A DNA stretch of 64,000 bases from Gemmatimonadaceae bacterium (GTDB lineage: Bacteria > Gemmatimonadota > Gemmatimonadetes > Gemmatimonadales > Gemmatimonadaceae), in assembly GCA_011525845.1 (NCBI GenBank), contig WYBP01000014.1, positions 62,001 to 126,000 on the forward strand, given 5' to 3'. The notes below the pieces were generated by a model that saw nothing but the letters and a program-made list of their open reading frames with translations, was not told where the DNA came from and searched no databases. Position 1 is the stretch's first letter. Every line of letters starts with the position of its first letter. Below, in pieces: positions 1-64,000 of this stretch. The translations under genes were made by a program, and so were the position numbers.

Positions 1-2696
1 GGACGGGCTTCACCACGCCCGTGGTGGTGACGACGCCTGGTGTCACGCTCAGCGGCGGCGGCACGTACAACACGACCCAGCCGGCGATCACCGTGTACGC
101 CTACGCGCGGGATTCGGTCGGGAACTATTACCCGCGCACGAGTGCGCTGAGCGTCCAGCTCTCCTCGAGCGACACCACCGTGCTGCGCGTGCTCACGCCG
201 AACCTGACGATCCCCGCGGGGCAGTACTACACGCTCACGCCGGGCCAGGTGATCTCCGGTGGCACGCCCGGCACGGCGCGGCTCCGGGTGACCGCCAGCG
301 GACACCGCAGCGACTCGACGAGCTTCACGTTCGTGGGGCCGAGGCTGCAGTTCAGCTGGGGCGCCAACGTGATCGGGGCGGGGCAGCGCGACCAGAACCT
401 CTACGTCTACACGCCGAACAACGTCACCGCGCCGCTCACGGTGAACATCGCGAACTCGGATTCGTCGTTCGCCGCCGCGCCGACGAGCGTGACGATCCCG
501 GCCGGGACGTACTACGCCTACTTCACCGTCCGTGGCAAGTCGCCCGGGCTCTCGACCTTCATCGCCACGGCGGCCGGCCACTCGTCGGACACGGCGACGT
601 ACCGGGTGACGACGCCGCGCATCCAGCTCAGCGGCGGCACGACGCTCAACCGGTTCGGCGCGCCCGCGGGACTCAACCTGTACACGACGGACAGCCTCGG
701 GAACGTGCATGAACGCACGGACTCGCTGGTGGTCACGTACTCGAGTGCGAACACCTCCGTGGTGACGGTGACGCCGGCGGACACGGTCGACCCGGGGCTC
801 TACTACGCGAACAGCGCGCGCGTCACCGCGGTGGACACCGGCACCACGTTGGTCACCGCGACCGCCCCGGGCCACGGCACGAGTTCGACCAGCTTCACCG
901 TCGTCACGCCCAAGCTGAACATCTCGTTCGCCACCTATCGGATCGGGCGACGGCAGTACCGCCCGCCGTCGGAGCAGTACGTCTACATCCCGAACGCCAC
1001 GGGCACGCCGGTGGTGGTCACGTTCACGCAGAGCAACGCTGCGGTGGACTCGCTCTCGTCCACCACCGTGACGATCCCCGGCAACACCTATTACGCCTAC
1101 TTCGGGTTCGCGGGCCTGCAGGCGGGCGTGGACACCATCATCGCGAGCGCGACCGGATACCTGCCGGACACGGCCGTGGTGGTCGTCACCTCTCCACGCC
1201 TGACCGTGGCAGGCGGCCTCCCCGGGACCGCGACGACGACCAGCCCGCCCTCGACCGTGACCCTCTACACGGCGGACTCGCTCGGCAACGCGCACTACTC
1301 GCTCGACACGCTCCTCCTGAGCGCGGCGTCGAGCAACGCGGCCGTGATCCAGCCGGACAGCGTCGGCTTCCGCCTGCCGCGCGGCGCCTACTACGTCCAG
1401 CCGCGAGTCAACTATGTCGGCCCCGGCTCGGCATCGATGACCTACGCCGACTCGATGGGATCGGGGTACGGCACGATCACGACGAACACCGTCACCGTCA
1501 CCGGCCCGTCGCTCTCGCTCTACAACGGCCGCCCGACGCTGGGGATGCGGCAGAACGGCGCGCTCGTCTCCTCGTACGTGCAGATCCCCAACGCGATCGG
1601 CTCACCGTTGGTGGTGAACCTCGTCTCGACGGACCCGACGGTCGCGTCCGTGCCGGCGACGGTCACCATCCCGCAGGGGCAGACGTACGCCTACTTCCAG
1701 ATCACCGCGCACGATGTCGTGGGGACCGTCCAGATCCAGGCGTCGGCCCCGGGATACGGACCCGCGAACGTGAACCAGGCGGTCACGGCGCCGCGCTTCC
1801 TCGTGAGCACGAGCGGCACGCTCAACACCACCTCGCCGGCCACGGCCATCTACGTCGCCGCGACGGACGCGGCGGGCAACCAGCACTACGTGAATGAGGA
1901 CGTGACGGTCACGCTCGCCTCGTCGAGCACCGTGGTCGGCACGATCGACTCGGCCACCGTCGTGATCCCCGCCGGTGGGTACTTCAACAACAACGCGCGC
2001 TTCCGGCCACTCTCCGCCGGCACCACGCAGATCTCCGCCTCGGACGCACGCGGCACGACCTACAACTACACGACCGGCACGCAGAACGTCTCCGTCGTGA
2101 CGCCGGGCCTCGGCCAGAGCTGGGGCGCGGGCGTGCTCACCGTCGGCGTCGGCCAGTGGGTGGAGCCTTATGTCTCGGTGCCGAACGTCCCGGCCTCGCC
2201 GCTCGCCGTCGCCGTCGCGCACAGCAGCGGCGCGTCGAGCACGCCGGCATCGGTCACCATCCCGACGAACACGACGATCGCCTACGTGCGCGTCACGGGC
2301 GTGGCGGCCGGACCGGACACGCTGACCTTCACCGCCTCGGGCCACAACGGCACCGCCGGGGCCATCGCCGTCGGCCAGGGGCGCGTGGACGGGATCAGCG
2401 GGTGGCCCTCCTCCCTCACCGCGACACCCGTCGCGGTCACGCTCTACGCGCGCGACCAGGGCGGGAACATCCGGAACGTCTCCGCGGCGACCACCTTCAA
2501 CGTCGCCGTGAGCAGCGGCGCGCTCGAACTGCGCGCCACCTCGGGCGCGGGCGCCCCCCTCACGAGCGTGACGATCCCGGCGGACGGCAACGCGGTGACC
2601 TTCTACCTGCACCGGCTCGCCACCGGCTCGGCGACCGTGACGTTCACGAACGCCGCCTACGCCGAGCACGTGTCCCCAACGGTCACCGTGCCCTGA
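1..2696 (+). CDS. Giant secreted protein of alternating Ig-like modules (C-terminal part, 5' truncated by window edge)
   Basis: The reading frame is open from the left edge to the TGA at 2694-2696, so the N-terminus and any signal peptide lie outside the window. About 895 residues are visible. They consist of nine modules of roughly 95-105 residues in strict A-B-A-B order. A modules carry a SGG...N...TxDSLGN signature and B modules carry SWG...GQR...YVPN followed by SVTIPxGxYYAYF. Both types have a P-x-G-x-YY turn and end in a TP linker. The composition (Thr, Ser, Val, Ala; almost no Cys or Lys) and the predicted all-beta character suggest tandem Ig-like/BIG domains of an extracellular fibre, adhesin or surface-layer protein. 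No LPxTG, no transmembrane anchor and no obvious type IX sorting domain is visible at the C-terminus. The VTT gene follows with a 4-base overlap. The specific ligand is unknown. Confidence 0.8.
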   Translation, partial: TGFTTPVVVTTPGVTLSGGGTYNTTQPAITVYAYARDSVGNYYPRTSALSVQLSSSDTTVLRVLTPNLTIPAGQYYTLTPGQVISGGTPGTARLRVTASGHRSDSTSFTFVGPRLQFSWGANVIGAGQRDQNLYVYTPNNVTAPLTVNIANSDSSFAAAPTSVTIPAGTYYAYFTVRGKSPGLSTFIATAAGHSSDTATYRVTTPRIQLSGGTTLNRFGAPAGLNLYTTDSLGNVHERTDSLVVTYSSANTSVVTVTPADTVDPGLYYANSARVTAVDTGTTLVTATAPGHGTSSTSFTVVTPKLNISFATYRIGRRQYRPPSEQYVYIPNATGTPVVVTFTQSNAAVDSLSSTTVTIPGNTYYAYFGFAGLQAGVDTIIASATGYLPDTAVVVVTSPRLTVAGGLPGTATTTSPPSTVTLYTADSLGNAHYSLDTLLLSAASSNAAVIQPDSVGFRLPRGAYYVQPRVNYVGPGSASMTYADSMGSGYGTITTNTVTVTGPSLSLYNGRPTLGMRQNGALVSSYVQIPNAIGSPLVVNLVSTDPTVASVPATVTIPQGQTYAYFQITAHDVVGTVQIQASAPGYGPANVNQAVTAPRFLVSTSGTLNTTSPATAIYVAATDAAGNQHYVNEDVTVTLASSSTVVGTIDSATVVIPAGGYFNNNARFRPLSAGTTQISASDARGTTYNYTTGTQNVSVVTPGLGQSWGAGVLTVGVGQWVEPYVSVPNVPASPLAVAVAHSSGASSTPASVTIPTNTTIAYVRVTGVAAGPDTLTFTASGHNGTAGAIAVGQGRVDGISGWPSSLTATPVAVTLYARDQGGNIRNVSAATTFNVAVSSGALELRATSGAGAPLTSVTIPADGNAVTFYLHRLATGSATVTFTNAAYAEHVSPTVTVP

Positions 2697-3268
2697 CCTC
2701 CAAGCTCCTCGCCCGGGCCTTCACCTGGCTCTGGCTCGTCCTGGTCGTCGTCGTGCTCGTGCAGTGGATCCGGTTCCCGGAGCACTTCACGCAGGCCAAC
2801 GTGGAACGGCTCCTCCTGGCCTGGGGGTCGTGGGCCTTCGCCGGGTTCGTCCTCGTCTCGTTCGTGCGCGGTGCCCTGCTGATCCCCAGCACGCCCTTCG
2901 TGCTCGCCGGGGGCGCCCTCTTCCCGAACGCCCTCGCGGAGGTGCTGCTCGTCTCGATGCTGGGGATCGTGGCGTCGGCCACCCTGCTCTACCGCTTCCC
3001 GGGCTTCGCGGGCTACGATTCCCTCCTCGCGGCCAAGCACCCGGAGCAGCTGGCCCGGCTCCAGACGCACCTGGTGAAGCCGCGGGCGATCTGGCTGGTG
3101 GCGCTCTGGGCCTTCTTCCCCGGCGTCCCCACCGACCTGATCTGCTATGCCGCCGGCCTGGTCCGGATGCCCTACCGCCGGATGATCGCCGGGATCATCA
3201 TCGGTGAGCTCCCCCTGGTCACCGCGTATATCTTCCTCGGCACGCGACTCCTCGAGTTCCTGCCCTGA
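2693..3268 (+). CDS. VTT/DedA (TVP38/TMEM64-like) membrane protein, probable CTG start
   Basis: A protein of about 191 residues with a hydrophobic N-terminal helix (residues 8-22) and a VTT-type core: re-entrant segment SFVRGALLIPSTPF, a glycine/alanine-rich helix, the arm WAFFPGVPTDLICYAAGL, and a last helix GIIIGELPLVTAYIFLG. Proteins of this superfamily sit in the inner membrane and take part in lipid or polyprenyl-phosphate flipping and membrane homeostasis; the substrate here is unknown. No ATG, GTG or TTG occurs in frame for more than 100 bases upstream of residue 1, and the first downstream GTG (2753) would delete half of the first helix. CTG at 2693 overlaps the preceding stop as CTGA, mirroring the ATGA/GTGA couplings used all over this window. 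The start is therefore inferred; the product class is firmer. Confidence 0.75.
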   Translation: MTSKLLARAFTWLWLVLVVVVLVQWIRFPEHFTQANVERLLLAWGSWAFAGFVLVSFVRGALLIPSTPFVLAGGALFPNALAEVLLVSMLGIVASATLLYRFPGFAGYDSLLAAKHPEQLARLQTHLVKPRAIWLVALWAFFPGVPTDLICYAAGLVRMPYRRMIAGIIIGELPLVTAYIFLGTRLLEFLP

Positions 3269-3278
3269 GGGCATACCG

Positions 3279-3815
3279 CTGAACACGCTCTGGAAGCACG
3301 TCAAGACATCGGGCACGATCGTCCGCAGCTCGCCCTTCCTCATCGCGCGCATGCTGCGCGACGTGGACTTCGCGCGCGCGCGGCACGTCGTGCAGCTCGG
3401 CGTCGGCACGGGGTGCATCACGCGCGCCCTGCTCAAGGAACTGCGGCCGGACGCCCGCCTGCTCTCGGTGGAGCTCAACCCGGTGTTCGTCGAGGAGTGC
3501 CGCGAGGAGATCGTCGACGGCCGGCTGGTGCTGCGCCAGGGGTGTGCGAGCGAACTCCCCGCGCTCCTCGCCGAACTGGGGATGCCGGAGATCGACTACG
3601 TGATCTCGAGCCTCCCCTTCGCGATCATGGACGCGGCGATGGTGGACCGGATCATCGCCGTGAGTGCGGACCACCTCGCGCCGGACGGGATGTTCGTGCA
3701 GTACCAGTACAGCCTGCGCCAGCGCGCCGCGCTCGAGCGGCGGTTCCGCGAGGTGTACGTGGGGTTCGCGCTGGCGAACATCCCGCCGGCGTACGTCTAC
3801 GAGTGCACGCTCTGA
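3279..3815 (+). CDS. PmtA-like SAM-dependent methyltransferase, probable CTG start
   Basis: This is a 178-residue class I methyltransferase. The glycine motif VVQLGVGTGCITRALL, an acidic end of strand 2 (LLSVELNP) and the post-IV motif IDYVISSLPFAIMD match the phospholipid N-methyltransferase/rRNA dimethylase-like branch. The N-terminus (TSGTIVRSSPFLIARML) also matches the PSS...LA.ML entry segment of PmtA-type enzymes, which methylate phosphatidylethanolamine towards phosphatidylcholine. Acting on lipid is plausible beside a membrane-lipid VTT gene, but the substrate is not proven. The only sensible in-frame start is CTG at 3279, preceded by TGAGGG at 3266-3271 with 7-nt spacing; an upstream GTG at 3204 would give an unrelated Ser-rich leader overlapping the VTT gene. 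Confidence 0.72.
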   Translation: MNTLWKHVKTSGTIVRSSPFLIARMLRDVDFARARHVVQLGVGTGCITRALLKELRPDARLLSVELNPVFVEECREEIVDGRLVLRQGCASELPALLAELGMPEIDYVISSLPFAIMDAAMVDRIIAVSADHLAPDGMFVQYQYSLRQRAALERRFREVYVGFALANIPPAYVYECTL

Positions 3816-3819
3816 GAAG

Positions 3820-3859
3820 GTGTGAGGTGTGAGATGTGAGGTGTGAGGTGTGAGATGAA
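3820..3859. repeat. Heptad (RTGTGAG) intergenic element, copy 1
   Basis: Five back-to-back 7-mers lie between the convergent methyltransferase and deoxyhypusine-synthase-like genes: GTGTGAG, GTGTGAG, ATGTGAG, GTGTGAG, GTGTGAG (3820-3854), followed by ATGAACGGC. No second arm is visible, so this copy would not fold by itself. The same units recur at 42433-42550 and 46093-46175, and a single unit is at 5189-5195. The trailing GAACGGC is also shared with the copy at 42461. Confidence 0.85.
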
Positions 3860-3891
3860 CGGCTCGCTCCCCTGATCTCCTCAAGCCTCCT

Positions 3892-5160
3892 TCACCCGTT
3901 CGCCTTCTCGAACTCCTTCCTGAGCGTCTGCATCATCGCTCCGCGCTTGTCGTAGAGCCGCTTGAGCGTGCGCGGCTTCCGCTTCGCGAGCGCGTAGCTC
4001 GTCAGGATCGGCAGCGCGATCGTCGAGTCGAGGTAGCAGACCACCGCATCAGGCAGCCGGTCGGGGTCGATCTTACCCCAGCTCACGGCCTCGGCGGGCG
4101 TCGCGCCGGAGAGGCCGCCCGTGTCGGGGCGCGCGTCCGTGATCTGCAGGAAGTAGTCGTGCCCCTTCTCGTCGATGCCGAGCACCTCCTGGATCTGCGG
4201 CTCGGTCTGGAGCGCGAAGTTCTTCGGCGACCCGCCACCGGCGATCAGCACCGCGCTCGCCCCGCCCTTCCGCTTGGCATGCAGCACGATGCTCGCCGTC
4301 TCGTTCACGTCCTGGTTCGGGTCGAGGATGCACTGCCCGCCCTCGAGCGCGAGCGCGGCGATGTTCATCCCGATGCTCGAGTCCCCCGGCGACGAGGTGT
4401 AGATCGGCACGCCGCACCGGTACGCCGCGGCGAGGAGCGACTTCTGCGGGATGCCGAGCGCCTTCTCGCGCTCCACGAGGTACTTGCCGCAGAGGTGGTG
4501 GAACTCGGCGCTCGACATCGTGCGCTGGAACTCGGGCGCGCGGATGATCTTCCGGAAGAACGCGTCCGTGGAGAGGAGCACGTCGTAGTCGAAGAAGACG
4601 TCGTAGATGCGGACGACCCCCTCCTCGCGCAGCACGGTGTCCGACGCCTGCGGGTTCCCGCGGTGCATCGAGAGACCGAGCCCGAAGTGCGTGTCGTGGT
4701 AGAGGTTGGCGCCGGTGGAGATGATCCAGTCCACGAATCCCGCCTCCATCAGCGGGATGATCGTGCTCATCCCGAGCCCGGCCGGCGTGAGCGCGCCGGT
4801 GAGCGTCATTCCCACGGTGACGTCCTTCTCCAGCATCAGCTCGGTGAAGAGCGCACAGGCCTCGCGCAGCCGCCCCGAGTTGTAGCTCTGGAAGGTGCCC
4901 TCGACCAACTGCACCACGCTCTCGGTTCCGTCGAGCTTCCGCGGGTCGATCTTCTTCCCACGCAGGAAGCTGCTCTGCGCCTTGGTCCCCACCTTCGCGC
5001 CCTTCGACTCGCGCGCCTCGGCCGCGCGCTTCTGCTCGGCCTTGTCGCCGGCCGGGCTGGCGCGCACGCCCGCTTCGGGCGCCGTGCCCGACTTCCCGCT
5101 GCCGTGGCGGGAGGCCTTGAAGCCTCCGCGCGCGCGTTCGCCGTCCTTCTTGCCCGCCAT
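3892..5160 (-). CDS. Deoxyhypusine-synthase family protein (bacterial homologue)
   Basis: A 422-residue protein. Residues about 60-420 form the NAD-dependent deoxyhypusine synthase fold: [32 protein letters not shown], and the lysine motif [12 protein letters not shown]313 aligns with the catalytic lysine that forms the imine with the spermidine-derived butylamine group. Bacteria have no eIF5A, so family members are thought to transfer the aminobutyl group to a small amine (homospermidine-type chemistry) or have unknown acceptors; this is family knowledge, not shown here. Residues 1-65 are a Lys/Ala/Gly-rich low-complexity tail not typical of the family. ATG at 5160 is chosen because GGAG lies about 10 bases upstream and because longer versions would run into the divergent amidase gene. 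No polyamine genes are nearby. Confidence 0.85.
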
Positions 5161-5248
5161 CGCGTCAGTCTCCGCCCGGAAGGGGCCGGTGTGAGGTGAG
5201 AGTGGACGAAACTTATCGAACACGCTCGCCGCGCGTGCGAGCGCACGG

Positions 5249-5254
5249 TACGAT
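5249..5254 (+). promoter_or_regulatory. Putative -10 element of the amidase gene (possible leaderless start)
   Basis: TACGAT lies only six bases before the ATG at 5261, with no purine-rich ribosome site between. If it is the -10 hexamer, transcription would start at or next to the initiation codon. The same arrangement recurs before several other genes in the window. No convincing -35 is visible. Confidence 0.4.
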
Positions 5255-5260
5255 TCCCCG

Positions 5261-6814
5261 ATGCGTCTCCCCACCCTGTTCGTCACCTGTCTCGCGATCG
5301 CGGCCCCCACGCCGCTCCTCGCGCAGGCCGCTCCGCCGCGTGTCCCGGTCGACGAGGCGACCATCGCCGGGATCCACGCCGCCTTCGCCTCCGGCGCGCT
5401 CACCTGCCGCGGGCTCGTGCAGCGCTATCTCGACCGCATCGAGGCGATCGACAAGCAGGGACCGGCCATCAACGCGATCGTCATGGTCAACCCCCGCGCC
5501 CTGGCGACCGCCGATTCCCTCGACGCGGTGCGGGCGCGGCGCGCGCCGCTCGGCCCGCTCCACTGCATCCCGGTGATCGTGAAGGACAACTTCGAGACGC
5601 ACGACCTGCAGACCACGGCCGGCTCCCTCTCCCTGAAGGGCTGGGTCCCGCGGCGCGATGCGACGCAGGTCGCGCGGGTGCGCGCGGCGGGCGGGATCGT
5701 GCTCGCGAAGGCGAACCTCGCCGAGTGGGCCTTCACGCCATATGAGACGGTGAGCTCCATCCTCCCCGGCTACACGAAGAACCCGTACGCCCTCGACCGC
5801 GTGACGGCGGGGTCGAGTGGGGGCACCGCGGCGGCCGTCGCGGCGAACGAGGGCGCGGTCGGACTCGGCTCCGACACCGGCAACTCGATCCGCGGCCCGT
5901 CGGCGCACACCGCGCTCGTGGGGATCCGCTCGACGATGGGGCTCACGTCGCGCGCCGGCGTGATCCCCCTCAACGCCGTGGCCGACATCGCGGGGCCGAT
6001 GACGCGCACCGTCGCCGACGCGGTGGAGCTCCTCCAGGTGATCGCCGGCGCGGATCCGGAGGACCCGGTGACCGCCGCGAGCGAGGGGCGGCGCGAAGCG
6101 GACTATCGCACCTTCCTCGTCCCCGGCGGCCTGCGCGGCGCACGGATCGGGGTGCTGGTCCAGGCGTACCAGCGCCCGACCACGGACCCCGAGGTCGTCG
6201 CGGTCTTCGCCCGTGCGCTCGAGGCGATGCGCGCGGCGGGGGCGACGATCGTGGATCCGGCGCGCATCGCCGACCTCGACTCGATCCTCGCGAGCGCGCG
6301 CGGCGGGTGCAACCGCTTCCGTCACGACCTCGAGACCTACTTCGCGGCGCGGGGCGAGGGGGCACCGGTCCGCACGGTGGACGAGATCCTCCGGAGCGGC
6401 GCCTACCACCCCTCCACGCAGGTGCGACTCCAGGCGGCACGGGCGGTCAGCGAACCCCCCGATTCCCTCCCCGGCTGCGCCTCGCGCGAGGCGATGCGCG
6501 AGCGCCTGCGCACGGCCACCGTGGCGCTGATGGACTCGCTCCGGCTCGACGCGCTCGTCTACCCCACCTGGAGCAACGTCCCGCGCCTGATCGGCGACCT
6601 CAACACGCCCCACGGGGACAACAGCCAGGTCTTCTCCCCCCTGACGGGCTTCCCGGCCATCAACGTGCCGATGGGGTTCACGCGCGGCGGCACGCTCCCC
6701 GCCGGGATCACCTTCTTCGGACGGCCCTGGAGTGAGGGCCGCCTGATCACACTGTCGTACGCGTTCGAACAGGCGACCCGTTCGCGGCGTCCGCCCGCGC
6801 TCGGGCCGTCTTGA
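5261..6814 (+). CDS. Secreted amidase-signature-family hydrolase
   Basis: This 517-residue protein has a signal peptide ([23 protein letters not shown], cleavage after about residue 22-24), so it acts in the periplasm or outside. It belongs to the amidase signature family (Ser-cisSer-Lys hydrolases of carboxamides). K108 lies in IPVIVKDNF, the cis-serine pair S185/S186 in [14 protein letters not shown], and the nucleophile S209 in [12 protein letters not shown]. Secreted members act on peptides, acyl amides or drugs rather than on Gln-tRNA; no GatB/GatC partner is near. The gene is divergent from the deoxyhypusine-synthase homologue. Its 3' end overlaps the end of the convergent LOG-family gene by 68 bases, so the last 22 codons are read from both strands. 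Confidence 0.9.
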
Positions 6815-7772
6815 GCTGCATCTCGTACGCCTGGCACACCACGCGCGCCGCCTCGGCCGGGTCGTCCGTCACCACCATCAGGTCCATGTCGCCCGGCGAG
6901 ATCTTCCGCTCGGCGAGCACCTTGCTGTTCAGCCAGCGCACCAGCCCGGCCCAGTAGTGCGTGCCGAAGAGCACCACCGGGAACTGTGAGATCTTCCCCG
7001 TCTGGATGAGCGTGAGCGCCTCGAAGAGCTCGTCGAAGGTCCCGAAGCCGCCGGGGAAGATGATGAACGCGCTCGAGTACTTGATGAACATCGTCTTCCG
7101 CACGGCGAAGTAGCGGAACGCCACCAGGGTGTCCACGTACGGGTTGGCGCCCTGCTCGAACGGGAGCTCGATGTTGCAGCCGATCGAGGGCGCACCGGCG
7201 AGCTTCGCGCCCTTGTTCGCGGCCTCCATGATCCCCGGGCCCGCACCAGTGATGATCGAGAACCCCTGCTCGCCGAGCAGTCGAGCGAGCTCCACCGCCG
7301 CGAGGTACTGCGGGTCGTCGGGGTGCGTGCGCGCGGAGCCGAAGATCGAGACGCCCTTCTCCACCTGCGCGAGCTTGTCGAACCCCTCGATGAACTCCGA
7401 CATGATGCGCATCACGCGCCAGGGGTCGGTGCTGCGGAAGTCCGACCGCGGGCCGCCATGCTGGAGGAGCTTGGCGTCCTCCGTCAGCGCCCAGGAGAAG
7501 TCGCCGATCGCGTCGTCGGTCGCGGCACGGGGGACCGTGGGTTCCGGGACCACGGGAAAGCTCCCCGACGCGCGGAAGCCCTCGTCGATCCGGTCCTTGA
7601 GCCCGGCGATCGCCTCCTGCGCGGCGGCGTGCATCCGCTCGGGGTCGACGCGCTTGCCGCTGGCCGCCTTGGGCTTGGACGCCGGTCGGGCGGGCTCGGC
7701 CTTCGGCACGGCCTTCGACGCGGACTTGGTCGCCGGCCTGGCCGGCCGCTTCGCTGGACGCTTGGGTGTCAT
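6747..7772 (-). CDS. LOG-family protein (TIGR00730-type Rossmann fold, nucleotide 5'-monophosphate phosphoribohydrolase-like)
   Basis: A 341-residue protein whose core (residues about 100-310) shows the LOG signatures: VSIFGSARTHPDD at 131, GAGPGIMEAANKGA near 167, RK at 215-216 and PGGFGTFDE at 230-238. Relatives cleave AMP-type nucleotides or cytokinin ribotides to the base and ribose-5-phosphate; many are still misnamed lysine decarboxylases. Residues 1-42 are a striking Lys/Pro/Ala tail (MTPKRPAKRPARPATKSASK and onward) of the histone-H1-like type. Related tails occur on the deoxyhypusine-synthase homologue and the molybdenum-hydroxylase large subunit. The gene is divergent from the phosphatase-superfamily gene with 56 bases between the starts, and its 3' end overlaps the amidase gene on the other strand. 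Confidence 0.87.
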   Translation of the reverse strand: MTPKRPAKRPARPATKSASKAVPKAEPARPASKPKAASGKRVDPERMHAAAQEAIAGLKDRIDEGFRASGSFPVVPEPTVPRAATDDAIGDFSWALTEDAKLLQHGGPRSDFRSTDPWRVMRIMSEFIEGFDKLAQVEKGVSIFGSARTHPDDPQYLAAVELARLLGEQGFSIITGAGPGIMEAANKGAKLAGAPSIGCNIELPFEQGANPYVDTLVAFRYFAVRKTMFIKYSSAFIIFPGGFGTFDELFEALTLIQTGKISQFPVVLFGTHYWAGLVRWLNSKVLAERKISPGDMDLMVVTDDPAEAARVVCQAYEMQLKTARARADAANGSPVRTRTTV

Positions 7773-7828
7773 GGCGGGTGAAGTTTACTTTGACGCGTGC
7801 CCCGGAGCGACCTGCGCGTGACCCCCAC

Positions 7829-9253
7829 ATGACCTTCGTCCTGCTCGTGGCCGACGGGGCGCGCGCGGACACGCTCCTCGCGGCGATGGACGCGGGCCAC
7901 CTCCCGGCGCTCGCGCGGCTGCGCGACGAAGGGAGCGCCCACACGGTCACCTCCGTCTTCCCCTCCGTCACGGGCCCCGCGTACACGCCCTTCCTGATGG
8001 GCCTGCACCCCGGCCGCGCGGGCGTGCCCGGCATCCGCTGGTGGGACCGGGCACGCAGCGCGACGCGCTGGCCCTCGTACGCCCGCAGCTACGTGGGGAT
8101 CGAGGCGCTGCGCGCGGACCGGGACCTCACCCCGGACCACCGCACCCTCTTCGAGCTCGCCGAGCGACCGCTCGGCGCCTTCACACCGCATGGCCGCGGG
8201 CTCTCGTCGCGGCAGCGCATCGGCGCGAGCCTCGCCTTCGGCGTGCGGATGGGGTGGACCCACTTCCGCGGGGACCTCCCGGGCTGGCTGCGCCTCGACC
8301 GTGAGCTCGGCGCCCGCGTCGCGCGCCGCATCCGGGACGACCGGCCCGACCTCGCCTTCCTCGCGCACCCGGGGATCGACAAGCTCTCGCACCAGCTCGG
8401 CCACGGCGCGAGCGAGGTGCTCGATGCCATGCGCACCGTGGACCTCACCGCGGCCCAGGTGCGCGACGACGCCGAGCGCGCGGGGCGGTGGCACGAGACC
8501 GAGATCTGGGTCGTGAGCGACCACGGCCACTCCCCCGTGCGCCATCACGAGGACCTCGCGGGACTCCTCACGCGGTTCGGGCTGGGCGTGATCGCGCACC
8601 CCTGGGTCTTCACCGGGGGCCAGGACGCCGCCGTGATGGTGAGCGGGAACGCGATGGCGCACATCTACCTCGACCTCGCGCAGCGAGTGCGCCCCTGGTG
8701 GCCGTCGTTGCGTGCGCGCTGGCAGTGGCTCGTCGAGGGACTGCTCGAGCGCGAGTCGGTGGACCTGCTGATGCTGCCACACACGGCGGGCGAGGTGGAG
8801 GTGCATGGCCGCGGGCGGGGGATGGCGATGGTCACCCGCGACGGCCGCGGCCGGTTCGGGTACCGGGCCGTGACGGGTGACCCGCTCGGGCTGCGCGGCG
8901 CGCTCCAGGCGGGAGACGAGCTCTCCGGGCTCAGCGCGGACGACGCGTACGATGTCACGATCGCCACCGACCACCCCGACTCGCTCGTGCAGATCGTCTC
9001 GCTCGCGGACGCGCCCCGGTCCGGCGACCTCCTGCTCTCGGCGTCGCGCGACTGGGACTATCGCGCCAGGTGGGAGCCCATCCCGCACGTCTCCTCGCAT
9101 GGTGCGCTGCACCGCGAGCACATGCTGGTGCCGCTGGTGATGTCGCGCCCGGCGGCCCGCGTCCCGCGGCGGACGGTGGACGTGCTCCCGAGCGCGCTGC
9201 GGGCGATGGGGCGCCCGGTGCCCGTCGGCCTCGACGGGGTGCCGTTCAGATGA
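7829..9253 (+). CDS. Alkaline-phosphatase-superfamily enzyme (type I phosphodiesterase/nucleotide pyrophosphatase-like)
   Basis: A 474-residue metal-dependent hydrolase. The first metal ligand D9 is in LLVADGARAD and the probable nucleophile T48 is in SVFPSVTGPAYTPF. Further metal-ligand motifs are HPGIDKLSH, VVSDHGHS and HVSSHGALHREH. This order is typical of ENPP-like phosphodiesterases that form a phospho-threonine intermediate on two Zn ions. No signal peptide is evident, so a cytoplasmic enzyme is likely. ATG at 7829 is preferred because the protein starts directly in the first beta strand of the fold; longer starts would run into the divergent LOG-family promoter. The last 8 bases overlap the end of the convergent acyltransferase gene. 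The substrate cannot be told from sequence. Confidence 0.85.
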   Translation: MTFVLLVADGARADTLLAAMDAGHLPALARLRDEGSAHTVTSVFPSVTGPAYTPFLMGLHPGRAGVPGIRWWDRARSATRWPSYARSYVGIEALRADRDLTPDHRTLFELAERPLGAFTPHGRGLSSRQRIGASLAFGVRMGWTHFRGDLPGWLRLDRELGARVARRIRDDRPDLAFLAHPGIDKLSHQLGHGASEVLDAMRTVDLTAAQVRDDAERAGRWHETEIWVVSDHGHSPVRHHEDLAGLLTRFGLGVIAHPWVFTGGQDAAVMVSGNAMAHIYLDLAQRVRPWWPSLRARWQWLVEGLLERESVDLLMLPHTAGEVEVHGRGRGMAMVTRDGRGRFGYRAVTGDPLGLRGALQAGDELSGLSADDAYDVTIATDHPDSLVQIVSLADAPRSGDLLLSASRDWDYRARWEPIPHVSSHGALHREHMLVPLVMSRPAARVPRRTVDVLPSALRAMGRPVPVGLDGVPFR

Positions 9254-10556
9254 GCTGACGCAGCCGCTCCGCGATCGCGCGCTGCCGCTCCCGCAGCGCG
9301 TCGAGTCGCGGCTTCTCCGCGCGCCGGAGGAAGAAGCGACGCACGGCGGCCCAGGCGCGCGCGCGCCGGTCCCCCACCGCGAGCGCCGCGAAGGCGAGGA
9401 ATGGCTGGAGGAGCAGGGCGCCGAGCGCCCACCACGCACCCGCCGCGGCCCAAACGACGGCTGCGACGATCAGGAACCAGAGCAGGAACACCACCGCACC
9501 GACGAGCACCCGGTGCGTGACCAGCGACTCAGGCCCCTCAGCCGCGGTGAGCCGGTCGGCGATCGTGGTCGTGACCCACTTGGCGGGCCAGAAGACGATC
9601 CCGCCGATCAGCGAGACGGGGAGCACCAGCACCAGCGGCACGTGGGAGACGGTCCACTCGATCGTCTTCCCGAGCTTCACGTCGGCTCGCAGCTCGGCGG
9701 GAGTGAGTCCGAGCAGGTGGAGCTGGCGCGCGTGCGCGCGGAGGGCGATCGCGGTCTCGCGCCAGGAGTCGTCCGTCCCCTCGCGCAGCGCGGCGAGCGC
9801 ATCGGTGACCCGTCGGAGGCGGTCGAGTTTCGCCGCGGCATCACGGGGCAGGGCTGCATCGCCGTCGAGCTCGGCGCGCCACACCTGCTCCGCGGCGCGC
9901 ACGAGCGGCTCGTCCTCCCACCGCTCGAGGTTGAGCGTCACCGAGCGCATCTGTGCCTCGATGCGCGCGGTGAGCTCGCGCACCGCGCGCTTCGATTCCC
10001 CTTCGCCCACGAGGTCGCCCCAGCGGAGCGGCTCGCTGATGATGACATGTGCCTCGCTGCGGAACCGGTCGCGGTCGCGGAAGACGAGCCCCATCGCGAC
10101 GATCGGGAAGTCCCGCCCGAGGATCCCCGCGGCCCCGATCGCGATGCGCGCCGCGCCGGTCTTGAGCGGCGCGAGGCGCGAGGCCGAGTGCGTGATCCCC
10201 TCGGGGAAGATCCCGACCACGTCGCCCGCGGCGAGCGCGGCGTGCACGTCGCGGAAGGAGTCGAGGTTCTGCGAGAGCTTGGTGGGGTCGTCCTGCTGGC
10301 GGTACACGGGCACCGATCCGACGGCCGCGATGAGCCACCCGATCAGCTTGTCGTCGAAGAGCGGCGCCTTGGTGAGGAAGCGCACCGTGCGCCCCGCCGC
10401 GACCACGGCGAGCGCGGGATCCACGAGCGAGTTGTTGTGGTTCGCCACGAGCAGCACGGGACCCGTCTCCGGGAGCCGCGCGCCGGCCACCGTCACCCGG
10501 TAGTAGGACCGCACCCCGAGGGACGAGATGACGGGCATCGCCTTGTGGAGCCACAT
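9246..10556 (-). CDS. PlsC-domain acyltransferase (1-acylglycerol-3-phosphate O-acyltransferase-like)
   Basis: A 436-residue protein. The acyltransferase domain is N-terminal: block I NHNNSLVDP (H and D of the HX4D charge relay), block III VGIFPEGITH, and GAARIAIGAAG. The C-terminal half carries hydrophobic helices (VPLVLVLPVSLIGGIVFWPA; VGAVVFLLWFLIVAAVVWAAAG) and a basic tail, so the enzyme is anchored in the inner membrane. It probably acylates a glycerolipid or lysophospholipid. Its length is nearly twice that of a minimal PlsC, resembling the longer GPAT/DHAPAT-like bacterial group. ATG at 10556 is chosen over an upstream in-frame ATG at 10613; no clear ribosome site precedes it. It is convergent with the phosphatase-superfamily gene. 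Confidence 0.85.
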   Translation of the reverse strand: MWLHKAMPVISSLGVRSYYRVTVAGARLPETGPVLLVANHNNSLVDPALAVVAAGRTVRFLTKAPLFDDKLIGWLIAAVGSVPVYRQQDDPTKLSQNLDSFRDVHAALAAGDVVGIFPEGITHSASRLAPLKTGAARIAIGAAGILGRDFPIVAMGLVFRDRDRFRSEAHVIISEPLRWGDLVGEGESKRAVRELTARIEAQMRSVTLNLERWEDEPLVRAAEQVWRAELDGDAALPRDAAAKLDRLRRVTDALAALREGTDDSWRETAIALRAHARQLHLLGLTPAELRADVKLGKTIEWTVSHVPLVLVLPVSLIGGIVFWPAKWVTTTIADRLTAAEGPESLVTHRVLVGAVVFLLWFLIVAAVVWAAAGAWWALGALLLQPFLAFAALAVGDRRARAWAAVRRFFLRRAEKPRLDALRERQRAIAERLRQLI

Positions 10557-10638
10557 GGTCAGGAAGATACCGGGCCGGCGGCGCGGCGGACCGGCCCAAT
10601 GGGATGCGACCACCGCCGACGGTTAGATTCGGAGCGCG

Positions 10639-10881
10639 ATGTTCTCCCTCTTCCTCCGGCTCCTCCCGCGCGCCCTCCTGAGCCCGCGCCTCGCGTGGGC
10701 ACTGCTGCTCGTGGTCTGGAGGTTCCGCCGGAACCGGTGGTGGGCGCGCCCGCCCTTCCTCCCGCTCCCCGCGCGCGACTACGTGCGCTGGCGGATGTAC
10801 ACGGTCTACGGCGACCACGACGCGCTGCCCCCCGTGGAGGACGTGGTCCGGTACGCGCGGTGGGCGGCGCGCTTCGGGTGA
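10639..10881 (+). CDS. Small basic membrane-associated protein of unknown function
   Basis: An 80-residue protein: hydrophobic N-terminus (FSLFLRLLPRALLSPRLAWA), a basic Arg/Trp-rich centre (WRFRRNRWWARPPFLPLP) and an acidic C-terminus. I do not recognise the family. The gene looks real because it starts with a ribosome-site-like CGGAG and a TAGATT hexamer just upstream, keeps an open frame to 10881, and overlaps queG by the coupling sequence GTGA. It could be a membrane-peripheral protein; its function is unknown. Confidence 0.6.
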   Translation: MFSLFLRLLPRALLSPRLAWALLLVVWRFRRNRWWARPPFLPLPARDYVRWRMYTVYGDHDALPPVEDVVRYARWAARFG

Positions 10882-11909
10882 CGGCGACCTTCGAGGCCCG
10901 TCTCAAGGCCCAGGCACTTGGGATGGGCTTCGACCAGGCCGGGATCGCGACCCTCGGGGCCGTGGAGAGCGCCCCCGCGTTCCGCGCGTGGCTCGCGGCA
11001 GGGCACCACGGGGAGATGGCGTACCTCGAGCGGGGCGCCGCGCTCCGCGAGGACACCAGGCGCCCCGAACCCGGGATGCGTTCCGCGCTGGTGGTCACAC
11101 TCGACTATGGCGGCAAGGAGCCCGACGGTCCGGTCGCACGGTACGCGCGCGGCCGCGACTACCACCGCTTGATGTGGGACCGGCTCGAGGCACTGCTCTC
11201 GTGGGCACGGCGCGAGCACGGGAGCGACCTGACGGGGCGTGCCTACGTCGACACGGGCCCGATCCTCGAGCGCGACCTCGCGCGGCGCGCGGGACTCGGC
11301 TGGTTCGGCAAGAACACCCTGCTGATCCACCCCGAGCGCGGCTCCTTCTTCTTCATCGGCGCGCTCTTCCTGGACCTCGAGCTCGCGCCGGACGAGCCCT
11401 TCGCCACCGAGCACTGCGGCACCTGCACTCGGTGCCTCGACGCCTGCCCCACCGATGCCTTCGAAACGCCGGGTGTGCTCGATGCGCGGCGGTGCATCTC
11501 CTACCTCACGATCGAGCTGCGCGGCGAGGTGCCGACGGAGCTGCGGGCGCTCCTCGGCGAGCACCTCTTCGGCTGCGACGTCTGCCAGGATGTCTGCCCG
11601 TGGAACCAGAAGTTCGCGCGAGTGCTCGGGGAGCCGGCGTTCGCGGCGTCGCCGGGACTCGCGGGTGACGCGCGGACGCTCGCACGGGAGCTCCTGGCGA
11701 TGTCCGCCGAGGAGTACGCGGCGCGCTTCGCCGGTTCCGCGATGAAGCGCGCCAAGCGCGAGGGGCTGCGGCGGAACGCGGCACTCGTGCTGGGGAACGT
11801 CGGCGCCGCCGACGACGTAGAGGCGTTGGAGCTCGCCTCGCACGATCCCGAGCCCGTGGTCCGCGATGCCGCGGCCTGGGCCCTCGGCATGATCGATCGC
11901 CAACAATAG
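10878..11909 (+). CDS. queG: Epoxyqueuosine reductase QueG
   Basis: A 343-residue enzyme that reduces epoxyqueuosine to queuosine in tRNA wobble position 34, using cobalamin and two [4Fe-4S] clusters. The general acid D125 lies in AYVDTGPILER. The cluster cysteines are C180/C183/C186/C190 (HCGTCTRCLDACP) and C206 with C233/C236/C240 (CDVCQDVCPWN). The C-terminal 40 residues form a HEAT-like repeat (LGNVGAADDVEALELASHD), as in QueG structures. The start is GTG at 10878, overlapping the small upstream gene. The TonB-receptor gene begins 18 bases downstream, so the two may be cotranscribed. QueG needs B12 and that receptor class includes B12 receptors, but substrate matching is only a guess. Confidence 0.95.
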   Translation: MTATFEARLKAQALGMGFDQAGIATLGAVESAPAFRAWLAAGHHGEMAYLERGAALREDTRRPEPGMRSALVVTLDYGGKEPDGPVARYARGRDYHRLMWDRLEALLSWARREHGSDLTGRAYVDTGPILERDLARRAGLGWFGKNTLLIHPERGSFFFIGALFLDLELAPDEPFATEHCGTCTRCLDACPTDAFETPGVLDARRCISYLTIELRGEVPTELRALLGEHLFGCDVCQDVCPWNQKFARVLGEPAFAASPGLAGDARTLARELLAMSAEEYAARFAGSAMKRAKREGLRRNAALVLGNVGAADDVEALELASHDPEPVVRDAAAWALGMIDRQQ

Positions 11910-11927
11910 GACTCGACACGACCCCTC

Positions 11928-14195
11928 GTGACGTCCCACACCGATCGTCTCCGCTCGACCCTGACCACCGCTCTGAGCTGTGTGCTGACCCGCGTGCTAG
12001 GCAGCGCACTGGCCTTCGCGCTGCTCCCCGCTGCGGCGACCACGCTCCGCGCGCAGTCGCTGCCCGCCGCGACGAGCGTGGACTCCGCCACCCTTCGCGT
12101 GACGCTGCTCCACGACTCGACCCCGGTCGCGGACGCGGTGGTGCGGAGCGGATCGATCGCCACGCGGTCGGACGACGCGGGCCTGGCGGTGCTGCGCCTC
12201 CCGGCCGGTACGCACGCGCTGGTCATCACCCGCATCGGCTTCGCGCCGGAGCGCCGGACCCTCCTCCTCGCGGGCGGCGCCGACACCAGCATCACCGTCG
12301 CGCTCACCGCGACCGCCACGGACGTCGAGACGATCGTGATCGCCGCCACGCGCAGCGGGCGGCGCATCGAGGATGAGCCGGTGCGCGTGGAGGTGCTGGA
12401 GCGCGAGGAGATCGAGGAGAAGATGCTCATGACCCCCGGCGACATCACGATGATGCTCAACGAGACGTCGGGGCTCCGCGTGCAGACCACCTCCCCCTCG
12501 CTCGGCGGTGCCAACGTGCGCATCCAGGGGCTGCGCGGGCATTACACGCAGATGCTCTCCGACGGGCTCCCACTCTACGGCGGACAGACCGGCGGACTCG
12601 GCCTGCTGCAGATCCCGCCGATGGACCTGCAGCAGGTCGAGGTCATCAAGGGCGCCGCATCCTCCCTCTACGGCTCGCAGGCGCTCGGCGGCGTGATCAA
12701 CCTCGTCTCGCGCACGCCGGCCGCCGAGGGCGAGCGCGAGCTCCTCCTCAACCAGACCACGCGCGGCGGAACGGATGGCGTGCTCTGGCTCTCGGGCCCT
12801 GTCTCGCCCACGTGGGGCTACACCCTGCTCACCGGCGCGCACCGGCAGGAGCGGCGTGACATCGACGACGACGGCTGGACCGACCTCGCGGGGTACGAGC
12901 GGCTCGTCGTGCGGCCACGGCTCTTCTGGGACGACGGCACCGGGCGTTCGCTCTTCGTCACCATCGGCTCCACCACCGAGTCGCGCCGCGGCGGCACCCT
13001 CCCCGGGCGCACCGCGCCCGACGCGCAGCCCTTCGCCGAGGCGCTCTCCACGCGGCGAATCGACCTCGGCGTGAAGGGGAGTCTCCTGCTGGGGAGCACG
13101 CTGCTCCAGCTCCGCGGTTCGGGCACCGAGCAACGGCACGACCACCGCTTCGGCACCGTGCCCGAGGGGGATACGCACCGCACCGGCTTCGTCGAGATGT
13201 CGCTTCGCCGGCCCGGGGCACTCGGCACCTGGGTCGCGGGCGTCGCAGCGCAGGGGGAGTCGTACGCGAACCGCGACGTGGCGGGATTCGACTTCGACCA
13301 CGCCGTCGGCTCGCTGTTCGGCCAGTTGGAGAGCGACCCGGCGACCTGGCTCTCGCTGAGCGCCAGCGCGCGCCTCGACGCGCACGACACCTACGGCACG
13401 ACGCTCAGCCCGCGCCTCTCGGCGCTCTTCCGCGCGGGCGAGGCGGGCCGCCTCGCGGGATGGACGCTCCGCACATCGGTCGCCTCGGGCACCTTCGCGC
13501 CCACGCCGTTCACGGAGGAGACCGAGGTGACCGGGCTCGCGATGGTGCAGCCGGGCGCCGCGCTCCGGCGCGAGCGCGCACTGACCGGATCGGCGGACCT
13601 GAACGGACGGCTCCTCGGGCTCGAGGTGAACGCCACGCTCTTCGCGTCGGTGGTGGAGGACCCGGTGGAGGTGACGGAGGTGACCGGCGGGGCGTTCCCC
13701 CCGATGCTGCGGCTCTCGAACGCGACCGAGCCCACGCGCACGCAGGGGGCGGAGCTCCTGGCGCGCTGGCGTCACGAGGGGTTCGCGGTGACGGGGTCGT
13801 ACACCTTCATCCGCGGCAGCCTCTTCTCCACGCCCGACGGTGCGCGGGCGCCGCTCACCCTCGTGCCGCGGCACGCGGTGGGTGTGGTGGCGATGCACGA
13901 GGTGGAGGATGTCGGTCGGATGGGGCTCGAGCTCTACTACACGGGCCGGCAGGCGCTCGAGGCGAACCCGTACCGCGCGGAGAGCCGTCCCTACCTGATC
14001 GTCGGGTTCCTGGTCGAGCGCCACGTGGGACCGGCGCGGCTCTTCCTGAACGCGGAGAACCTCGGGGACGTCCGGCAGACGCGGTGGGACCCGCTGGTGC
14101 GGCCGGTGCAGGGCGCGGGGGGGCGCTGGACGACGGACGCGTGGACGGAGCTCTCGGGGCGGACGTTCAACGGCGGTGTGCGGCTCGCGTTCTAG
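11928..14195 (+). CDS. TonB-dependent outer-membrane receptor
   Basis: A 755-residue protein with a signal peptide ending at about LRAQS (residue 43). A CarboxypepD_reg-like beta-sandwich follows (residues 55-130: LRVTLLHDSTPVADAVV...), then the plug (VETIVIAATRSGRRIEDEPVRVE, a TonB-box-like start, through GGVINLVSR) and a 22-strand type beta barrel ending in the aromatic C-terminal residue F. It resembles FhuA/BtuB/CirA-type receptors for siderophores or corrinoids. The N-terminal sandwich is typical of Bacteroidota/Gemmatimonadota-type receptors. No SusD partner gene is adjacent. It starts at GTG 11928 directly after queG and ends 4 bases inside the convergent SulP gene. The cargo is unknown. 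Confidence 0.9.
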   Translation: MTSHTDRLRSTLTTALSCVLTRVLGSALAFALLPAAATTLRAQSLPAATSVDSATLRVTLLHDSTPVADAVVRSGSIATRSDDAGLAVLRLPAGTHALVITRIGFAPERRTLLLAGGADTSITVALTATATDVETIVIAATRSGRRIEDEPVRVEVLEREEIEEKMLMTPGDITMMLNETSGLRVQTTSPSLGGANVRIQGLRGHYTQMLSDGLPLYGGQTGGLGLLQIPPMDLQQVEVIKGAASSLYGSQALGGVINLVSRTPAAEGERELLLNQTTRGGTDGVLWLSGPVSPTWGYTLLTGAHRQERRDIDDDGWTDLAGYERLVVRPRLFWDDGTGRSLFVTIGSTTESRRGGTLPGRTAPDAQPFAEALSTRRIDLGVKGSLLLGSTLLQLRGSGTEQRHDHRFGTVPEGDTHRTGFVEMSLRRPGALGTWVAGVAAQGESYANRDVAGFDFDHAVGSLFGQLESDPATWLSLSASARLDAHDTYGTTLSPRLSALFRAGEAGRLAGWTLRTSVASGTFAPTPFTEETEVTGLAMVQPGAALRRERALTGSADLNGRLLGLEVNATLFASVVEDPVEVTEVTGGAFPPMLRLSNATEPTRTQGAELLARWRHEGFAVTGSYTFIRGSLFSTPDGARAPLTLVPRHAVGVVAMHEVEDVGRMGLELYYTGRQALEANPYRAESRPYLIVGFLVERHVGPARLFLNAENLGDVRQTRWDPLVRPVQGAGGRWTTDAWTELSGRTFNGGVRLAF

Positions 14196-15889
14196 CGGCG
14201 GGCGTCACCGGCGCGGCGTGCGGGATGCTCCCCCGTCGAGCCGGGTGCGTGGACCCCTCCGCGCACCCGGCGCAGCGCCTCCTCGAACGTCGCGGTGATG
14301 TCGTCGGGGGAAAGGAGGTCGCCGAGCGAGGCGCGCTCGATCACCAGGCGCACCTCCGGCTGCACCTCGGCCAGCAGGACGCGCGTGCCCTCGGCGCGGC
14401 TCCGCCGCACGACGTCGCGCAGCGCACTCAGGCCGGTGGAGTCGATCACCGGCACGCCGGCGAGCCGGAGGATCAGCACCCTCGGCCGTGACGCGATCTC
14501 CCGCATCGCCGCCTTGAAGCGGTCGGCGGCGCCGAAGAAGAACGGGCCGTCGATCGCGTAGACCTGCACATCGCCCGGCGCGAGCGATTCGGCGAGCGCA
14601 CCGCCCTCATCACCTTCGTCGAGCGCCGCCGCCCGGATCGCCGTCACGTCCGACACCTCGGCCATCCGCTTCATGAAGAGGAAGGCCGCGAGCACCATCC
14701 CCACGCCGATCGCCACCGTGAGGTCGACGAACACCGTGAGGAGGAAGGTGGCGAGCAGGACCGCGACGTCGCTGCGCGGCCCGCGGAACTCGCTCACGAA
14801 GATCCGCCACTCGCTCATGTTGTACGCGACCACCACGAGGATGGCCGCGAGTGCCGCCATCGGGATCTCCGCCGCCCAGCGACCGGCGAAGAGGGTGATG
14901 AGCAGCAGCGTCACCGCGTGCGTCATCCCCGCGACCGGCGTGCGTCCCCCGCTCTTCACGTTGGTCGCGGTGCGCGCGATGGCGCCGGTGGCCGGGATCC
15001 CGCCGACGAGGGCGCTCGCCACGTTCGCGACGCCCTGCCCCACCAGCTCCATGTTCGACCGGTGCCGCGCCCCGATCATCCCATCGGCGACCACGGCCGA
15101 GAGGAGGGACTCGACCGCACCGAGCATCGCGATCGTGAACGCCGGGCCGATGAGCGCGACCACCTGCGCGTAGCTCAGCGACGGGAGCGTGGGGACCGGG
15201 AGCGCGGCCGAGACCTCGCCAAAGCGGCTGCCGATGGTCTCGACCGGGAGACCGAGCCAGCGCACCAGCAGGGTGGCGGCCACCAGTGCGACGAACGGCC
15301 CGGGGACGCGCCGACTGACCCTTGGCCACGCGACGATGACGAGGAGCGTGAAGAGGGCCACGAGGAGCGCATCGACGTTCAGGTCCCCGCCGTGCGCCGC
15401 GTAGGCGCGCCACTTCTCGACGAAGTGCGCCGGCACATCCCCCATCGTGAGCCCGAGGAAGTCCTTCACCTGGCTCGAGAAGATGATGACGGCGATCCCG
15501 CTGGTGAAGCCGATGACCACCGGATGCGGGATGAACTTGATCGCCGCGCCGAACCGGAAGATGCCCATCGCCACGAGGATGAGGCCCGCCATGAGCGTCG
15601 CGACGATCAGGCCGTCCACGCCGTACTGCTGCACGATCCCGTAGACGATGACGACGAACGCCCCGGTGGGTCCGCCCACCTGGACGCGCGACCCGCCGAG
15701 GGCCGAGATGAGGAATCCCGCGACGATCGCGGTCCAGAGCCCGCGCGCCGGCTCGACGCCGCTGGCGATCGCGAACGCGATCGAGAGCGGGAGGGCGACG
15801 ATGCCGACGATCACCCCGGCGGTGACGTCGGCGCTGAACTGCGCCCGTGTGTAGCCCCGAAGCGTGGTGAGGAGCTTCGGGACGAGCAT
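14192..15889 (-). CDS. SulP-family anion transporter with STAS domain
   Basis: A 565-residue protein: about 14 membrane segments in residues 20-420 (VTAGVIVGIVALPLSIAFAI opening motif; SALGGSRVQVGGPTGAF in the substrate site), then a C-terminal STAS domain (DVQVYAIDGPFFFGAADRFK; VLILRLAGVPVIDSTGLSAL). SulP proteins move sulfate, bicarbonate or other anions, usually with Na+ or H+. It is the last gene of a four-gene minus-strand run with the flavin monooxygenase-like gene (3-base gap), copA and the cupredoxin gene. The substrate is not predictable; bicarbonate and sulfate are both possible. Confidence 0.92.
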   Translation of the reverse strand: MLVPKLLTTLRGYTRAQFSADVTAGVIVGIVALPLSIAFAIASGVEPARGLWTAIVAGFLISALGGSRVQVGGPTGAFVVIVYGIVQQYGVDGLIVATLMAGLILVAMGIFRFGAAIKFIPHPVVIGFTSGIAVIIFSSQVKDFLGLTMGDVPAHFVEKWRAYAAHGGDLNVDALLVALFTLLVIVAWPRVSRRVPGPFVALVAATLLVRWLGLPVETIGSRFGEVSAALPVPTLPSLSYAQVVALIGPAFTIAMLGAVESLLSAVVADGMIGARHRSNMELVGQGVANVASALVGGIPATGAIARTATNVKSGGRTPVAGMTHAVTLLLITLFAGRWAAEIPMAALAAILVVVAYNMSEWRIFVSEFRGPRSDVAVLLATFLLTVFVDLTVAIGVGMVLAAFLFMKRMAEVSDVTAIRAAALDEGDEGGALAESLAPGDVQVYAIDGPFFFGAADRFKAAMREIASRPRVLILRLAGVPVIDSTGLSALRDVVRRSRAEGTRVLLAEVQPEVRLVIERASLGDLLSPDDITATFEEALRRVRGGVHAPGSTGEHPARRAGDARR

Positions 15890-15892
15890 CGA

Positions 15893-16945
15893 TCAGGGCA
15901 CCGTGATCCGCTTCGACGGCAGCGCCTTCCGCACCGCCGGTGCGACCACGCTCCCGAAGAGTTCGATCGCGCGCAGCATCCTGTCGTGCGGCATGGTGCC
16001 CACGCTCAGCTGGACCAGGAAGCGGTCGTGCTGGAAGAGCTCGTGCTCCCAGAGGATCTTGTCGATCACTTCCTGCGGGTCGCCGATGAAGAGCGCGCCG
16101 CGGGGCGAGCGCTCGGCGTCGAACTGCCGGCGCGTCGGCGGCGGCCACCCGCGCTCGCGCCCGATCCGTCCCATCACGTCGAGGTAGGGCGGGAAGGCGG
16201 CGTCGGCCGCGGCGCCGGAGTCGTCGGCGATGAAGCCGTGCGAGTTGATGCTCACCGGGAGCGTCGCCGGGTCGTGCCCGGCCTCGCGCGCCGCGCGGCG
16301 GTAAAGGTCCACGAGCGGCGCGAAGCGCTCCGGCTGCCCCCCGATGATCGCGAGCGCCATCGGCAGGCCGAGGGTCGCGGCGCGCACCACGGACTGGGGC
16401 GTGCCGCCCACGGCGATCCAGATGGGGATCTGCTCCTGCACCGGGCGCGGGAGCACGAGCTGGTCCTTGAGCGGGGCGCGGTGCTGCCCCTCCCACGTCA
16501 CGCGCTCGTTCGCGCGGATCTCCAGCAGGAGCTCGAGCTTCTCGCTGAAGAGCGAGTCGTAGTCGCGGAGGTCGTAGCCGAAGAGCGGGAACGACTCGAT
16601 GAACGACCCGCGTCCCGCCATGATCTCGGCGCGCCCCCCGGAGAGGAGGTCCACCGTGGCGAACTCCTGGAAGACGCGCACCGGGTCGTCCGAGCTCAGC
16701 ACCGTGACCGCGCTCGTGAGCCGGATGCGCCGCGTGCGGGCCGCCGCGGCCGCGAGCACCACTGCCGGCGTCGCCACGATGTAGTCGCGCCGGTGGTGCT
16801 CCCCGATGCCATACACGTCGAGCCCGAGCTGGTCGGCGAGCTCGACCTCCTCCAGGAGGTCGGCCATCCGCTGCTCGGGCGGGACCGTGCGACCCGTGCG
16901 TGGGTCGGGCGTCGCTTCCGCGAAGGTGTAGATGCCGAGTTCCAT
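15893..16945 (-). CDS. LLM-class flavin-dependent oxidoreductase (luciferase-like)
   Basis: A 350-residue TIM-barrel protein of the bacterial luciferase superfamily. Visible marks are [21 protein letters not shown], the [21 protein letters not shown] strand-helix and [14 protein letters not shown]. The family uses reduced FMN or F420; the type with a C-terminal [10 protein letters not shown] segment is usually FMN-linked. The gene sits 10 bases after copA and 3 bases before the SulP gene in the same run. A role in copper stress is not established for this family, so its presence here may only reflect co-transcription. The start at 16945 puts the first beta strand (MELGIYTF) at the N-terminus as expected. 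Confidence 0.9.
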
Positions 16946-16955
16946 CAGGTGGGCT

Positions 16956-19196
16956 TCAAGCTATCCGCGCGCCGCGCAGTCGCAACGAGTTGGTCACCAC
17001 GCTCACCGAGCTGAACGCCATCGCCGCACTCGCGATCACGGGACTCAGGAGGAGGCCGAACGCGGGGTAGAGCGCCCCGGCCGCGAGCGGGATGCCGACC
17101 ACGTTGTAGATGAACGCCCAGAAGAGGTTCTGCTTCATCGTGCGCATCGTGCGGCGCGACAGTTCGATCGCGTGCGCGGCGGCGGTGAGGTCGCCGCGCA
17201 TCAGCACCACGTCGGCGGCCTCGACGGCGATGTCCGTGCCGGTGCCGATCGCGATCCCGACATCCGCCTGCGCGAGCGCGGGGGCGTCGTTGATCCCGTC
17301 CCCCACCATCGCGACCACCGCCCCCTCATCCTGCAGGCGCCGCACCTCGGCCACCTTCCCCTCGGGCATCACGCCGGCGACCACCTGGTCGATCCCCGCC
17401 TCGCGCGCGATCGCATCCGCGGTGCGCTGGTTGTCGCCGGTGAGCATCGCCACGCGGAGTCCCATCGCGTGGAACCGGGCGATCGCCGCCCGCGAGGTCG
17501 GCTTGATCGGGTCCGCCACGGCGATGAGCCCGGCGAGCGCGCCGTCCGCAGCGACGAACATCGGCGTCTTCCCCTCGCCGGCCAGTCGGTCGGCATCCGC
17601 CGCGAGCGGCGCGATATCGATCGCGTAGTCCGCCATGAGCGCGGCGTTCCCGATCGCGAGTGCCGTGCCGTCCACGACGCCCGTGGCGCCGCGCCCCGTC
17701 ACCGAGGTGAACGCCTCGGCGTCGCCGAGTGCGAGGCCGCGCGCCCTGGCGTGCTGGACGATCGCGTCGGCCAGCGGATGCTCAGAACTCTTCTCCACCG
17801 ACGCGACGAGTCGCAGCAGGGTGTCGTCGTCGACCCCCGTTCCCGAGGCACGCACGATGTCCGTCACCGTGGGCCGTCCCTCCGTCACGGTCCCGGTCTT
17901 GTCGAGCACCACGGTGGTCACGTCTCCCGAACGCTGGAGCGCCTCGCCCCCCTTGATCAGCACGCCGAGCTCGGCCCCCTTCCCCGTCGCGACCATCACC
18001 GCCGTCGGCACCGCGAGCCCCATGGCGCAGGGGCAGGCGATGATCAGCACCGTGACCGCCGCCGCGAAGGCACGCACGGCCGGCGCCCCCTCCGCGAGCA
18101 CGAACCAGGTGGCGAAGGTCGCGATCGCGATCGAGATCACGACCGGCACGAAGACGCCCGAGATACGGTCCGCCAGCGCCTGGATGGGTGCACGGGAGCC
18201 CTGCGCGTCGCGCATCAGCTTCACGATCTGCGCGAGCACCGAGTCGGCGCCGAGGGTCGTGGCACGGAGGCGGAAGGCTCCGGTGCGGTTGATCGTCCCG
18301 CCGATCACGCGGTCGCCCGGGTGCTTGGCCACGGGGAGCGACTCCCCCGTGAGCATGCTCTCGTCCACCGCGCTCTCGCCCTGCGTGACGACGCCGTCCA
18401 CCGGGATCCGTTCCCCTGGGCGCACGATCACCGTGTCATCGGCCGTCACGTGCGCCACCGGGATGTCGCGCTCCTCGCCGTCGCGCAGCACCCGTGCGCT
18501 CTTCGGTTGCAGCTGCACCAGCGCCCGCAGCGCGACCGAGGTGTTCCGCTTGGCGCGCGCCTCGAACGCGTTCCCCGTGAGGATGAACGCGATGATCAGG
18601 AGCACCGCTTCGTAGTAGACGTCGGCCGCGACGCCGCGCGCCGTGAAGAACTCCGGCACCACGGTCGCGATCAGCGAGTAGACGAAGGCCGCGCCGGTGC
18701 CGAGTGCGACGAGGGTGTTCATGTCCGCCGTGTGGTGGCGGAAGGCGGCCCAGGCGCGGGTGTAGAAGTGGCGGCCGGCGGTCGCCATCACCGCGAAGGT
18801 CACCGCGAGCAGCACCCAGGACATCCAGTGCGCGCGGTGCATGAGCGGCATCGCCGCCATCGCCGCAGCGCCGATCGCGAAGCTCACGATCGCCTTCCGT
18901 TTGAGCGACTGGAACTCCTCCGCGGTCGCGCGGTCGCGCGCCTCTTGTTCGCGGAAGGCGTCCTGGTCCGGCGTGGGGAGTTCGGCGCCGTATCCCGTCT
19001 CGCGGATCGCGGCCACGAGCGCCTCGGGTGCGACGGAGCCCGCATCGTACGTGACCGTGGCGTTCCCCATCATCAGGTTCACCGTCGCGTCCGAGACCCC
19101 GGGCTGCTTCTGCAGCGTGCGCTGCACCCGCGACTGGCAGGCGGCGCAGGTCATCCCCGTGACGGGGATGCGGGTGGTGGTCAGGGTGTCAGGCAT
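16956..19196 (-). CDS. copA: Copper-translocating P1B-type ATPase
   Basis: A 746-residue inner-membrane pump. An N-terminal heavy-metal-associated domain carries GMTCAAC (residues 14-20). The intramembrane copper motif is CPC at 388-390, the actuator TGES at 293-296 and the phosphorylation site DKTGT has D432. SEHPLA, TGDN and [11 protein letters not shown] follow in the nucleotide/phosphorylation domains. These features place it in the P1B-1 group that exports Cu(I). It has a single HMA domain. The gene overlaps the upstream cupredoxin gene by 8 bases, so the two are translationally linked behind the CsoR-like operator at 19623-19641. Confidence 0.95.
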
Positions 19197-19584
19197 CGGC
19201 GATGATGGTGCCGCGCAGCATGGACATGCCGCAGGTGAACGGGTAGCGGCCGGGGGCCGGGGGCGTGACCACGATCGTGGTGCGCTCCCCTGTGGGGAGG
19301 AAGCGCCGCACGTTGAACGCGGGGATCACGACCTCCTCGGAGCAGCTCGAGTCGTCCTTGCGGTCGAAGACCAGCCGCACGGGCTGGCCCGCGCGAACGC
19401 GCACGGTGTTCGGCGAGTAGCCGCCGTCCACCTCGATCACCACCTCGGCCGTGACGGAACCCGGCGTCGCGGCCACGGCGAGCGCCGGCGCCTGGCCGGC
19501 GAAGAAGAAGTACCAGTTGACCCAGGCGATCAGGGCGATGGCGCCGATCGCGACGGCCCATTCCGGTGTGGTCATGAATGGCAT
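19189..19584 (-). CDS. Membrane-anchored cupredoxin-domain protein
   Basis: This 131-residue protein has one N-terminal membrane helix ([20 protein letters not shown]), then a cupredoxin fold: [22 protein letters not shown], a Cys in [12 protein letters not shown], and the copper loop [12 protein letters not shown] with Cys and Met ligands. It most likely binds periplasmic Cu(I/II) and hands it to, or receives it from, the CopA pump encoded next. ATG at 19584 is chosen because GGGAG lies 6-7 bases upstream. Longer versions would translate through the operator-like palindrome at 19623-19641, which must lie in the promoter. First gene of the copper operon. Confidence 0.87.
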
Positions 19585-19622
19585 CTCGTGCTCCCCCATG
19601 GTGCGCCGTGGCGCGTGGAGAA

Positions 19623-19641
19623 TATACCCCCTAGGGGTATA
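19623..19641 (-). promoter_or_regulatory. CsoR-like copper operator (perfect palindrome)
   Basis: TATACCCC-CTA-GGGGTATA is a perfect 8-bp inverted repeat with a 3-bp centre, 39 bases before the cupredoxin start. GC-tract palindromes flanked by TA are the known recognition sites of CsoR/RcnR-family Cu(I) repressors, and the gene order fits. No csoR gene lies in this window, so the regulator would act in trans. Confidence 0.65.
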
Positions 19642-19644
19642 GGA

Positions 19645-19669
19645 TGACATACCCCCCTCCCCTATGTCA
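19645..19669 (-). promoter_or_regulatory. Second dyad upstream of the copper operon
   Basis: TGACATA and TATGTCA form perfect 7-bp arms around an 11-base C-rich spacer. On the minus strand the outer arm supplies TTGACA (19670-19665), which could be a -35 element. The nearest TATACC (19641-19636) is 23 bases away, too far for a standard promoter. The arrangement may reflect an activator- or repressor-bound promoter with an unusual spacer; this is inference. Confidence 0.4.
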
Positions 19670-19670
19670 A

Positions 19671-19700
19671 GGGGTCCGCCACCGACTGGTGACGGACCCC
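19671..19700. terminator. Hairpin terminator between lipoprotein gene and copper promoter
   Basis: A 13-bp stem with one C/A mismatch and the loop GACT (GGGGTCCGCCACC pairing with GGTGACGGACCCC). It lies 64 bases after the stop codon of the minus-strand lipoprotein gene and just upstream of the copper operator region. It lacks a U-tract, as is common in GC-rich genomes. Confidence 0.6.
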
Positions 19701-19764
19701 TCCAGGACCTGCGGGGAACCTCCGAGGAACCTCTGACGCCGCCCGTGGCCCGGGCCGGCCCGGC

Positions 19765-20691
19765 CTAGCGCGTCAGCTGCGCCACCAGGTTCCGCAGCGC
19801 CACCTGCCAGACGAGAGGCGCCCCATCCATGTCCTCGCGGCGCGCGGACCGGAGCTCCGCGACCTGCGCGTCCCCCAGGACCTCCTGCGCGCGCATGGCG
19901 CTCACCGTGAGCCGCGTCCGCTGCGCGAGCATCCCCTCCGCGCCGATCCGCACCGCACGCCCGTCGCGGTCCACCAGCGCGCCCGTGAGCTGCAGCACCA
20001 TCACGGGCGTCTCGAGCGAAGTCAGCCAGGGGAGCGAGACGGTGTGGTCGGTGCCGAGCTCCACCGACTTCCGGCCGGTGATCCCCGTCTGCTTCATGAG
20101 GTAGTTCCCGACCTCGAGCGTGAGCACGAGGGTGTGCGTCACGTCGTTCGCGCCGCCGGACTCCTGCAGCCATGTCACCCACTGCGGGGAGGGACGGCCC
20201 ACCGCGAGCTTCATCCGCTGGCCCTTCCGGCCGAGTGCGCTGTCGCCGCGTGCGACGCAGTCCTCGCCGGGGAGGTCGCCCTCGGTCATGCACCCGAAGC
20301 GGACGTCCGGGGGAACGCCCATCGACGTCGGGGCAACGGCGCTCACGCGCGACCCGTCCGCGAGGCGGACGAGCGCCACACTGCCGGGCGTTGCGAGCGA
20401 GTCGAGGTACGCGTTCATCTCGGTGAGGAGTGCGGCGATCGGCGAGCCGGGACCCCAGCGCGGATCGAAGATCGCCGGCTGCGACGCGCCGGGCTGGTAG
20501 TGGACGGGGAGCACGCCGATGCGCGTGCCGGGCTGCGCGAGCGTGCGCGACATCGCACCCGCATAGTAGGGCGGGTGCTCGAGGAAGGCGTCGCCGACGC
20601 CGCTGCGGAAGGTGGCGCCGGTGCTGAGGCCCGAGGAGGCACACCCCGAGGCGACGAGGACGAGGGCTGGGAGGATGGTGCGGATCGACAT
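19765..20691 (-). CDS. Lipoprotein of unknown function
   Basis: This 308-residue protein begins MSIRTILPALVLVASGCASS, a lipoprotein signal with the lipobox ASGC (Cys at about 17). The mature part has no family that I recognise. It is predicted mixed alpha/beta with two beta-rich stretches (THTLVLTLEVGNYLMKQTGI; TPVMVLQLTGALVDRDG). Two cysteines (FGCMTEGDLPGEDC) could form a disulfide in the periplasm. ATG at 20691 is used rather than the upstream ATG at 20733, because the signal peptide begins there. Single-gene unit followed by a hairpin terminator. Confidence 0.7.
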   Translation of the reverse strand: MSIRTILPALVLVASGCASSGLSTGATFRSGVGDAFLEHPPYYAGAMSRTLAQPGTRIGVLPVHYQPGASQPAIFDPRWGPGSPIAALLTEMNAYLDSLATPGSVALVRLADGSRVSAVAPTSMGVPPDVRFGCMTEGDLPGEDCVARGDSALGRKGQRMKLAVGRPSPQWVTWLQESGGANDVTHTLVLTLEVGNYLMKQTGITGRKSVELGTDHTVSLPWLTSLETPVMVLQLTGALVDRDGRAVRIGAEGMLAQRTRLTVSAMRAQEVLGDAQVAELRSARREDMDGAPLVWQVALRNLVAQLTR

Positions 20692-20785
20692 GCTGTTCCG
20701 TGCTGGACTGTTGGAGTTGATGTGAGCGCTCAATACGGCGCTCGCCGGTCGCAGGTGTCACCCCGTTCACACGGCAAGGTGCCCT

Positions 20786-20833
20786 TAGATTCCGCGGTCG
20801 ATGCCGCGCCGCCTCCGCTTCCCACTCGCGTGA
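20786..20833 (+). promoter_or_regulatory. Putative -10 element and 10-codon upstream ORF
   Basis: TAGATT (20786-20791) is followed nine bases later by ATG at 20801, which opens a 10-codon frame (MPRRLRFPLA). Its TGA at 20831-20833 overlaps GTG at 20830 in the frame of the alpha/beta hydrolase, forming the GTGA coupling used elsewhere here. A leaderless, translationally coupled leader peptide is possible; chance cannot be excluded. Confidence 0.35.
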
Positions 20834-21777
20834 TCGCCGACGATCCCCCGGCGCCGGACACGGCCAGGGCGCGCATGCTCGCCTGGCGCCGGAGCCGACC
20901 GCGCACGCCGCCCCTCGAGCGCCTCACCGTGCGGGCCCGCGGCCTCGACTTCGCCCTCTGGCGGAGCCCGGCGGTCGCCGGCGGGGCGCCACCGCTCCTC
21001 GCGATCAATGGCGGGCTCATCTACGGCCACGACCTGCTCTGGCCGGCCTTCGCACCCTTCGCCGCGTCTCGGCAGGTGATCCTCTACGACCAGCGCGGCC
21101 GCGGCGAGACGCCCGCGCCCCCCGGGGCGCGGGCGGCCCGCATCGAGCACGACGTGGACGACATCGCCGCCCTGCGCGCCGCGCTCGGCATCGAGCGCTG
21201 GGACCTCGCGGGCCACTCCTGGGGCGGCGGCCTGGCGCTCCTCTCGGCGGCCGCCGACCCCGAGGGGGTGCGGCGCGTGGTCACCTTCGACGCCGTGGGC
21301 GCGACCTCCGCCTGGCTCGACGCGCTGCACGCGCGCGCCCTGGCGCACCTCTGGGCCCGCGGCGCCACGGACGCCTACGACGCACTCGACGCGCTCGACC
21401 CGATCGAGCTGCACGGGCCGGACCCGGCGGCGCTCGCGCACTACAGCCGCACGATGTATCCGGCCTGGTTCCACGACCAGGAGATGCTGGTCTTCTCCCC
21501 GCCGCTGGCGGAGAGCGCGACCGGGACCGCCATCGCGGCGCGGCTCCGCCGCGACGGCTACGACTGGCGCGCCCGCTACCAGCAGGTGCGGCGTCCCGTG
21601 CTCCTGATCCACGGCGAGCAGGACGCGCTCCCACTCCACGAGGCGGAGCGGACGGCCGCACTGATCACCGGCGCGCGCGTGGTGCCGATCCCCGCCGCGG
21701 GGCACATGCCCTTCTTCGAGAACCCCGAGCCGAGCTTCGGCGCCGCGCTCGGGTTCCTCGACGCACCGTATCCCTGA
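20830..21777 (+). CDS. Alpha/beta hydrolase (proline iminopeptidase-like)
   Basis: A hydrolase of about 315 residues (301 if ATG 20875 is the start). The oxyanion region is LLAINGGLIYGHDLLWP, then YDQRGRGET, the nucleophile elbow AGHSWGGG (Ser115 counted from ATG 20875), the acid in LLIHGEQDALPLHEA and the catalytic His in AAGHMPFFENPE. The DQRGRG motif and cap arrangement resemble proline iminopeptidases and related haloalkane-type hydrolases. No signal peptide. GTG 20830 is annotated because it overlaps the stop of a short upstream ORF; ATG 20875 has a better CAGGG site. The protease gene follows with a one-base overlap (TGATG). Confidence 0.85.
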   Translation: MIADDPPAPDTARARMLAWRRSRPRTPPLERLTVRARGLDFALWRSPAVAGGAPPLLAINGGLIYGHDLLWPAFAPFAASRQVILYDQRGRGETPAPPGARAARIEHDVDDIAALRAALGIERWDLAGHSWGGGLALLSAAADPEGVRRVVTFDAVGATSAWLDALHARALAHLWARGATDAYDALDALDPIELHGPDPAALAHYSRTMYPAWFHDQEMLVFSPPLAESATGTAIAARLRRDGYDWRARYQQVRRPVLLIHGEQDALPLHEAERTAALITGARVVPIPAAGHMPFFENPEPSFGAALGFLDAPYP

Positions 21778-22571
21778 TGGCGGCACGGCCGGGGCGGCAC
21801 TTCCTGCTCGCCGCCGTCGCCGGGCTGGCGCTGGTCGCGGCGCTCAGCGTCCGCTCCCGGCTCGAGCGGGACCACCGCCGCACGCTGGCTGCCGCCGCCA
21901 CTGCCGACAGTGCGTTCGCGGACTCGGTGCTCCGCGCCGCCGAGGACATGGGGGTGACGGTCACGGTGCGGGCGTCGACGCTGGCACCGCCCGTGCGCGA
22001 TGCGGCGCGCATCACGGACCTCCTCTCCTACCGCCTGGCGCCCACCTACCTCGCCAGCATCCTCGCCGCCCGCGACTCCGCGCTCTACCGCTGGCCCGAG
22101 CGCCGCGTGGATCCGGTCAGCGTCTGGATCCAGGAGTCCGCGCTCCCCGGATTCGACGCGATGTTCCAGGGCGTGGTGCAGGGGGCGTTCCGCGCCTGGT
22201 TCGAGACGGGCGTGCCGGTCGAGTTCCGCTTCATCTTCGACTCCGCCCGCGCGGACGTGCACGTCACCTGGGTGGACCGGTACGAGAGCCGCACGAGCGG
22301 GCGCACCCGCTGGGCGCGCGACGAGCACGGATGGATCCTCGGCGGCGGCATCGAGCTGGCGCTCCGCCAGCCGGACGGGCGCGCCCTCGAGTCGCGCGCC
22401 GTGCGCGCCATCGCGCTGCACGAGGTGGGGCACCTGCTCGGCCTCGACCACTCGCCGGACCAGCGCGACATCATGGCGGCCGACGTGCGCGTCTCGGAAC
22501 TGAGCGAGGCGGACCATCTCACGGTCCGCCTCCTCTACGACCTCCCACCGGGCTCGCTCAGGACGCCCTGA
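21777..22571 (+). CDS. Membrane-anchored matrixin-like zinc metalloprotease
   Basis: This 264-residue protein has an N-terminal hydrophobic segment (FLLAAVAGLALVAALSV; signal anchor), an alpha-helical linker and a metzincin domain. The zinc site is complete: HEVGHLLGLDH with H215, E216, H219 and H225, followed by the Met-turn DIMAADV (M233). The preceding strand VHVTWVDRYE and the ILGGGIELAL edge match matrixins. It probably cleaves periplasmic or extracellular proteins. It is cotranscribed with the alpha/beta hydrolase (1-base overlap) and ends 11 bases before the convergent PDZ gene. Confidence 0.85.
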   Translation: MAARPGRHFLLAAVAGLALVAALSVRSRLERDHRRTLAAAATADSAFADSVLRAAEDMGVTVTVRASTLAPPVRDAARITDLLSYRLAPTYLASILAARDSALYRWPERRVDPVSVWIQESALPGFDAMFQGVVQGAFRAWFETGVPVEFRFIFDSARADVHVTWVDRYESRTSGRTRWARDEHGWILGGGIELALRQPDGRALESRAVRAIALHEVGHLLGLDHSPDQRDIMAADVRVSELSEADHLTVRLLYDLPPGSLRTP

Positions 22572-22582
22572 TCGCCGGCGAC

Positions 22583-23719
22583 TCAGCGCGGCCGGAACCG
22601 CAGCACGATCGTCCGCTTCTCCTTCGCCCGGATCACGCTGAGCGTCGCCTCGTCGCGCTCCGTCATGCCGAGGAGCTTGACGAGCGTCACCGGCGAGGTG
22701 ACCGGGGAGTTGTCCACCCCGACGACCACGTCGCCCCCGCGGAGCCCGGAGAGCGCGACGATGCTCCCCGGCGCCACCTCGTTCACGATCACCCCCGCCT
22801 TCACGCCGAGCACGTCGCGCCAGCCGTCGTCGAGGGCGCGGAACTCCGCGCCGCCGAAGAAACTGGGGGCGTTCTGGTCGCTCACGCCGGGCCCGAAGAT
22901 GAAGAAGCGCTGCTCCTCCACGGGAGCGGTGCGCGCCTCGCCGGACCCGGAGCGCACGACGATCCGCTGCGTGCCGCCGGGCCCGCCGTCGACGAAGATC
23001 CGTCCCGGCGCCGCCGTGCGCATCGGCTGCATCATCCGCTCGAACTCGCCGCACGAGTCCCCGAACCCATCGGGACGGCGCGCGACGTTCACCCGGAACT
23101 CCCGCTCCGCGCCCTCCCGCTCCACGCGCACCACGACGGTGCGCCCGGGGACGAGCAGGTCGGCGAGGGACGGCAGCTCACCGCGGGCGTCGCGCCCGCC
23201 GATCATCGTCAGCCGGTCCCCGACCCTGAGCCCGGCGGCCTGCGCCGGGGATCCCGGCTCCACCGAGGTGATGCGGTTCTCCCCCGTCGCGACCTCGCCC
23301 CGCGTGACGGAGACCTCCTGCTGGATGTTCACGCCGAGGTATCCGGCGGGGCGCGGCATCATCTCGTCGCGGCAGCGCGCCTCGATGGCGCTCATCATCA
23401 GGAAGCCGTCGCGCGTGAGCTGCGCGAGCTCCTCGGTGAGCCGGCGCTGCGTCATCACGTCCCCCCCGGCGGCCCGGAGGGACTTCACGAGCTGGTCCTC
23501 CCGCTCGCGCCACTCCGCGACCATCCGCTTCACGTCCACCGCGTTCGCCGAGAGGATGCGCTCCACGACGGAGTCCGAGCGCACGCGCTGCACCACGCGG
23601 ATGTCCTGCGCCGCGGAGGCGCGCGGCGCACCGAGCACGATCGCGGCCGCGGCCGCGGCGAGCAGGGCGGAGCGAGCGGTGGTGCGCGTGCGGGACGTCC
23701 CGACCATTCGAGCGCGCAT
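22583..23719 (-). CDS. Secreted protein with two PDZ domains
   Basis: A 378-residue protein with a signal peptide (about residues 1-37, ...IVLGAPRASAAQ) and a helical region of about 70 residues. PDZ-1 (GYLGVNIQQEVS through AQAAGLRVGDRLTMIGG) and PDZ-2 (DVLGVKAGVIVNEVAPGS through LSGLRGGDVVVGVDN) follow. No protease domain is present: there is no HtrA catalytic triad. It is the third gene of a sigma/anti-sigma operon; its ATG shares the A of the preceding TGA. By analogy with RseB/HtrA sensors the PDZ pair may recognise C-termini of misfolded envelope proteins and modulate the anti-sigma factor, but that is inference. Confidence 0.82.
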   Translation of the reverse strand: MRARMVGTSRTRTTARSALLAAAAAAIVLGAPRASAAQDIRVVQRVRSDSVVERILSANAVDVKRMVAEWREREDQLVKSLRAAGGDVMTQRRLTEELAQLTRDGFLMMSAIEARCRDEMMPRPAGYLGVNIQQEVSVTRGEVATGENRITSVEPGSPAQAAGLRVGDRLTMIGGRDARGELPSLADLLVPGRTVVVRVEREGAEREFRVNVARRPDGFGDSCGEFERMMQPMRTAAPGRIFVDGGPGGTQRIVVRSGSGEARTAPVEEQRFFIFGPGVSDQNAPSFFGGAEFRALDDGWRDVLGVKAGVIVNEVAPGSIVALSGLRGGDVVVGVDNSPVTSPVTLVKLLGMTERDEATLSVIRAKEKRTIVLRFRPR

Positions 23720-24495
23720 CAGTACCGCCCCAGCCGGCTGGTGGTGGGCATGGTGGCGCCGATCTGCCGGAGCGTCGCCTCGCGCGCGCCGAGCGTGGTC
23801 AGGTAGTACTGGTTCAGCATCGGGTCCTGCGGGGCGCGGAAGAGCGCCGCGCGCGTGGCGGCGGCGATCTCGTCGAGCGCCGTCAGCCGCGTCTGGTAGG
23901 AGTCCTGGTCCATCCCGATGAGGTGCGAGGACGTGTCCCGGCCGGCGAGGAAGGCCGCGGCGGACTGGTACTGCTGCTGCGCGGCCGCGAGCGCCGCGAT
24001 GGCCTCGTCGCTGCTCGCGAAGGCCGGCGTGGCGACCGGCGCCGCGGCGGCGCCCGTTCCCGTGCCGAGGGCGAACGGGATTCCGGTCGAGCCGCGCCCG
24101 ATGGCGATCCCGCCGAGGAGGAGCGCGACGCCGGCGGCGGCGCGCAGCATCCACGAGCGGGCGATGCGGCCGCGGCCGTGCTCGGAGTGCATGAGCGGCC
24201 GCGGCGGCGCCGTGCCGACGGTCCAGCGCGGCGCCGCGGCCCCCGGCGCCTCGGGCGCCGGCGTCGCGCGCGCCGCGTCGATGAGGATCCCCTCGGCGCG
24301 CAGCTGCGGCACGAGCTGCGACCACGCGGTGAGCGGTTCCTGCGGCAGCGGGGCCATCGCGCTCATCCGCACGAGCCGGCGGAAGGCGGCGAGCTCCGCG
24401 CGACAGTCCCAGCACCCCGCGAGGTGCGTCACCTCGTCGGCGGTCGGGGTGTCGTCCGCGATGGCGGCGATGCGTTCAATCGTAAGGTGTGACAT
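23719..24495 (-). CDS. Membrane anti-sigma factor with zinc-binding (ZAS) motif
   Basis: A 258-residue protein. The N-terminal cytoplasmic domain contains H24-x3-C28-x2-C31 (HLAGCWDC), the ZAS signature of anti-sigma factors. A Pro/Ala linker, one membrane helix (MLRAAAGVALLLGGIAIG, residues about 137-154) and a helical Ala/Gln-rich periplasmic domain follow. The gene overlaps the ECF sigma gene by 20 bases and shares a base with the PDZ gene, so the three form one unit. It should hold the sigma factor inactive until an envelope signal arrives. ATG 24495 starts directly at the ZAS domain (MSHLTIERI); longer versions would be embedded in the sigma gene. Confidence 0.85.
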   Translation of the reverse strand: MSHLTIERIAAIADDTPTADEVTHLAGCWDCRAELAAFRRLVRMSAMAPLPQEPLTAWSQLVPQLRAEGILIDAARATPAPEAPGAAAPRWTVGTAPPRPLMHSEHGRGRIARSWMLRAAAGVALLLGGIAIGRGSTGIPFALGTGTGAAAAPVATPAFASSDEAIAALAAAQQQYQSAAAFLAGRDTSSHLIGMDQDSYQTRLTALDEIAAATRAALFRAPQDPMLNQYYLTTLGAREATLRQIGATMPTTSRLGRY

Positions 24496-25051
24496 GCTCC
24501 TGGTCCTGCGTCGGTGAGTGGGCGTCCACGAGATGTGCGAGCAGCCGACGGAGCTTCGCACGCGCCTTGAACAACTGTGATTTCGATCCCCCCGAGGTGA
24601 TCCCCAGCTCCTGCGCGATCTCCTCGTGGGTGTATCCCTCCACGTCGTGCAGCACGAACACCGTGCGCGCGCCGGGCGAGAGCTGCTGCACCGCCTCGTC
24701 GATGCTCTCGGCGAGGAAGGTCCGGTCCACGTCCTGGTCGACGGAGACCGTGTCGTCCTCCATCACCACCTCCAGCTTCGCGAGCCGCCGCACCGAGCGC
24801 AGCGCGTTCAGCGTGCGGTTCACCGCGATGCGGTGCGCCCAGGTCGAGAACTGCGAGTCCCCGCGCCAGGTGGGGAGCGCCCGGAAGATCTGGATCCAGA
24901 CCTCCTGGGCGATGTCCGCCGCCTGGTCCGCGTCCCCCACCAGCCGGCGCACCACGGCGTCGATGCGCGGCGCGTGCTCGACCCAGAGGGTCCGCAACGC
25001 CGTCTCATCGCCATTGATGGCGCGGCGGATGGTGAGGGGGTCGGTGGCCAT
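24476..25051 (-). CDS. ECF-family RNA polymerase sigma factor
   Basis: A 191-residue sigma factor. Region 2 covers residues 8-80 (ADIAQEVWIQIFRALPTWRGDSQFSTWAHRIA for -10 recognition) and region 4 residues 115-170 (LSPGARTVFVLHDVEGYTHEEIAQELGITSGG, the -35 helix-turn-helix). It belongs to the RpoE/SigW-like group that is paired with a ZAS anti-sigma factor, encoded downstream. The 78 bases between its start and the next divergent gene contain TTGTGACA repeated twice, a candidate regulatory site shared with the divergent serine hydrolase gene. Confidence 0.93.
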   Translation of the reverse strand: MATDPLTIRRAINGDETALRTLWVEHAPRIDAVVRRLVGDADQAADIAQEVWIQIFRALPTWRGDSQFSTWAHRIAVNRTLNALRSVRRLAKLEVVMEDDTVSVDQDVDRTFLAESIDEAVQQLSPGARTVFVLHDVEGYTHEEIAQELGITSGGSKSQLFKARAKLRRLLAHLVDAHSPTQDQEHVTPYD

Positions 25052-25113
25052 GCTCTACAGTGGATGTGTCACGCCCGGGGGCTCAAGGGTTGCCTCGCCC
25101 GGGGAAACGTAGA

Positions 25114-25135
25114 ATTGTGACAAGCGGTTGTGACA
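25114..25135. promoter_or_regulatory. Direct repeat TTGTGACA in divergent promoter region
   Basis: TTGTGACA occurs twice, separated by 5-6 bases (AGCGG), between the divergent ECF sigma and serine-hydrolase genes. On the minus strand this reads TGTCACAA twice and lies about 65-85 bases before the sigma start. It could be an operator or the -35 region of an autoregulated promoter. No further support is visible. Confidence 0.35.
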
Positions 25136-25204
25136 TATGAACTTTCGGGGCGTCCGTCCGGTAGCTATACCTCCAAGCGTACCGTTCCTCCCGCTCCACG
25201 GCCG

Positions 25205-26470
25205 ATGCTGATCCCGCTCGTCTCCCTGACCGCCGTCCTGACCTTCTCGGGCGGCCTCCCCACCAGCGCCCCGCGCGCGGTCGGCATGTCCGCCGACCGG
25301 CTCGCGACGGTGGACCATATCGTGCGGCGGGGGATCACGGCCGGGGCCTATCCCGGAGCGTCCGTGGTGGTGGGCCGGCGCGGCTTCGCGGTCTGGCAGA
25401 AGGGGTACGGCCGCCTCTCCTGGGCGAGCACGAGCGCCGCGGTCGACCCCGAGGCGAGCATCTACGACCTCGCCTCGCTCACCAAGGTCGTGGCCCTCAC
25501 CACGGCCGCGATGATCCTCCACGACGAAGGGAAGCTCCCGCTCCAGTCCCGCGTCGTCGACTATCTCCCCGCCTTCGCCGGCCCGAACAAGGACCGGGTC
25601 ACGATCGAGCACCTCCTCACGCACCGCTCGGGGCTCCCCGCCGGCCGCCAGCTCTGGAAGACGGCGCGCACCCCGGCCGAGGCGCGCGCGCAGGTGCTCG
25701 AGACGAACCTGCAGGCCGCACCGGGCCGCGTCTTCAACTACTCCGACCTCGGCCCCGCCGTGCTCGGCATGGTGATCGAGCAGATCACCGGCAAGTCGCT
25801 CGACGCGTTCGTCACCGAACGGGTCTTCTTCCCGCTCGGGATGACCGACACCGGCTACCTCCCCGACCCCGCGCTCAAGCCGCGGATCGCGCCGACGAAC
25901 GCCACGCCGCCCCGCGGCTACCCGGCCCACGGCGAGGTGGACGACGAGGCCGCCTTCGCGCTGGGGGGCGTCTCCGGGCACGCCGGGCTCTTCGGCACCG
26001 CGACCGACCTCTCCGTGTTCGCGCAGATGATGCTCAATGGCGGCACCTACAACGGGGTGCGCATCGTGAGCGACACCACGGTGGCGCGCTTCATCCGCCC
26101 GGTCGCCGACCACCGCGCGCTCGGGTGGGAGGTGGCGAACCAGGAGCGCGGCGCGGGCGAGTACCTGAGTGCCAAGGCCTATGGCCACGTGGGGTTCACC
26201 GGCACCTCGCTCTGGATCGACCCCGATCGCGACATGTTCGTGATCCTCCTGACCAACCGGGTGCACGCGGCGCGTTCGCGCCGGCCCGGCACGATCATCG
26301 CCGACGTGCGCCACGACCTCGCGGACGCCGCGGCGCTCGCGGTCACCGACGAGCCCCTGCTGCGTCAGATCGCGTGGCCGCGTAGTTTCCGCGTGGACCA
26401 GGCGGTGGACTGGAATCCCAGGGTCCGACCGCTCGCCAAGCGCCCCACGACGAAGGCCAAGGGACAGTGA
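25205..26470 (+). CDS. Secreted serine hydrolase, beta-lactamase class C/EstB fold
   Basis: A 421-residue protein that starts with a signal peptide (MLIPLVSLTAVLTFSGGLP). The penicillin-binding/AmpC fold shows S91-L-T-K94 (motif SxxK in YDLASLTKV), Y179-S-D in the place of YxN, and a GHVGFTGTS segment in the place of KTG. Such enzymes are esterases, D-amino peptidases or weak beta-lactamases; the YSD variant argues against a true beta-lactamase. ATG 25205 is chosen because it begins the signal peptide; an upstream GTG at 25130 would add an unstructured leader. It overlaps the DUF59 gene by GTGA. Confidence 0.85.
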   Translation: MLIPLVSLTAVLTFSGGLPTSAPRAVGMSADRLATVDHIVRRGITAGAYPGASVVVGRRGFAVWQKGYGRLSWASTSAAVDPEASIYDLASLTKVVALTTAAMILHDEGKLPLQSRVVDYLPAFAGPNKDRVTIEHLLTHRSGLPAGRQLWKTARTPAEARAQVLETNLQAAPGRVFNYSDLGPAVLGMVIEQITGKSLDAFVTERVFFPLGMTDTGYLPDPALKPRIAPTNATPPRGYPAHGEVDDEAAFALGGVSGHAGLFGTATDLSVFAQMMLNGGTYNGVRIVSDTTVARFIRPVADHRALGWEVANQERGAGEYLSAKAYGHVGFTGTSLWIDPDRDMFVILLTNRVHAARSRRPGTIIADVRHDLADAAALAVTDEPLLRQIAWPRSFRVDQAVDWNPRVRPLAKRPTTKAKGQ

Positions 26471-26808
26471 CCGCACCAGGAGCACCCGCGAACGAGACCA
26501 CCACCGACGCCGCGATCACCGAGGACCAGGTGAAGCTCGCGTTGCGCAAGGTGAAGGACCCCGAGCTCAACCTGAACATCCTCGACCTCGGCCTGATCTA
26601 CGAGATCCGGATCGAGGGCGCGGACGTGCAGGTGGACATGAGCCTCACCTCGCCGGGGTGCCCGTCCGGCCCCGAGATCATGACCGACGCCGAGCAGAAG
26701 CTGAAGGAGATGCCGGGGGTGGGGACGGTGACGATGAACCTGGTCTGGTCTCCGATGTGGACCCCGGACCGGATCGAGCCGCGCGTGCGCGCGTACCTCG
26801 GCTTCTAG
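26467..26808 (+). CDS. DUF59/MIP18-type metal-sulfur cluster assembly protein
   Basis: This 113-residue protein matches the DUF59 (FeS assembly SUF T/PaaD-like) family: KVKDPELNLNILDLGLIYEI, VDMSLTSPGCPSGPEI with the conserved Cys, and VTMNLVWSPMW. Family members help load Fe-S clusters into target proteins. The suf operon is 18 kb away, so this copy is not in that operon. The start is GTG at 26467 overlapping the stop of the serine hydrolase. A related protein, SufT, is often encoded with sufBCD, so the separate location is noteworthy but not exceptional. Confidence 0.88.
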   Translation: MTAPGAPANETTTDAAITEDQVKLALRKVKDPELNLNILDLGLIYEIRIEGADVQVDMSLTSPGCPSGPEIMTDAEQKLKEMPGVGTVTMNLVWSPMWTPDRIEPRVRAYLGF

Positions 26809-26824
26809 CCGGCTGCGGGCCGGC
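26808..26824. terminator. Hairpin between convergent genes
   Basis: GCCGGC-TGCGG-GCCGGC forms a 6-bp stem and 5-nt loop, starting in the stop codon of the DUF59 gene and ending two bases before the end of the RNase D homologue. Short, U-free; possible bidirectional terminator. Confidence 0.4.
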
Positions 26825-26826
26825 GC

Positions 26827-27996
26827 CTAGTCCCGGTAGGGCGACTCGCTCGCCCAGGGCTTGAGGGCCTTCACGAACCCCTCGCCCAGCTCCGCCACCT
26901 GCCACTTCCGGAACTCGGGGATCGTCTCGAGCGCCTCCGGCGTGGTCGGCAGGAGGCGCGCGACCACCTCCATCCGCTCGCGCGAGCAGAGCACGCCGGG
27001 GTCGAGCTCGAGCCGCGTGGCGGCCGCGTCACGCACCGCCTTGAGCGCACCGACCTTGTGGTCGAACTCGGGGTCGCGGTCCCAGCGCGCCGCCTTGGGG
27101 AACCTCGGCAGCTCCCCCTCCGGCACGGCCAGCCCCCGCGCGACGGCCGCCAGCAGCTCCTCGCCCGCCCGCTCGAGGATCCCGCGCGGCATCCCCTTGA
27201 TCCGCCCCAGCGCCGCCTTCGAGTCGGGAGCCGTGCGCGCCGCCTCGAAGAGCACGTCGTTCGAGACCACGCGGAAGGTGGCGCGGTCGAGCTTGAGCGC
27301 CGCGGCGTCGCGCCACTGCACGAGCTCGCGGAAGAGCGCCAGCTCGCGCCGCGTGAGGTCGCGCGCGCCCTTGATCCTCAGGAACGCCTGGCCCTTGTCC
27401 TCCTCCGCCCAGCGGGTGGACTCGAGGCGCGCGAACTCCTCGATCGCCCAGGCGAGGCGCCCCTTCTGCTCGAGCTCGTCGCGGAGGATGTCGCGCAGGC
27501 CGAGCAGGTGCATCGTGTCCTGCGCGGCGTAGTCGAGCATGTCGGCGGTGAGCGGGCGCATGGACCAGTCGGCCCGCTGGTGCTTCTTGTCGAGCTTGAG
27601 GCCGAACGACCGCTCGAGGAGCGCGGCGAGCCCGAACGCCTTGATCCCCAGCAGCTGCGCGGCGATCCGCGTGTCGAAGACGTTCCGGATCTGCCACCCG
27701 TAGTCCTGGTGCAGCAGCCGCAGGTCGTAGTCCGCGTCGTGGAAGACGATCTCGACCTTGGGGTCCTCGACGAGCTCGCCCAGGGCCGCGGGACTCGCGA
27801 TCGGGAGCGGGTCGATGATCGCGTGCTGCTCCCGCGTGGAGAGCTGGATCAAGTAGATGCGGTCGACGAAGCGGTGGAAGCTGGCACCCTCGGTGTCGAG
27901 CGCGAGGATCCCGGTGCGCCGGATGGACGTCAGCCACCGCTGGACGGCGTCGTCGGAGTCCAGGTAGGTGGCGGACGGTGTCGCGGAACGGGGCAC
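26827..27996 (-). CDS. rnd: Ribonuclease D homologue (DEDDy 3'-5' exonuclease with HRDC domain)
   Basis: A 389-residue protein. The exonuclease domain holds the DEDDy residues D34 and E36 (LALDTEGASFHRF), D91 (FHDADYDLRLL), and Y156/D160 (MLDYAAQDTMHLL). A C-terminal helical HRDC region (residues about 205-290, LTRRELALFRELVQWRDAAA) supports RNA binding. RNase D trims tRNA 3' ends and other stable RNA. The start is GTG 27996, 39 bases after a TAGATT-like hexamer on the minus strand. It is convergent with the DUF59 gene. Confidence 0.88.
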   Translation of the reverse strand: MPRSATPSATYLDSDDAVQRWLTSIRRTGILALDTEGASFHRFVDRIYLIQLSTREQHAIIDPLPIASPAALGELVEDPKVEIVFHDADYDLRLLHQDYGWQIRNVFDTRIAAQLLGIKAFGLAALLERSFGLKLDKKHQRADWSMRPLTADMLDYAAQDTMHLLGLRDILRDELEQKGRLAWAIEEFARLESTRWAEEDKGQAFLRIKGARDLTRRELALFRELVQWRDAAALKLDRATFRVVSNDVLFEAARTAPDSKAALGRIKGMPRGILERAGEELLAAVARGLAVPEGELPRFPKAARWDRDPEFDHKVGALKAVRDAAATRLELDPGVLCSRERMEVVARLLPTTPEALETIPEFRKWQVAELGEGFVKALKPWASESPYRD

Positions 27997-28121
27997 GGGG
28001 GCGTCGGGAGGGGTTCGGGTCCGGAAGGACGAGGGAATCTAGTCGCACGGACCGGCGCTCCGCCCTTGCCCGGCGACGGGGCGCGGAGCTTCTTCCCTCA
28101 GACTCCCTCGTCCGGACTCCC

Positions 28122-29321
28122 GTGTACCCCACCTTCGAGCCACGCCAGACCCGCGGGTCGATCACTCCCGTCTCCCAGTCCGACCTCGTGCGGGCCGCGC
28201 TCGTCGTGGTCGCCACGCTCGTCGGCCTGCAGCTCCTCTGGGCCGCCCGGTTCCTGGTGCTCACCGCCTTCCTCGGCGTCCTCTTCGGCCTCGCGGCGAG
28301 CCAGGCCGTGGACTGGATCCGGCGGTACGTGCCCATCAAGCGCAGCGCAGCCGCGGCGGTCGTCGTCTTCGGGAGCGTCGGGCTCCTGATGCTGGCCGCG
28401 TTGTGGATCGGCCCGACCCTCGCGAACCAGTCGCAGGAGCTCCGGACCAAGCTCCCCGAGGCGGTGACGAAGGTCGAGGCATGGCTCGTGACGAACCAGC
28501 CGCGCCTCCTCGATGCCATCGCGCCCGCCGACACCGCGGCCGCGCGGGCGGCGGCGGATGCACCGCCGACGGCCGGTGCGCTCCCCGCAGCCGAGCCGCA
28601 GAGCCGCCTGATGGACGCGATCGGGAAGAAGTCGAGCACCATCGGCGACTTCGCCTTCGGCGTGCTCCAGTCGACCTTCGCGGTCGCGGGCGCGGCGGTG
28701 CTGATCATCTTCCTCGCCCTCTACATCGCCAGCGACCTCGCGGTCTACCGCCAGGGGACGCTCCTGCTCTTCCCGGTGGACCGCCGCGAGCGCATCGGCG
28801 AGCTGCTCACCGCGCTCGGCAAGGCGCTCCGCCTCTGGTTCGCCACCCAGCTCTTCGCGATGCTCGTGATCGGCGCCGTGACCACGATCGTGCTCGCCAT
28901 CATCGGCGTGCGCGGGGCGCTCCCGCTCGGCGTGATCGCCGGCATCTTCGAGTTCATCCCGAACATCGGGCCGCTGCTCAGCGCGGTCCCCGCGATCCTC
29001 ATGGGCTTCGTGGACTCGCCGCGCATGGCGCTCATCGTCGTCGGCGTCTACTGGGTGATCCAGTTCCTCGAGAACAACCTGCTCATCCCCTACCTGATGA
29101 AGCAGCAGCTCAACCTCCCCCCCGCGCTGACGCTCGTGACGCAGGTGGTGATGGCGTACGTCTTCGGCTTCCTCGGGCTCTTCGTCGCGATCCCGCTCCT
29201 CGCCACGGTGGTGGTGGCGGTGCGCATGCTCTGGATCGAGGACGACCTCCCGCCCTTCCCCACGATCGAGATGCCGGTCCCGAAGAAGCCGCCGGAGCCG
29301 GACCTCTTCTCCCCCGTCTGA
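28122..29321 (+). CDS. AI-2E-family (PerM-like) membrane transporter
   Basis: This protein of about 399 residues has eight predicted membrane helices in two blocks: residues 25-90 (LVVVATLVGLQLLWAARFLV...) and residues 175-375. The family signature is LPLGVIAGIFEFIPNIGPLLSAVPAIL. Between the blocks is a soluble helical stretch with an Ala/Asp linker (PADTAAARAAADAPPTAG). AI-2E exporters of this type have been linked to autoinducer-2, Na+/H+ exchange or general efflux; the substrate here is unknown. GTG 28122 is the start that keeps the usual short N-terminus; the region from 27978 to 28121 is Arg-rich and divergent from the RNase D promoter. Confidence 0.85.
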   Translation: MYPTFEPRQTRGSITPVSQSDLVRAALVVVATLVGLQLLWAARFLVLTAFLGVLFGLAASQAVDWIRRYVPIKRSAAAAVVVFGSVGLLMLAALWIGPTLANQSQELRTKLPEAVTKVEAWLVTNQPRLLDAIAPADTAAARAAADAPPTAGALPAAEPQSRLMDAIGKKSSTIGDFAFGVLQSTFAVAGAAVLIIFLALYIASDLAVYRQGTLLLFPVDRRERIGELLTALGKALRLWFATQLFAMLVIGAVTTIVLAIIGVRGALPLGVIAGIFEFIPNIGPLLSAVPAILMGFVDSPRMALIVVGVYWVIQFLENNLLIPYLMKQQLNLPPALTLVTQVVMAYVFGFLGLFVAIPLLATVVVAVRMLWIEDDLPPFPTIEMPVPKKPPEPDLFSPV

Positions 29322-29453
29322 ACCCGGGGCGAGGCCGCCCCCGTACGGAGCGGCGCGCAACCTCCGCGCGACGGGCGGGTTGCATAGCTTGCCCTCTGGC
29401 CGCCCCGTTGCGACCATTCGCGGCAGACGATCACTCCACCGAACGGACCTCCA

Positions 29454-30077
29454 CTGAGCCAGACCACCGCCTCCGCCGCACGCAGCGCCGCCGAGCAGAC
29501 CTCGGCCGCCCGGATCGGCGCCGTCCTCTTCCGGAACCGGGGCTGGCTCCCGGTCCCCTTCCTCCTCGTCCCCCTCCTCGCGCCCGGCGTCGTCACGCAG
29601 CGCACGCTGGTGGTGGGCCTCCTCCTGATGGCGCTGGGAGAGGCGTGGCGACTCTGGGGGGTGGCGACCGCCGGCACCGTGACCCGCCGGCGCTCGCGCG
29701 ACGTGGAGACGCTCGTGCACCACGGGCCGTTCGCCTGGAGCCGGAACCCGCTCTACGTGGGCAACTTCCTGATCTGGATGGGCGTCATCACGCTCTCGGG
29801 CGTGCTCTGGTTCCTCCCCGTCGCGACGCTCCTCTTCGCGCTCGAGTACTACTACATCGTGCGCTACGAGGAGGGGGTGCTGGAGAGCATCTTCGGCGCG
29901 GAGTACCTCGAGTACAAGGCGCGCACCCCCCGCTGGTTCCCGCGCCCTCCCGCCGGCGGCAGCGGCGGCGAGTTCTTCTGGGCCGAGGCGTGGCGCAGCG
30001 AGCTCAGCACCTTCCTGCAGTACGCGGTGATCCTCGGGCTCTTCTACGCCAAGGCGCGCTGGGTCACGGGACGCTGA
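29454..30077 (+). CDS. Isoprenylcysteine carboxyl methyltransferase/PEMT-like membrane methyltransferase, probable CTG start
   Basis: A protein of about 207 residues with four to five membrane helices. The family motif is HHGPFAWSRNPLYVGNFLIWMG, followed by EEGVLESIFGAEYLEYKARTPRW, which carry the SAM- and substrate-binding residues of ICMT/PEMT enzymes that methylate lipids, quinones or C-terminal carboxyls. No ATG, GTG or TTG lies in frame between the TAG at about 29385 and the GTG at 29610. That GTG would remove the first helix (PVPFLLVPLLAPGVV). CTG at 29454 gives MSQTTASAARSAAEQ and a full protein. This is the third gene of the window with a probable CTG start. Confidence 0.75.
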   Translation: MSQTTASAARSAAEQTSAARIGAVLFRNRGWLPVPFLLVPLLAPGVVTQRTLVVGLLLMALGEAWRLWGVATAGTVTRRRSRDVETLVHHGPFAWSRNPLYVGNFLIWMGVITLSGVLWFLPVATLLFALEYYYIVRYEEGVLESIFGAEYLEYKARTPRWFPRPPAGGSGGEFFWAEAWRSELSTFLQYAVILGLFYAKARWVTGR

Positions 30078-30096
30078 GCGTCCGGGCCTGATGCGA

Positions 30097-30130
30097 GCGG
30101 GGGCGCCGATCCCAGGATCGGCGCCCCCGC
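30097..30130. terminator. Perfect 16-bp hairpin between convergent genes
   Basis: GCGGGGGCGCCGATCC pairs perfectly with GGATCGGCGCCCCCGC across a two-base CA centre. It lies between the convergent methyltransferase and ferredoxin genes and can end transcription from both sides. No U-tract is present. Confidence 0.75.
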
Positions 30131-30154
30131 GTCACGTGCAGGCCCTCGCGCGCC

Positions 30155-30418
30155 TCAGCGCTGCGGACGGCCCGGCTTCGGCTCCTTCTCGAACACCTCG
30201 CGATTGATCTGGATGTACTGCTTCTGGTTCGCCGGCACATCTTCCTCGGGGAAGATCGCCGTCACGGGGCACTCCGGCTCGCACGCCCCGCAGTCGATGC
30301 ACTCGTCCGGATGGATGTAGAGCTGGTCCGGGCCTTCGTAGATGCAGTCCACCGGGCAGACGTCCACGCAGGAACGGTCCTTGGTGTTGATGCAGGCCTC
30401 GGTGATCACGTACGGCAT
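30155..30418 (-). CDS. fdxA: 7Fe-type ferredoxin ([3Fe-4S]/[4Fe-4S])
   Basis: An 87-residue ferredoxin. Cluster motifs are [20 protein letters not shown] near the N-terminus and [16 protein letters not shown] (residues about 40-55), with a C-terminal tail [17 protein letters not shown] as in FdxA-type 7-iron ferredoxins. It is a small soluble electron carrier. ATG at 30418 is preceded on the minus strand by the site GAGGA. The gene is divergent from the molybdenum-hydroxylase operon and is a plausible electron partner of the Fe-S enzymes encoded around it; the direct partner is not shown. Confidence 0.93.
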
Positions 30419-30545
30419 GGCGTCCTCGGTGGAAGTGCGGGGCGCGGCACGCGCCGAGACGCAAGATAGAGGGGCGAAGGCGCGACGGACAGTGCGCCGT
30501 GCCCGCGTGCTGGACAGCCCCGTGGCACCCCGGTAAATCCCTGCA

Positions 30546-31028
30546 GTGGACCTCACCGTCAATGGACGCACCGTGGGCGTGTCGGCCGCAGGGAACGTCA
30601 CGCTCCTCGACTTCCTGCGGGAGACGCTCGCGCTCACCGGCACCAAGCGCGCCTGCGACCGCGGGGAGTGCGGCGCCTGCACCGTGCTGCTCGACGGCAA
30701 GCCGGTCTACAGCTGCCTCACGCTGGTGAACGCCTGCGCGGGGCAGTCGGTGGAGACCATCGAGTCCCTCGGCACCGGCGAGGCCCCGCACGCGCTCCAG
30801 CGGGCCTTCGCCGCGGAGGACGCGGCCCAGTGCGGCTTCTGCACCCCCGGCCAGCTCATGGCCGCCGCGGCCCTCCTCGCGGAGAACCCCGCCCCGTCCG
30901 ACGCGGACGTGGTGCACGCGCTCAGCGGGAACCTCTGCCGCTGCGGCACCTACCCGAAGATCGTGCGCGCCGTCCGGCGCGCGGCCGAGACGCTCCGCGT
31001 AGAGTCCTCCGGCGCGCACCATGCCTAA
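30546..31028 (+). CDS. [2Fe-2S] small subunit of a xanthine-dehydrogenase-family enzyme
   Basis: A 160-residue protein with a plant-type [2Fe-2S] domain (C37, C42, C45, C57: [15 protein letters not shown]...C) and a second helical [2Fe-2S] domain (C96, C99, C131, C133: CGFCTPGQ and CRCGTYP). This is the electron-transfer subunit of CoxS/HcrC/XdhC-type molybdenum hydroxylases. GTG 30546 follows TAAATC by six bases. The large subunit gene overlaps by 8 bases. The FAD subunit is not adjacent; it lies at 38473. Confidence 0.92.
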
Positions 31029-33375
31029 GGCCCCGCGCCGCGCCGCACCCAAGGCGGCGAAGGGAGGGCCGGCGACCGCTCCACCGGCCGCGCGGTTCGT
31101 GAAGACCACCGTCGAGGTCGAGGGTCGGCGCGAGGAGCGGATGGTCGAGCTCCCCGCGTTCGACCTGGAGCCCTGGGGGGAGGGCGCGGTGCTCACGCAC
31201 GTCGGCGCGCGCACCCCGCGCACCGACGCGCCGGGCAAGACGGCCGGCCGCGCCCCCTACACCACCGACGTGCGACGGCCGACGCAGCACGCCGCGGCGA
31301 TCGTCCGCGCGACCGTCGCCCGCGGACGCGTGCGCGCGATCGACACGACCGCGGCCCGCGCGCTCCCCGGCGTGCTCGACATCCTCCTGCACGACGACGT
31401 GCCCGCTCGCACCCGCCTCTTCTCACCCGAGGTCACCTACGTCGGCCAGCCGCTCGCCGCCGTCTGCGCGACCACCGAGGCGATCGCCCGGCGCGCGGCC
31501 CGCCTCGTGCGCATCGAGGTCGAGACGCTCCCGCACGCGGTCACGGCCGAGCAGGCGACGCGCGACGGCGCCGCACCGGTCCGTCCGAAGCTCACGAGCA
31601 ACCTGATGGGCGACGCGCCCCGCGTGCACGAACGCGGCGACGTGGCCAGCGCGCTCGCCGGCGCCGCGGTGACGGTCACCCGCGAGGTGCGCACGCCCTG
31701 CGCGCTGCACAGCGCGCTCGAGCCGCACGCCGCGGTGGCCGAGTGGGAGGGCGACCGCGTCACCATCTGGGAGAGCACGCAGGGCATCTACCGCGTGCGC
31801 GAGAACCTCGCGAAGGCGCTCGGCGTGCCCCACGCGGACGTGCGCGTGATCTGCGAGGCGATGGGCGGGGGCTTCGGCGCCAAGAACTACGCCGGCGCGC
31901 ACACCTACATCGCGGCGCTCTTCGCCCGCCGGCTCGGCGCCGCGGTGCGCTGCACCCTGGACCGCGAGGGGGAACAGGTCGACACCGGCAACCGGCCGAG
32001 CTCGGTGCAGCGCATCACGCTCGGTGCCACGAAGACGGGGAAGCTGGTAGCGATCGACCTCGAGGCCACCATCCCGCTCGGCGTGGGCGGTTGGGAGGGC
32101 GGGCCCGGCGAGATCTACCACGAACTCTACGCCTGCCCCAACGTGCGCACGCGCGAACGGTTCGCGTACGTGAACACCGCAGCGATGGCCGCCTTCCGCG
32201 CGCCCGGACACGCCGAGGGCGCGGTCGGCCTCGAGGTGGCGATGAACGCGCTCGCGAAGGAGCTGGGGATGGACCCGCTCGCGCTGCGCCGCGCGAACCT
32301 CGCCACCCGCGACCAGAAGCAGGACCGCCCCTACACCGGGAACCGGCTCGCCGAGTGCTACGACGAGGGCGCGCGGCGGATCGGGTGGGGCGAGGAGCGG
32401 CGCGGTGGCGCGCCACACCTCAGGCGCGGCGTCGGCGTGGCGGCACAGATCTGGTCGACCGGTGGCGGTCCTCCCTGCTACGCCACGGTGCGCCTCAACC
32501 CCGACGGCACCGCGGACGTCTTCGCCGGGTCGCAGGACCTCGGCACGGGCACGCGCACCATCGTCGCGCAGGTCGCGGCGGAGGCGCTCGGGCACAAGCT
32601 GGAGATGGTGCGCGCGGTGATCGGGGACACCGCGAGCGGCCCCTACGCCGGGAACTCCTGGGGCTCGATGACGGTCGCCTCGCTCGCACCTGCCGTTCGG
32701 ATGGCGGCGGAGGATGCGCGTCGCGCGCTGCTCGACGCCGCGGCGGGACTCCTCGACGCGCACCCGCGCGACCTCGAGACGGCGGACGGGCGCGTCACGC
32801 TCCGCGACACCGACCGTGGGATGACCTTCGGCGAGATCACCGCGCGCCTCGGGCACGTGATGATCCAGGGGCATGGCTCGCGCGGCCCCAATCCGCAGGA
32901 GGCGGGGATCGTCACCACCGGCGCGCAGTTCGCCGAAGTCGAGGTGGACACCGAGACGGGCGTCGTGCGCGTGCTGCGCGTGGTCGCCGTACACGACGCC
33001 GGACGGATTGTGAACCCCACCCTCGCCGAGTCGCAGCTCGAGGGCGGGATCATCCAGGGGATCGGCTTCGCGCTCTTCGAGGAGCGCGCGCTCGACACCC
33101 GATTCGGCCTCCCGCTGAACGTGGGGCTGCACGACTACAAGATCCCCACGCTGGCCGACATCCCCGAGATCGACGGGCACTTCCTCGCGGGCGCGGACCC
33201 GCAGGCCAACCACGTGGGCGCGCGGGGCATCGCCGAACCGGCGATCATCCCCACCGCGCCCGCGATCGCCGGTGCGGTCGCCGACGCGCTCGGCGTCGAG
33301 GTGCTCGAGTTGCCGATGACCCCCTGGCGCGTGCTCCGCGCGCTCCAACGCACCGACCCCACGGACACGCCATGA
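31021..33375 (+). CDS. Molybdopterin-binding large subunit of a xanthine-dehydrogenase-family enzyme
   Basis: A 784-residue protein. The aldehyde-oxidase/xanthine-dehydrogenase hammerhead domain is followed by molybdopterin-binding domains with EAMGGGFGAKNYAG, AAFRAPGHAEGAVGLE and the catalytic-glutamate motif GARGIAEPAIIPTAPAI (E739). The exact substrate (purine, aldehyde or aromatic heterocycle) cannot be fixed; the FAD subunit is of the Fe-S-containing type seen in 4-hydroxybenzoyl-CoA-reductase-like and YagS enzymes. The N-terminal 25 residues ([20 protein letters not shown]...) are a Lys/Ala/Pro tail outside the family core. It overlaps the serine hydrolase gene by ATGA. Confidence 0.9.
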   Translation: MPKAPRRAAPKAAKGGPATAPPAARFVKTTVEVEGRREERMVELPAFDLEPWGEGAVLTHVGARTPRTDAPGKTAGRAPYTTDVRRPTQHAAAIVRATVARGRVRAIDTTAARALPGVLDILLHDDVPARTRLFSPEVTYVGQPLAAVCATTEAIARRAARLVRIEVETLPHAVTAEQATRDGAAPVRPKLTSNLMGDAPRVHERGDVASALAGAAVTVTREVRTPCALHSALEPHAAVAEWEGDRVTIWESTQGIYRVRENLAKALGVPHADVRVICEAMGGGFGAKNYAGAHTYIAALFARRLGAAVRCTLDREGEQVDTGNRPSSVQRITLGATKTGKLVAIDLEATIPLGVGGWEGGPGEIYHELYACPNVRTRERFAYVNTAAMAAFRAPGHAEGAVGLEVAMNALAKELGMDPLALRRANLATRDQKQDRPYTGNRLAECYDEGARRIGWGEERRGGAPHLRRGVGVAAQIWSTGGGPPCYATVRLNPDGTADVFAGSQDLGTGTRTIVAQVAAEALGHKLEMVRAVIGDTASGPYAGNSWGSMTVASLAPAVRMAAEDARRALLDAAAGLLDAHPRDLETADGRVTLRDTDRGMTFGEITARLGHVMIQGHGSRGPNPQEAGIVTTGAQFAEVEVDTETGVVRVLRVVAVHDAGRIVNPTLAESQLEGGIIQGIGFALFEERALDTRFGLPLNVGLHDYKIPTLADIPEIDGHFLAGADPQANHVGARGIAEPAIIPTAPAIAGAVADALGVEVLELPMTPWRVLRALQRTDPTDTP

Positions 33376-34793
33376 ACCGCTCCCGACTCCTGATCACGCC
33401 GGTTCTCCTCGCCGCACTGGGCACGGTCGTACTGGCGCCCGCCCGGCTCGACGCCCAGCGCACCGCGACGCAGCCGGACGTCGGCGCGCTCGCCGACCGC
33501 GTCTTCAGCGCGTACACGCCGGCCGGCCCCGGATGCACGGTGGGGGTGGCGCAGGGGGGACGCATCGTGCTCGAGCGCGCCTACGGACTCTCCGACCTCG
33601 AGTCGGGCACGCCGCTCTCCCCGACGTCGATCATCGAGGCGGGCTCGGTCTCGAAGCAGTTCACCGCGGCGGCGGTGACGCTCCTCGCCCTCGAGGGGAA
33701 GCTCCGCTTCGACGACGACGTGCGGAAGCACTTCCCGGAACTCCCCGCGTACGAGCGGCCGATCACCGTGCGGATGCTGCTCGACCACACGAGCGGCCTC
33801 CGTGACTGGGGGTCGCTGATGGGGATCGCGGGGTGGCCGCGCGGCACGCGCGCCTATACCCACCCGCACGTGCTCGAGATCATCGCGCGCCAGCGCTCGC
33901 TCAACTACCCGCCCGGCGACCAGTACTCGTACACGAACAGCGGCTACAACCTGCTCGCGATGCTCGTGGAGCGCGTGAGCGGGCAGCCGTTCCCCGCGTT
34001 CACCAAGGCACGGCTCTTCGACCCGGCGGGGATGACGCGCACCTCCTGGCGCGATGACTTCCGCCGGGTGGTGCCCGGACGGGCGCAGGGGTACCAGCCC
34101 TCGCCCGGCGGGTTCCGGCTCGACATGCCGTTCGAGAACGTCTTCGGCAACGGCGGACTGCTGACCACGGTGGGCGACCTGCTCCGCTGGAACGAGGTGC
34201 TCACCAGGCGCACGCTCGGCGGCGCGCTGGTCGACTCACTCGAGCGGCAGGGCGTGCTCACCTCCGGCGAGCGGATCTCCTACGCGGCGGGGCTCGTCGT
34301 GGACGAGTACCGCGGCACGCCACGCATCGGCCACAGCGGCGCGACGGCGGGGTACCGCGCCTACCTCGCGCGCTATCCCGCGCAGGACCACCTCTCCGTC
34401 GCCGTGCTCTGCAACACGTCCGCGCCGGCGGGTCCGCTCACGGGCCGTATGGTGGACGGCATCGCCCAAGGCCTCGCACCGGCTCCCGGCGCGCAGACCG
34501 GGAACTCGAACACCGGCCCGAGCTGGCAGCCGACGGTCGCCGAGCTGGAGCGGCTCGTGGGCGTGTACGAGAGCGACGAGGCCGGCGTGCGGCTCACGGT
34601 GGCGCTCAATGACGGACGGCTCTGGCTCCACCGGGCCCCCTCGACCCGCTCGGCGTTGGTCCCCGCGCAGGCGGGTGCGTTCCAGGCGCTCGGCCTCGGC
34701 CGTGTCTGGTTCACCGGAGTGGAGTCGGGGGCGCCACAGCTCCACGTCGGCGTGGACCGCGTGTTCGACCTGGTGTTCACGCCGGCGCGCTGA
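33372..34793 (+). CDS. Secreted serine hydrolase, beta-lactamase class C family
   Basis: A 473-residue protein with a signal peptide ending near ARLDAQ (residue 29). The class C fold has S92-V-S-K95 (GSVSKQF), Y187-T-N189 (SYTNSGYN) and HSGATAGY in the KTG position, so all three motif places are filled. The C-terminal about 120 residues form a lipocalin-like DUF3471-type domain (LERLVGVYESDEAGVRLTVAL...). It may be an esterase, D-aminopeptidase or carboxypeptidase. It overlaps the molybdenum-hydroxylase large-subunit stop by ATGA, so the two are co-expressed even though their functions look unrelated. Confidence 0.87.
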   Translation: MNRSRLLITPVLLAALGTVVLAPARLDAQRTATQPDVGALADRVFSAYTPAGPGCTVGVAQGGRIVLERAYGLSDLESGTPLSPTSIIEAGSVSKQFTAAAVTLLALEGKLRFDDDVRKHFPELPAYERPITVRMLLDHTSGLRDWGSLMGIAGWPRGTRAYTHPHVLEIIARQRSLNYPPGDQYSYTNSGYNLLAMLVERVSGQPFPAFTKARLFDPAGMTRTSWRDDFRRVVPGRAQGYQPSPGGFRLDMPFENVFGNGGLLTTVGDLLRWNEVLTRRTLGGALVDSLERQGVLTSGERISYAAGLVVDEYRGTPRIGHSGATAGYRAYLARYPAQDHLSVAVLCNTSAPAGPLTGRMVDGIAQGLAPAPGAQTGNSNTGPSWQPTVAELERLVGVYESDEAGVRLTVALNDGRLWLHRAPSTRSALVPAQAGAFQALGLGRVWFTGVESGAPQLHVGVDRVFDLVFTPAR

Positions 34794-34811
34794 GGGCGCA
34801 CGCGCGGCGCG

Positions 34812-34834
34812 GCGGCGAGCGTCACACTCGCCGC
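34812..34834. terminator. Hairpin between serine hydrolase and YhbY genes
   Basis: GCGGCGAG-CGTCACA-CTCGCCGC, an 8-bp perfect stem and 7-nt loop, lies between the convergent serine hydrolase and YhbY genes. It is a probable bidirectional terminator without a U-tract. Confidence 0.6.
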
Positions 34835-34849
34835 GTCACGACGTCCGGC

Positions 34850-35161
34850 TCAGACGCGCCAGGGCGGCAGCGCGCCCGGCTTCCGCTTGAGCGCCGGGTT
34901 CTTCCGGTAGAGCGTCGCCGTCTTGCCGATGGTCTGGATCACCTCGGCGCGCACCCGTGCCGCCAGCGTCGCGGCGGCGTCGCGCGCGGTCACGTCGGCG
35001 GCGCGGTTCAACTGCACCTTCACCAGTTCGCGCGTGCGCAGGGCGTCGTCGAGCGCCGCGGCCACGGCGGGGGTGAGCCCTTCCTGGCCGATGTGGAGCA
35101 GCGGCTTCAGCCGGTTGCACTCGGAGCGCAGCGCGGCCCGCTCCTTCCCCGTCATCGTCAT
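34850..35161 (-). CDS. yhbY: YhbY-type RNA-binding protein (CRM domain)
   Basis: A 103-residue protein of the CRS1-YhbY (CRM) fold: KERAALRSECNRLKPLLHIGQEGLT at the N-terminus, VKVQLN, and the terminal LYRKNPALK, which matches the GxxG-like RNA-binding loop region of YhbY. Family members associate with the 50S ribosomal precursor. It overlaps the M23 peptidase gene by ATGA (35158-35161). A second start (ATG 35155, two codons in) is possible. Products of the two genes have no obvious functional link. Confidence 0.88.
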   Translation of the reverse strand: MTMTGKERAALRSECNRLKPLLHIGQEGLTPAVAAALDDALRTRELVKVQLNRAADVTARDAAATLAARVRAEVIQTIGKTATLYRKNPALKRKPGALPPWRV

Positions 35162-35715
35162 CGTTCGTCGCCCTTCTTGCGGAGGTAGGGAAGCGGGTTG
35201 ATCGGTTCCCCGGTCCACCACTGCTTGCCCGGAGCCATCTGCAGGAGCTGGAAGTGGAGGTGCGGCGCGTCCTTCGGCGCGTTGCCGGAGGTGCCGACCG
35301 TGGCGAGGAGCTGCCCGCGCTTCACGCGCTGCCCCTCCTGCAGGCCATAGACGCGCTTGTCGAGATGCGCATAGTAATAGACGAACCGGCGCGACGGGTC
35401 CGTGAGGTAGAGGGTGCGGCCGCCGAGCTCGTTGTCCGCGATGCGCAGGATGTACCCGTCGTCCACGGCGAGCACGCGCGTCCCCTTCTTCGCCATGATG
35501 TCGAGCGCGAGGTGGGCGCGCCCGCCGCTGCGCGGGGCGCTGTACGTGTCGCGGAGCTGCCGGCGCGAGACTCCCTGCACGGGGACCATCAGTTCGCGCG
35601 AACGCAGGTATTCGTCCTGCGTGAGCGGGCGCGCGCTGGTGTTCGGCGACATGCCACAGGCGGCCAGCGCCAGCAGGAGCGCCGAGCGCAGGAATGGGAG
35701 GGACCACGGCTTCAT
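35158..35715 (-). CDS. M23-family metallopeptidase lipoprotein
   Basis: This 185-residue lipoprotein has a signal with lipobox LAAC (Cys20). The peptidase domain shows H68-x3-D72 (AHLALDIMAKKGTRVLA) and HLHFQLL, the zinc ligands of lysostaphin/LytM-type endopeptidases. It probably cuts peptidoglycan stem or cross-bridge peptides, or acts as an activator of amidases if a ligand is lost; here the ligands appear present. The divergent thioredoxin-like gene starts 70 bases away. A 10-bp perfect palindrome GTCGCGCGAC lies in that gap. Confidence 0.88.
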   Translation of the reverse strand: MKPWSLPFLRSALLLALAACGMSPNTSARPLTQDEYLRSRELMVPVQGVSRRQLRDTYSAPRSGGRAHLALDIMAKKGTRVLAVDDGYILRIADNELGGRTLYLTDPSRRFVYYYAHLDKRVYGLQEGQRVKRGQLLATVGTSGNAPKDAPHLHFQLLQMAPGKQWWTGEPINPLPYLRKKGDER

Positions 35716-35785
35716 ATCCGGTACACGAGCGTCGCGCGACGTGGGTCACGGGAACGGACGCGGTCTGATCGGGCTTGGTACCACC

Positions 35786-36463
35786 ATGACGGAGACCAGG
35801 ACCGAGAGCGGGACCGAGACCAGGACGGAGACCGGCGTGCTGCCCACGCGCTCGATCGCGCTCCACGACGCGCCGGCCCCGCTGGCGCCGGGCGATCTTG
35901 CGGCCCGCTTCGCCGGGGGCCTCTCGTTCGAGGCGATGCTCGCCGACGCCGAGATGAACGTGGAGCTCTACCGGAACTTCCGTTCGCGGACCGAGGTCCC
36001 GGAGGAGTACGTCGCGCGGATCGCGGCCACGGGGCGCCGCTGGCACCTGCTCGTGATCAGCGAGGACTGGTGCGGCGACTCGGTGAACATCGTGCCCTGG
36101 GTCGACGCGCTCGCCGCGGCCTCGCCGGCGACGGAGATGCGCCTGATCGGCCGGGACGCGAATGCCGACCTGATGGACCTGCACCTCACGAACGGCCGGT
36201 CGCGCGCCATCCCGATCGTCCTCGTGCTCGATGATGCGTTCGTGGAGCGCGGGTGGTGGGGTCCGCGTCCCGGGCCGTTGCAGGAGTGGTTCCTCTCGGA
36301 GGAGGCGCAGCGGATGGCGAAGCCCGAGCGCTATCGCGAGTTGCGGATCCGGTACGCGCGCGACCGGGGGAGGACGACGATGGAGGAGATCGTCCAGCTG
36401 ATCGAGCAGGCCGCCGCTCAGGACGCGAGCGCGCCCTCGCCGACGGAGAGCGCGGCCTCGTAG
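35786..36463 (+). CDS. Thioredoxin-family protein with a WCGDS (monothiol) site
   Basis: A 225-residue protein. A thioredoxin-fold region covers residues about 60-180 with W95-C96-G-D-S99: one cysteine and a serine in place of the second. A cis-proline segment SRAIPIVLVLD follows. Such monothiol proteins usually bind or reduce a different partner thiol or a low-molecular-weight thiol. Residues 1-20 are a Thr/Glu/Arg repeat (ETRTESGTETRTETG) encoded by near-identical 24-bp DNA repeats. No signal peptide. The last 46 bases overlap the end of the convergent Fic-like gene. Confidence 0.78.
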   Translation: MTETRTESGTETRTETGVLPTRSIALHDAPAPLAPGDLAARFAGGLSFEAMLADAEMNVELYRNFRSRTEVPEEYVARIAATGRRWHLLVISEDWCGDSVNIVPWVDALAAASPATEMRLIGRDANADLMDLHLTNGRSRAIPIVLVLDDAFVERGWWGPRPGPLQEWFLSEEAQRMAKPERYRELRIRYARDRGRTTMEEIVQLIEQAAAQDASAPSPTESAAS

Positions 36464-37377
36464 GCGTACACCCGGTCGCGGGCGCGGCCGGTCACCTCCC
36501 GCGCGAGCCCTGCGTCGGTGAGCCGTTCGAGCGCCGCGGCAGCGGCCGGCCTCGAGACGCCGAGTTCCTCCGCCAGTGCGGGCATCGAGGTGGCGGCGTG
36601 GCGGCGCAGGGCCCCCAGCGCGCGAGCGGCCGTGATCCCCGCGCGCCCCATCCCCGCGGCGCGCTCGTCCTCTTCGGTCATGGACTCCGTCACGGCGCGC
36701 ACGGCATCGCGCAGCTGCCGCGCGCGCTGCGCGGCCGCGGGGAGCGCGAGCTGGACCCAGGGGTCGTGCTCTCCCTCACGCCAGCTGCGGATCGCGCGGG
36801 CGCGCGCGTCGCCTCGCACCGTCGCGAAGGGGAGGAAGCGGAGGTGGTCCGTGCGCCCGCCGCCGCAAAGCAGGAGTGCGGCGCAGGCGTCGCCCGCACT
36901 GGCTGCGGCGGCGTTCCCGCCCTCCGGCGACTCGCCCTCGGGCGTCTCCACGTCCGACGATTCCGGGAACCAGGCGGCGGAGTCGAGTGCACGGAGGAGC
37001 ACCGGGCGCACGCGGCCTCGCTCGCGCCAGATCTCCTCCAGGCGGTCGCGCGCGACGTAGTTTGTGAGGGTGGGAACGAGGTCGGTGAGGCGGGAGGCGG
37101 AGAGGAACGCTCCACCCCGCACGCGGCGCTCCTCGTCCGCGAGCGCGAGACGCCAGCGAGCGGCCCGCGACGGGAGGGTGGCCTCGTGGAGCGTGTCGGC
37201 CTCGGAGGCGAGGAGGTGGGAGAGCGTGGACTGGGTGCGGTCGGTGAGCTCCGCGACGGCCACGAGCAGGAGGACGAGTCCGTGGCTTGGCGCGGCTGCT
37301 CGACAGACCTCGTCGAGTCTCCCGACTTCGTCCGCGGCCTCTTCGATCAGGGCTGAGCTCTCGGCGTCGTTGCGCAC
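36418..37377 (-). CDS. Fic-like protein without a catalytic loop, with C-terminal winged helix
   Basis: A 319-residue protein. The C-terminal winged helix (257-310: LGVSRPAAAAALERLTDAGL, then REVTGRARDRVYAYEAAL) is the type found at the end of Fic proteins. Other stretches also echo Fic: DRTQSTLSHLLASEA at 46-60 resembles the (S/T)xxxE inhibitory helix region, and HDPWVQLALPAAAQRA at 204-219 the post-Fic helix. No HPFxxGN(G/R) motif is present, so AMP transfer is very unlikely. It may have become a pure transcription regulator. Start GTG 37377 lies at the edge of an AT-rich promoter island shared with the ChaN-like gene. The fold assignment is from pattern similarity only. Confidence 0.55.
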   Translation of the reverse strand: MRNDAESSALIEEAADEVGRLDEVCRAAAPSHGLVLLLVAVAELTDRTQSTLSHLLASEADTLHEATLPSRAARWRLALADEERRVRGGAFLSASRLTDLVPTLTNYVARDRLEEIWRERGRVRPVLLRALDSAAWFPESSDVETPEGESPEGGNAAAASAGDACAALLLCGGGRTDHLRFLPFATVRGDARARAIRSWREGEHDPWVQLALPAAAQRARQLRDAVRAVTESMTEEDERAAGMGRAGITAARALGALRRHAATSMPALAEELGVSRPAAAAALERLTDAGLAREVTGRARDRVYAYEAALSVGEGALAS

Positions 37378-37475
37378 AATAAGTAATATTAGACCGTTTT
37401 ATCTGCTTAACAATCTGACGGCTCAAAGTGACATCGAACACAGCACGATGCACAAACAATCATAAAACATATTTA
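37378..37475. promoter_or_regulatory. AT-rich divergent promoter island
   Basis: About 98 bases between two divergent starts are far richer in A+T than anything around. They contain the palindrome TAATATTA (37385-37392), AT-rich runs on both strands and TATCTG/TTAACA-like elements. It is the natural place for promoters of both the Fic-like regulator and the ChaN-like gene and possibly for autoregulation by the former. Confidence 0.5.
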
Positions 37476-38450
37476 ATGCGCTATTTGTTGCTTTCCGTTT
37501 CGCTCATGATGCTCTCCGCTTCGCCGGAGCTCGCTCTCGCCCAGACCGCGGTCGCGGCGCCGGCCCCGGCCGTCGCAGCCGCCGCGGCATCCGGCTACGC
37601 CGCTCACCGCGTCTACGACTCCAAGCGCAAGCGGATCACCGACTTCGAGGCCATGGTCGCCACCCTGGCCAAGGCCGACATCGTCTTCCTGGGTGAGCAG
37701 CACGACGACCCGCGCACCCACCAGCTCCAGGCCGCCGTGCTGGAGGGGATCGCCCGCCGCCGCACCGGCACGGTCGTCCTCGCCCTCGAGATGTTCGAGC
37801 GCGACGTGCAGCCGGTGCTCGATGAGTACCTCGCGCGGAACGTCGCGGAACAGGACTTCCTCGCGGCATCGCGCCCCTGGCCCAACTACCGCACGGACTA
37901 CCGCCCGCTCGTCGAGTTCGCGCGCGCCGGCGGCTGGCCCGTCGTCGCCGGGAACGTCCCCCGGCGGCTCGCGTCGATGGTCTCGCGCGGCGGCCTCGCC
38001 ACCCTCGACACCCTCGCGAGCGAGCAGCGCGCCTTCGTCGCGGAGGAGCTCTCCTGCCCGCGCGACGACTACTGGAAGCGGTTCCGCGCGACGATGGGGG
38101 ACATGAGCGGCCACGGGATGCAGCTCTCACCCGAGCAGCTCGAGGCCACGGTCTGGCGCGTGTACGAGGCGCAGTGCGTGAAGGACGAGACGATGGCGGA
38201 ATCGATCGCCGAAGCGTTCACGACCACCGGGGCGCCGGTGGTGCACGCCAATGGGTCGTTCCACTCGGACTACCGGCTCGGGACGGTCTCGCGCGTGGCG
38301 CGTCGCCTCCCGAAGGCGAAGATCGTCGTCGTGAGCTTCGTCCCGGTGGAGGACCTCGATGCGGTGGACGGCAAGTCGCGCCGCAAGCTCGGCGACTTCG
38401 TCGTCTTCACGCTCGCCACCCCGAAGCCAGCGTCCCCCGCGGCACGCTGA
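37476..38450 (+). CDS. Secreted ChaN-like haem-binding protein (DUF399 family)
   Basis: A 324-residue protein: signal peptide (MRYLLLSVSLMMLSASPELALAQ), an Ala/Pro linker, then a ChaN-family domain. The fold marks are IVFLGEQHDDPRTHQLQAAVL (haem-binding GEQHDDP), LEMFERDVQPVLDEYL, and VVHANGSFHSDYRLGT near the C-terminus. ChaN-like proteins bind haem and are linked to iron/haem homeostasis at the envelope. ATG 37476 is used because the signal peptide starts there, after an AT-rich promoter region. Its neighbour on the opposite side is the Fic-like regulator. The molybdenum-hydroxylase FAD-subunit gene follows after 22 bases. Confidence 0.87.
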   Translation: MRYLLLSVSLMMLSASPELALAQTAVAAPAPAVAAAAASGYAAHRVYDSKRKRITDFEAMVATLAKADIVFLGEQHDDPRTHQLQAAVLEGIARRRTGTVVLALEMFERDVQPVLDEYLARNVAEQDFLAASRPWPNYRTDYRPLVEFARAGGWPVVAGNVPRRLASMVSRGGLATLDTLASEQRAFVAEELSCPRDDYWKRFRATMGDMSGHGMQLSPEQLEATVWRVYEAQCVKDETMAESIAEAFTTTGAPVVHANGSFHSDYRLGTVSRVARRLPKAKIVVVSFVPVEDLDAVDGKSRRKLGDFVVFTLATPKPASPAAR

Positions 38451-38472
38451 ACGCCGAGACCAGAGCGCGCTG

Positions 38473-39441
38473 ATGACCTTCGCGTACCTCCGCCCCGACT
38501 CCCTTCCCGACGCGCTCCGCGCGCTCGCGGAACCCTCGACCGTCGCCCTCGGCGGCGGCACCGACCTCCTGGTCTGGATCGAGGAGGGGCTCGCCGCGCC
38601 GGCCACGCTGGTGGACGTGCGGAACCTCCCGGGCGCCGCGGAGATCACGGTGGGCGCGGACGGCGCGATGCGGATCGGAGCGGGGGTGCGGATCGCGACG
38701 CTCGCGGAGCACCCCGCGGTGCGGGAACACTTCCCCGTGCTCGCCGACGCCGCCCGCAGCGTCGGGACCCCGGCGCTGCGGAACATGGGGACGCTCGGCG
38801 GCAACCTCGGCCAGCGCCCGCGCTGCTGGTACCTCCGGCGCGGCGTGCGCTGCTTCAAGAATGGCGGCACCGCCTGCGCGGCGGTCGACGGCGAACACCA
38901 CTACCACGGCATCATCCCCGGCGGCACCTGTCACGCCGTGCACCCATCCGATCCCGCGGTCGCACTCGAAGCGCTCGACGCGCACATCGAGATCGTCGCG
39001 GCCAACGGGGTCTCGCGACGCGTCACGGTCGAGGCGCTCTTCAGCGGCGCCGCCGCGAATCCCGCGGCCGAGCTCACGCTGGCGCAGGGCGAGCTCATCA
39101 CCGCGATCGAGATCCCGGCGGCCGCGCGCGACGGCGTGCAGCACTGGGAGAAGCTCATGCAGCGCGGCGCCTGGGACTTCGCGCTCGTCTCCTGCGCGGC
39201 GGTGCGTCGTGCCGACGGCGCGGTGCGGATCGCCCTCGGCGGCGTGGGCGCCGCGCCCTGGCGCGTGTCGCTCTCGGTGGAGGAGGACGTCGCCTCCGGT
39301 GGGCTCGACGAGGAGAGCCTCGACGCCCTGGCCGAGCGGGCGCTCTACGATGCGGAACCGCTCGCGCAGAACGCCTACAAGGTCACCATGGCACGCGCCG
39401 CTCTGCGGCGGGCGATGCGTCGGCTGATCGCCACGGCATAG
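38473..39441 (+). CDS. FAD subunit (Fe-S-containing) of a xanthine-dehydrogenase-family enzyme
   Basis: A 322-residue FAD-binding protein of the CO-dehydrogenase-flavoprotein type: VALGGGTDLL (25-34) and RNMGTLGGNLGQ (103-114) bind FAD. The inserted region has C118, C127, C135 and C153 (RPRCWYLRRGVRC, TACAAVDGEHHYH, GTCHAVHPSD), the four Cys that hold a [4Fe-4S] cluster in YagS/HcrB-type subunits. The catalytic partners (small and large subunits) are at 30546-33375, about 5 kb away. No second copy of these partners is visible here, so this subunit probably assembles with them, though that is inference. It follows the ChaN-like gene by 22 bases and may be read through with it. Confidence 0.9.
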   Translation: MTFAYLRPDSLPDALRALAEPSTVALGGGTDLLVWIEEGLAAPATLVDVRNLPGAAEITVGADGAMRIGAGVRIATLAEHPAVREHFPVLADAARSVGTPALRNMGTLGGNLGQRPRCWYLRRGVRCFKNGGTACAAVDGEHHYHGIIPGGTCHAVHPSDPAVALEALDAHIEIVAANGVSRRVTVEALFSGAAANPAAELTLAQGELITAIEIPAAARDGVQHWEKLMQRGAWDFALVSCAAVRRADGAVRIALGGVGAAPWRVSLSVEEDVASGGLDEESLDALAERALYDAEPLAQNAYKVTMARAALRRAMRRLIATA

Positions 39442-39523
39442 CAGGCCGCGCGCTCCGAAACACCACGCCGGGGCGCTCGTAGGGCGGGCGACCACCCTTC
39501 ACGTCCCCAGCGATCCACCGACC

Positions 39524-40672
39524 ATGCGCCCATCGACGCATCCCATCGCCCGTGCGGCCACGCGCTGCGCGCTCGGCGCCATCCTCGCACTCGCCCTGGC
39601 CGCTCCGGTCGCGCAGTCGCAGGAGTCCCGCACGCCGACCCGAAAGGTCATCTCCATCGGGCATCACCCCAGGGTCGACGGGCTGCGCATCAACTTCCGC
39701 GACCACGACCTCGAACGCGTGCGCGGGATCAACCTCACCGTCTGGAGTCCGCGGCACGATCTCGGAGAGGGCGTGGTCTCGGGCTTCGCGCTCGGCGTGC
39801 CGCTCACCGGCGTCGGCGAGCTCACCGGGATCGGCGCCGGCGTCTTCGGCTTCAGCGCCGAGGGCGACGTCACCGGCATCACCATCGGCGGCATCGGAGC
39901 CGGTGCCGGTGGCGAGCTCCGCGGCATCTCGCTCGGCGGCATCGGCGTCGGGGCCGGCGGGGGCGTCCGCGGACTCGCCGTCGGCGGGATCGGCGTCGGG
40001 TCGGGCGGGAGTGTGCGTGGGATCGCCGTGGGTGGTGTCGGCGTGGGGTCCGGCGGGAGCGTGCGCGGGGTCGCGGTGGGCGGCATCGGCGTGGGATCTG
40101 GCGGCACGCTCCGCGGGCTCGCTGTCGGCGGTATCGGCGCCGCCGCGGGTGACGACGCACGCGGTGTGCTGATCGGCGGGATCGGCGCGGCGGCCGGAGG
40201 CTCGCTGCGCGGGATCGCCATCGGTGGAATCGGCACCGGCGCCGGCGGGAGGATGCGCGGCCTCGCGATCGGCGGCATCGGTGTCGGCGCCGGCGGCGAC
40301 GTGACCGGGATCGCGCTCGGCGGGATCGGCGTCGGCGCGGGAGGCACCTTCCGCGGATTCGGCATGAGCGGACTGGGCGTCGGCGCACCGACCGTCGTCG
40401 GCGCGGCGATCGCGCCGCTCGTGGGTGGGGAGAGCGTCACCGGGGTGATGATCGCCCCGGTGCTCTTCCGGACCTCGCGTGACGGAAGCCTCACGGGGAG
40501 CGCGGTCTCGGCCGTGACGCAGGTGCGCGGCCACCAGCACGGCCTCACGATCGGCATCGTGAACATCGCCGAGTCCTTGAACGGCGTGCAGCTCGGGCTC
40601 GTGAACGTGGTGACGGGGAATCCGTCGGGGCGGCGCGTGCTCCCCCTGATCAACTGGGGGAGCGCGCGCTAG
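39524..40672 (+). CDS. Secreted glycine-rich 16-residue repeat protein (LA_2272-like C-terminus)
   Basis: A 382-residue protein with a signal peptide (residues 1-32, cleavage near AQSQ). Residues 119-278 hold ten 16-residue repeats of the form (I/L)(A/S)(V/I/L)GGIGxGxGGxxRG. Gly, Val and Ile at fixed places suggest a beta-solenoid or beta-helix of surface type. The C-terminus (GLTIGIVNIAESLNGVQLGLVNVV) matches the LA_2272 surface-repeat style of short exported proteins. It is likely exported to the cell surface; the function is unknown. A single-gene unit between the FAD subunit and the convergent NTF2-like gene. Confidence 0.75.
   Translation: MRPSTHPIARAATRCALGAILALALAAPVAQSQESRTPTRKVISIGHHPRVDGLRINFRDHDLERVRGINLTVWSPRHDLGEGVVSGFALGVPLTGVGELTGIGAGVFGFSAEGDVTGITIGGIGAGAGGELRGISLGGIGVGAGGGVRGLAVGGIGVGSGGSVRGIAVGGVGVGSGGSVRGVAVGGIGVGSGGTLRGLAVGGIGAAAGDDARGVLIGGIGAAAGGSLRGIAIGGIGTGAGGRMRGLAIGGIGVGAGGDVTGIALGGIGVGAGGTFRGFGMSGLGVGAPTVVGAAIAPLVGGESVTGVMIAPVLFRTSRDGSLTGSAVSAVTQVRGHQHGLTIGIVNIAESLNGVQLGLVNVVTGNPSGRRVLPLINWGSAR
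39878..40357 (+). repeat. Ten 48-bp tandem repeats inside the glycine-repeat gene
   Basis: Ten in-frame units of 48 bases encode the 16-residue motif. The units share GGCGG(C/G)ATCGG..G.CGG..CGG but differ at many third positions, so this is an old, selected array rather than a recent slippage tract. Confidence 0.85.
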
Positions 40673-40711
40673 TCGCCGCCCCGCGCGTGGGCGGGCGCCC
40701 CGGCGTGCGCC

Positions 40712-41335
40712 CTACGGCTTCCTGAGCAGGTCGGCGGGGAGCGGGTTGGCCGGGGTCTCGCTCTCCCAGAAGATCGTCACCACCCACCAGCGCGCGCCGT
40801 CGAACCAGAGCTGGATGGAGTTCACGCCGCGCGCGAAGGGCTGCGCGTCGCTCGCGCTCCGCTTGGAGTCGTACGCGCTCATCAGGTGGACGATGTTCCC
40901 GTACCGCGCTTCCCGGCGGCCGAGCTCACGCTCGAAGAATCCGCCGCGCTCGAGCTGCGGTCCGACGTTGCGCACGTAGTCCTCGACGCTCATGGTGCGG
41001 TGCGTGCGCGTGCCGTCCGCGCGCTGGCCCGTGGGGATGAGCCGGGCCTCGGGGACGAAGAGCGAGCGGAAGCGGTCCCAGTCACGCGCCTCGCCTGCGC
41101 CACCGGAGATCACGCCGTAGAGCGCGTCGATGATCGCGTCCACGGACGCCACGTCTGCGGGGCGGGCCTGGACCACGGAGGCGGCGGGCGCCGCAGGTGC
41201 GGCGGGCGCGGGAGGCGCAGGGGGTGAGGCCTGGGCCGCGAGCGCCGGCGCCCCGGCGAGGTGTGCGGCGAGCTGCGCGGCCACAGCCGCGAGGGCCAGC
41301 CGCCCGACGGACCAGCAACGATTGCGCGCTGCCAT
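40712..41335 (-). CDS. Secreted NTF2-like (DUF4440/SnoaL-type) protein
   Basis: A 207-residue protein: signal peptide (about residues 1-34), a Pro/Ala linker (PPAPPAPAAPAAPAAS), then an NTF2-like cone fold (VDAIIDALYGVISGGAGEARDWDRFRSLF, RTMSVEDYVRNVGPQ, GVNSIQLWFDGARWWVVTIFW). Such domains bind small ligands or act as simple enzymes; no catalytic residues can be named. Divergent from the beta-propeller gene with a conserved dyad between the starts. Confidence 0.8.
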   Translation of the reverse strand: MAARNRCWSVGRLALAAVAAQLAAHLAGAPALAAQASPPAPPAPAAPAAPAASVVQARPADVASVDAIIDALYGVISGGAGEARDWDRFRSLFVPEARLIPTGQRADGTRTHRTMSVEDYVRNVGPQLERGGFFERELGRREARYGNIVHLMSAYDSKRSASDAQPFARGVNSIQLWFDGARWWVVTIFWESETPANPLPADLLRKP

Positions 41336-41362
41336 GCGTTCTCCACAGGATCGAGGGTGTGC

Positions 41363-41380
41363 GTTCACGAGACCGTGAAC
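41363..41380. promoter_or_regulatory. Dyad GTTCACG-N4-CGTGAAC between divergent genes
   Basis: Perfect 7-bp arms with a 4-base spacer lie between the NTF2-like and beta-propeller gene starts. The TTCAC/GTGAA core also occurs, in the opposite orientation, in the dyad upstream of sufB (44496-44513). It looks like an operator for a dimeric regulator; the regulator is unknown. Confidence 0.45.
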
Positions 41381-41410
41381 AGTACGACACTTCTGCTCCG
41401 AGAGGTTCCC

Positions 41411-42421
41411 ATGCGTATCGCGACGCGGCTGCTGCTCGCCTTCTTCGTCACCCTGCCATCGCTCGGCGTCGCCCAGGGCGCCCCGGTGGCGAACAACGAA
41501 TGGGAGGTCCCATGGGGCGCCTCCGGTCGACCGCGCGACCCGTACGTGGCGCCCGACGGAAACGTGTTCTTCGTGGGGCAGTCCGGGAACTACATCGCCC
41601 GCCTCGACCCGCGCAGCGGGGAGTTCACGCGCTACGAGATCGACCCCGGCACGCACCCGCACAACCTGATCATCGATGCCAACGGGCTCGTCTGGTATTC
41701 GGGGAACCGGAACGGGATGATCGGCTCCCTCGACCCGGTGACGAAGAAGATCACGCGCTACCCGATGCCGGACCCGGCGATCCGCGACCCGCACACCCTC
41801 GTGTTCGACCAGAAGGGGGACATCTGGTTCACCGCGCAGCAGGCGGGGGCGGTGGGACACCTCGAGGTGAAGACGGGGAAGATCCGCATCGCGATGACGG
41901 GGCAGAACACGCGGCCCTACGGGATCGTGATCAACTCGAAGGGGATCCCCTGGTTCAACCTCTTCGGCACGGACAAGATCGCGTCGATCGACCCGGCGAC
42001 GATGGCACTCAAGACCTATGCGCTGCCGAACGACCGCGCCCGCGGCCGCCGCATCGCGCTCACGAGCGACGACGTGGTCTGGTACGTGGACTACACGCGC
42101 GGATTCCTCGGGCGGCTCGATCCGAAGGAGGGGGTCGTCACGGAGGTCCCGATGCCCGGTGGCGGGGCCTCGCTCCCCTACGGGATGGCGACGGACGACA
42201 AGGACCGGCTCTGGTTCGTCGAGTCGGGGACGAAGCCCAACCGGCTGATCGGGTACGATCCCAAGACGAAGCAGTTCTTCGGGGCGACGCCGATCGGCCG
42301 CGACGACAACAACACGGTCCGCCACATGTACTTCGACAAGAAGACCGGGCTGCTCTGGTACGGCACCGACCAGGGGACGATCGGGCGGGCGGAGGTGTCG
42401 AAGGCGCGGGTGGCGATGTGA
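41411..42421 (+). CDS. Secreted beta-propeller protein (Vgb/streptogramin-lyase-like)
   Basis: A 336-residue protein with a signal peptide (residues 1-22). The mature part has about six propeller blades with the repeated phrase pattern P(Y/H)xxxxDxxGxxWFxxxxxxxIGxLDPxTxxxxxY. This is the SMP-30/NHL-like architecture of virginiamycin B lyase relatives. Secreted members are often ligand-binding rather than lyases. Start ATG 41411 follows the site GAGAGG by 5 bases. No partner gene overlaps it. The heptad element follows its stop. Confidence 0.85.
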   Translation: MRIATRLLLAFFVTLPSLGVAQGAPVANNEWEVPWGASGRPRDPYVAPDGNVFFVGQSGNYIARLDPRSGEFTRYEIDPGTHPHNLIIDANGLVWYSGNRNGMIGSLDPVTKKITRYPMPDPAIRDPHTLVFDQKGDIWFTAQQAGAVGHLEVKTGKIRIAMTGQNTRPYGIVINSKGIPWFNLFGTDKIASIDPATMALKTYALPNDRARGRRIALTSDDVVWYVDYTRGFLGRLDPKEGVVTEVPMPGGGASLPYGMATDDKDRLWFVESGTKPNRLIGYDPKTKQFFGATPIGRDDNNTVRHMYFDKKTGLLWYGTDQGTIGRAEVSKARVAM

Positions 42422-42432
42422 ATGAACGGCAG

Positions 42433-42550
42433 AGGGGAGATGGGAGATGGGAGATGTGAGGAACGGCGAAGCGGGGGTCGGGCACTGGGCCCGCCCCCGC
42501 TTCTTGCACACCTCACTCCTCACATCTCATACCTCACACCTCCCACCTCC
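42433..42550. repeat. Heptad element, copy 2 (nested inverted repeat)
   Basis: Outer arms: GAGATGTGAGG (42451-42461) pairs perfectly with CCTCACATCTC (42518-42528), surrounded by further GATGGGA and CCTCACACCTCCCACC units. Inside, 42468-42503 folds into a 15-bp stem (GAAGCGGGGG-T-CGGGC pairing with GCCCG-CCCCCGCTTC) with a 5-nt loop. It sits between convergent genes, so it may act as a terminator in addition to whatever the heptads do. Confidence 0.8.
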
Positions 42551-42561
42551 CGCCTCTCAGC

Positions 42562-43119
42562 TCACGGCCAGCGCCAGCCGAAGATCCCGGCGAGCACGAG
42601 GGAGTAGAGCAGCGCGTCGAAGGCGCCGAGGAGCCAGCTCGACCAGGGGCGGTGGAACCAGATGGACTCGGGCACCGTGCCGAGGGCGTAGGCCATGAAG
42701 GCCACGCTGCCGGTCACGCGGAAGACCTCGAGGTATGCGGCGCCGGGCTGCAGGGTGTGCCATGCCACGTAGGCGACGAACGCGGCCACGACGACGTTGA
42801 AGAGGAAGCTCTTCCCCATCGCCGGTCCCATGGCGGGAACGCCGGGGTGGGCGATCGTCACGATGGAGATCGGCCCCTTCTCGAGCTTCGCCTTTCCTTC
42901 CGGGGTGCCCATCTCGGCCTGGTCCGCCATGTGCGGCGTGACGTAGAGTCCCGGGGCGGGGTTGCCGGCGCGGATCGCGTCCATCACGGCGGACTCATTG
43001 GGGAGTTTCCCGAACTCCTTCTTGTGGTGCGGGAACACCGTCCAGGCGAGCGCGGAGACGACGAAGACGGCGACACCGGAGAGGAGGATCGGGAGCCAGA
43101 GGTCGGCGAGGAACTGCAT
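42562..43119 (-). CDS. Four-helix membrane protein of unknown function
   Basis: A 185-residue protein: an N-terminal helix (LPILLSGVAVFVVSALAWTVF), a soluble loop with HHKKEFGKLPNES and VTPHM, then three more helices (FNVVVAAFVAYVAWHTL; FRVTGSVAFMAYALG; LLGAFDALLYSLVLAGIFG). I do not recognise the family. The site AGGAGG lies 6 bases before ATG 43119, and TACTAT on the minus strand (near 43185) could be its -10. A single-gene unit, convergent with the beta-propeller gene across the heptad element. Confidence 0.7.
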   Translation of the reverse strand: MQFLADLWLPILLSGVAVFVVSALAWTVFPHHKKEFGKLPNESAVMDAIRAGNPAPGLYVTPHMADQAEMGTPEGKAKLEKGPISIVTIAHPGVPAMGPAMGKSFLFNVVVAAFVAYVAWHTLQPGAAYLEVFRVTGSVAFMAYALGTVPESIWFHRPWSSWLLGAFDALLYSLVLAGIFGWRWP

Positions 43120-43239
43120 GGGGCCTCCTGCGTGCAGGTAGGGATCGGGGACGGACCGGGGCCCGGGGGGCTGCGCCGGCGCGGAAATAGTAGCCCAATT
43201 CGCCCCGCCGGGAGTCTGGCTGAGGTGACGTCCGGGGCA

Positions 43240-43245
43240 TATCCT
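43240..43245 (+). promoter_or_regulatory. Putative -10 element of the diguanylate-cyclase gene
   Basis: TATCCT lies ten bases before ATG 43256 with no ribosome-binding site between, as for the amidase gene. It is consistent with a very short or absent 5' leader. Confidence 0.35.
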
Positions 43246-43255
43246 ATGGGAACCG

Positions 43256-44455
43256 ATGCGATTCACGGTCCAGAACCCATCCGAGGCCCTGCTGCGAGAG
43301 ATCCGGGTCTCGCAGGCGGTCGCGCGCGTGCAGCAGCTTCCCACGGTCTTCGTGGCGAACCCGCTGCTCGCGGCGTTCATCGCGGTGGTGTACTGGGACC
43401 ACGTCTTCCGGACGCTGCTGGTGATCTTCGTCGCGGCCATGATCGTGATCTGGACGCCGGCGGCGTTGAGCTGGCGCCGGCTCCGCGACCGGCCGCGGCC
43501 GACGAAGGTGAGCGCGATCAACGAACGGCGGGCGGTGCTCTTCTCGTTCGTGGTGGGATTGCTCTGGGCGGTCGCGGCGTTCGTGCTCTTCCCGGCCGGC
43601 GGGCCCGAGGAGCGTGCCGCGCTGGTGATCCTGCTCGCGGGCCTCTGTGCGGGGGCGGTGTCGTTCTTCTCGTCGTCCCCCAAGGCGTCGATGGCGTTCT
43701 ACCTCCCGTTCATGCTCACGCTGCTCGGGCAGGCGATCACCTTCATGGCGCCCCGGGCGCCCGTGCTGCCGGCGGCGATCGCGGTGTTCACGGCGAGCGC
43801 GGTGCTCTTCACGCAGACGAGCTGGGGCCAGTTCGTCGAGAACGTGCGCGTGCTCGTCGACCGCGACCGCCTGCTGCAGGAGGCCCAGCGGAGCGGGGTG
43901 CAGCTCGAGCTGATGCTCTCGCGGATGTCGGACCTGGCGATGGTGGACGAGCTCACGGGGCTCAAGAACCGGCGCTCGTTCTTCGATGACATCGAGTCGG
44001 TGATCGCGGGGAGCCGGCGCCGCGGGAAGCCGATCGCGATCGCGCTCCTCGACCTCGACCACTTCAAGGACGTGAACGACACGCACGGCCACGCGATCGG
44101 CGACGACGTGCTGCGCGAGGTGGCGCGTCGGATCGAGGAGACGCTCCGCCAGGAGCAGATCGTCGGGCGCATCGGGGGCGAGGAGTTCGTGGTGCTGCTC
44201 CCGGACACGAGCCCGCAGCAGGCGCTCATCGCGGTGGAGCGCGTGCGGAAGGCGATCGGGGACACGCCGATCACCGCCGGGAGTGGCGTGCAGGTCGCGG
44301 TGACGGTGAGCGGCGGGATCGCCTCGCTCGGGGATGGGATGACCGTCGCGCTCGCGATGCAGCAGGCCGACAAGGCGATGTACCGCGCCAAGGCGCTCGG
44401 CCGGAACCGCGTGGAGGTCTTCGGGGCGGTCGAGGACGCGATCGCGTCACGCTGA
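43256..44455 (+). CDS. Membrane diguanylate cyclase (GGDEF domain)
   Basis: A 399-residue protein. Residues about 30-200 contain several hydrophobic helices (LLAAFIAVVYWDHVF; LFSFVVGLLWAVAAFVLF; AALVILLAGLCAGAVSFF). They are followed by a short coil and a full GGDEF domain with DLDHFKDVNDTHGHAIGDDVL and the active-site motif GRIGGEEFVVLLPD. It should make cyclic di-GMP from two GTP at the membrane. The inhibitory RxxD site four to five residues before GGEEF is absent (LRQEQIVGR), so feedback inhibition at the I-site is unlikely. A single gene; a typical membrane-sensor type whose signal is unknown. Confidence 0.93.
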   Translation: MRFTVQNPSEALLREIRVSQAVARVQQLPTVFVANPLLAAFIAVVYWDHVFRTLLVIFVAAMIVIWTPAALSWRRLRDRPRPTKVSAINERRAVLFSFVVGLLWAVAAFVLFPAGGPEERAALVILLAGLCAGAVSFFSSSPKASMAFYLPFMLTLLGQAITFMAPRAPVLPAAIAVFTASAVLFTQTSWGQFVENVRVLVDRDRLLQEAQRSGVQLELMLSRMSDLAMVDELTGLKNRRSFFDDIESVIAGSRRRGKPIAIALLDLDHFKDVNDTHGHAIGDDVLREVARRIEETLRQEQIVGRIGGEEFVVLLPDTSPQQALIAVERVRKAIGDTPITAGSGVQVAVTVSGGIASLGDGMTVALAMQQADKAMYRAKALGRNRVEVFGAVEDAIASR

Positions 44456-44495
44456 CGCGCCCAACCACCGATTGCGAAGCATCTTAGGCACAGTA

Positions 44496-44513
44496 TGTGA
44501 ACGTATGTTCACA
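44496..44513. promoter_or_regulatory. Dyad TGTGAAC-N4-GTTCACA upstream of sufB
   Basis: Perfect 7-bp inverted arms with the spacer GTAT. It lies 70 bases upstream of the putative sufB -35 element in an AT-richer stretch. It contains the GAAC-N4-GTTC core of Gram-positive LexA boxes, but no DNA-repair gene is near, so this assignment is not made. It is probably an operator for suf or for an unknown unit. Confidence 0.45.
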
Positions 44514-44581
44514 CGCTGATTTGTGACCTTTTGGATCCGCCGCGCTCCCGGGACCCACTCCCGACGAGTGCGGCCTTTTTG

Positions 44582-44624
44582 TTGACCCTCATCTATTCCC
44601 GACTAGATTGCTTTGCTATAGCAA
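44582..44624 (+). promoter_or_regulatory. Putative sufB promoter with overlapping palindrome
   Basis: TTGACC (44582-44587) and TAGATT (44604-44609), 16 bases apart, form the best classical promoter in the window. The perfect palindrome TTGCTATAGCAA (44613-44624) overlaps the predicted transcription start; the flanking GATTGC/GCAATC extends the symmetry. A repressor such as an Rrf2-family (IscR/SufR-like) Fe-S sensor binding there would explain suf control. The regulator is not in this window. Confidence 0.55.
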
Positions 44625-44647
44625 TCACTGCTCCACAACAGGTCCGA

Positions 44648-46081
44648 ATGAGCTCATCAATCGAAACACTGGTCAATAAGGAGTACGCGTACGGCTTCGT
44701 CACCGACATCGAGTCGGATACGATCCCGCGCGGCCTCACCGAAGAGACCATCCGCGCGATCTCCGCCAAGAAGGACGAGCCCGAGTGGCTCCTCGACTGG
44801 CGCCTCAAGGCGTTCCGCCGCTGGCTCACGATGACCGAGCCCCACTGGCCGAACGTCACCTACGCCCCGATCGACTACCAGGCGCAGACCTACTACTCCG
44901 CGCCCAAGAGCGTGAAGCCGCTCCAGTCGCTCGACGAGGTGGACCCCGAACTCCTCCGCACCTACGAGAAGCTCGGCATCTCCCTCACCGAGCAGAAGCG
45001 CCTCTCCGGCGTGGCCGTGGACGCGATCTTCGACTCGGTCTCCGTCGGCACCACGATGAAGAAGGAGCTCAGCGCCGTCGGCGTGGTGTTCTGCTCCTTC
45101 GGCGAGGCGGTGCACTCGCACCCCGAGCTCGTGAAGAAGTACCTCGGCTCCGTCGTCCCCTACTCGGACAACTTCTTCGCCGCGCTCAACTCGGCCGTCT
45201 TCTCCGACGGCTCGTTCGTCTACGTCCCCAAGGGCGTGAAGTGCCCGCTCGAGCTCTCCACCTACTTCCGCATCAACGCCGCGGACACGGGGCAGTTCGA
45301 GCGCACGCTGATCGTCGCCGAGGAGGGCGCGAGCGTGAGCTACCTCGAGGGGTGCACGGCGCCCAAGCGCGCCACCAACCAGCTCCACGCGGCCGTGGTG
45401 GAGATCGTCGCCCTCGACGACTCCTCGGTGAAGTACTCCACCGTGCAGAACTGGTACGCCGGCGACGAGAACGGCGTCGGCGGCATCTACAACTTCGTCA
45501 CCAAGCGCGGGAAGGCGTTCACGAACGCCAAGATCTCCTGGACGCAGGTTGAGACCGGCTCGGCGATCACCTGGAAGTACCCGTCGGTGATCCTGCAGGG
45601 GGACAACTCGGTCGGCGAGTTCTACTCGGTGGCCGTGGTGAACAACCACCAGCAGGCCGACACCGGCACGAAGATGATCCACATCGGGAAGAACACGAAG
45701 TCCACGATCATCTCGAAGGGGATCAGCGCGGGGAAGGGCCAGAACTCGTACCGCGGCCAGGTGAAGGTCCTGCCGAAGGCCGAGAACGCCCGCAACTACA
45801 CGCAGTGCGACTCGATGCTGATCGGGAACGCCTGCGGGGCGCACACCTTCCCCTACATCGAGGTCGCGAACCCCACCGCGACCCTCGAGCACGAGGCGAG
45901 CACGTCGAAGATCGGGGAGGACCAGATCTTCTACTGCAAGTCGCGTGGCCTGAACGCCGAGCACGCGATCAGCCTGATCGTGGCCGGGTTCTGCAAGGAG
46001 GTCTTCAAGGAGCTGCCGATGGAGTTCGCGCTCGAGGCGCAGCAGCTGCTCGGGATCTCGCTCGAAGGGTCAGTCGGTTAA
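44648..46081 (+). CDS. sufB: SufB, Fe-S cluster scaffold subunit
   Basis: A 477-residue Suf[72 protein letters not shown] and the C-terminal beta-helix motif [25 protein letters not shown], which includes the conserved Cys (C396). SufB and SufD form the scaffold with the SufC ATPase. ATG 44648 begins the family N-terminus ([17 protein letters not shown]). It is the first gene of the operon after the promoter at 44582. A heptad-repeat inverted repeat separates it from sufC. Part of a complete Suf system. Confidence 0.97.
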
Positions 46082-46092
46082 CGGCTGATGGG

Positions 46093-46175
46093 AGGTGTGA
46101 GGTGGGAGGTGTGAGGGAACGACACCGACCCGCCGACCGCAGTTCCTCACACCTCACCCCTCACACCTCACACCT
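46093..46175 (+). repeat. Heptad element, copy 3 (long hairpin between sufB and sufC)
   Basis: Each arm contains two decamers AGGTGTGAGG (46093-46102, 46107-46116) or their complements CCTCACACCT (46145-46154, 46159-46168). The stem of about 26 pairs has a 4-base mismatch zone and a 21-nt loop (46121-46141). It lies inside the suf transcript between the sufB stop and the sufC start. There it could stabilise the sufB mRNA end or dampen sufC expression. Confidence 0.85.
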
Positions 46176-46186
46176 GAAACTCAAGC

Positions 46187-46939
46187 ATGCTTAAGATCAC
46201 GAACCTGCACGCGACCGCCGGCACGAAGGAGATCCTCAAGGGGATCACCCTCACGATCAACGCCGGCGAGGTGCACGCCATCATGGGGCCGAACGGCTCC
46301 GGGAAGTCCACCCTCGCGCAGGTCATCGCGGGCCACCCCGGCTACGAGGTGACCAAGGGCTCCATCGAGTACCAGGGGAAGGACCTCCTCGACATGGAAG
46401 CGGAGGAGCGCGCGCAGGCGGGCGTCTTCCTCGCCTTCCAATATCCGGTGGAGATCCCGGGCGTCACCAACGCCTACTTCCTCCGCGCGGCGTACAACGA
46501 GCTCCGCAAGGCGCGTGACGAGGACGAGGTGGACCCGATCGAGTTCCTCGACATCATGGAGGAGAAGCTCGCGCTCGTGGAGATGGATGCAACGATGATG
46601 CAGCGCTCCGTGAACGCCGGCTTCTCCGGCGGCGAGAAGAAGCGGAACGAGATCCTGCAGATGGCGGTGCTGGAGCCGACCCTCGCCGTGCTCGACGAGA
46701 CGGACTCGGGACTCGACATCGACGCGCTGCGCATCGTGGCCGAGGGCGTGAACAAGCTCCGCTCGCCGGAACGCTCCACGCTCGTCGTGACGCACTACCA
46801 GCGCCTCCTCAACTACATCGTGCCCGACCACGTGCACGTGCTCGCCGGCGGGCGGATCGTCCGCTCGGGCGGGAAGGAGCTCGCGCACGAGCTCGAGGAG
46901 AAGGGGTACGACTGGCTCCTGGAGCCGGTGCCCGCGTGA
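46187..46939 (+). CDS. sufC: SufC, Fe-S assembly ABC ATPase
   Basis: A 250-residue ATPase: Walker A GPNGSGKST at 34-42, the Q-loop region FLAFQYPVEIPGV, signature FSGGEKKRNEI and Walker B LAVLDETDSGLDIDALR. SufC binds SufB/SufD and uses ATP to remodel the scaffold. Start ATG 46187 follows the heptad element by 12 bases, with no strong Shine-Dalgarno between. The sufD gene follows with a 4-base overlap GTGA. A complete, typical family member. Confidence 0.97.
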   Translation: MLKITNLHATAGTKEILKGITLTINAGEVHAIMGPNGSGKSTLAQVIAGHPGYEVTKGSIEYQGKDLLDMEAEERAQAGVFLAFQYPVEIPGVTNAYFLRAAYNELRKARDEDEVDPIEFLDIMEEKLALVEMDATMMQRSVNAGFSGGEKKRNEILQMAVLEPTLAVLDETDSGLDIDALRIVAEGVNKLRSPERSTLVVTHYQRLLNYIVPDHVHVLAGGRIVRSGGKELAHELEEKGYDWLLEPVPA

Positions 46940-48246
46940 CCGCGCCCTACACGGACCAGTTCGAGGCGTACGCCTCGAACGGCGGCGGCGAGGGGCCCGC
47001 GTGGCTCCCGACGCTGCGGAAGCGTGCGTTCGACCGCTTCAGCGACCTCGGCTTCCCCACCACGCGCGACGAGGACTGGCACTTCACCTCGGTCACGCCG
47101 ATCGCCGAGCGCACCTTCAAGGCGCTCAAGCCCGGCCCCACGACGCTCACCCTCTCGGAGCTCCGGCCCTGGCTGGTGGATGAGTCCTGGCACCGCCTGG
47201 TCTTCGTGAACGGCCAGCTCGAACCCGCGCTCTCGCAGTTCACCGAGCTCCCGGCCGCGGTGCAGGTGAGCACCCTCTCCGAGGCGCTCCGCGAGGAGCC
47301 GGAGTGGGTGGAGAAGCACCTCGGTTCCCTCGCGGCGTTCGACAAGGCCGCGTTCACGGCGCTCAACACCGCGTTCATGCAGGACGGCGTGGTGGTCCGC
47401 GTGCCGAAGAGCGAGGTGGTGGACACTCCGCTGCACATCGTGCACGTGGTGGACGCGCAGGCCGAGGGTGCGGCGCTCCATCCGCGCCTCGTGGTCGTGG
47501 CGGAGCCGCTCTCGCAGATCACGCTGGTCGAGTCCTTCGTCGGGCTCGGCAAGGCCTCGTACCTGATGAACGCGGTGGCCGAGGTGGCCGTGGGGAATGG
47601 CGCGCGCGTGGACCACTACAAGGTCCAGCGGGAGAGCACGGAGGCGTTCCACGTCGGCACCACGCAGGTGACGCAGGGGCGCGACTCGATGTACCACTCC
47701 TTCTCCTACGCGGCCGGCGCGGCGCTCTCGCGCACGAACATCTACACCCGGCTCGCGGGCGAGGGGGGCGAGGCCCGCCTCAACGGGATGTACATGCTCG
47801 ACGGCGTGCAGCACGCGGACCACCAGACCTTCGTGGAGCACCTCGCGGAGTCCTGCGCGAGCCGTGAGCTCTACAAGGGAATCCTCGACGGCTCCTCGCA
47901 CGGCGTCTTCAACGGAAAGGTCTACGTCGACCCGATCGCGCAGAAGACGGACGGCAAGCAGACCAACAAGGCGCTCCTCCTGAGCGACCGCGCCCGCGTG
48001 GACACCAAGCCGCAGCTCGAGATCTTCGCCGACGACGTGAAGTGCACGCACGGCGCGACGATCGGCCGGATCGACGAGAGCGCGCTCTTCTACCTGCAGA
48101 GCCGCGGCATCCCGCTGGAGAACGCGAAGGCGCTCCTCACCTATGCCTTCGCCGCCGAGGCGCTGGAGACGATCGAGATCGACGCGCTGCGCGTGGAGCT
48201 CGAGCGTGGCGTGTTCGAGCGCTTCACCCACACGCGCCTGGAGTAG
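46936..48246 (+). CDS. sufD: SufD, Fe-S cluster scaffold subunit
   Basis: A 436-residue SufD: RFSDLGFPTTRDEDWHFTSV at the N-terminus; beta-helix strands with VVVAEPLSQITLVESFVGLG; and the C-terminal conserved block GKVYVDPIAQKTDGKQTNKALLLS with DDVKCTHGATIGRIDESALFYLQSRGI. It forms a heterodimer with SufB in the SufBC2D complex. Start GTG 46936 overlaps the sufC stop. The sufU gene starts 9 bases after the stop, with the ribosome site GGAG just before the TAG. Confidence 0.96.
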   Translation: MTAPYTDQFEAYASNGGGEGPAWLPTLRKRAFDRFSDLGFPTTRDEDWHFTSVTPIAERTFKALKPGPTTLTLSELRPWLVDESWHRLVFVNGQLEPALSQFTELPAAVQVSTLSEALREEPEWVEKHLGSLAAFDKAAFTALNTAFMQDGVVVRVPKSEVVDTPLHIVHVVDAQAEGAALHPRLVVVAEPLSQITLVESFVGLGKASYLMNAVAEVAVGNGARVDHYKVQRESTEAFHVGTTQVTQGRDSMYHSFSYAAGAALSRTNIYTRLAGEGGEARLNGMYMLDGVQHADHQTFVEHLAESCASRELYKGILDGSSHGVFNGKVYVDPIAQKTDGKQTNKALLLSDRARVDTKPQLEIFADDVKCTHGATIGRIDESALFYLQSRGIPLENAKALLTYAFAAEALETIEIDALRVELERGVFERFTHTRLE

Positions 48247-48255
48247 GCGACCCCG

Positions 48256-48696
48256 ATGGCCGACGCGGCACTCGACGCCCTCTACCAGGAGGTCATCCTG
48301 GACCACAACCGTCGGCCGCGGAACTTCCACGCGATCGAGGGCGCGACCTGCACGGCCGAGGGGAAGAACCCGAACTGCGGGGACCAGCTCACGGTCTGGC
48401 TGCTGCTCGAGGGCGACAAGGTCGCGGACATCTCCTTCCAGGGCGTCGGCTGCGCGATCTCCAAGGCCTCGGCCTCCCTGATGACCCAGGCCGTGAAGGG
48501 GAAGACGCGCGCGGAGGTCTCGGAGCTCTTCGAGAAGGTGCGGCGGGTGCTCACGGGAGAAGAGACGGCGCCTGCGAAGCTCAAGGAGCTCGGGCAGCTG
48601 CGGGCGCTGAGCGGGGTCTCGAAGTTCCCGATGCGCGTGAAGTGCGCGTCGCTCGCCTGGCACGCGATGAAGTCCGCGATGGACGGCGCGGCGTGA
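48256..48696 (+). CDS. sufU: SufU, zinc-dependent sulfur acceptor/scaffold
   Basis: A 146-residue SufU: C41 and D43 (NPNCGDQ), C66 (GVGCAIS) and C130 (RVKCASLAW) match the three cysteines and aspartate that bind zinc and receive sulfur from SufS. The residues 101-125 region, between the second and third cysteines, is the insert typical of SufU rather than IscU. It accepts persulfide from the cysteine desulfurase encoded two genes downstream. The Rieske gene overlaps by GTGA. Confidence 0.95.
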   Translation: MADAALDALYQEVILDHNRRPRNFHAIEGATCTAEGKNPNCGDQLTVWLLLEGDKVADISFQGVGCAISKASASLMTQAVKGKTRAEVSELFEKVRRVLTGEETAPAKLKELGQLRALSGVSKFPMRVKCASLAWHAMKSAMDGAA

Positions 48697-49043
48697 CCGC
48701 CTCGGCGGAGGCCTTCGCGCCGGTCACCGGCGTCGCCGCCGCGGCCGTCGCCGACGGGACGCTGCACGCGGCCACGCTCCCCAACGGCACGCGGCTCTGT
48801 GTCGGGCGCCACGAGGGGCGGCTCTTCGCGGTGAAGGACTATTGCACGCACTCGGAGTTCCCGCTCTCGGAGGGCTCGCTCCTCCCGGACGGCGCGATCG
48901 AGTGCTGCTGGCACGGGGCGCGCTTCGACTGCCGGTCGGGCGCGGTGGTCCGCGGGCCCGCCGAGGACGCGCTGGCGATGCTCGAGGTGGAGGAGCGCGA
49001 CGGGACGATCCTGGTGCGGCGCCCGCCGCGGGGTGGCGCATGA
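48693..49043 (+). CDS. Rieske-type [2Fe-2S] ferredoxin encoded within the suf operon
   Basis: This 116-residue protein has the Rieske ligands C51-x-H53 (DYCTHSEF) and C71-x2-H74 (CCWHGARFD), so a high-potential [2Fe-2S] centre is expected. The fold resembles NirD/small ferredoxins of dioxygenase systems. Its place between sufU and sufS, with 4-base overlaps on both sides (GTGA at 48693, ATGA at 49040), means co-expression and possibly a role as electron donor or as first client of the Suf system. Similar suf-linked Rieske genes are known in other phyla. Confidence 0.92.
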   Translation: MTASAEAFAPVTGVAAAAVADGTLHAATLPNGTRLCVGRHEGRLFAVKDYCTHSEFPLSEGSLLPDGAIECCWHGARFDCRSGAVVRGPAEDALAMLEVEERDGTILVRRPPRGGA

Positions 49044-50305
49044 GCGACAAGCGCGCCCCGGCACACGGATCCGCAAAGGCCTCGGCACACGCCCTCGCGC
49101 CCCGTTCCGACTTCCCGCTGCTCGCGGCGGACCCGCGACTGGTCTACCTCGACTCCGCCGCCACCTCGCAGAAGCCGCAGCGCGTGCTCGACGCGATCAC
49201 CGCGTACTACACGCACGGCAACGCGAACCCGCACCGGGGAGCGTACGCGCTCTCCGCCACCGCCACGCAGATGTACCACGATGCGCGCGCGCGGATCGCG
49301 CGCTTCCTGGGCGTCGCGGACGTCGACACCCTGCTCTTCACGCGCGGGACCACCGAGAGCCTGAACCTCCTGGCCACCGCGTGGGGGCAGTCGAACGTGC
49401 GCGCGGGGGACAACATCGTCGTGACGCGGCTCGAGCACCACGCGAACTTCGTCCCCTGGCAGCAGCTCGCGCGCGCCAAGGGCGCGGAGTTCCGGATCGT
49501 CGAACTCGACGCCGCCGGCGCGGTGGACCTCGCGCTCTTCGCGAAGGCCGTGGACGCGCGTACGAAGGTCGTCGCCTTCGGCCACGTCTCCAACGCGCTT
49601 GGCACCGTCAACCCCGTGGCCGAGCTGGTGCGCATCGCGCGCGCGGCTGGGAAGGCACTCGTCGTCTGCGACGGCGCGCAGGCGGTGCCGCATCTGCGGG
49701 TGGGCATCGACGCGCTCGGCGTGGACGCGTACGCCTTCAGCGGCCACAAGATGGGCGGACCGATGGGCTTGGGCGGCGTGGTCGTCCGCCGCGAGATCCT
49801 CGAGGCGATGCCCCCGTACCAGTTCGGCGGCGACATGATCGAGTGGGTGAACGACCAGGACACCACCTGGAACGTCCTCCCGCACAAGTACGAGGCCGGC
49901 ACGCCTAATGTCGAGGGTGCCGTGGGGCTCGCAGCCGCCTGCGACTACCTCGACACCCTCGGGATGGACCGCGTGCGCGCGCACGAGGTGGCGCTCACGG
50001 CGGAGGCGATGCGTGCGCTCGCGGCGATCCCCGGCGTGACGCTGCACGGCACCGCACGCGCCGAGGACCGGAGCGGCGTGGTGAGCTTCAGCGTGGCCGA
50101 CGTGCACCCGCACGACGTGGCCACGGCGCTCGACTCCGAAGGTGTGTGCGTGCGCGCGGGACACCACTGTGCGCAGCCGCTGATGCGCGGGCTCGGGGTG
50201 CAGAGCACCGTGCGGGCGTCGTTCTGGGTGTACAGCACGACGGAGGATGTCGCGCGGCTGGCGGCGGCGGTGGGGGCGGTGCGGGAGCGGTTCGCGGTGG
50301 CCTGA
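49040..50305 (+). CDS. sufS: SufS, group II cysteine desulfurase
   Basis: A 421-residue PLP enzyme: YLDSAATSQKPQRVLDAI at the N-terminus, the PLP lysine K237 in AFSGHKMGGPMG, and the catalytic C377 in RAGHHCAQP. The short loop around the Cys matches SufS rather than IscS. It delivers sulfur to SufU for Fe-S assembly. The N-terminal 25 residues (MSDKRAPAHGSAKASAHALA) are basic, Ala-rich and extra to the family. Last gene of the suf operon; a separate gene follows after 78 bases. Confidence 0.95.
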   Translation: MSDKRAPAHGSAKASAHALAPRSDFPLLAADPRLVYLDSAATSQKPQRVLDAITAYYTHGNANPHRGAYALSATATQMYHDARARIARFLGVADVDTLLFTRGTTESLNLLATAWGQSNVRAGDNIVVTRLEHHANFVPWQQLARAKGAEFRIVELDAAGAVDLALFAKAVDARTKVVAFGHVSNALGTVNPVAELVRIARAAGKALVVCDGAQAVPHLRVGIDALGVDAYAFSGHKMGGPMGLGGVVVRREILEAMPPYQFGGDMIEWVNDQDTTWNVLPHKYEAGTPNVEGAVGLAAACDYLDTLGMDRVRAHEVALTAEAMRALAAIPGVTLHGTARAEDRSGVVSFSVADVHPHDVATALDSEGVCVRAGHHCAQPLMRGLGVQSTVRASFWVYSTTEDVARLAAAVGAVRERFAVA

Positions 50306-50383
50306 GCGGCGCACGGCGTGGCTCCCCGCGCATCGCCGGTGCATCTTGAAGGTCCACGGCGTCCACACCCAACCGCCCCCGCC

Positions 50384-52279
50384 ATGCGCGCATCCACGAC
50401 CGCCCTCTCCTCCGTCGCCCTCGCCTGCGCCCTCCTGGCCGCGAGCGCGCGTCCGTCAGACGCCCAGCGCACGGAGCGCCCGCAACTCCACGGCAAGCAC
50501 TGGATCGCCGTCACCGGCAAGCCGCTCGGCGCCACCGCCGGCGCGCAGATCTTCCAGCAGGGAGGCAACGCCGTCGACGCGTCGGTGGCGATGCTCGCTG
50601 CCGTCTGCACGATGTGGGACACCCTCGGCTGCGGGGGCGAGACGCAGGCGCTGATCTACCACCCGGGCCTCAAGAAGGTCATCGGCATCAACGCACTCGG
50701 CGTCGCCCCGACGGGCGCGACGGCGGAGTTCTACAAGTCGAAGGGGATGCGCTTCCCGCCGGAGTTCGGTCCGCTCGCCGCCGTCACCCCCGGCACGCCG
50801 GGAGGGATGATGGTGATGCTCGCCGAGTACGGGACGATGTCGCTGGCGCAGGTGCTGGCGCCGGCGATCCAGATGGCGGAGGAGGGATACGCGATCGAGG
50901 CACAGGCCGCGAACGGGATGGAGTCGAACAAGGCGCGCATCAAGCAGTGGAAGTACTCGGCGCCGGTCTACCTCCCGCACGCGGGCGAGGCGCGCGAGGC
51001 GCCCTCGGCGGGGGAGATCTTCAAGCAGCCCGACCTCGCGGCGACGTTCCGCAAGCTCGTGCAGGCCGAGGCGGCGGCGCTCAAGGCGAAGAAGTCGCGG
51101 AAGGAGGCGATCTACGCGGCGTATGACCGCTTCTACAAGGGCGACATCGCCGACGAGATCGTGCGCGGGATGCAGGAGCAGGGCGGGCTCTTCACCAAGG
51201 CCGACCTCGCGAACTGGCAGGTGAAGATCGAGGAGCCCTACTCGACCAACTACCGCGGCATCGACGTCTACAAGCTCCCGATCTGGCAGCAGGGTCCGGT
51301 GCTGCTGCAGTCGCTGAACATCCTCGAGCACGCGAACCTCAAGGGGATGGGCTACAACAGCGCGCAGTACATCCACACGATCTATCAGGCGATGAACCTC
51401 GCCTACGCGGACCGCGACTTCTATTACGGCGATCCGTACTTCCCGCCCGAGGAGCCGGTGGCGGGGCTGATGAGCAAGGCGTACGCCAAGGCGCGCTGGG
51501 ACCAGATGTCGCACGACCGGAACGATCCCGGCGTTCGTCCGGGCGATCCCTACGCGTTCCAGGGCGGCACGAACCCCTTCACCGACCTGCTGAAGCGCTG
51601 GTCCACCACGGGTCCGCGCTCCGACAGCGCGCGCCGCACCGCCAGCGAGACGCCGGGCGAGGCGCTGGACAACTCCGCGTTCGACGAGGCGTTCACGAAG
51701 GGCACCACGAGCATCCAGGCGGCGGACAAGAATGGCTGGATGGTGTCGATCACGCCGAGCGGCGGGTGGATCCCCGCGGTGATCGCGGGGCGCACGGGGA
51801 TCGGGCTCTCGCAGCGCGCGCAGTCGTTCGTGACGGACGCCGAGGACGGGCCGTACAACGTGATCGAGCCGGGGAAGCGGCCGCGCGTGACGCTCACGCC
51901 GACCATCGCGCTCAAGGATGGCGAGCCCTGGATGGCGTTCTCCGTGCAGGGCGGCGACACCCAGGACCAGGACCTGCTGCAGTTCTTCCTCGCGATGGTG
52001 GAGTTCGGGCAGACGGTGCAGCAGGCGGCCGAGCATCCGGGCTTCCACAGCTACCAGATGCGGTCGAGCTTCGGGGAGCACGACGCGCGGCCCGGGCGGC
52101 TGCAGCTGAACGAGCGTATCCCCGACTGGGTGCGTGACGACCTGCGGCGCCGCGGCTACGCACTCGAGTTCGCACCGCGTACGTCGGGTCCGATCACGGC
52201 GATCTGGATGGACCGGAAGCACGGCTCGCTCTGGGGTGCGGCGAGCAACTTCGGCGAGGACTACGGGATCTCGTGGTGA
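50384..52279 (+). CDS. Secreted gamma-glutamyltransferase-family protein
   Basis: A 631-residue protein with a signal peptide (residues about 1-27). It has the GGT/Ntn-hydrolase fold: GGNAVDASVAM, LAAVTPGTPGGM and the autocleavage region TKGTTSIQAAD. T441 is the expected N-terminal nucleophile of the small subunit; the usual TTH is replaced by TTS. It may process glutathione, gamma-glutamyl peptides or another amide in the periplasm. The GT39-like gene overlaps the stop by GTGA, which couples this enzyme to the glycan cluster. It is somewhat longer than E. coli GGT. Confidence 0.88.
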   Translation: MRASTTALSSVALACALLAASARPSDAQRTERPQLHGKHWIAVTGKPLGATAGAQIFQQGGNAVDASVAMLAAVCTMWDTLGCGGETQALIYHPGLKKVIGINALGVAPTGATAEFYKSKGMRFPPEFGPLAAVTPGTPGGMMVMLAEYGTMSLAQVLAPAIQMAEEGYAIEAQAANGMESNKARIKQWKYSAPVYLPHAGEAREAPSAGEIFKQPDLAATFRKLVQAEAAALKAKKSRKEAIYAAYDRFYKGDIADEIVRGMQEQGGLFTKADLANWQVKIEEPYSTNYRGIDVYKLPIWQQGPVLLQSLNILEHANLKGMGYNSAQYIHTIYQAMNLAYADRDFYYGDPYFPPEEPVAGLMSKAYAKARWDQMSHDRNDPGVRPGDPYAFQGGTNPFTDLLKRWSTTGPRSDSARRTASETPGEALDNSAFDEAFTKGTTSIQAADKNGWMVSITPSGGWIPAVIAGRTGIGLSQRAQSFVTDAEDGPYNVIEPGKRPRVTLTPTIALKDGEPWMAFSVQGGDTQDQDLLQFFLAMVEFGQTVQQAAEHPGFHSYQMRSSFGEHDARPGRLQLNERIPDWVRDDLRRRGYALEFAPRTSGPITAIWMDRKHGSLWGAASNFGEDYGISW

Positions 52280-54228
52280 CGTCCGGCGCGGCGGCGCGGC
52301 AGCGGCGCGCCGCCGACATCGGTCTCCTCTTCGTCCTGGTGGTCGGCGCGGCCTTCCTCGCGTCGTACATCCTCCGCGGCTGGTACCCGCACGACGAGGG
52401 CGCGCTCGGCCAGTCGGCCGAGCGGATCCTCGGCGGTGAGATCCCGCACCGGGACTTCGACGAGATATACACGGGGTTGCTCGGCTTCCTGCACGCGGGC
52501 GTCTTCGCGCTGCTCGGGATCAAGAGCGCGTTCCTCCGGATCCCGCTCTTCATCGCGACGATGGGGTGGCTCGTCGTGGTGTACCGGCTGCTGCTGCGCT
52601 TCGTCCCGCCGGTGGGCGCGGCGGCGGTCGCGCTGGTGGTGCTGGTCTGGAGCGTGCCGAACTATCCGGCGTCGCTGCCCTCCTGGTACATCCTCTTCGC
52701 GGCGACGGGGACGGCGCTCGCGCTGGTGCGCTGGCAGGAGACGGGACGGCGCGGCTTCCTGGTGCTCGCGGGCGCGCTGGGGGGCGTGGCGTTCCTGTTC
52801 AAGCTCTCGGGGATCTTCGTCTGGCTCGGGGGTGGGCTCGCGCTGCTGGCGGCGGGCGATGCCGCCGGCGACGTGGCGGACCGCGCGAAGAACGACCCGC
52901 CGGGAGTCGCGGCCGGATCGGCAGAGGCCCCGCGAACCTCACGCGGCGCCTTCGAGTGGATCGTCGCCGCCGCACTCGTGCTCGTGGTGCTCGCGCTCGG
53001 CGTCGTGGCGGGGCGCGCGGGGAGCCAGCAGCTGCTGCGGTTCGTCTTCCCCACCGGCCTGCTCGCGATCGCGATCGCCGGTGCCGTCGCTGCGCCGCCC
53101 TTCGCGCCGGCGGCTGAGCGCTGGCGTGTCCTCGCGGCGCGAGTCGGGCCCTTCGCGCTCGGCGTGATCGTCCCGGTCGGCCTCTTCCTCGCGGTGTATG
53201 CCGTGGTCGGCGGACTCCCGGAGATGCTTGAAGGCGTCTTCGTGACGCCGTTCCGGCGCGTGGCGTTCGCCTCGGTCACGCCGCCACCGGTGGTGACGCT
53301 GCTGCTCGTGGTGCCGCTCGCCGCGTTGCTCTGGCTCCCGTCGGCAGCGGGCCGGACTCGGGTGATCGTCCCCGCGCTCGGGGCGCTCTGGTTCGGGGCG
53401 ATCCTCCTGCTCGCCGGGTCGGATCCGCGCTTCTACCGCGCAGGATGGTTCTCCGCGTGGGGGCTGCTCTTCATCGCTGCGGTCGAGGGGGCGCGGATGG
53501 TGCTCGCACGGCGCCACACCCCGCGCGAGGACGGCACGCCCCGCGAGGATGGTGCGGGCGGTGAGGACCCGTCCGGCGCGGGACGGAGCGCAGGCGAAGT
53601 CCGCCAGGCCGCGATCGTCATCGCCTGCCTCGCCGTCGCGATCGCGCTCGTCGAATACCCGTTCGCGGCGCCGATCTACACGGTGTACGCGCTCCCGCTC
53701 ACGATGCTGGCGGTGGTCGGCGGCGTGCGGAGCGGCGGGAAGGTCGGCGTGGCCACGCAGTGGCTCGTGCTCGCCTTCTTCCTGGCCTTCGGCATCACCC
53801 GCATCGTGCCGGGCTCGGTGGGAACCATGGGGATCGCCTTCCATCGCACGCCGGACGTCGCGCTCCTCGAGCTGCCGCGCGGCGGGCTGCGCATCGACCC
53901 ACGCGAGGCGGTGCAGTACGAGGACCTGATCCGCTTCGTCGTCGAGCGCGCCGAGGGTCGCCCGATCTGGGCCGGCCCGGACTCGCCGGAGGTATACTTC
54001 CTCTCCGGCATCCCGAACCGCACGCGGACCTTCTTCGACTTCCTCGACGCCCCCGAGACGATGGCCACGCCGCTCGCCGACCGACTCGATGCGATGGGCG
54101 TCGGGGTCGTGGTGGTGAAGCTCAACTCGCAGTTCTCCCGCGGGCTCTCGCGGGAGACCTTCGCGGCGCTCCGCGAGCGCTTCCCGCGGGAGAGCGGCTT
54201 CCCCGGCTTCGTGGTGCTCTGGAGATGA
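52276..54228 (+). CDS. Membrane glycosyltransferase, GT39/ArnT-like
   Basis: A 650-residue protein with about 11 membrane helices. The first extracytoplasmic loop has HDEGALGQSAERILGGEIPHRDFDE, the acidic motif of GT-C enzymes that use polyprenyl-phosphate sugars. A hydrophilic Gly/Glu-rich loop lies near residue 420 (PREDGTPREDGAGGEDPSGA). The C-terminal soluble domain (EAVQYEDLIRFVVERAEG...) is periplasmic. It probably moves a sugar from a lipid carrier onto a protein or glycan. Start GTG 52276 overlaps the GGT stop. A GT2 enzyme that could make the lipid-linked sugar is encoded downstream. Confidence 0.82.
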   Translation: MTSGAAARQRRAADIGLLFVLVVGAAFLASYILRGWYPHDEGALGQSAERILGGEIPHRDFDEIYTGLLGFLHAGVFALLGIKSAFLRIPLFIATMGWLVVVYRLLLRFVPPVGAAAVALVVLVWSVPNYPASLPSWYILFAATGTALALVRWQETGRRGFLVLAGALGGVAFLFKLSGIFVWLGGGLALLAAGDAAGDVADRAKNDPPGVAAGSAEAPRTSRGAFEWIVAAALVLVVLALGVVAGRAGSQQLLRFVFPTGLLAIAIAGAVAAPPFAPAAERWRVLAARVGPFALGVIVPVGLFLAVYAVVGGLPEMLEGVFVTPFRRVAFASVTPPPVVTLLLVVPLAALLWLPSAAGRTRVIVPALGALWFGAILLLAGSDPRFYRAGWFSAWGLLFIAAVEGARMVLARRHTPREDGTPREDGAGGEDPSGAGRSAGEVRQAAIVIACLAVAIALVEYPFAAPIYTVYALPLTMLAVVGGVRSGGKVGVATQWLVLAFFLAFGITRIVPGSVGTMGIAFHRTPDVALLELPRGGLRIDPREAVQYEDLIRFVVERAEGRPIWAGPDSPEVYFLSGIPNRTRTFFDFLDAPETMATPLADRLDAMGVGVVVVKLNSQFSRGLSRETFAALRERFPRESGFPGFVVLWR

Positions 54229-54836
54229 GTGTCGGACGCCGCGCGGCCGACCGGTTGCTCGAGGTGCCGGTGGTCTACCGCCTCTGGCAGGCGCCCTTCG
54301 CCGACGCCAAGCTGCGCCCATTCCTCGAGCGCGTGGACCTGCGCACGGTGAAGCGCGTGCTCGACGTGGGGTGCGGCCCGGGCACGAACGCCGCGGTGTT
54401 CAAGGACTCCGACTACGTCGGGATCGACGTGAACCCGGACTACATCGCGACCGCCTCGCGGAAGCACGCCGGCCGGTTCGTCGTGGGCGACGTGGCGGAC
54501 GAACGGGTGCTCCCCGACGAGCGGTTCGACTGCGTCTTCGCCAACTCACTGATGCACCACCTGCCGGACGACGTGGTGCGCTCGCTGCTCCGGCGGATGT
54601 CGCGGCTCACCACGCCGGACGGCGGCGTGCACATCCTCGACCTCGTCCTCCCCGAGGGCGCGTCGATGGCCCGGCTCTTCGCGCGGCTCGACCGCGGCCG
54701 GTTCGCGCGACCGCTGCACGAGTGGCGCGCCCTCTTCACCGAGCATCTCGAGGAACGCCACCTGGAGCTCTACCCGCTCGGCCTCCCGGGCGTGCCGCTC
54801 TGGTGGATGGTCTACTTCCACGGAGTCGCCCGATGA
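54225..54836 (+). CDS. Class I SAM-dependent methyltransferase
   Basis: A 203-residue methyltransferase: motif I VLDVGCGPGTNAAVF, an acidic residue in YVGIDVNPDYI, motif II FDCVFANSLMHHLPDD and motif III GGVHILDLVLPEG. Its small size and its place between two glycosyltransferase genes suggest methylation of a sugar or lipid-linked intermediate. Overlaps both neighbours by ATGA. The substrate is unknown. Confidence 0.85.
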   Translation: MSVGRRAADRLLEVPVVYRLWQAPFADAKLRPFLERVDLRTVKRVLDVGCGPGTNAAVFKDSDYVGIDVNPDYIATASRKHAGRFVVGDVADERVLPDERFDCVFANSLMHHLPDDVVRSLLRRMSRLTTPDGGVHILDLVLPEGASMARLFARLDRGRFARPLHEWRALFTEHLEERHLELYPLGLPGVPLWWMVYFHGVAR

Positions 54837-55819
54837 GCGCGCGTCGCGTGACGGTCGCCGTCCCGATCCACAACGAGTCCGAGGTCATCCCGAAGCTGCT
54901 GGAGCGGGTGCTCGCCGTGCTCGACGCCACGCCGGGTGGTCCGCACGAGTTCCTGCTCGTGGACGACGGGAGCCGCGACGACTCGCTCGCGCAGCTCGAG
55001 GCCGCGGCACGCCGCGACCCGCGCGTGGTGGTCGTCGTGCTCTCGCGCAACTTCGGGCACCAGGCGGCGCTCTCCGCCGCGTTCGACCACGCAAGCGGCG
55101 ACGTGATGCTCCTGATGGACGGCGACCTGCAGGACCCGCCGGAGGCGCTCACGCCTCTCCTCGCGCGCCTCGACGAGGGATACGACGTCGTCTACGTGCG
55201 CCGCACGAAGCGGAAGGAACCGCTCTGGCTGCGCGCGAGCTACCACCTGGCGTACCGCGCGATCGCCCGCCTCGCGAAGATCGCGCTCCCGATCGACGCG
55301 GGGGACTTCGCGATCCTCTCCCGCCGCGCGATCGACGCCGTGCGCGACCTCCCCGAACGGCAGCGCTACCTGCGCGGTCTCCGGAGCTGGGTCGGCTTCC
55401 GGCAGACGGGGCTCGAGGTGGAACGCGCCGCGCGCGCGGCCGGGAAGAGCAAGTACTCCGTGCGTCGGCTGATCGGCCTCGCGCTCGACGGCGCGTTCGC
55501 CTTCTCCACGGCACCGCTCCGCTTCATCGGCGTGATGGGGCTCCTCGTCCTGCTCGGATCGGTCGCGTTCTCCGCGTTCGCGGTGTATGCGAAGTTCGCG
55601 CTCGGACGGTCACCCCAGGGCTTCACGGCCCTCACGGTGCTTGGCACGCTGATGGGCGGGATGATCCTGATCTCCCTCTGGATCATCGGCGAGTACGTCG
55701 GGCGCATCTATGAGGAGACGAAGCGGCGGCCCGTCTACCTCGTCGATCGCGTGGTGAGCGCTTCGCGCGTGGCGGCTGACGGGGGAACGCGCGACCGGTC
55801 CAGCGACCGGCGGCTCTGA
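54833..55819 (+). CDS. Family 2 glycosyltransferase with C-terminal membrane helices (DPM/GtrB/ArnC-like)
   Basis: A 328-residue protein. The GT-A domain (residues 1-230) has VAVPIHNESEVIPKLLERV, LLVDDGSRDDSL, SRNFGHQAALSAAFDHA, the DxD-like LLMDGDLQDPPE and the acceptor motif RQRYLRGLRSWVGFRQ. Two membrane helices follow (residues 235-300). This is the dolichyl/undecaprenyl-phosphate sugar synthase type: it loads a hexose onto a polyprenyl phosphate for use by a GT-C enzyme, such as the GT39-like protein encoded upstream. Overlaps its neighbours at both ends. Confidence 0.9.
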   Translation: MSARRVTVAVPIHNESEVIPKLLERVLAVLDATPGGPHEFLLVDDGSRDDSLAQLEAAARRDPRVVVVVLSRNFGHQAALSAAFDHASGDVMLLMDGDLQDPPEALTPLLARLDEGYDVVYVRRTKRKEPLWLRASYHLAYRAIARLAKIALPIDAGDFAILSRRAIDAVRDLPERQRYLRGLRSWVGFRQTGLEVERAARAAGKSKYSVRRLIGLALDGAFAFSTAPLRFIGVMGLLVLLGSVAFSAFAVYAKFALGRSPQGFTALTVLGTLMGGMILISLWIIGEYVGRIYEETKRRPVYLVDRVVSASRVAADGGTRDRSSDRRL

Positions 55820-56544
55820 TGGACGCGGGCTACGGCGCGCGCTACGCGGAGCTCTACCACCGCCACTGGTGGTGGCGCGCGCGCGAGGCCTACCTCATCC
55901 ACACGCTCGACCGCCGCTTCGCCCCCGGCGCGGCGGGGGACATCCTCGACTTCGGGTGCGGTGACGGCCTCTTCTTCCCCGCCCTCGCCAAGTACGGCGA
56001 GCCCTACGGCATCGAACCCGAAGCAGCGCTCCTCGACCCCGCGGGCCCCTGGCGCGCGCGCATCAGCACCGACCTGCTCACCGTCGACCCGGGCGAGGCG
56101 CATCGCTACGGGCTGATCGTCGCCCTCGACGTGCTCGAGCACCTCGACGACCCGGCCTCCGCGCTTCACGAGCTGGTGCGGCGCCTCAAGCCCGGCGGGA
56201 CCTTCATCGCGACGGTCCCGGCGTTCCAGTCGCTCTGGACCGCGCACGACGACCTGAACCACCACGTGCGCCGCTACCGGCGTCCCGAGCTGGAATCGCT
56301 CGTCACCTCAGCCGGACTCGAGGTGGTGCGCGCCCGCTACTTCTTCGTCTGGCTCGCGCTGCTCAAGTGGCTCGTCGTCCGGAAGGAGCGGCTTCTCGGC
56401 GCCAAGCCCCGGCCGCCCGGGATCCCGTGGGCGCCGGTCAACGCAATCGTGCAGGGGGTCTGTCGGGCGGAGCAGTTCATCCTGGCCGACGCCGATCCCG
56501 CCTTCGGCAGCTCGCTGATCGTGATCGCCCACAAGCCGGGGTGA
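55819..56544 (+). CDS. Class I SAM-dependent methyltransferase
   Basis: A 241-residue methyltransferase with a Trp/His-rich N-terminus (LYHRHWWWRAREAYLI), motif I ILDFGCGDGLFFPAL, LIVALDVLEHLDDP (motif II) and KPGGTFIATVPAFQSLW (motif III). It is of the UbiG/sugar-O-methyltransferase-like type often found in glycan clusters. Its ATG shares a base with the GT2 stop (TGATG). The last gene of the cluster; it converges with the molybdate importer with a gap of 6 bases. Confidence 0.87.
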   Translation: MDAGYGARYAELYHRHWWWRAREAYLIHTLDRRFAPGAAGDILDFGCGDGLFFPALAKYGEPYGIEPEAALLDPAGPWRARISTDLLTVDPGEAHRYGLIVALDVLEHLDDPASALHELVRRLKPGGTFIATVPAFQSLWTAHDDLNHHVRRYRRPELESLVTSAGLEVVRARYFFVWLALLKWLVVRKERLLGAKPRPPGIPWAPVNAIVQGVCRAEQFILADADPAFGSSLIVIAHKPG

Positions 56545-56550
56545 CCGCCG

Positions 56551-57630
56551 TCAGCAAAGGTGCACCGCCATCGCCTTGAAGCTCGCCACGACGGCGAGCC
56601 CGGGCTCGAGCTTGAGTTCGAGGGCCGAGCGCGTGGTGAGTGCGGCGATGAGCGGCGTCCCGCGCACGTCCACGGTCACGCGGGTGAGCGCGCCGAGCGA
56701 GGCGACCTCGGTCACGCGGCCGGCAAAGCGGTTGCGGGCCGAATCGTGGCGCTGCTCGCGGGCGATGGTGATCTCCTCGGCGCGGATCACCGCATGGCCG
56801 GCGCCGGGCGCGAAGTCGCCCACGGCGTAGAGCGTGAGGCCGTCGGCCTCGAACGCGAAGGCGCGGTGCCCCTGTGCGAGTTCCGCGGGCGGGGCGTCCA
56901 CCCAGTCGGGCGCGGCGGCGCCCAGGTCGCGCGCCACGCCGGCGAAGACGTTCTCCGCGCCAAGGAACTCCGCCACATAGGGCGATGCGGGGCGCCGGAA
57001 GACCTCGGCCGGCGTGCCCGACTGCAGCACACGCCCGCCGTCGAGCAGGATCGCCAGGTCACCGAGCATCCCGGCCTCGGCGAAGTCGTGCGTCACCTGC
57101 AGGGTGGTGAGCCCCCACTCGCGGTGCAGCGCGCGCACCTCGCGACGGATCAGCGTGCGGCGGCGCGGGTCGAGCGCGCTGAACGGTTCGTCGAGCAGGA
57201 GGAGCCGTGGCCGCCGTGCGAGCGCACGCGCGAGCGCGACGAGCTGCCGTTCGCCCCCGGAGAGACTCCCGACGTCGCGGCCGAAGAGGGCCGTGACCCC
57301 CATCCGCTCCGACGCCTCCTGCAGCGTTGCGTCGTCCGCCGCGCCGTAGGCGACGTTCTCCCGCACCGTGAGGTGCGGGAAGAGGAACGCGTGCTGGTAG
57401 ACGAATCCCACGCCGCGGGTCTCGGGCGGCGATCGGCGCGCATCGGCGCCGTCGATCTCCACGCGCCCCGCGGCGGGCGCGAGGAGGCCCGCGATCACCT
57501 CGAGCAGCGTCGTCTTTCCGGAGCCCGCCGGGCCGATCACGACGCCGTACGCCGCGGCCTCGAGCGCGAAGCTCACCGCGTCGAGCGTGAAGCGCCCCTT
57601 CCGCGCGGTGACGCCGTCGAGGCGGATCAT
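56551..57630 (-). CDS. Molybdate/tungstate ABC importer ATPase
   Basis: A 359-residue ABC ATPase: Walker A GPAGSGKT at 33-40, signature LSGGERQ at 123-129 and Walker B LLLLDEPFSALD at 143-154. The C-terminal 100 residues form a regulatory MOP/TOBE-like domain (NRFAGRVTEVASLGALTRVTVDV...; SALELKLEPGLAVVASFKAMAVHL) as in ModC and WtpC. ATG 57630 overlaps the permease stop by ATGA. Third gene of a binding-protein/permease/ATPase set. The import of Mo or W fits the molybdenum-hydroxylase subunits encoded elsewhere in the window. Confidence 0.88.
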   Translation of the reverse strand: MIRLDGVTARKGRFTLDAVSFALEAAAYGVVIGPAGSGKTTLLEVIAGLLAPAAGRVEIDGADARRSPPETRGVGFVYQHAFLFPHLTVRENVAYGAADDATLQEASERMGVTALFGRDVGSLSGGERQLVALARALARRPRLLLLDEPFSALDPRRRTLIRREVRALHREWGLTTLQVTHDFAEAGMLGDLAILLDGGRVLQSGTPAEVFRRPASPYVAEFLGAENVFAGVARDLGAAAPDWVDAPPAELAQGHRAFAFEADGLTLYAVGDFAPGAGHAVIRAEEITIAREQRHDSARNRFAGRVTEVASLGALTRVTVDVRGTPLIAALTTRSALELKLEPGLAVVASFKAMAVHLC

Positions 57631-58478
57631 CGGTCGAGGCGCCGCTCGGTGCGGAGCGCGCGCAGGAGTGTGAGCGGCACGAGCGCCAGGATCGCGAGCA
57701 CGGCCGCGACCGGGAGCGCCTCCGTGAGCCCGAAGCTCGTGAAGCGGTCGTAGCTGAGCACGCTCGCGACCTTCGGGTTGTACGTGAGGATCACGATCGC
57801 GCCGAACTCGCTCACGGCGCGCGCCCACATCACCACCGCCGACGCAAGCAGGCCGCGACCGGCCAGCGGGAGGGTGACCCGCCGGAACGCGCGCCAGGGC
57901 GCGTCTCCCAGCGTGCGCGCGACCCCTTCGTACCGCGGGTCGACCTTGGCGAACGCCTCGCGCGCGCCGCTCACGAAGAGGGGGGCCGAGACGAAGAGCA
58001 TCGCCGCGATGATCCCGAGCGGGGTGCCGACGATGCGCAGCCCGAGCTCGAGCGCCGCGCCGCCGGCCGCGCTCTCGCGACCCAGCAGGAGGAGTAGCGC
58101 GATGCCGGCGACCGGGTGCGGGATGAGGAGCGGGAGGTCGAGCACCGCGGAGAGCACGGCGCGCCCCGGGAACTCGCGGCGCGCGAGCAGGTAGGCGAGC
58201 GGCGTGCCGCAGGCCACGCCGACCAGTGTCGCGGCGGTGGCGGTGAGTGCGGTGAGGAGGAGCGAGGCGCGCAGCTCCGCATCGCTGCCGAGCCGCTGCA
58301 GTCCGTCCGCGCCCCCAACGCCGACGAGCTCGACGATCGGCGCCGCGAGGAAGAGGAGGAGGAAGGAGCCCGCGAGCGCGGCGAGGACGCTGGCCACCCG
58401 CTGAGCGCTGCGTGCGGGTGCGGGTGACCCGGTGCGTGGGCCGCGAACGCCTCCGGAGCCGCCGGCGGCCTCGGTCAT
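57627..58478 (-). CDS. ABC importer permease (ModB/WtpB-like)
   Basis: A 283-residue permease with six membrane helices and the cytoplasmic EAA loop EAFAKVDPRYEGVARTLG, which docks to the ATPase. The N-terminal 25 residues are Gly/Pro-rich (TEAAGGSGGVRGPRTGSPAP). It belongs to the molybdate/tungstate/sulfate (BPD_transp_1) class. ATG 58478 overlaps the stop of the binding-protein gene by ATGA. It acts with the lipoprotein encoded upstream and the ATPase encoded downstream. Confidence 0.88.
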   Translation of the reverse strand: MTEAAGGSGGVRGPRTGSPAPARSAQRVASVLAALAGSFLLLFLAAPIVELVGVGGADGLQRLGSDAELRASLLLTALTATAATLVGVACGTPLAYLLARREFPGRAVLSAVLDLPLLIPHPVAGIALLLLLGRESAAGGAALELGLRIVGTPLGIIAAMLFVSAPLFVSGAREAFAKVDPRYEGVARTLGDAPWRAFRRVTLPLAGRGLLASAVVMWARAVSEFGAIVILTYNPKVASVLSYDRFTSFGLTEALPVAAVLAILALVPLTLLRALRTERRLDR

Positions 58479-59482
58479 CGCGATGGCCCGGCGCCCGCGC
58501 TGTCGTGCACCACCGTGAACCACTCGCCCGGCGTTCCCTCGGCGCTCGGTTGCTCCAGCGCATCGAGCCCCTCCCGGCGGAGGATCTCGCGCCCCTCCGC
58601 CGAGAGCAGGAAGCGCGCGAACCGGATCCCGAGCTCCCGGTGCGGCGCAGTGCGCGGAACGGCGAATCCATACTCGATCGGCGCGCCGGTGAAGGTCACG
58701 CGCTCGCCACTCGTCGCCCCGCGCACCGTCACGCTCGCGGTGGCGTACTGCGCCGCGTGCTCTGACGAGGAGAGGTCCACCTCGAGCGGCAGGTTGACGT
58801 AGCGCAGCCCGATCGCACGCGCCATCGACTCGTACGACCAGATGTAGTCGAACTCCCCCGCCTGCAGGAGCCCGACGAGGTCGGCCTCCTTCGGGCGCAC
58901 GTTGCGCGCGGGGCTCCCCGCCGCGAGTCGTGCCGCGAGTCCCCGCTCACCGTAGTGCTGCTCGGCGAGCTGCCAGACGAGGAGGGTGCGGTACCCGTTG
59001 GGATCCAGCTCCGGATCCGACCGCGCGACCTCCACGCCGGGGCGCAGCAGGATCCGCCACCAGTTTTCCGTGGACATCTCGTCGGCGAAGCGGGAGCGGT
59101 CCGTGTAGGCGAGCACCATCCGGTTGTGCGCGAAGCGCACGTAGCCGTCCACGTGCAATGGCATCAGGTAGCGCGGGAAGACCTCCGCGTCCGCGAGCGC
59201 GATGAGGTCGGGGATGCTGCCGAGCTCGGTGAGCTTGCGCGCGGACTCCAGCGAGCCGGCGCTCTCCTGCGCGACGCGCACCCCCTCGCGGCGCGCGAAG
59301 GTATCGAGCGCGGCGCGGATCGGCCGGGCGAGGCTTCCCGCGTTGAACACGACGAGCGGGCCATCGGGACCGGGCGCGCCGCCGCCGCATGCCGATGCGA
59401 TCGCGGCCAGCGCGACCGCCACGACGGTCGCCAGCGCGCCGCGCACGCGCATCCCACCGAGGAGAAACCGCCGGGTCCGCAT
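58475..59482 (-). CDS. Tungstate/molybdate-binding lipoprotein (WtpA-like)
   Basis: A 335-residue lipoprotein: signal with lipobox ASAC (Cys at about 32, ALAAIASACGGGA). The mature part has NAGSLARPIRAALDTF, which matches the oxyanion-binding loop of WtpA/ModA, then ESAGSLESARKLTELG and IPDLIALADAEVFPRYL, DPELDPNGYRTLLVWQLAE, and ATSGERVTFTGAPIEYGFAVPR. WtpA-type proteins bind molybdate and tungstate. ATG 59482 is the annotated start; ATG 59452 (MRVRGALATVV) is also possible. First gene of the operon. Confidence 0.88.
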   Translation of the reverse strand: MRTRRFLLGGMRVRGALATVVAVALAAIASACGGGAPGPDGPLVVFNAGSLARPIRAALDTFARREGVRVAQESAGSLESARKLTELGSIPDLIALADAEVFPRYLMPLHVDGYVRFAHNRMVLAYTDRSRFADEMSTENWWRILLRPGVEVARSDPELDPNGYRTLLVWQLAEQHYGERGLAARLAAGSPARNVRPKEADLVGLLQAGEFDYIWSYESMARAIGLRYVNLPLEVDLSSSEHAAQYATASVTVRGATSGERVTFTGAPIEYGFAVPRTAPHRELGIRFARFLLSAEGREILRREGLDALEQPSAEGTPGEWFTVVHDSAGAGPSR

Positions 59483-59530
59483 CGCCCGTAGTGTCGCGAG
59501 CCGCAGGCGTCGGCACCAGCCCCCGTGGCC

Positions 59531-59536
59531 TATATT
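59531..59536 (+). promoter_or_regulatory. Putative -10 element of the ABC exporter operon
   Basis: TATATT is one of few AT-only hexamers here and lies 33 bases before ATG 59570. No good -35 is seen upstream. Confidence 0.35.
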
Positions 59537-59569
59537 GCGGGTTCTCGCGCCTCCTTCCGACGGACACCG

Positions 59570-60535
59570 ATGACAGAACTCGCCCTCGACATCCGGGGCA
59601 TCGCCAAGAGCTACGACGGGCATGTCGCCGTGCGCGAGCTCTCCCTCGCGGTCCCGCGCGGCATGGTCTACGGCCTGCTCGGTCCCAACGGGGCCGGCAA
59701 GACGACCACCATCCGCATGATCCTGGACATCATCGCGCCCGACCAGGGCTCGATCAGGCTCTTCGGCCGGTCGCACAAGGAGGGGGGCGTGCTCGACCGG
59801 CTCGGCTACCTCCCCGAGGAGCGCGGGCTCTACAAGAAGATGTCGGTGCGCGACGTGCTCCGGTTCCTCGCCGAGCTGAAGGGCGTGAAGCGCCGCGTGG
59901 CGGACCCGCGGATCGACCAGTGGCTCGACCGGCTCTCGCTGCGCACGCCGGAGAAGGACTGGAGCACGGCCAAGATCGATGAGCTCTCGCGCGGGATGCA
60001 GCAGAAGGTGCAGTTCATCAGCACGCTCCTGCACGAGCCCGAGCTGGTCATCCTCGACGAGCCCTTCAGCGGGCTCGACCCGATCAACGCGCAGGCGCTC
60101 AAGGACACGGTGGTGGACCTCAAGCGCGCCGGGAAGACGGTGATCTTCTCCACGCACCTGATGGACAACGCCGAGCGGCTCTGCGACTCGGTGTGCATCA
60201 TCGCGCGGGGGGAGAAGGTGCTCGACGGGAGCGTGGCGGCGGTGAAGGCCGAGAACGCGGGGCGGACCGTGGTGCTCGCGCTCGACGGCAGCGCCGGGGA
60301 CGCGCTCGCGCCGGTGTTCCGGGACAAGTCGCTCGTGGACCGCGTCGACGACCAGAGCCGCTTCTTCGAGATCGAGCTGGCGGCCGGCGCCGACGCGCAG
60401 CACCTGCTCAAGCGGATCGTGGACACCGGCGTGCGCGTGCAGCGCTTCGAACGGGTGCAGCCCTCGCTGCACCAGATCTTCCTCCAACGGGTCGGCGCCA
60501 CGGGCGTCGAAGAGGGGATGACCGGCCATGGGTAA
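59570..60535 (+). CDS. ABC exporter ATPase (NatA-like)
   Basis: A 321-residue ATPase: Walker A GPNGAGKTTT at 38-47, signature LSRGMQQKVQ at 139-148, Walker B LVILDEPFSGLDP at about 159 and the switch His in IFSTHLMDNAE. The C-terminal about 90 residues form the DUF4162-type domain common in NatA. It pairs with the permease encoded next (overlap of 8 bases). Family members export Na+, drugs or lipids; the cargo is unknown here. Confidence 0.93.
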   Translation: MTELALDIRGIAKSYDGHVAVRELSLAVPRGMVYGLLGPNGAGKTTTIRMILDIIAPDQGSIRLFGRSHKEGGVLDRLGYLPEERGLYKKMSVRDVLRFLAELKGVKRRVADPRIDQWLDRLSLRTPEKDWSTAKIDELSRGMQQKVQFISTLLHEPELVILDEPFSGLDPINAQALKDTVVDLKRAGKTVIFSTHLMDNAERLCDSVCIIARGEKVLDGSVAAVKAENAGRTVVLALDGSAGDALAPVFRDKSLVDRVDDQSRFFEIELAAGADAQHLLKRIVDTGVRVQRFERVQPSLHQIFLQRVGATGVEEGMTGHG

Positions 60536-61823
60536 GCTCTGGGTGGTGATCAAGCGCGAGTACCTCGAGCGCGTCCGGTCCAAGTGGTTCATCGTGGTCA
60601 CGCTGCTCGGGCCGGTGTTCTTCGGCGCGATCATGATCCTCCCGGGGTACCTCAGCATCCGCGGGATGCGCGAGGCGCGCGTGAGCAACGTGCGGATCGT
60701 GGACGCCACGGGGGCGGGCCTCGGCGCGCGCATCGCGGAGAAGCTCGTGCCGGCCTCGCTCCAGGCCACGGATGGGGGCAACCGGGCGCAAGTCGACATC
60801 GTCCCGATGTCGGAGCTCCCGGCGCTGGAGGAGACGCTCGTCGCGGCGGTGATGGCGCGCGACCTCGTGGGCTACCTCATCGTGGACACCGCGACGATGG
60901 CCAGTGGGCGGGCGCGCTACGCCGGCCGCAACGCGGGGTCGGTGGGCGAGGTGGAGGCCGTGGAGTCGGCCGTCCGCGCCGCACTCCTCTCGTCACGCAT
61001 CGAGTCCGCGGGGATCGATGCCACGACGGCGGAGTCGCTCACGCAGCTGCGGGTGCGCCTCCAGTCCGAGCGCATCACGGACACCGGCAAGGGCGGCTCC
61101 GGGCTCGCGGGCGCGATCTTCGGGTTCGCGATCGCCTTCCTGCTCTACATCAGCATCATCCTCTACGGGCAGGCCATCCTGCGCGGCGTGATGGAGGAGA
61201 AGACCACGCGCGTCGCCGAGGTGGTGATGTCGAGCGTCTCGCCGGACATCCTGCTCGCGGGCAAGGTGATCGGCGTGGGGGCCGTGGGGCTCACGCAGCA
61301 GCTCACCTGGGTGGCGAGCGGAGTCCTCTTCTGGACCCAGCGTGCGCGGATCTTCAGCCTGCTCGGGTTCCCCTCGATGCCGGCGATCTCCTTCCCGACC
61401 ATCGAGCCGATGGTGCTGGTCGCGCTGCTCCTCTTCTTCATCCTTGGCTACACCTTCTACGCCTCGCTCTTCGCGGCGGTGGGCGCGATGGTGGGGAGCC
61501 AGGAGGAGGCGCAGCAGGCCGCGCAGCCGGTGATCATGCTGCTGGTCTTCAGCATCATCTTCGTGCAGCCGGTGATGACCAACCCGACGGGTCGGCTCGC
61601 CGAGGTGATGAGCTGGCTCCCCTTCTCGTCGCCGATCATCATGCCCATGCGGATGACGGCGACGCAGGTCTCCGGCCTGGAGATCTCGGCGGTGCTCCTC
61701 GGCCTCGTGCTCGCCTGCTTCGTGAGTGTCTGGGTCTCCGCGCGCATCTACCGGGTCGGGTTGCTGATGTACGGCAAGCGGCCGAGCATTCGGGAACTGG
61801 CCAAGTGGGTCTCGCGCGCCTGA
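60528..61823 (+). CDS. ABC-2-type permease (NatB-like)
   Basis: A 431-residue permease: an N-terminal helix (WFIVVTLLGPVFFGAIMIL), a soluble extracytoplasmic domain of about 150 residues (VRIVDATGAGLGARIAEKL...) and five more helices (AIFGFAIAFLLYISIILYG; MLLVFSIIFVQPVM, and so on), with the conserved EEKTTRVAEVVMSSV loop after the second helix. This is the NatB/ABC-2 architecture with an internal sensor-like domain. Works with the ATPase above. The sigma-factor gene follows after about 53 bases. Confidence 0.9.
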   Translation: MGKLWVVIKREYLERVRSKWFIVVTLLGPVFFGAIMILPGYLSIRGMREARVSNVRIVDATGAGLGARIAEKLVPASLQATDGGNRAQVDIVPMSELPALEETLVAAVMARDLVGYLIVDTATMASGRARYAGRNAGSVGEVEAVESAVRAALLSSRIESAGIDATTAESLTQLRVRLQSERITDTGKGGSGLAGAIFGFAIAFLLYISIILYGQAILRGVMEEKTTRVAEVVMSSVSPDILLAGKVIGVGAVGLTQQLTWVASGVLFWTQRARIFSLLGFPSMPAISFPTIEPMVLVALLLFFILGYTFYASLFAAVGAMVGSQEEAQQAAQPVIMLLVFSIIFVQPVMTNPTGRLAEVMSWLPFSSPIIMPMRMTATQVSGLEISAVLLGLVLACFVSVWVSARIYRVGLLMYGKRPSIRELAKWVSRA

Positions 61824-61876
61824 TCGGACCTTCCGTGTAAACATCCGGCAGGGCGGCGGCATCCTACCTGGTGACG

Positions 61877-62443
61877 ATGCCAGCCCTCCCCGTGCCGCGA
61901 CCCATTCCCCACTCCCCGCCTCCCGCCGACGACCTGCGCGCCGCCCAGGCGGGGGACGCCGAGGCGTTCGGGCGCATCTACCGGGCGGAGGTGGGGCGGG
62001 TGCACGCGCTCGCGCTCCGGCTCACCGGGGATGCGCAGCGCGCCGAGGAGCTGGTGCAGGACGCGTTCGTGCGCGCCTGGCGGAAGCTCCCGACCTTCCG
62101 TGCGGAGAGCTCGCTCGCCACCTGGCTCCACCGGCTCACGGTCAATGTCTTCCTGCTCGACGACCGCGGGGCCCGCCGCCGCGCCCTGCGGGAGCTGCCG
62201 GACGAGGACCTCGACGTCCGTCCAGGCCCGCGCCGCAGCGCCGCGCTCGACGTGGAGGACCAGATCGACCTCGAACGCGCCATCGCACGCCTTCCCGAGG
62301 GCGCACGAGTCGCCTTCGTGCTGTTCGACGTGTACGGCTACTCGCACGAGGAGATCGCCGCCGAGTCCGGCGTCGCCAAGGGGACCATCCGCGTGCAGCT
62401 GCACCGTGCGCGCCGCCGCCTGAGAGAGGAGCTCGACCGATGA
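61877..62443 (+). CDS. ECF-family RNA polymerase sigma factor
   Basis: A 188-residue ECF sigma factor: region 2 (AEELVQDAFVRAWRKLPTFRAESSLATWLHRLTVN) and region 4 (LPEGARVAFVLFDVYGYSHEEIAAESGVAKGTIRVQLHRARRRL). The N-terminus is Pro-rich. ATG 61877 is used; GTG 61871 is an alternative two codons earlier. Upstream, GTAAAC (about 61839) and TCCTACC (61863-61869) could be -35 and -10 of an autoregulated ECF promoter. The anti-sigma-like gene follows with an ATGA overlap. Second ECF cassette of the window. Confidence 0.92.
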   Translation: MPALPVPRPIPHSPPPADDLRAAQAGDAEAFGRIYRAEVGRVHALALRLTGDAQRAEELVQDAFVRAWRKLPTFRAESSLATWLHRLTVNVFLLDDRGARRRALRELPDEDLDVRPGPRRSAALDVEDQIDLERAIARLPEGARVAFVLFDVYGYSHEEIAAESGVAKGTIRVQLHRARRRLREELDR

Positions 62444-63039
62444 CCGACCACCTGATGTCCGACGACGACCCGCGCCTTCGCGACGCGATCGAGCGCCTGC
62501 CCGATGAGATCCCGCCGGGGCGCGACCTCTGGCCCGGGATCCGGGCGCAGCTCGAGGCGGAGCGCGTGGTCGCATTGCCGACCGCGCCGACCGCGCCGAC
62601 CGCACCCGAGGCGGCCGCCGCGCCGCAGCGAGGGCGACGCGTCTCCCTGCCCGTCGGCTGGGTCGCGGCGGCTGCGGCCGTGCTGGTGCTCGCGACGGCC
62701 ACCGTCACGTGGCGGCTGCGCGACCCGGCCCCGCCGCCCGTCGCGCAGGAGCGGCCAGAACCCCTGTCCGACGGACTCGTGACCTTCGCCTCCTACGAGC
62801 GCTCGGCGGCGGAGCTCACGCTGCTGCTCGAGCAGCGCGCAGAGCGCCTCGAACCCGCGACGCGCGCCGTGCTCGAGCGGTCGCTGCGGACGATCGACGA
62901 GGCGCTGCAGGAGGCGCGCGACGCGCTTGCCCGCGACCCGGCCAGCCCGGGCGGACGCGCGTTCGTGGAGGCCGCCTGGCGGCAGAAGATCGACTTCCTG
63001 CGGCGCGCCAATGCGGTCGCCGCGCTGCGGGAGGGTTGA
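62440..63039 (+). CDS. Putative membrane anti-sigma factor (no zinc finger)
   Basis: A 199-residue protein: N-terminal acidic/helical cytoplasmic part (DDPRLRDAIERLPDEIPPGRDLWPGIRAQLEAE), an Ala/Pro linker, one membrane helix (GWVAAAAAVLVLATATVTW, residues 72-90) and a coiled periplasmic region (RSAAELTLLLEQRAERLEPATRAVLERSL). No HxxxCxxC motif. The gene order after an ECF sigma gene and the helix topology point to an anti-sigma factor, but the family is not recognised. Overlaps the sigma gene by ATGA. Confidence 0.65.
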   Translation: MTDHLMSDDDPRLRDAIERLPDEIPPGRDLWPGIRAQLEAERVVALPTAPTAPTAPEAAAAPQRGRRVSLPVGWVAAAAAVLVLATATVTWRLRDPAPPPVAQERPEPLSDGLVTFASYERSAAELTLLLEQRAERLEPATRAVLERSLRTIDEALQEARDALARDPASPGGRAFVEAAWRQKIDFLRRANAVAALREG

Positions 63040-63041
63040 GC

Positions 63042-63944
63042 ATGCGACGCATCCTCCGGCGACTCGCCCTGGCCGCGGTGCTCCCGGCGCTCCTGGGATC
63101 GGGTGCGGCCTCGACGCTCGACGCCCAGCAGCGGATCGAGCGGCGCTGGCCGCTCGCCGCCGACGGCGCCGTCAAGATCTTCAACTTCGTGGGCAGCGTG
63201 CGCGTGATCGGCTGGGACCACGACTCCGTCGTCGTGACGGGCACCGTGGCCGAAGGAATGCAGTTCTTCGGCGGCGGGGGCCGGAGCGGCGTGAAGCTGG
63301 GCGTCGAGGGGAGCGCCTCGCGCCCGGACGGCGCCGCGGTGCTCGTGGTGCGCGTGCCGGCCACCGCCGACGTCTGGGTGCGCGGCGCCGCGACGGACAT
63401 CGAGACCGAGGGATTGATCGGCACCGTCGACCTCGGGACCGTGAGCGGACGGCTCGTGGCCGTCGGGTCCCCGCGCGCCCTCTCGGTGGAGACGATGGAC
63501 GGCACGCTCGACGTGCGAGGATCGCCCGAGACACTGCGGGCCAAGACCGCCAGCGGTGCACTTCGCTGGGAGGGCGCCGCCAGCGACGCGCTCCTGGTCT
63601 CGGTGAGCGGTTCCCTGCGCGTGAACGCCGGCCCGCTCGGCCGGGCGCGACTCGAGACGATCTCCGGCAGCGTGCTGGTCGATGCCGCACTGCGGCCCGA
63701 CGCCGACCTCACGATCGAGACGCACAGCGGGAACGTGGAGGTGGTGCTCCCCAAGGGGACGCCCGCCCGCGTGACCACGGACGCGCCCACGACCGTGAAC
63801 GGATCGCCGCTCGCCGCCCCCGCCGACGCGGGCAAGCGGGCGGCACCGCGCCAGTTCGACCTCAACCTGAAGAGCTCCAAGGCCTCCGCGGCCACGATCG
63901 TCGTGCGCTCGTTCAAGGGCGCCGCCTTCTTCCGCGACCGCTAG
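63042..63944 (+). CDS. Secreted DUF4097-type beta-repeat protein
   Basis: A 300-residue protein with a signal peptide ending near TLDAQ (about residue 28). Residues 45-295 form strand repeats with the DUF4097 pattern (VKIFNFVGSVRVIGWDHDSV, GTVDLGTVSGRLVAVG, LRAKTASGALRWEGA, LETISGSVLVDAALR, IETHSGNVEVVLPKG), building a right-handed beta-helix in the periplasm. These proteins are usually linked to envelope sensing and are often found beside sigma/anti-sigma pairs, as here. The start follows the anti-sigma stop by 2 bases. Confidence 0.85.
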   Translation: MRRILRRLALAAVLPALLGSGAASTLDAQQRIERRWPLAADGAVKIFNFVGSVRVIGWDHDSVVVTGTVAEGMQFFGGGGRSGVKLGVEGSASRPDGAAVLVVRVPATADVWVRGAATDIETEGLIGTVDLGTVSGRLVAVGSPRALSVETMDGTLDVRGSPETLRAKTASGALRWEGAASDALLVSVSGSLRVNAGPLGRARLETISGSVLVDAALRPDADLTIETHSGNVEVVLPKGTPARVTTDAPTTVNGSPLAAPADAGKRAAPRQFDLNLKSSKASAATIVVRSFKGAAFFRDR

Positions 63945-64000
63945 TCCCCCTCCCCGCCTCGCGGCCCGGTCGGCCGCCCACTCATCCGGTCCGGTGGACC
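63945..64000. other. Non-coding tail of the window
   Basis: Fifty-six GC-rich bases after the DUF4097 stop codon; CCGGTCGGCC and TCCGGTCCGGTGGA show short inverted similarity, but no clear terminator or start of a new gene is visible. Confidence 0.4.

Follow-up and report, generated by a model that had tools for sequence, protein, structure and literature searches.

A Fic-derived protein without the AMP-transfer motif, encoded beside an AT-rich island in Gemmatimonadaceae, is probably a local regulator

SoFic (SO_4266; 3eqx/3zcn) and the Fic protein of M. marinum (7cb8), which we take to be Fic enzymes with an active site, resemble the protein described here, pFic, in full-length fold and in domain order (Z 22.7–24.5). 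pFic is about 45–75 residues shorter than their chains, and the flap and loop are missing from it. CccR of Yersinia pseudotuberculosis likewise has an N-terminal Fic fold and a C-terminal helix-turn-helix (HTH). It is described as binding its own promoter at an A/T-rich inverted repeat (10 bp, with a 26-bp spacer) and repressing it, and as retaining the Fic motif and AMPylating FtsZ (PMC9755527). CbFic2 of Coxiella burnetii also combines Fic with a winged HTH, and is reported to bind DNA and to be an active, DNA-stimulated enzyme (PMC10628234). It is a poorer full-length match (Z 15.5, rmsd 9.1) to pFic, which is likewise predicted to bind DNA. In the account of the Fido fold, DUF1612 is given a remotely Fic-like N-terminus and a C-terminal winged helix, the example coming from Rhizobium and not from Gemmatimonadota (PMC2686095). 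Winged-helix Fic proteins are usually read as enzymes with an accessory HTH. The pFic family represents the opposite end, with a decayed enzyme part and a DNA-binding part that has become the conserved one.

The window, i.e. the whole stretch of 64,000 nucleotides analysed, contains the following features around the pFic gene:
35786..36463, plus strand: Thioredoxin_9 gene, convergent neighbour of pFic, whose 3' end it overlaps tail to tail by 46 bp
36418..37377, minus strand: pFic, Fic-derived and without AMP-transfer motif, 319 aa, GTG start
36460..36681, minus strand: pFic residues 233–306, C-terminal winged helix; recognition helix (SRPAA) and wing (TGRARDRV) both conserved
36682..37377, minus strand: pFic residues 1–232, all-helical Fic-derived domain that has lost flap, inhibitory motif and HPFxxGN loop (AlphaFold2 model with structure match, hhalign, joint alignment)
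37378..37475, no strand: AT-rich island, 66.3 % A+T, between both start codons
37381..37392, plus strand: copy of the island motif AAGTAATATTAG, on the pFic strand a few bases ahead of the GTG
37476..38450, plus strand: ChaN/Cofac_haem_bdg (PF04187) gene, divergent partner of pFic
38473..39441, plus strand: molybdenum hydroxylase FAD-binding subunit, 22 bp past ChaN, and itself facing pFic in four genomes without ChaN there

The ChaN start was taken from the sequence as the ATG at 37476, which sets the gap to pFic at 98 bp. The ChaN gene scored 212.8 bits against PF04187 (gathering cut-off 27.7); haem binding by its product is putative and follows the family name. SUF genes lie 6 kb downstream.

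It is practically certain that pFic descends from Fic enzymes, which transfer AMP onto other proteins, and both descent and fold, as computed here, are well supported. In a profile-profile comparison (hhalign), 17 pFic proteins matched five intact Fic proteins with a probability of 99.4 (E 1.9e-21, 290 columns), and hmmsearch of PDB sequences with the pFic profile found 7cb8 (E 3.1e-9, profile positions 10–290). The AlphaFold2 model (pLDDT 94.3, pTM 0.91) has the Fic/Fido helical core. All seven Foldseek matches at E ≤ 0.001 were Fic, and in the VIA comparison the best matches were again Fic structures (7cb8: Z 24.5, rmsd 3.5, 297 aligned; SoFic 3zcn: Z 23.1). The sequence-only reading had called the protein Fic-like with traces of the Fic fold and had set structure prediction beforehand as the point at which it could fail; the full-length model gave a Fic fold and no different one. 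A second group, g13 (30 % identity between its first member and the window protein), also has a helical Fic core (pLDDT 87.8, Z 22.3 to 7cb8), and in the tree all 40 pFics fell to one side of a 100/100 branch. The window protein had no Pfam Fic match and did not reach the PF02661 gathering score, nor was there a Fic or Fic_N match at E ≤ 0.1 in the 17-member set; the intact Fic L046 matches both models. Short motif-less Fic descendants can thus escape the Pfam Fic models.

Assignment to two related families was tried and rejected. DUF1612 (PF07756, cut-off 30.1) gave no match at E ≤ 0.1 in the 17-member set, its best match in the own genome (13.3 bits) lying at another place. The best DUF1403 match (PF07183, cut-off 31.8) in that set was 25.6 bits in L032, over the C-terminal part only, and the window protein had none. 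The HTH_13 cut-off (26.1 bits) was passed by the winged helices of L032 (28.3) and L037 (27.6).

Relatives at this locus have lost three parts of the enzyme: AMP-transfer loop, inhibitory motif and docking flap. The window protein has no HP[FIL]xxGN motif. Family members were sorted into pFic and intact Fic by this motif, so its absence from pFic is true by definition; independently of the sorting, the 43 motif-less ORFs are those at this locus. In the joint alignment, the columns of the PF02661 active-site motif HPFx[D/E]GN[G/K]R, carried by the intact Fics tested here, are gapped or unlike it in pFic. The catalytic His is present in 0 of 40 pFics (27 gaps, A5, S3, T2, R1, F1, E1). The flap columns, filled in the 29 intact Fics, are gapped in 40/40 pFics apart from one stray residue, and the model contains no strand of three or more residues before residue 262 that could form the target-docking beta-hairpin. 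The columns of the Class II inhibitory motif (S/T)xxxE(G/N), at SSQIEG, are not conserved in the 40 pFics, with Glu at its column in five. pFic almost certainly does no AMP transfer.

The winged helix, by comparison, has been kept. It exceeded the Pfam cut-offs for MarR_2 (31.3 bits; cut-off 27) and HTH_24 (26.5 bits; cut-off 21.9), and its wing arginines are retained in 39 and 40 of 40 pFics. The ratio of winged-helix to N-domain identity was 1.59, 1.28 and 1.51 in three pFic groups of 15, 11 and 13 sequences, the opposite of the 29 intact Fics (0.71). Conservation has thus shifted to the winged helix, which is now better conserved than the N-domain. The 17-member alignment has 15 invariant and 13 nearly invariant columns, and most invariant residues belong to the winged helix or to the linker that precedes it; L-P-F, G174, E12 and R87 are still conserved in the N-domain. 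A dN/dS of 0.09–0.35 among 26 overlapping pairs shows purifying selection on pFic in the relatives, a set that leaves out the window protein and all pairs with it because its relatives are less than 60 % identical. Both the loss of the AMP-transfer loop and the retention of a Fic-type C-terminal winged helix, as first read from the sequence, therefore hold.

Relatives of the pFic locus were found in three genera, with one distant copy. Of 16 genus relatives, 15 have an open frame at this position, one of these frames being cut by a contig end; further genera have open frames as well. Profile absences are soft: G167 was not among the profile matches listed, yet carries a pFic in the corresponding position (E 7.5e-22). 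The sole genus member in which pFic was not found, G013, also has no ChaN match, and its contig stops about 1 kb past the FAD gene. Five plasmid records matched, each over a short winged-helix stretch and at E 0.06 or worse. Matches in G026, G093 and G031 and second matches in G102, G076 and G106 were left out of the sorting into intact and motif-less members. L020 (the same gene as L047) and L085 (near-identical to L084) were dropped before counting, as was the truncated L039; L085 was retained in the neighbour counts and L039 in the neighbour and island counts.

Conservation of the gene pair, which the sequence-only reading had named as a check, was found in part. ChaN faces pFic in 33 of the 39 copies whose neighbour could be read; the remaining six face the molybdenum-hydroxylase FAD subunit (four), a small lipoprotein-like ORF (one) or a 4Fe-4S mono-cluster protein, Fer4_19 (one, L110). 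Within the genus the entire gene block is syntenic, so the pairing there is not independent evidence. The distance to ChaN is 1–163 bp in the relatives, values that are estimates only since start codons were placed by alignment.

The stretch of 98 AT-rich bases between pFic and ChaN stands out as had been noted: the window has 28.4 % A+T, and a 98-bp scan in steps of five bases peaked at 65.3 % at 37381, followed by 56.1 % at 44576. The AT-richest 90 bp coincided with the island in 37/37 pFic loci, a count without L037, L080 and L082 (too little flank) and without L110, which was tested apart. Where the gene block lacks pFic, seven of seven loci had maxima of only 36–46 % and no island, and maxima were 38–48 % at 8/8 ChaN loci without pFic, taken from 71 genomes with a ChaN match. 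The AT island is thus tied to pFic and not to ChaN. Its AT excess over the gene was 36.6 (minimum 26.9, n = 37 loci). Regions upstream of intact Fics of the family are AT-rich too (excess 21.3, n = 27, two of 29 dropped for insufficient flank), which suggests that the island exaggerates something older.

A clear operator was not apparent in the islands. In 37 islands inverted repeats, close or wide, and direct repeats did not exceed resampled sequence (8.14 matches of 10 against 8.00, and 8.03 against 8.25). Beside the pFic gene no inverted repeat above chance was found to correspond to the operator reported for CccR, and pFic has neither Fic motif nor flap. In the window island a single direct repeat, in two copies of 15 nt at 73 %, was found and no inverted one. 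One genus-level motif was seen (z 7–9 against 12 shuffles), with 6 of 16 best sites falling elsewhere in the island. It is placed where a −10 element would be and may be inherited promoter sequence, and its window copy AAGTAATATTAG could be an operator, a −10 element or both. The island motif is weak in g20 (z 3–5), and in g13 it can be explained by close kinship. A single exact copy of AAGTAATATTAG was found in the genome, and up to two mismatches gave three sites against 11 for the reversed control; no regulon is thus visible. A sigma-70 promoter and terminator scan of 37000–37800 found none, and a TANNNT element lies 14 bases ahead of the pFic start.

With the parts for chemistry lost, the DNA-binding end kept and AT-rich DNA beside the gene, pFic is probably a small local gene switch. 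An ancestor that joined Fic to a winged helix, SoFic- or CccR-like, lost its AMP-transfer loop along with the inhibitory motif and the flap for target docking. The helical core persisted to serve as scaffold, and the strongest constraint stayed on the winged helix. pFic would bind a site in the AT-rich island ahead of its own gene, thereby controlling its own promoter, and by position it may also control that of the gene opposite, in most cases ChaN, which the molybdenum-hydroxylase FAD gene follows. There is a good probability that pFic acts as a local DNA-binding regulator, and it is probably a pseudoenzyme that has become a local regulator, acting on its own promoter and perhaps also on the gene opposite. 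By analogy, it is best read as resembling the Fic autorepressor CccR minus the enzyme activity. Tentatively, ChaN may be a direct target. A wider reading appears improbable to us: that Fic pseudoenzymes became ligand-sensing one-component transcription factors, in which the emptied AMP pocket would sense a cellular signal related to metal cofactors (haem, Fe-S, molybdenum enzymes) and a co-evolving AT island would be read by the winged helix. If true, this would be a new class of one-component regulator on the Fic fold. The family offers a natural loss-of-function series in which the separate role of the HTH in Fic proteins can be studied, and pFic with its ~100-bp island makes a directly testable pair.

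Other explanations differ in what they make of the island and the facing gene. The island could be a strong AT-rich promoter pair unrelated to pFic binding, and the TANNNT element, with the genus motif at the same spot, would fit this. We consider it unlikely, as the upstream AT excess is small for 48 other window genes (8.8, maximum 21.7) and for groups of orthologous neighbours (means 3.9–16.1), and the island is gone at the loci where pFic is gone although the neighbouring genes are still present. Somewhat less credible is that pFic binds DNA solely for self-repression, with the facing gene a bystander and ChaN unregulated. CccR autorepresses, intact Fics are also AT-rich upstream, and it is pFic with its own island that is constant across genera while the facing gene varies. 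However, with so short a gap to ChaN both promoters should fall in or beside the island, and a protein bound there would be likely to act on the two together. Nor is it obvious what advantage a pure self-repressor lacking an enzyme output would bring that could account for the purifying selection. That haem or iron is the signal to which pFic might respond is doubtful, and a specific haem or iron sensor controlling ChaN and other iron functions is equally so. The frequent facing by ChaN, the joint lack of pFic and ChaN matches in G013 and one nearly invariant Cys (C153) in g13 speak for such a sensor, and the lean of facing and nearby genes (the molybdenum hydroxylase subunit, Fer4_19, SUF) to metal-cofactor proteins makes an iron theme possible, if circumstantial. 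The suggested control of haem and iron functions was nevertheless not borne out: six copies of pFic lack ChaN, ChaN genes elsewhere have neither pFic nor island at the eight loci examined, and no Cys or His occurs in the invariant or nearly invariant columns of the 17-member alignment. A Fur, haem or iron operator was rejected, as the best Fur-box similarity in the islands was near that of shuffled letters (mean 11.23 vs 10.81 of 19; 95th percentile 13, observed maximum 13).

The remaining explanations concern the protein itself. The Fic-derived domain could retain some other activity in a rebuilt site, either transferring a nucleotide or phosphate compound or binding a ligand. AvrB is described as having kept the Fic fold and as binding ADP without the Fic motif (PMC2686095), and the conserved N-domain residues would agree with this. 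It is nonetheless very improbable, given the lost flap, the faster evolution of the N-domain, the concentration of invariant residues in the winged helix and its linker, and a catalytic His that no single residue replaces. That pFic is a pseudogene, a Fic toxin gene in decay, as the lost catalytic parts might suggest, is hardly credible at all: the frames are open across genera, the winged helix is strongly conserved, and the selection test in the relatives contradicts it.

The possibility that pFic is the dead partner of an active Fic encoded elsewhere was rejected, as 9 of the 16 genus genomes with pFic, the own genome included in the 16, have no PF02661 match, several of the assemblies being incomplete. 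In the own genome one PF02661 match lies elsewhere, at C9:215689.

pFic, as we call the motif-less Fic-derived protein of the window and its relatives, in the window faces a gene for a ChaN-like protein (ChaN) across 98 bp, here called the island.

36418-37377, minus strand: ORF of 319 aa, pFic
start ATG at 37476, plus strand: ChaN-family gene facing pFic, start as read from sequence

In Pfam, the winged helix at the C-terminus is the sole part of pFic to exceed a cut-off, by MarR_2 (31.3 bits) and HTH_24 (26.5 bits); the facing protein has a ChaN/Cofac_haem_bdg domain (212.8 bits). When pFic was aligned by hhalign to intact Fic proteins, i.e. family members carrying the AMP-transfer motif HP[FIL]xxGN, a probability of 99.4 and an E of 1.9e-21 were obtained over 290 columns. 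A hmmsearch against PDB sequences found 7cb8, the Fic protein of Mycobacterium marinum (E 3.1e-9, almost the entire profile covered); the hits ranked below it, which begin at E 0.027 and include Mcl-1, were taken as noise. The AlphaFold2 model of pFic, made with 17 sequences, had a pLDDT of 94.3 and a pTM of 0.91, and all seven Foldseek matches at E ≤ 0.001 were Fic proteins. In the VIA comparison the model was closest to 7cb8 (Z 24.5, rmsd 3.5, 297 aligned) and SoFic 3zcn (Z 23.1), followed by other Fic structures (Z 13-16) and then winged helices, from 10.6 downward. The model of the g13 group, the first member of which is 30 % identical to the window pFic, had a pLDDT of 87.8 and Z 22.3 against 7cb8. 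The Fic fold claimed in the sequence-only reading is thus upheld, the model being closest to Fic structures and not of a different fold.

A protein search with pFic gave matches in 25 of 61 related genomes and, at the genus level, in 15 of 16 relatives, G013 being the sole one with no match in this search. With a profile, 61 of 148 family genomes had a match. Fetched matches were classed by the presence of HP[FIL]xxGN, and the loss of the motif in pFic is therefore true by definition. The intact class comprised 29 Fic proteins (379-444 aa; HPFLDGN, in one HPFRDGN) and the motif-less class 43 ORFs (264-358 aa save one truncated, one gene counted twice). The motif-less ORFs were those at the window's locus, which the sorting does not impose; nor does it impose the further losses, given below, that these ORFs have in common. 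They occur in three genera (g1, g13 and g20), with one distant copy (L110) in a fourth. In the tree, drawn with a midpoint root and having long branches, all pFics were on the same side of one branch with support 100/100, which is compatible with, but short of proof for, a single origin.

In a joint alignment of the 29 intact Fic and 40 pFic proteins, the catalytic column contained His in none of the pFics, bearing out the earlier claim that the AMP-transfer loop is absent. The flap columns, occupied in intact Fics, were gapped in pFic bar one stray residue; the AlphaFold2 model had no strand of at least 3 residues before residue 262, and thus no flap hairpin. The inhibitory SSQIEG columns were not conserved in pFic (Glu in 5/40). 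Two wing arginines were retained, in 39 and 40 of the 40 pFics. Constraint in pFic, as judged from the alignments, is shifted toward the winged helix, since the ratio of identity in the winged helix to that in the remainder was 1.59, 1.28 and 1.51 in three pFic groups compared to 0.71 in intact Fics. The dN/dS values of 0.09-0.35, from 26 overlapping pairs more than 60 % identical, a set which does not include the window pFic, indicate that selection maintains the gene in the relatives. That pFic would be a mere partner of an active Fic was rejected, as 9 of the 16 pFic-bearing genus genomes gave no PF02661 (Fic) match, several assemblies being incomplete.

The AT-rich island described from the sequence was confirmed: it has 66.3 % A+T, compared to 28.4 % for the window, and islands were the AT-richest 90 bp of the locus in all 37 pFic loci with enough flank, regardless of the presence of ChaN. 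The corresponding stretch in seven fetched same-block loci without pFic reached a maximum of 36-46 % A+T, and eight ChaN genes elsewhere without pFic 38-48 %, which ties the island to pFic. The A+T excess over the gene's own A+T averaged 36.6 for pFic (minimum 26.9, n=37), and was 8.8 for 48 other window genes (maximum 21.7) and 21.3 for 27 intact Fic genes. The island accompanies pFic, and a weaker form accompanies the family's winged-helix Fic genes generally. This correlation would fit an old habit of such proteins, namely acting on AT-rich stretches that precede the genes encoding them, as is described for CccR, the Fic + HTH autorepressor of Yersinia pseudotuberculosis (PMC9755527).

An expectation-maximisation search of the g1 islands gave the motif AGTAATATTA / AAAAGaAATtTTA (z 7-9 against 12 shuffles). 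Counting outward from a reference codon close to pFic residue 10, the best 14-base site started no more than some 40 bases away in 10 of 16 islands, and some islands had a second copy within the first ChaN codons. The g13 motif scored higher than that of g1, but the g13 sequences are close kin; the g20 motif was weak (z 3-5). The window site, 37381-37392, is the sole exact copy in the genome, and L110 has ATAAGTAA at the corresponding place, adjoining the pFic start codon. No inverted or direct repeats beyond chance were found in the islands. The motif could function as an operator or a -10 element, or combine the two roles. Most likely the pFic winged helix would bind the island, and pFic would repress or tune the promoter of its own gene, perhaps that of the facing gene too; the Fic core would be a scaffold, a sensor or a unit for dimerisation. 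CccR is reported to dimerise chiefly through its first helix and N-terminal loop (PMC9755527).

The gene block consists of the molybdenum-hydroxylase large subunit, beta-lactamase-family, YhbY, M23 peptidase, thioredoxin-like, pFic, ChaN and molybdenum-hydroxylase FAD subunit genes, and its order is mostly retained in g13 and g20 as well as in the genus. Gaps occur; in several cases, for example, ChaN and the FAD subunit are roughly 1 kb apart. Because the whole block is conserved, pFic-ChaN adjacency within the genus says little. Conservation of the pair held in part: ChaN faces 33 of 42 pFic genes, 3 are at contig ends and 6 have another neighbour, namely the FAD subunit (L094, L099, L100, L112), a small ORF read from its sequence as lipoprotein-like (L045) and, in L110 (2776-3910), a Fer4_19 4Fe-4S protein across an island that is also the AT-richest 90 bp (71 % A+T). 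In four g2 loci the FAD subunit faces the thioredoxin-like gene, with neither pFic nor ChaN detected. The six genes from beta-lactamase-family to ChaN split the molybdenum-hydroxylase set (2Fe-2S and large subunits, 30546-33375; FAD subunit, 38473-39441), mostly so in the genus. For the FAD subunit there is a match to TIGR03195 (4-hydroxybenzoyl-CoA reductase beta), under the cut-off of that model. At 39524-40672 is a repeat-rich protein with many Gly-rich units and no Pfam match; many genus members have it at this position.

One candidate for a signal of pFic, if it has any, is haem or iron, favoured solely by the kinds of neighbours, i.e. ChaN, the Mo/FAD flavoprotein, Fer4_19 and the SUF genes at 44648-48696. 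However, some pFic copies lack ChaN, no Fur box was recognised in the islands and no Cys or His is invariant across the pFic groups, one nearly invariant Cys being found in g13 alone; the haem/iron control put forward earlier was thus not borne out. The second AT-rich peak of the window (44456-44647, 56 % over 98 bp) precedes a SUF (SufB/D-type) gene and contains, at 44613-44624, the perfect palindrome TTGCTATAGCAA, single-copy in the window and possibly a regulator site for the SUF genes.

Fic + HTH proteins are already known, and we regard the motif-less pFic family as a new variant among them. Autorepression has been demonstrated for CccR (PMC9755527), and CbFic2 is described as being stimulated in its activity by DNA (PMC10628234). 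The Fido paper mentions a "remote fic-like" N-terminus in DUF1612, followed by a winged helix (PMC2686095). Among the matches listed from openly licensed literature (inactive or motif-less Fic regulators; Fic + Gemmatimonas), no title or abstract concerned the pFic family. A Paracoccus plasmid HTH protein (L170:3266-4111), with a DUF1403 match just below cut-off (29.5 of 31.8 bits), aligns in hhalign (95.5 %) with pFic through its C-terminal part and possibly represents a separate motif-less Fic lineage.
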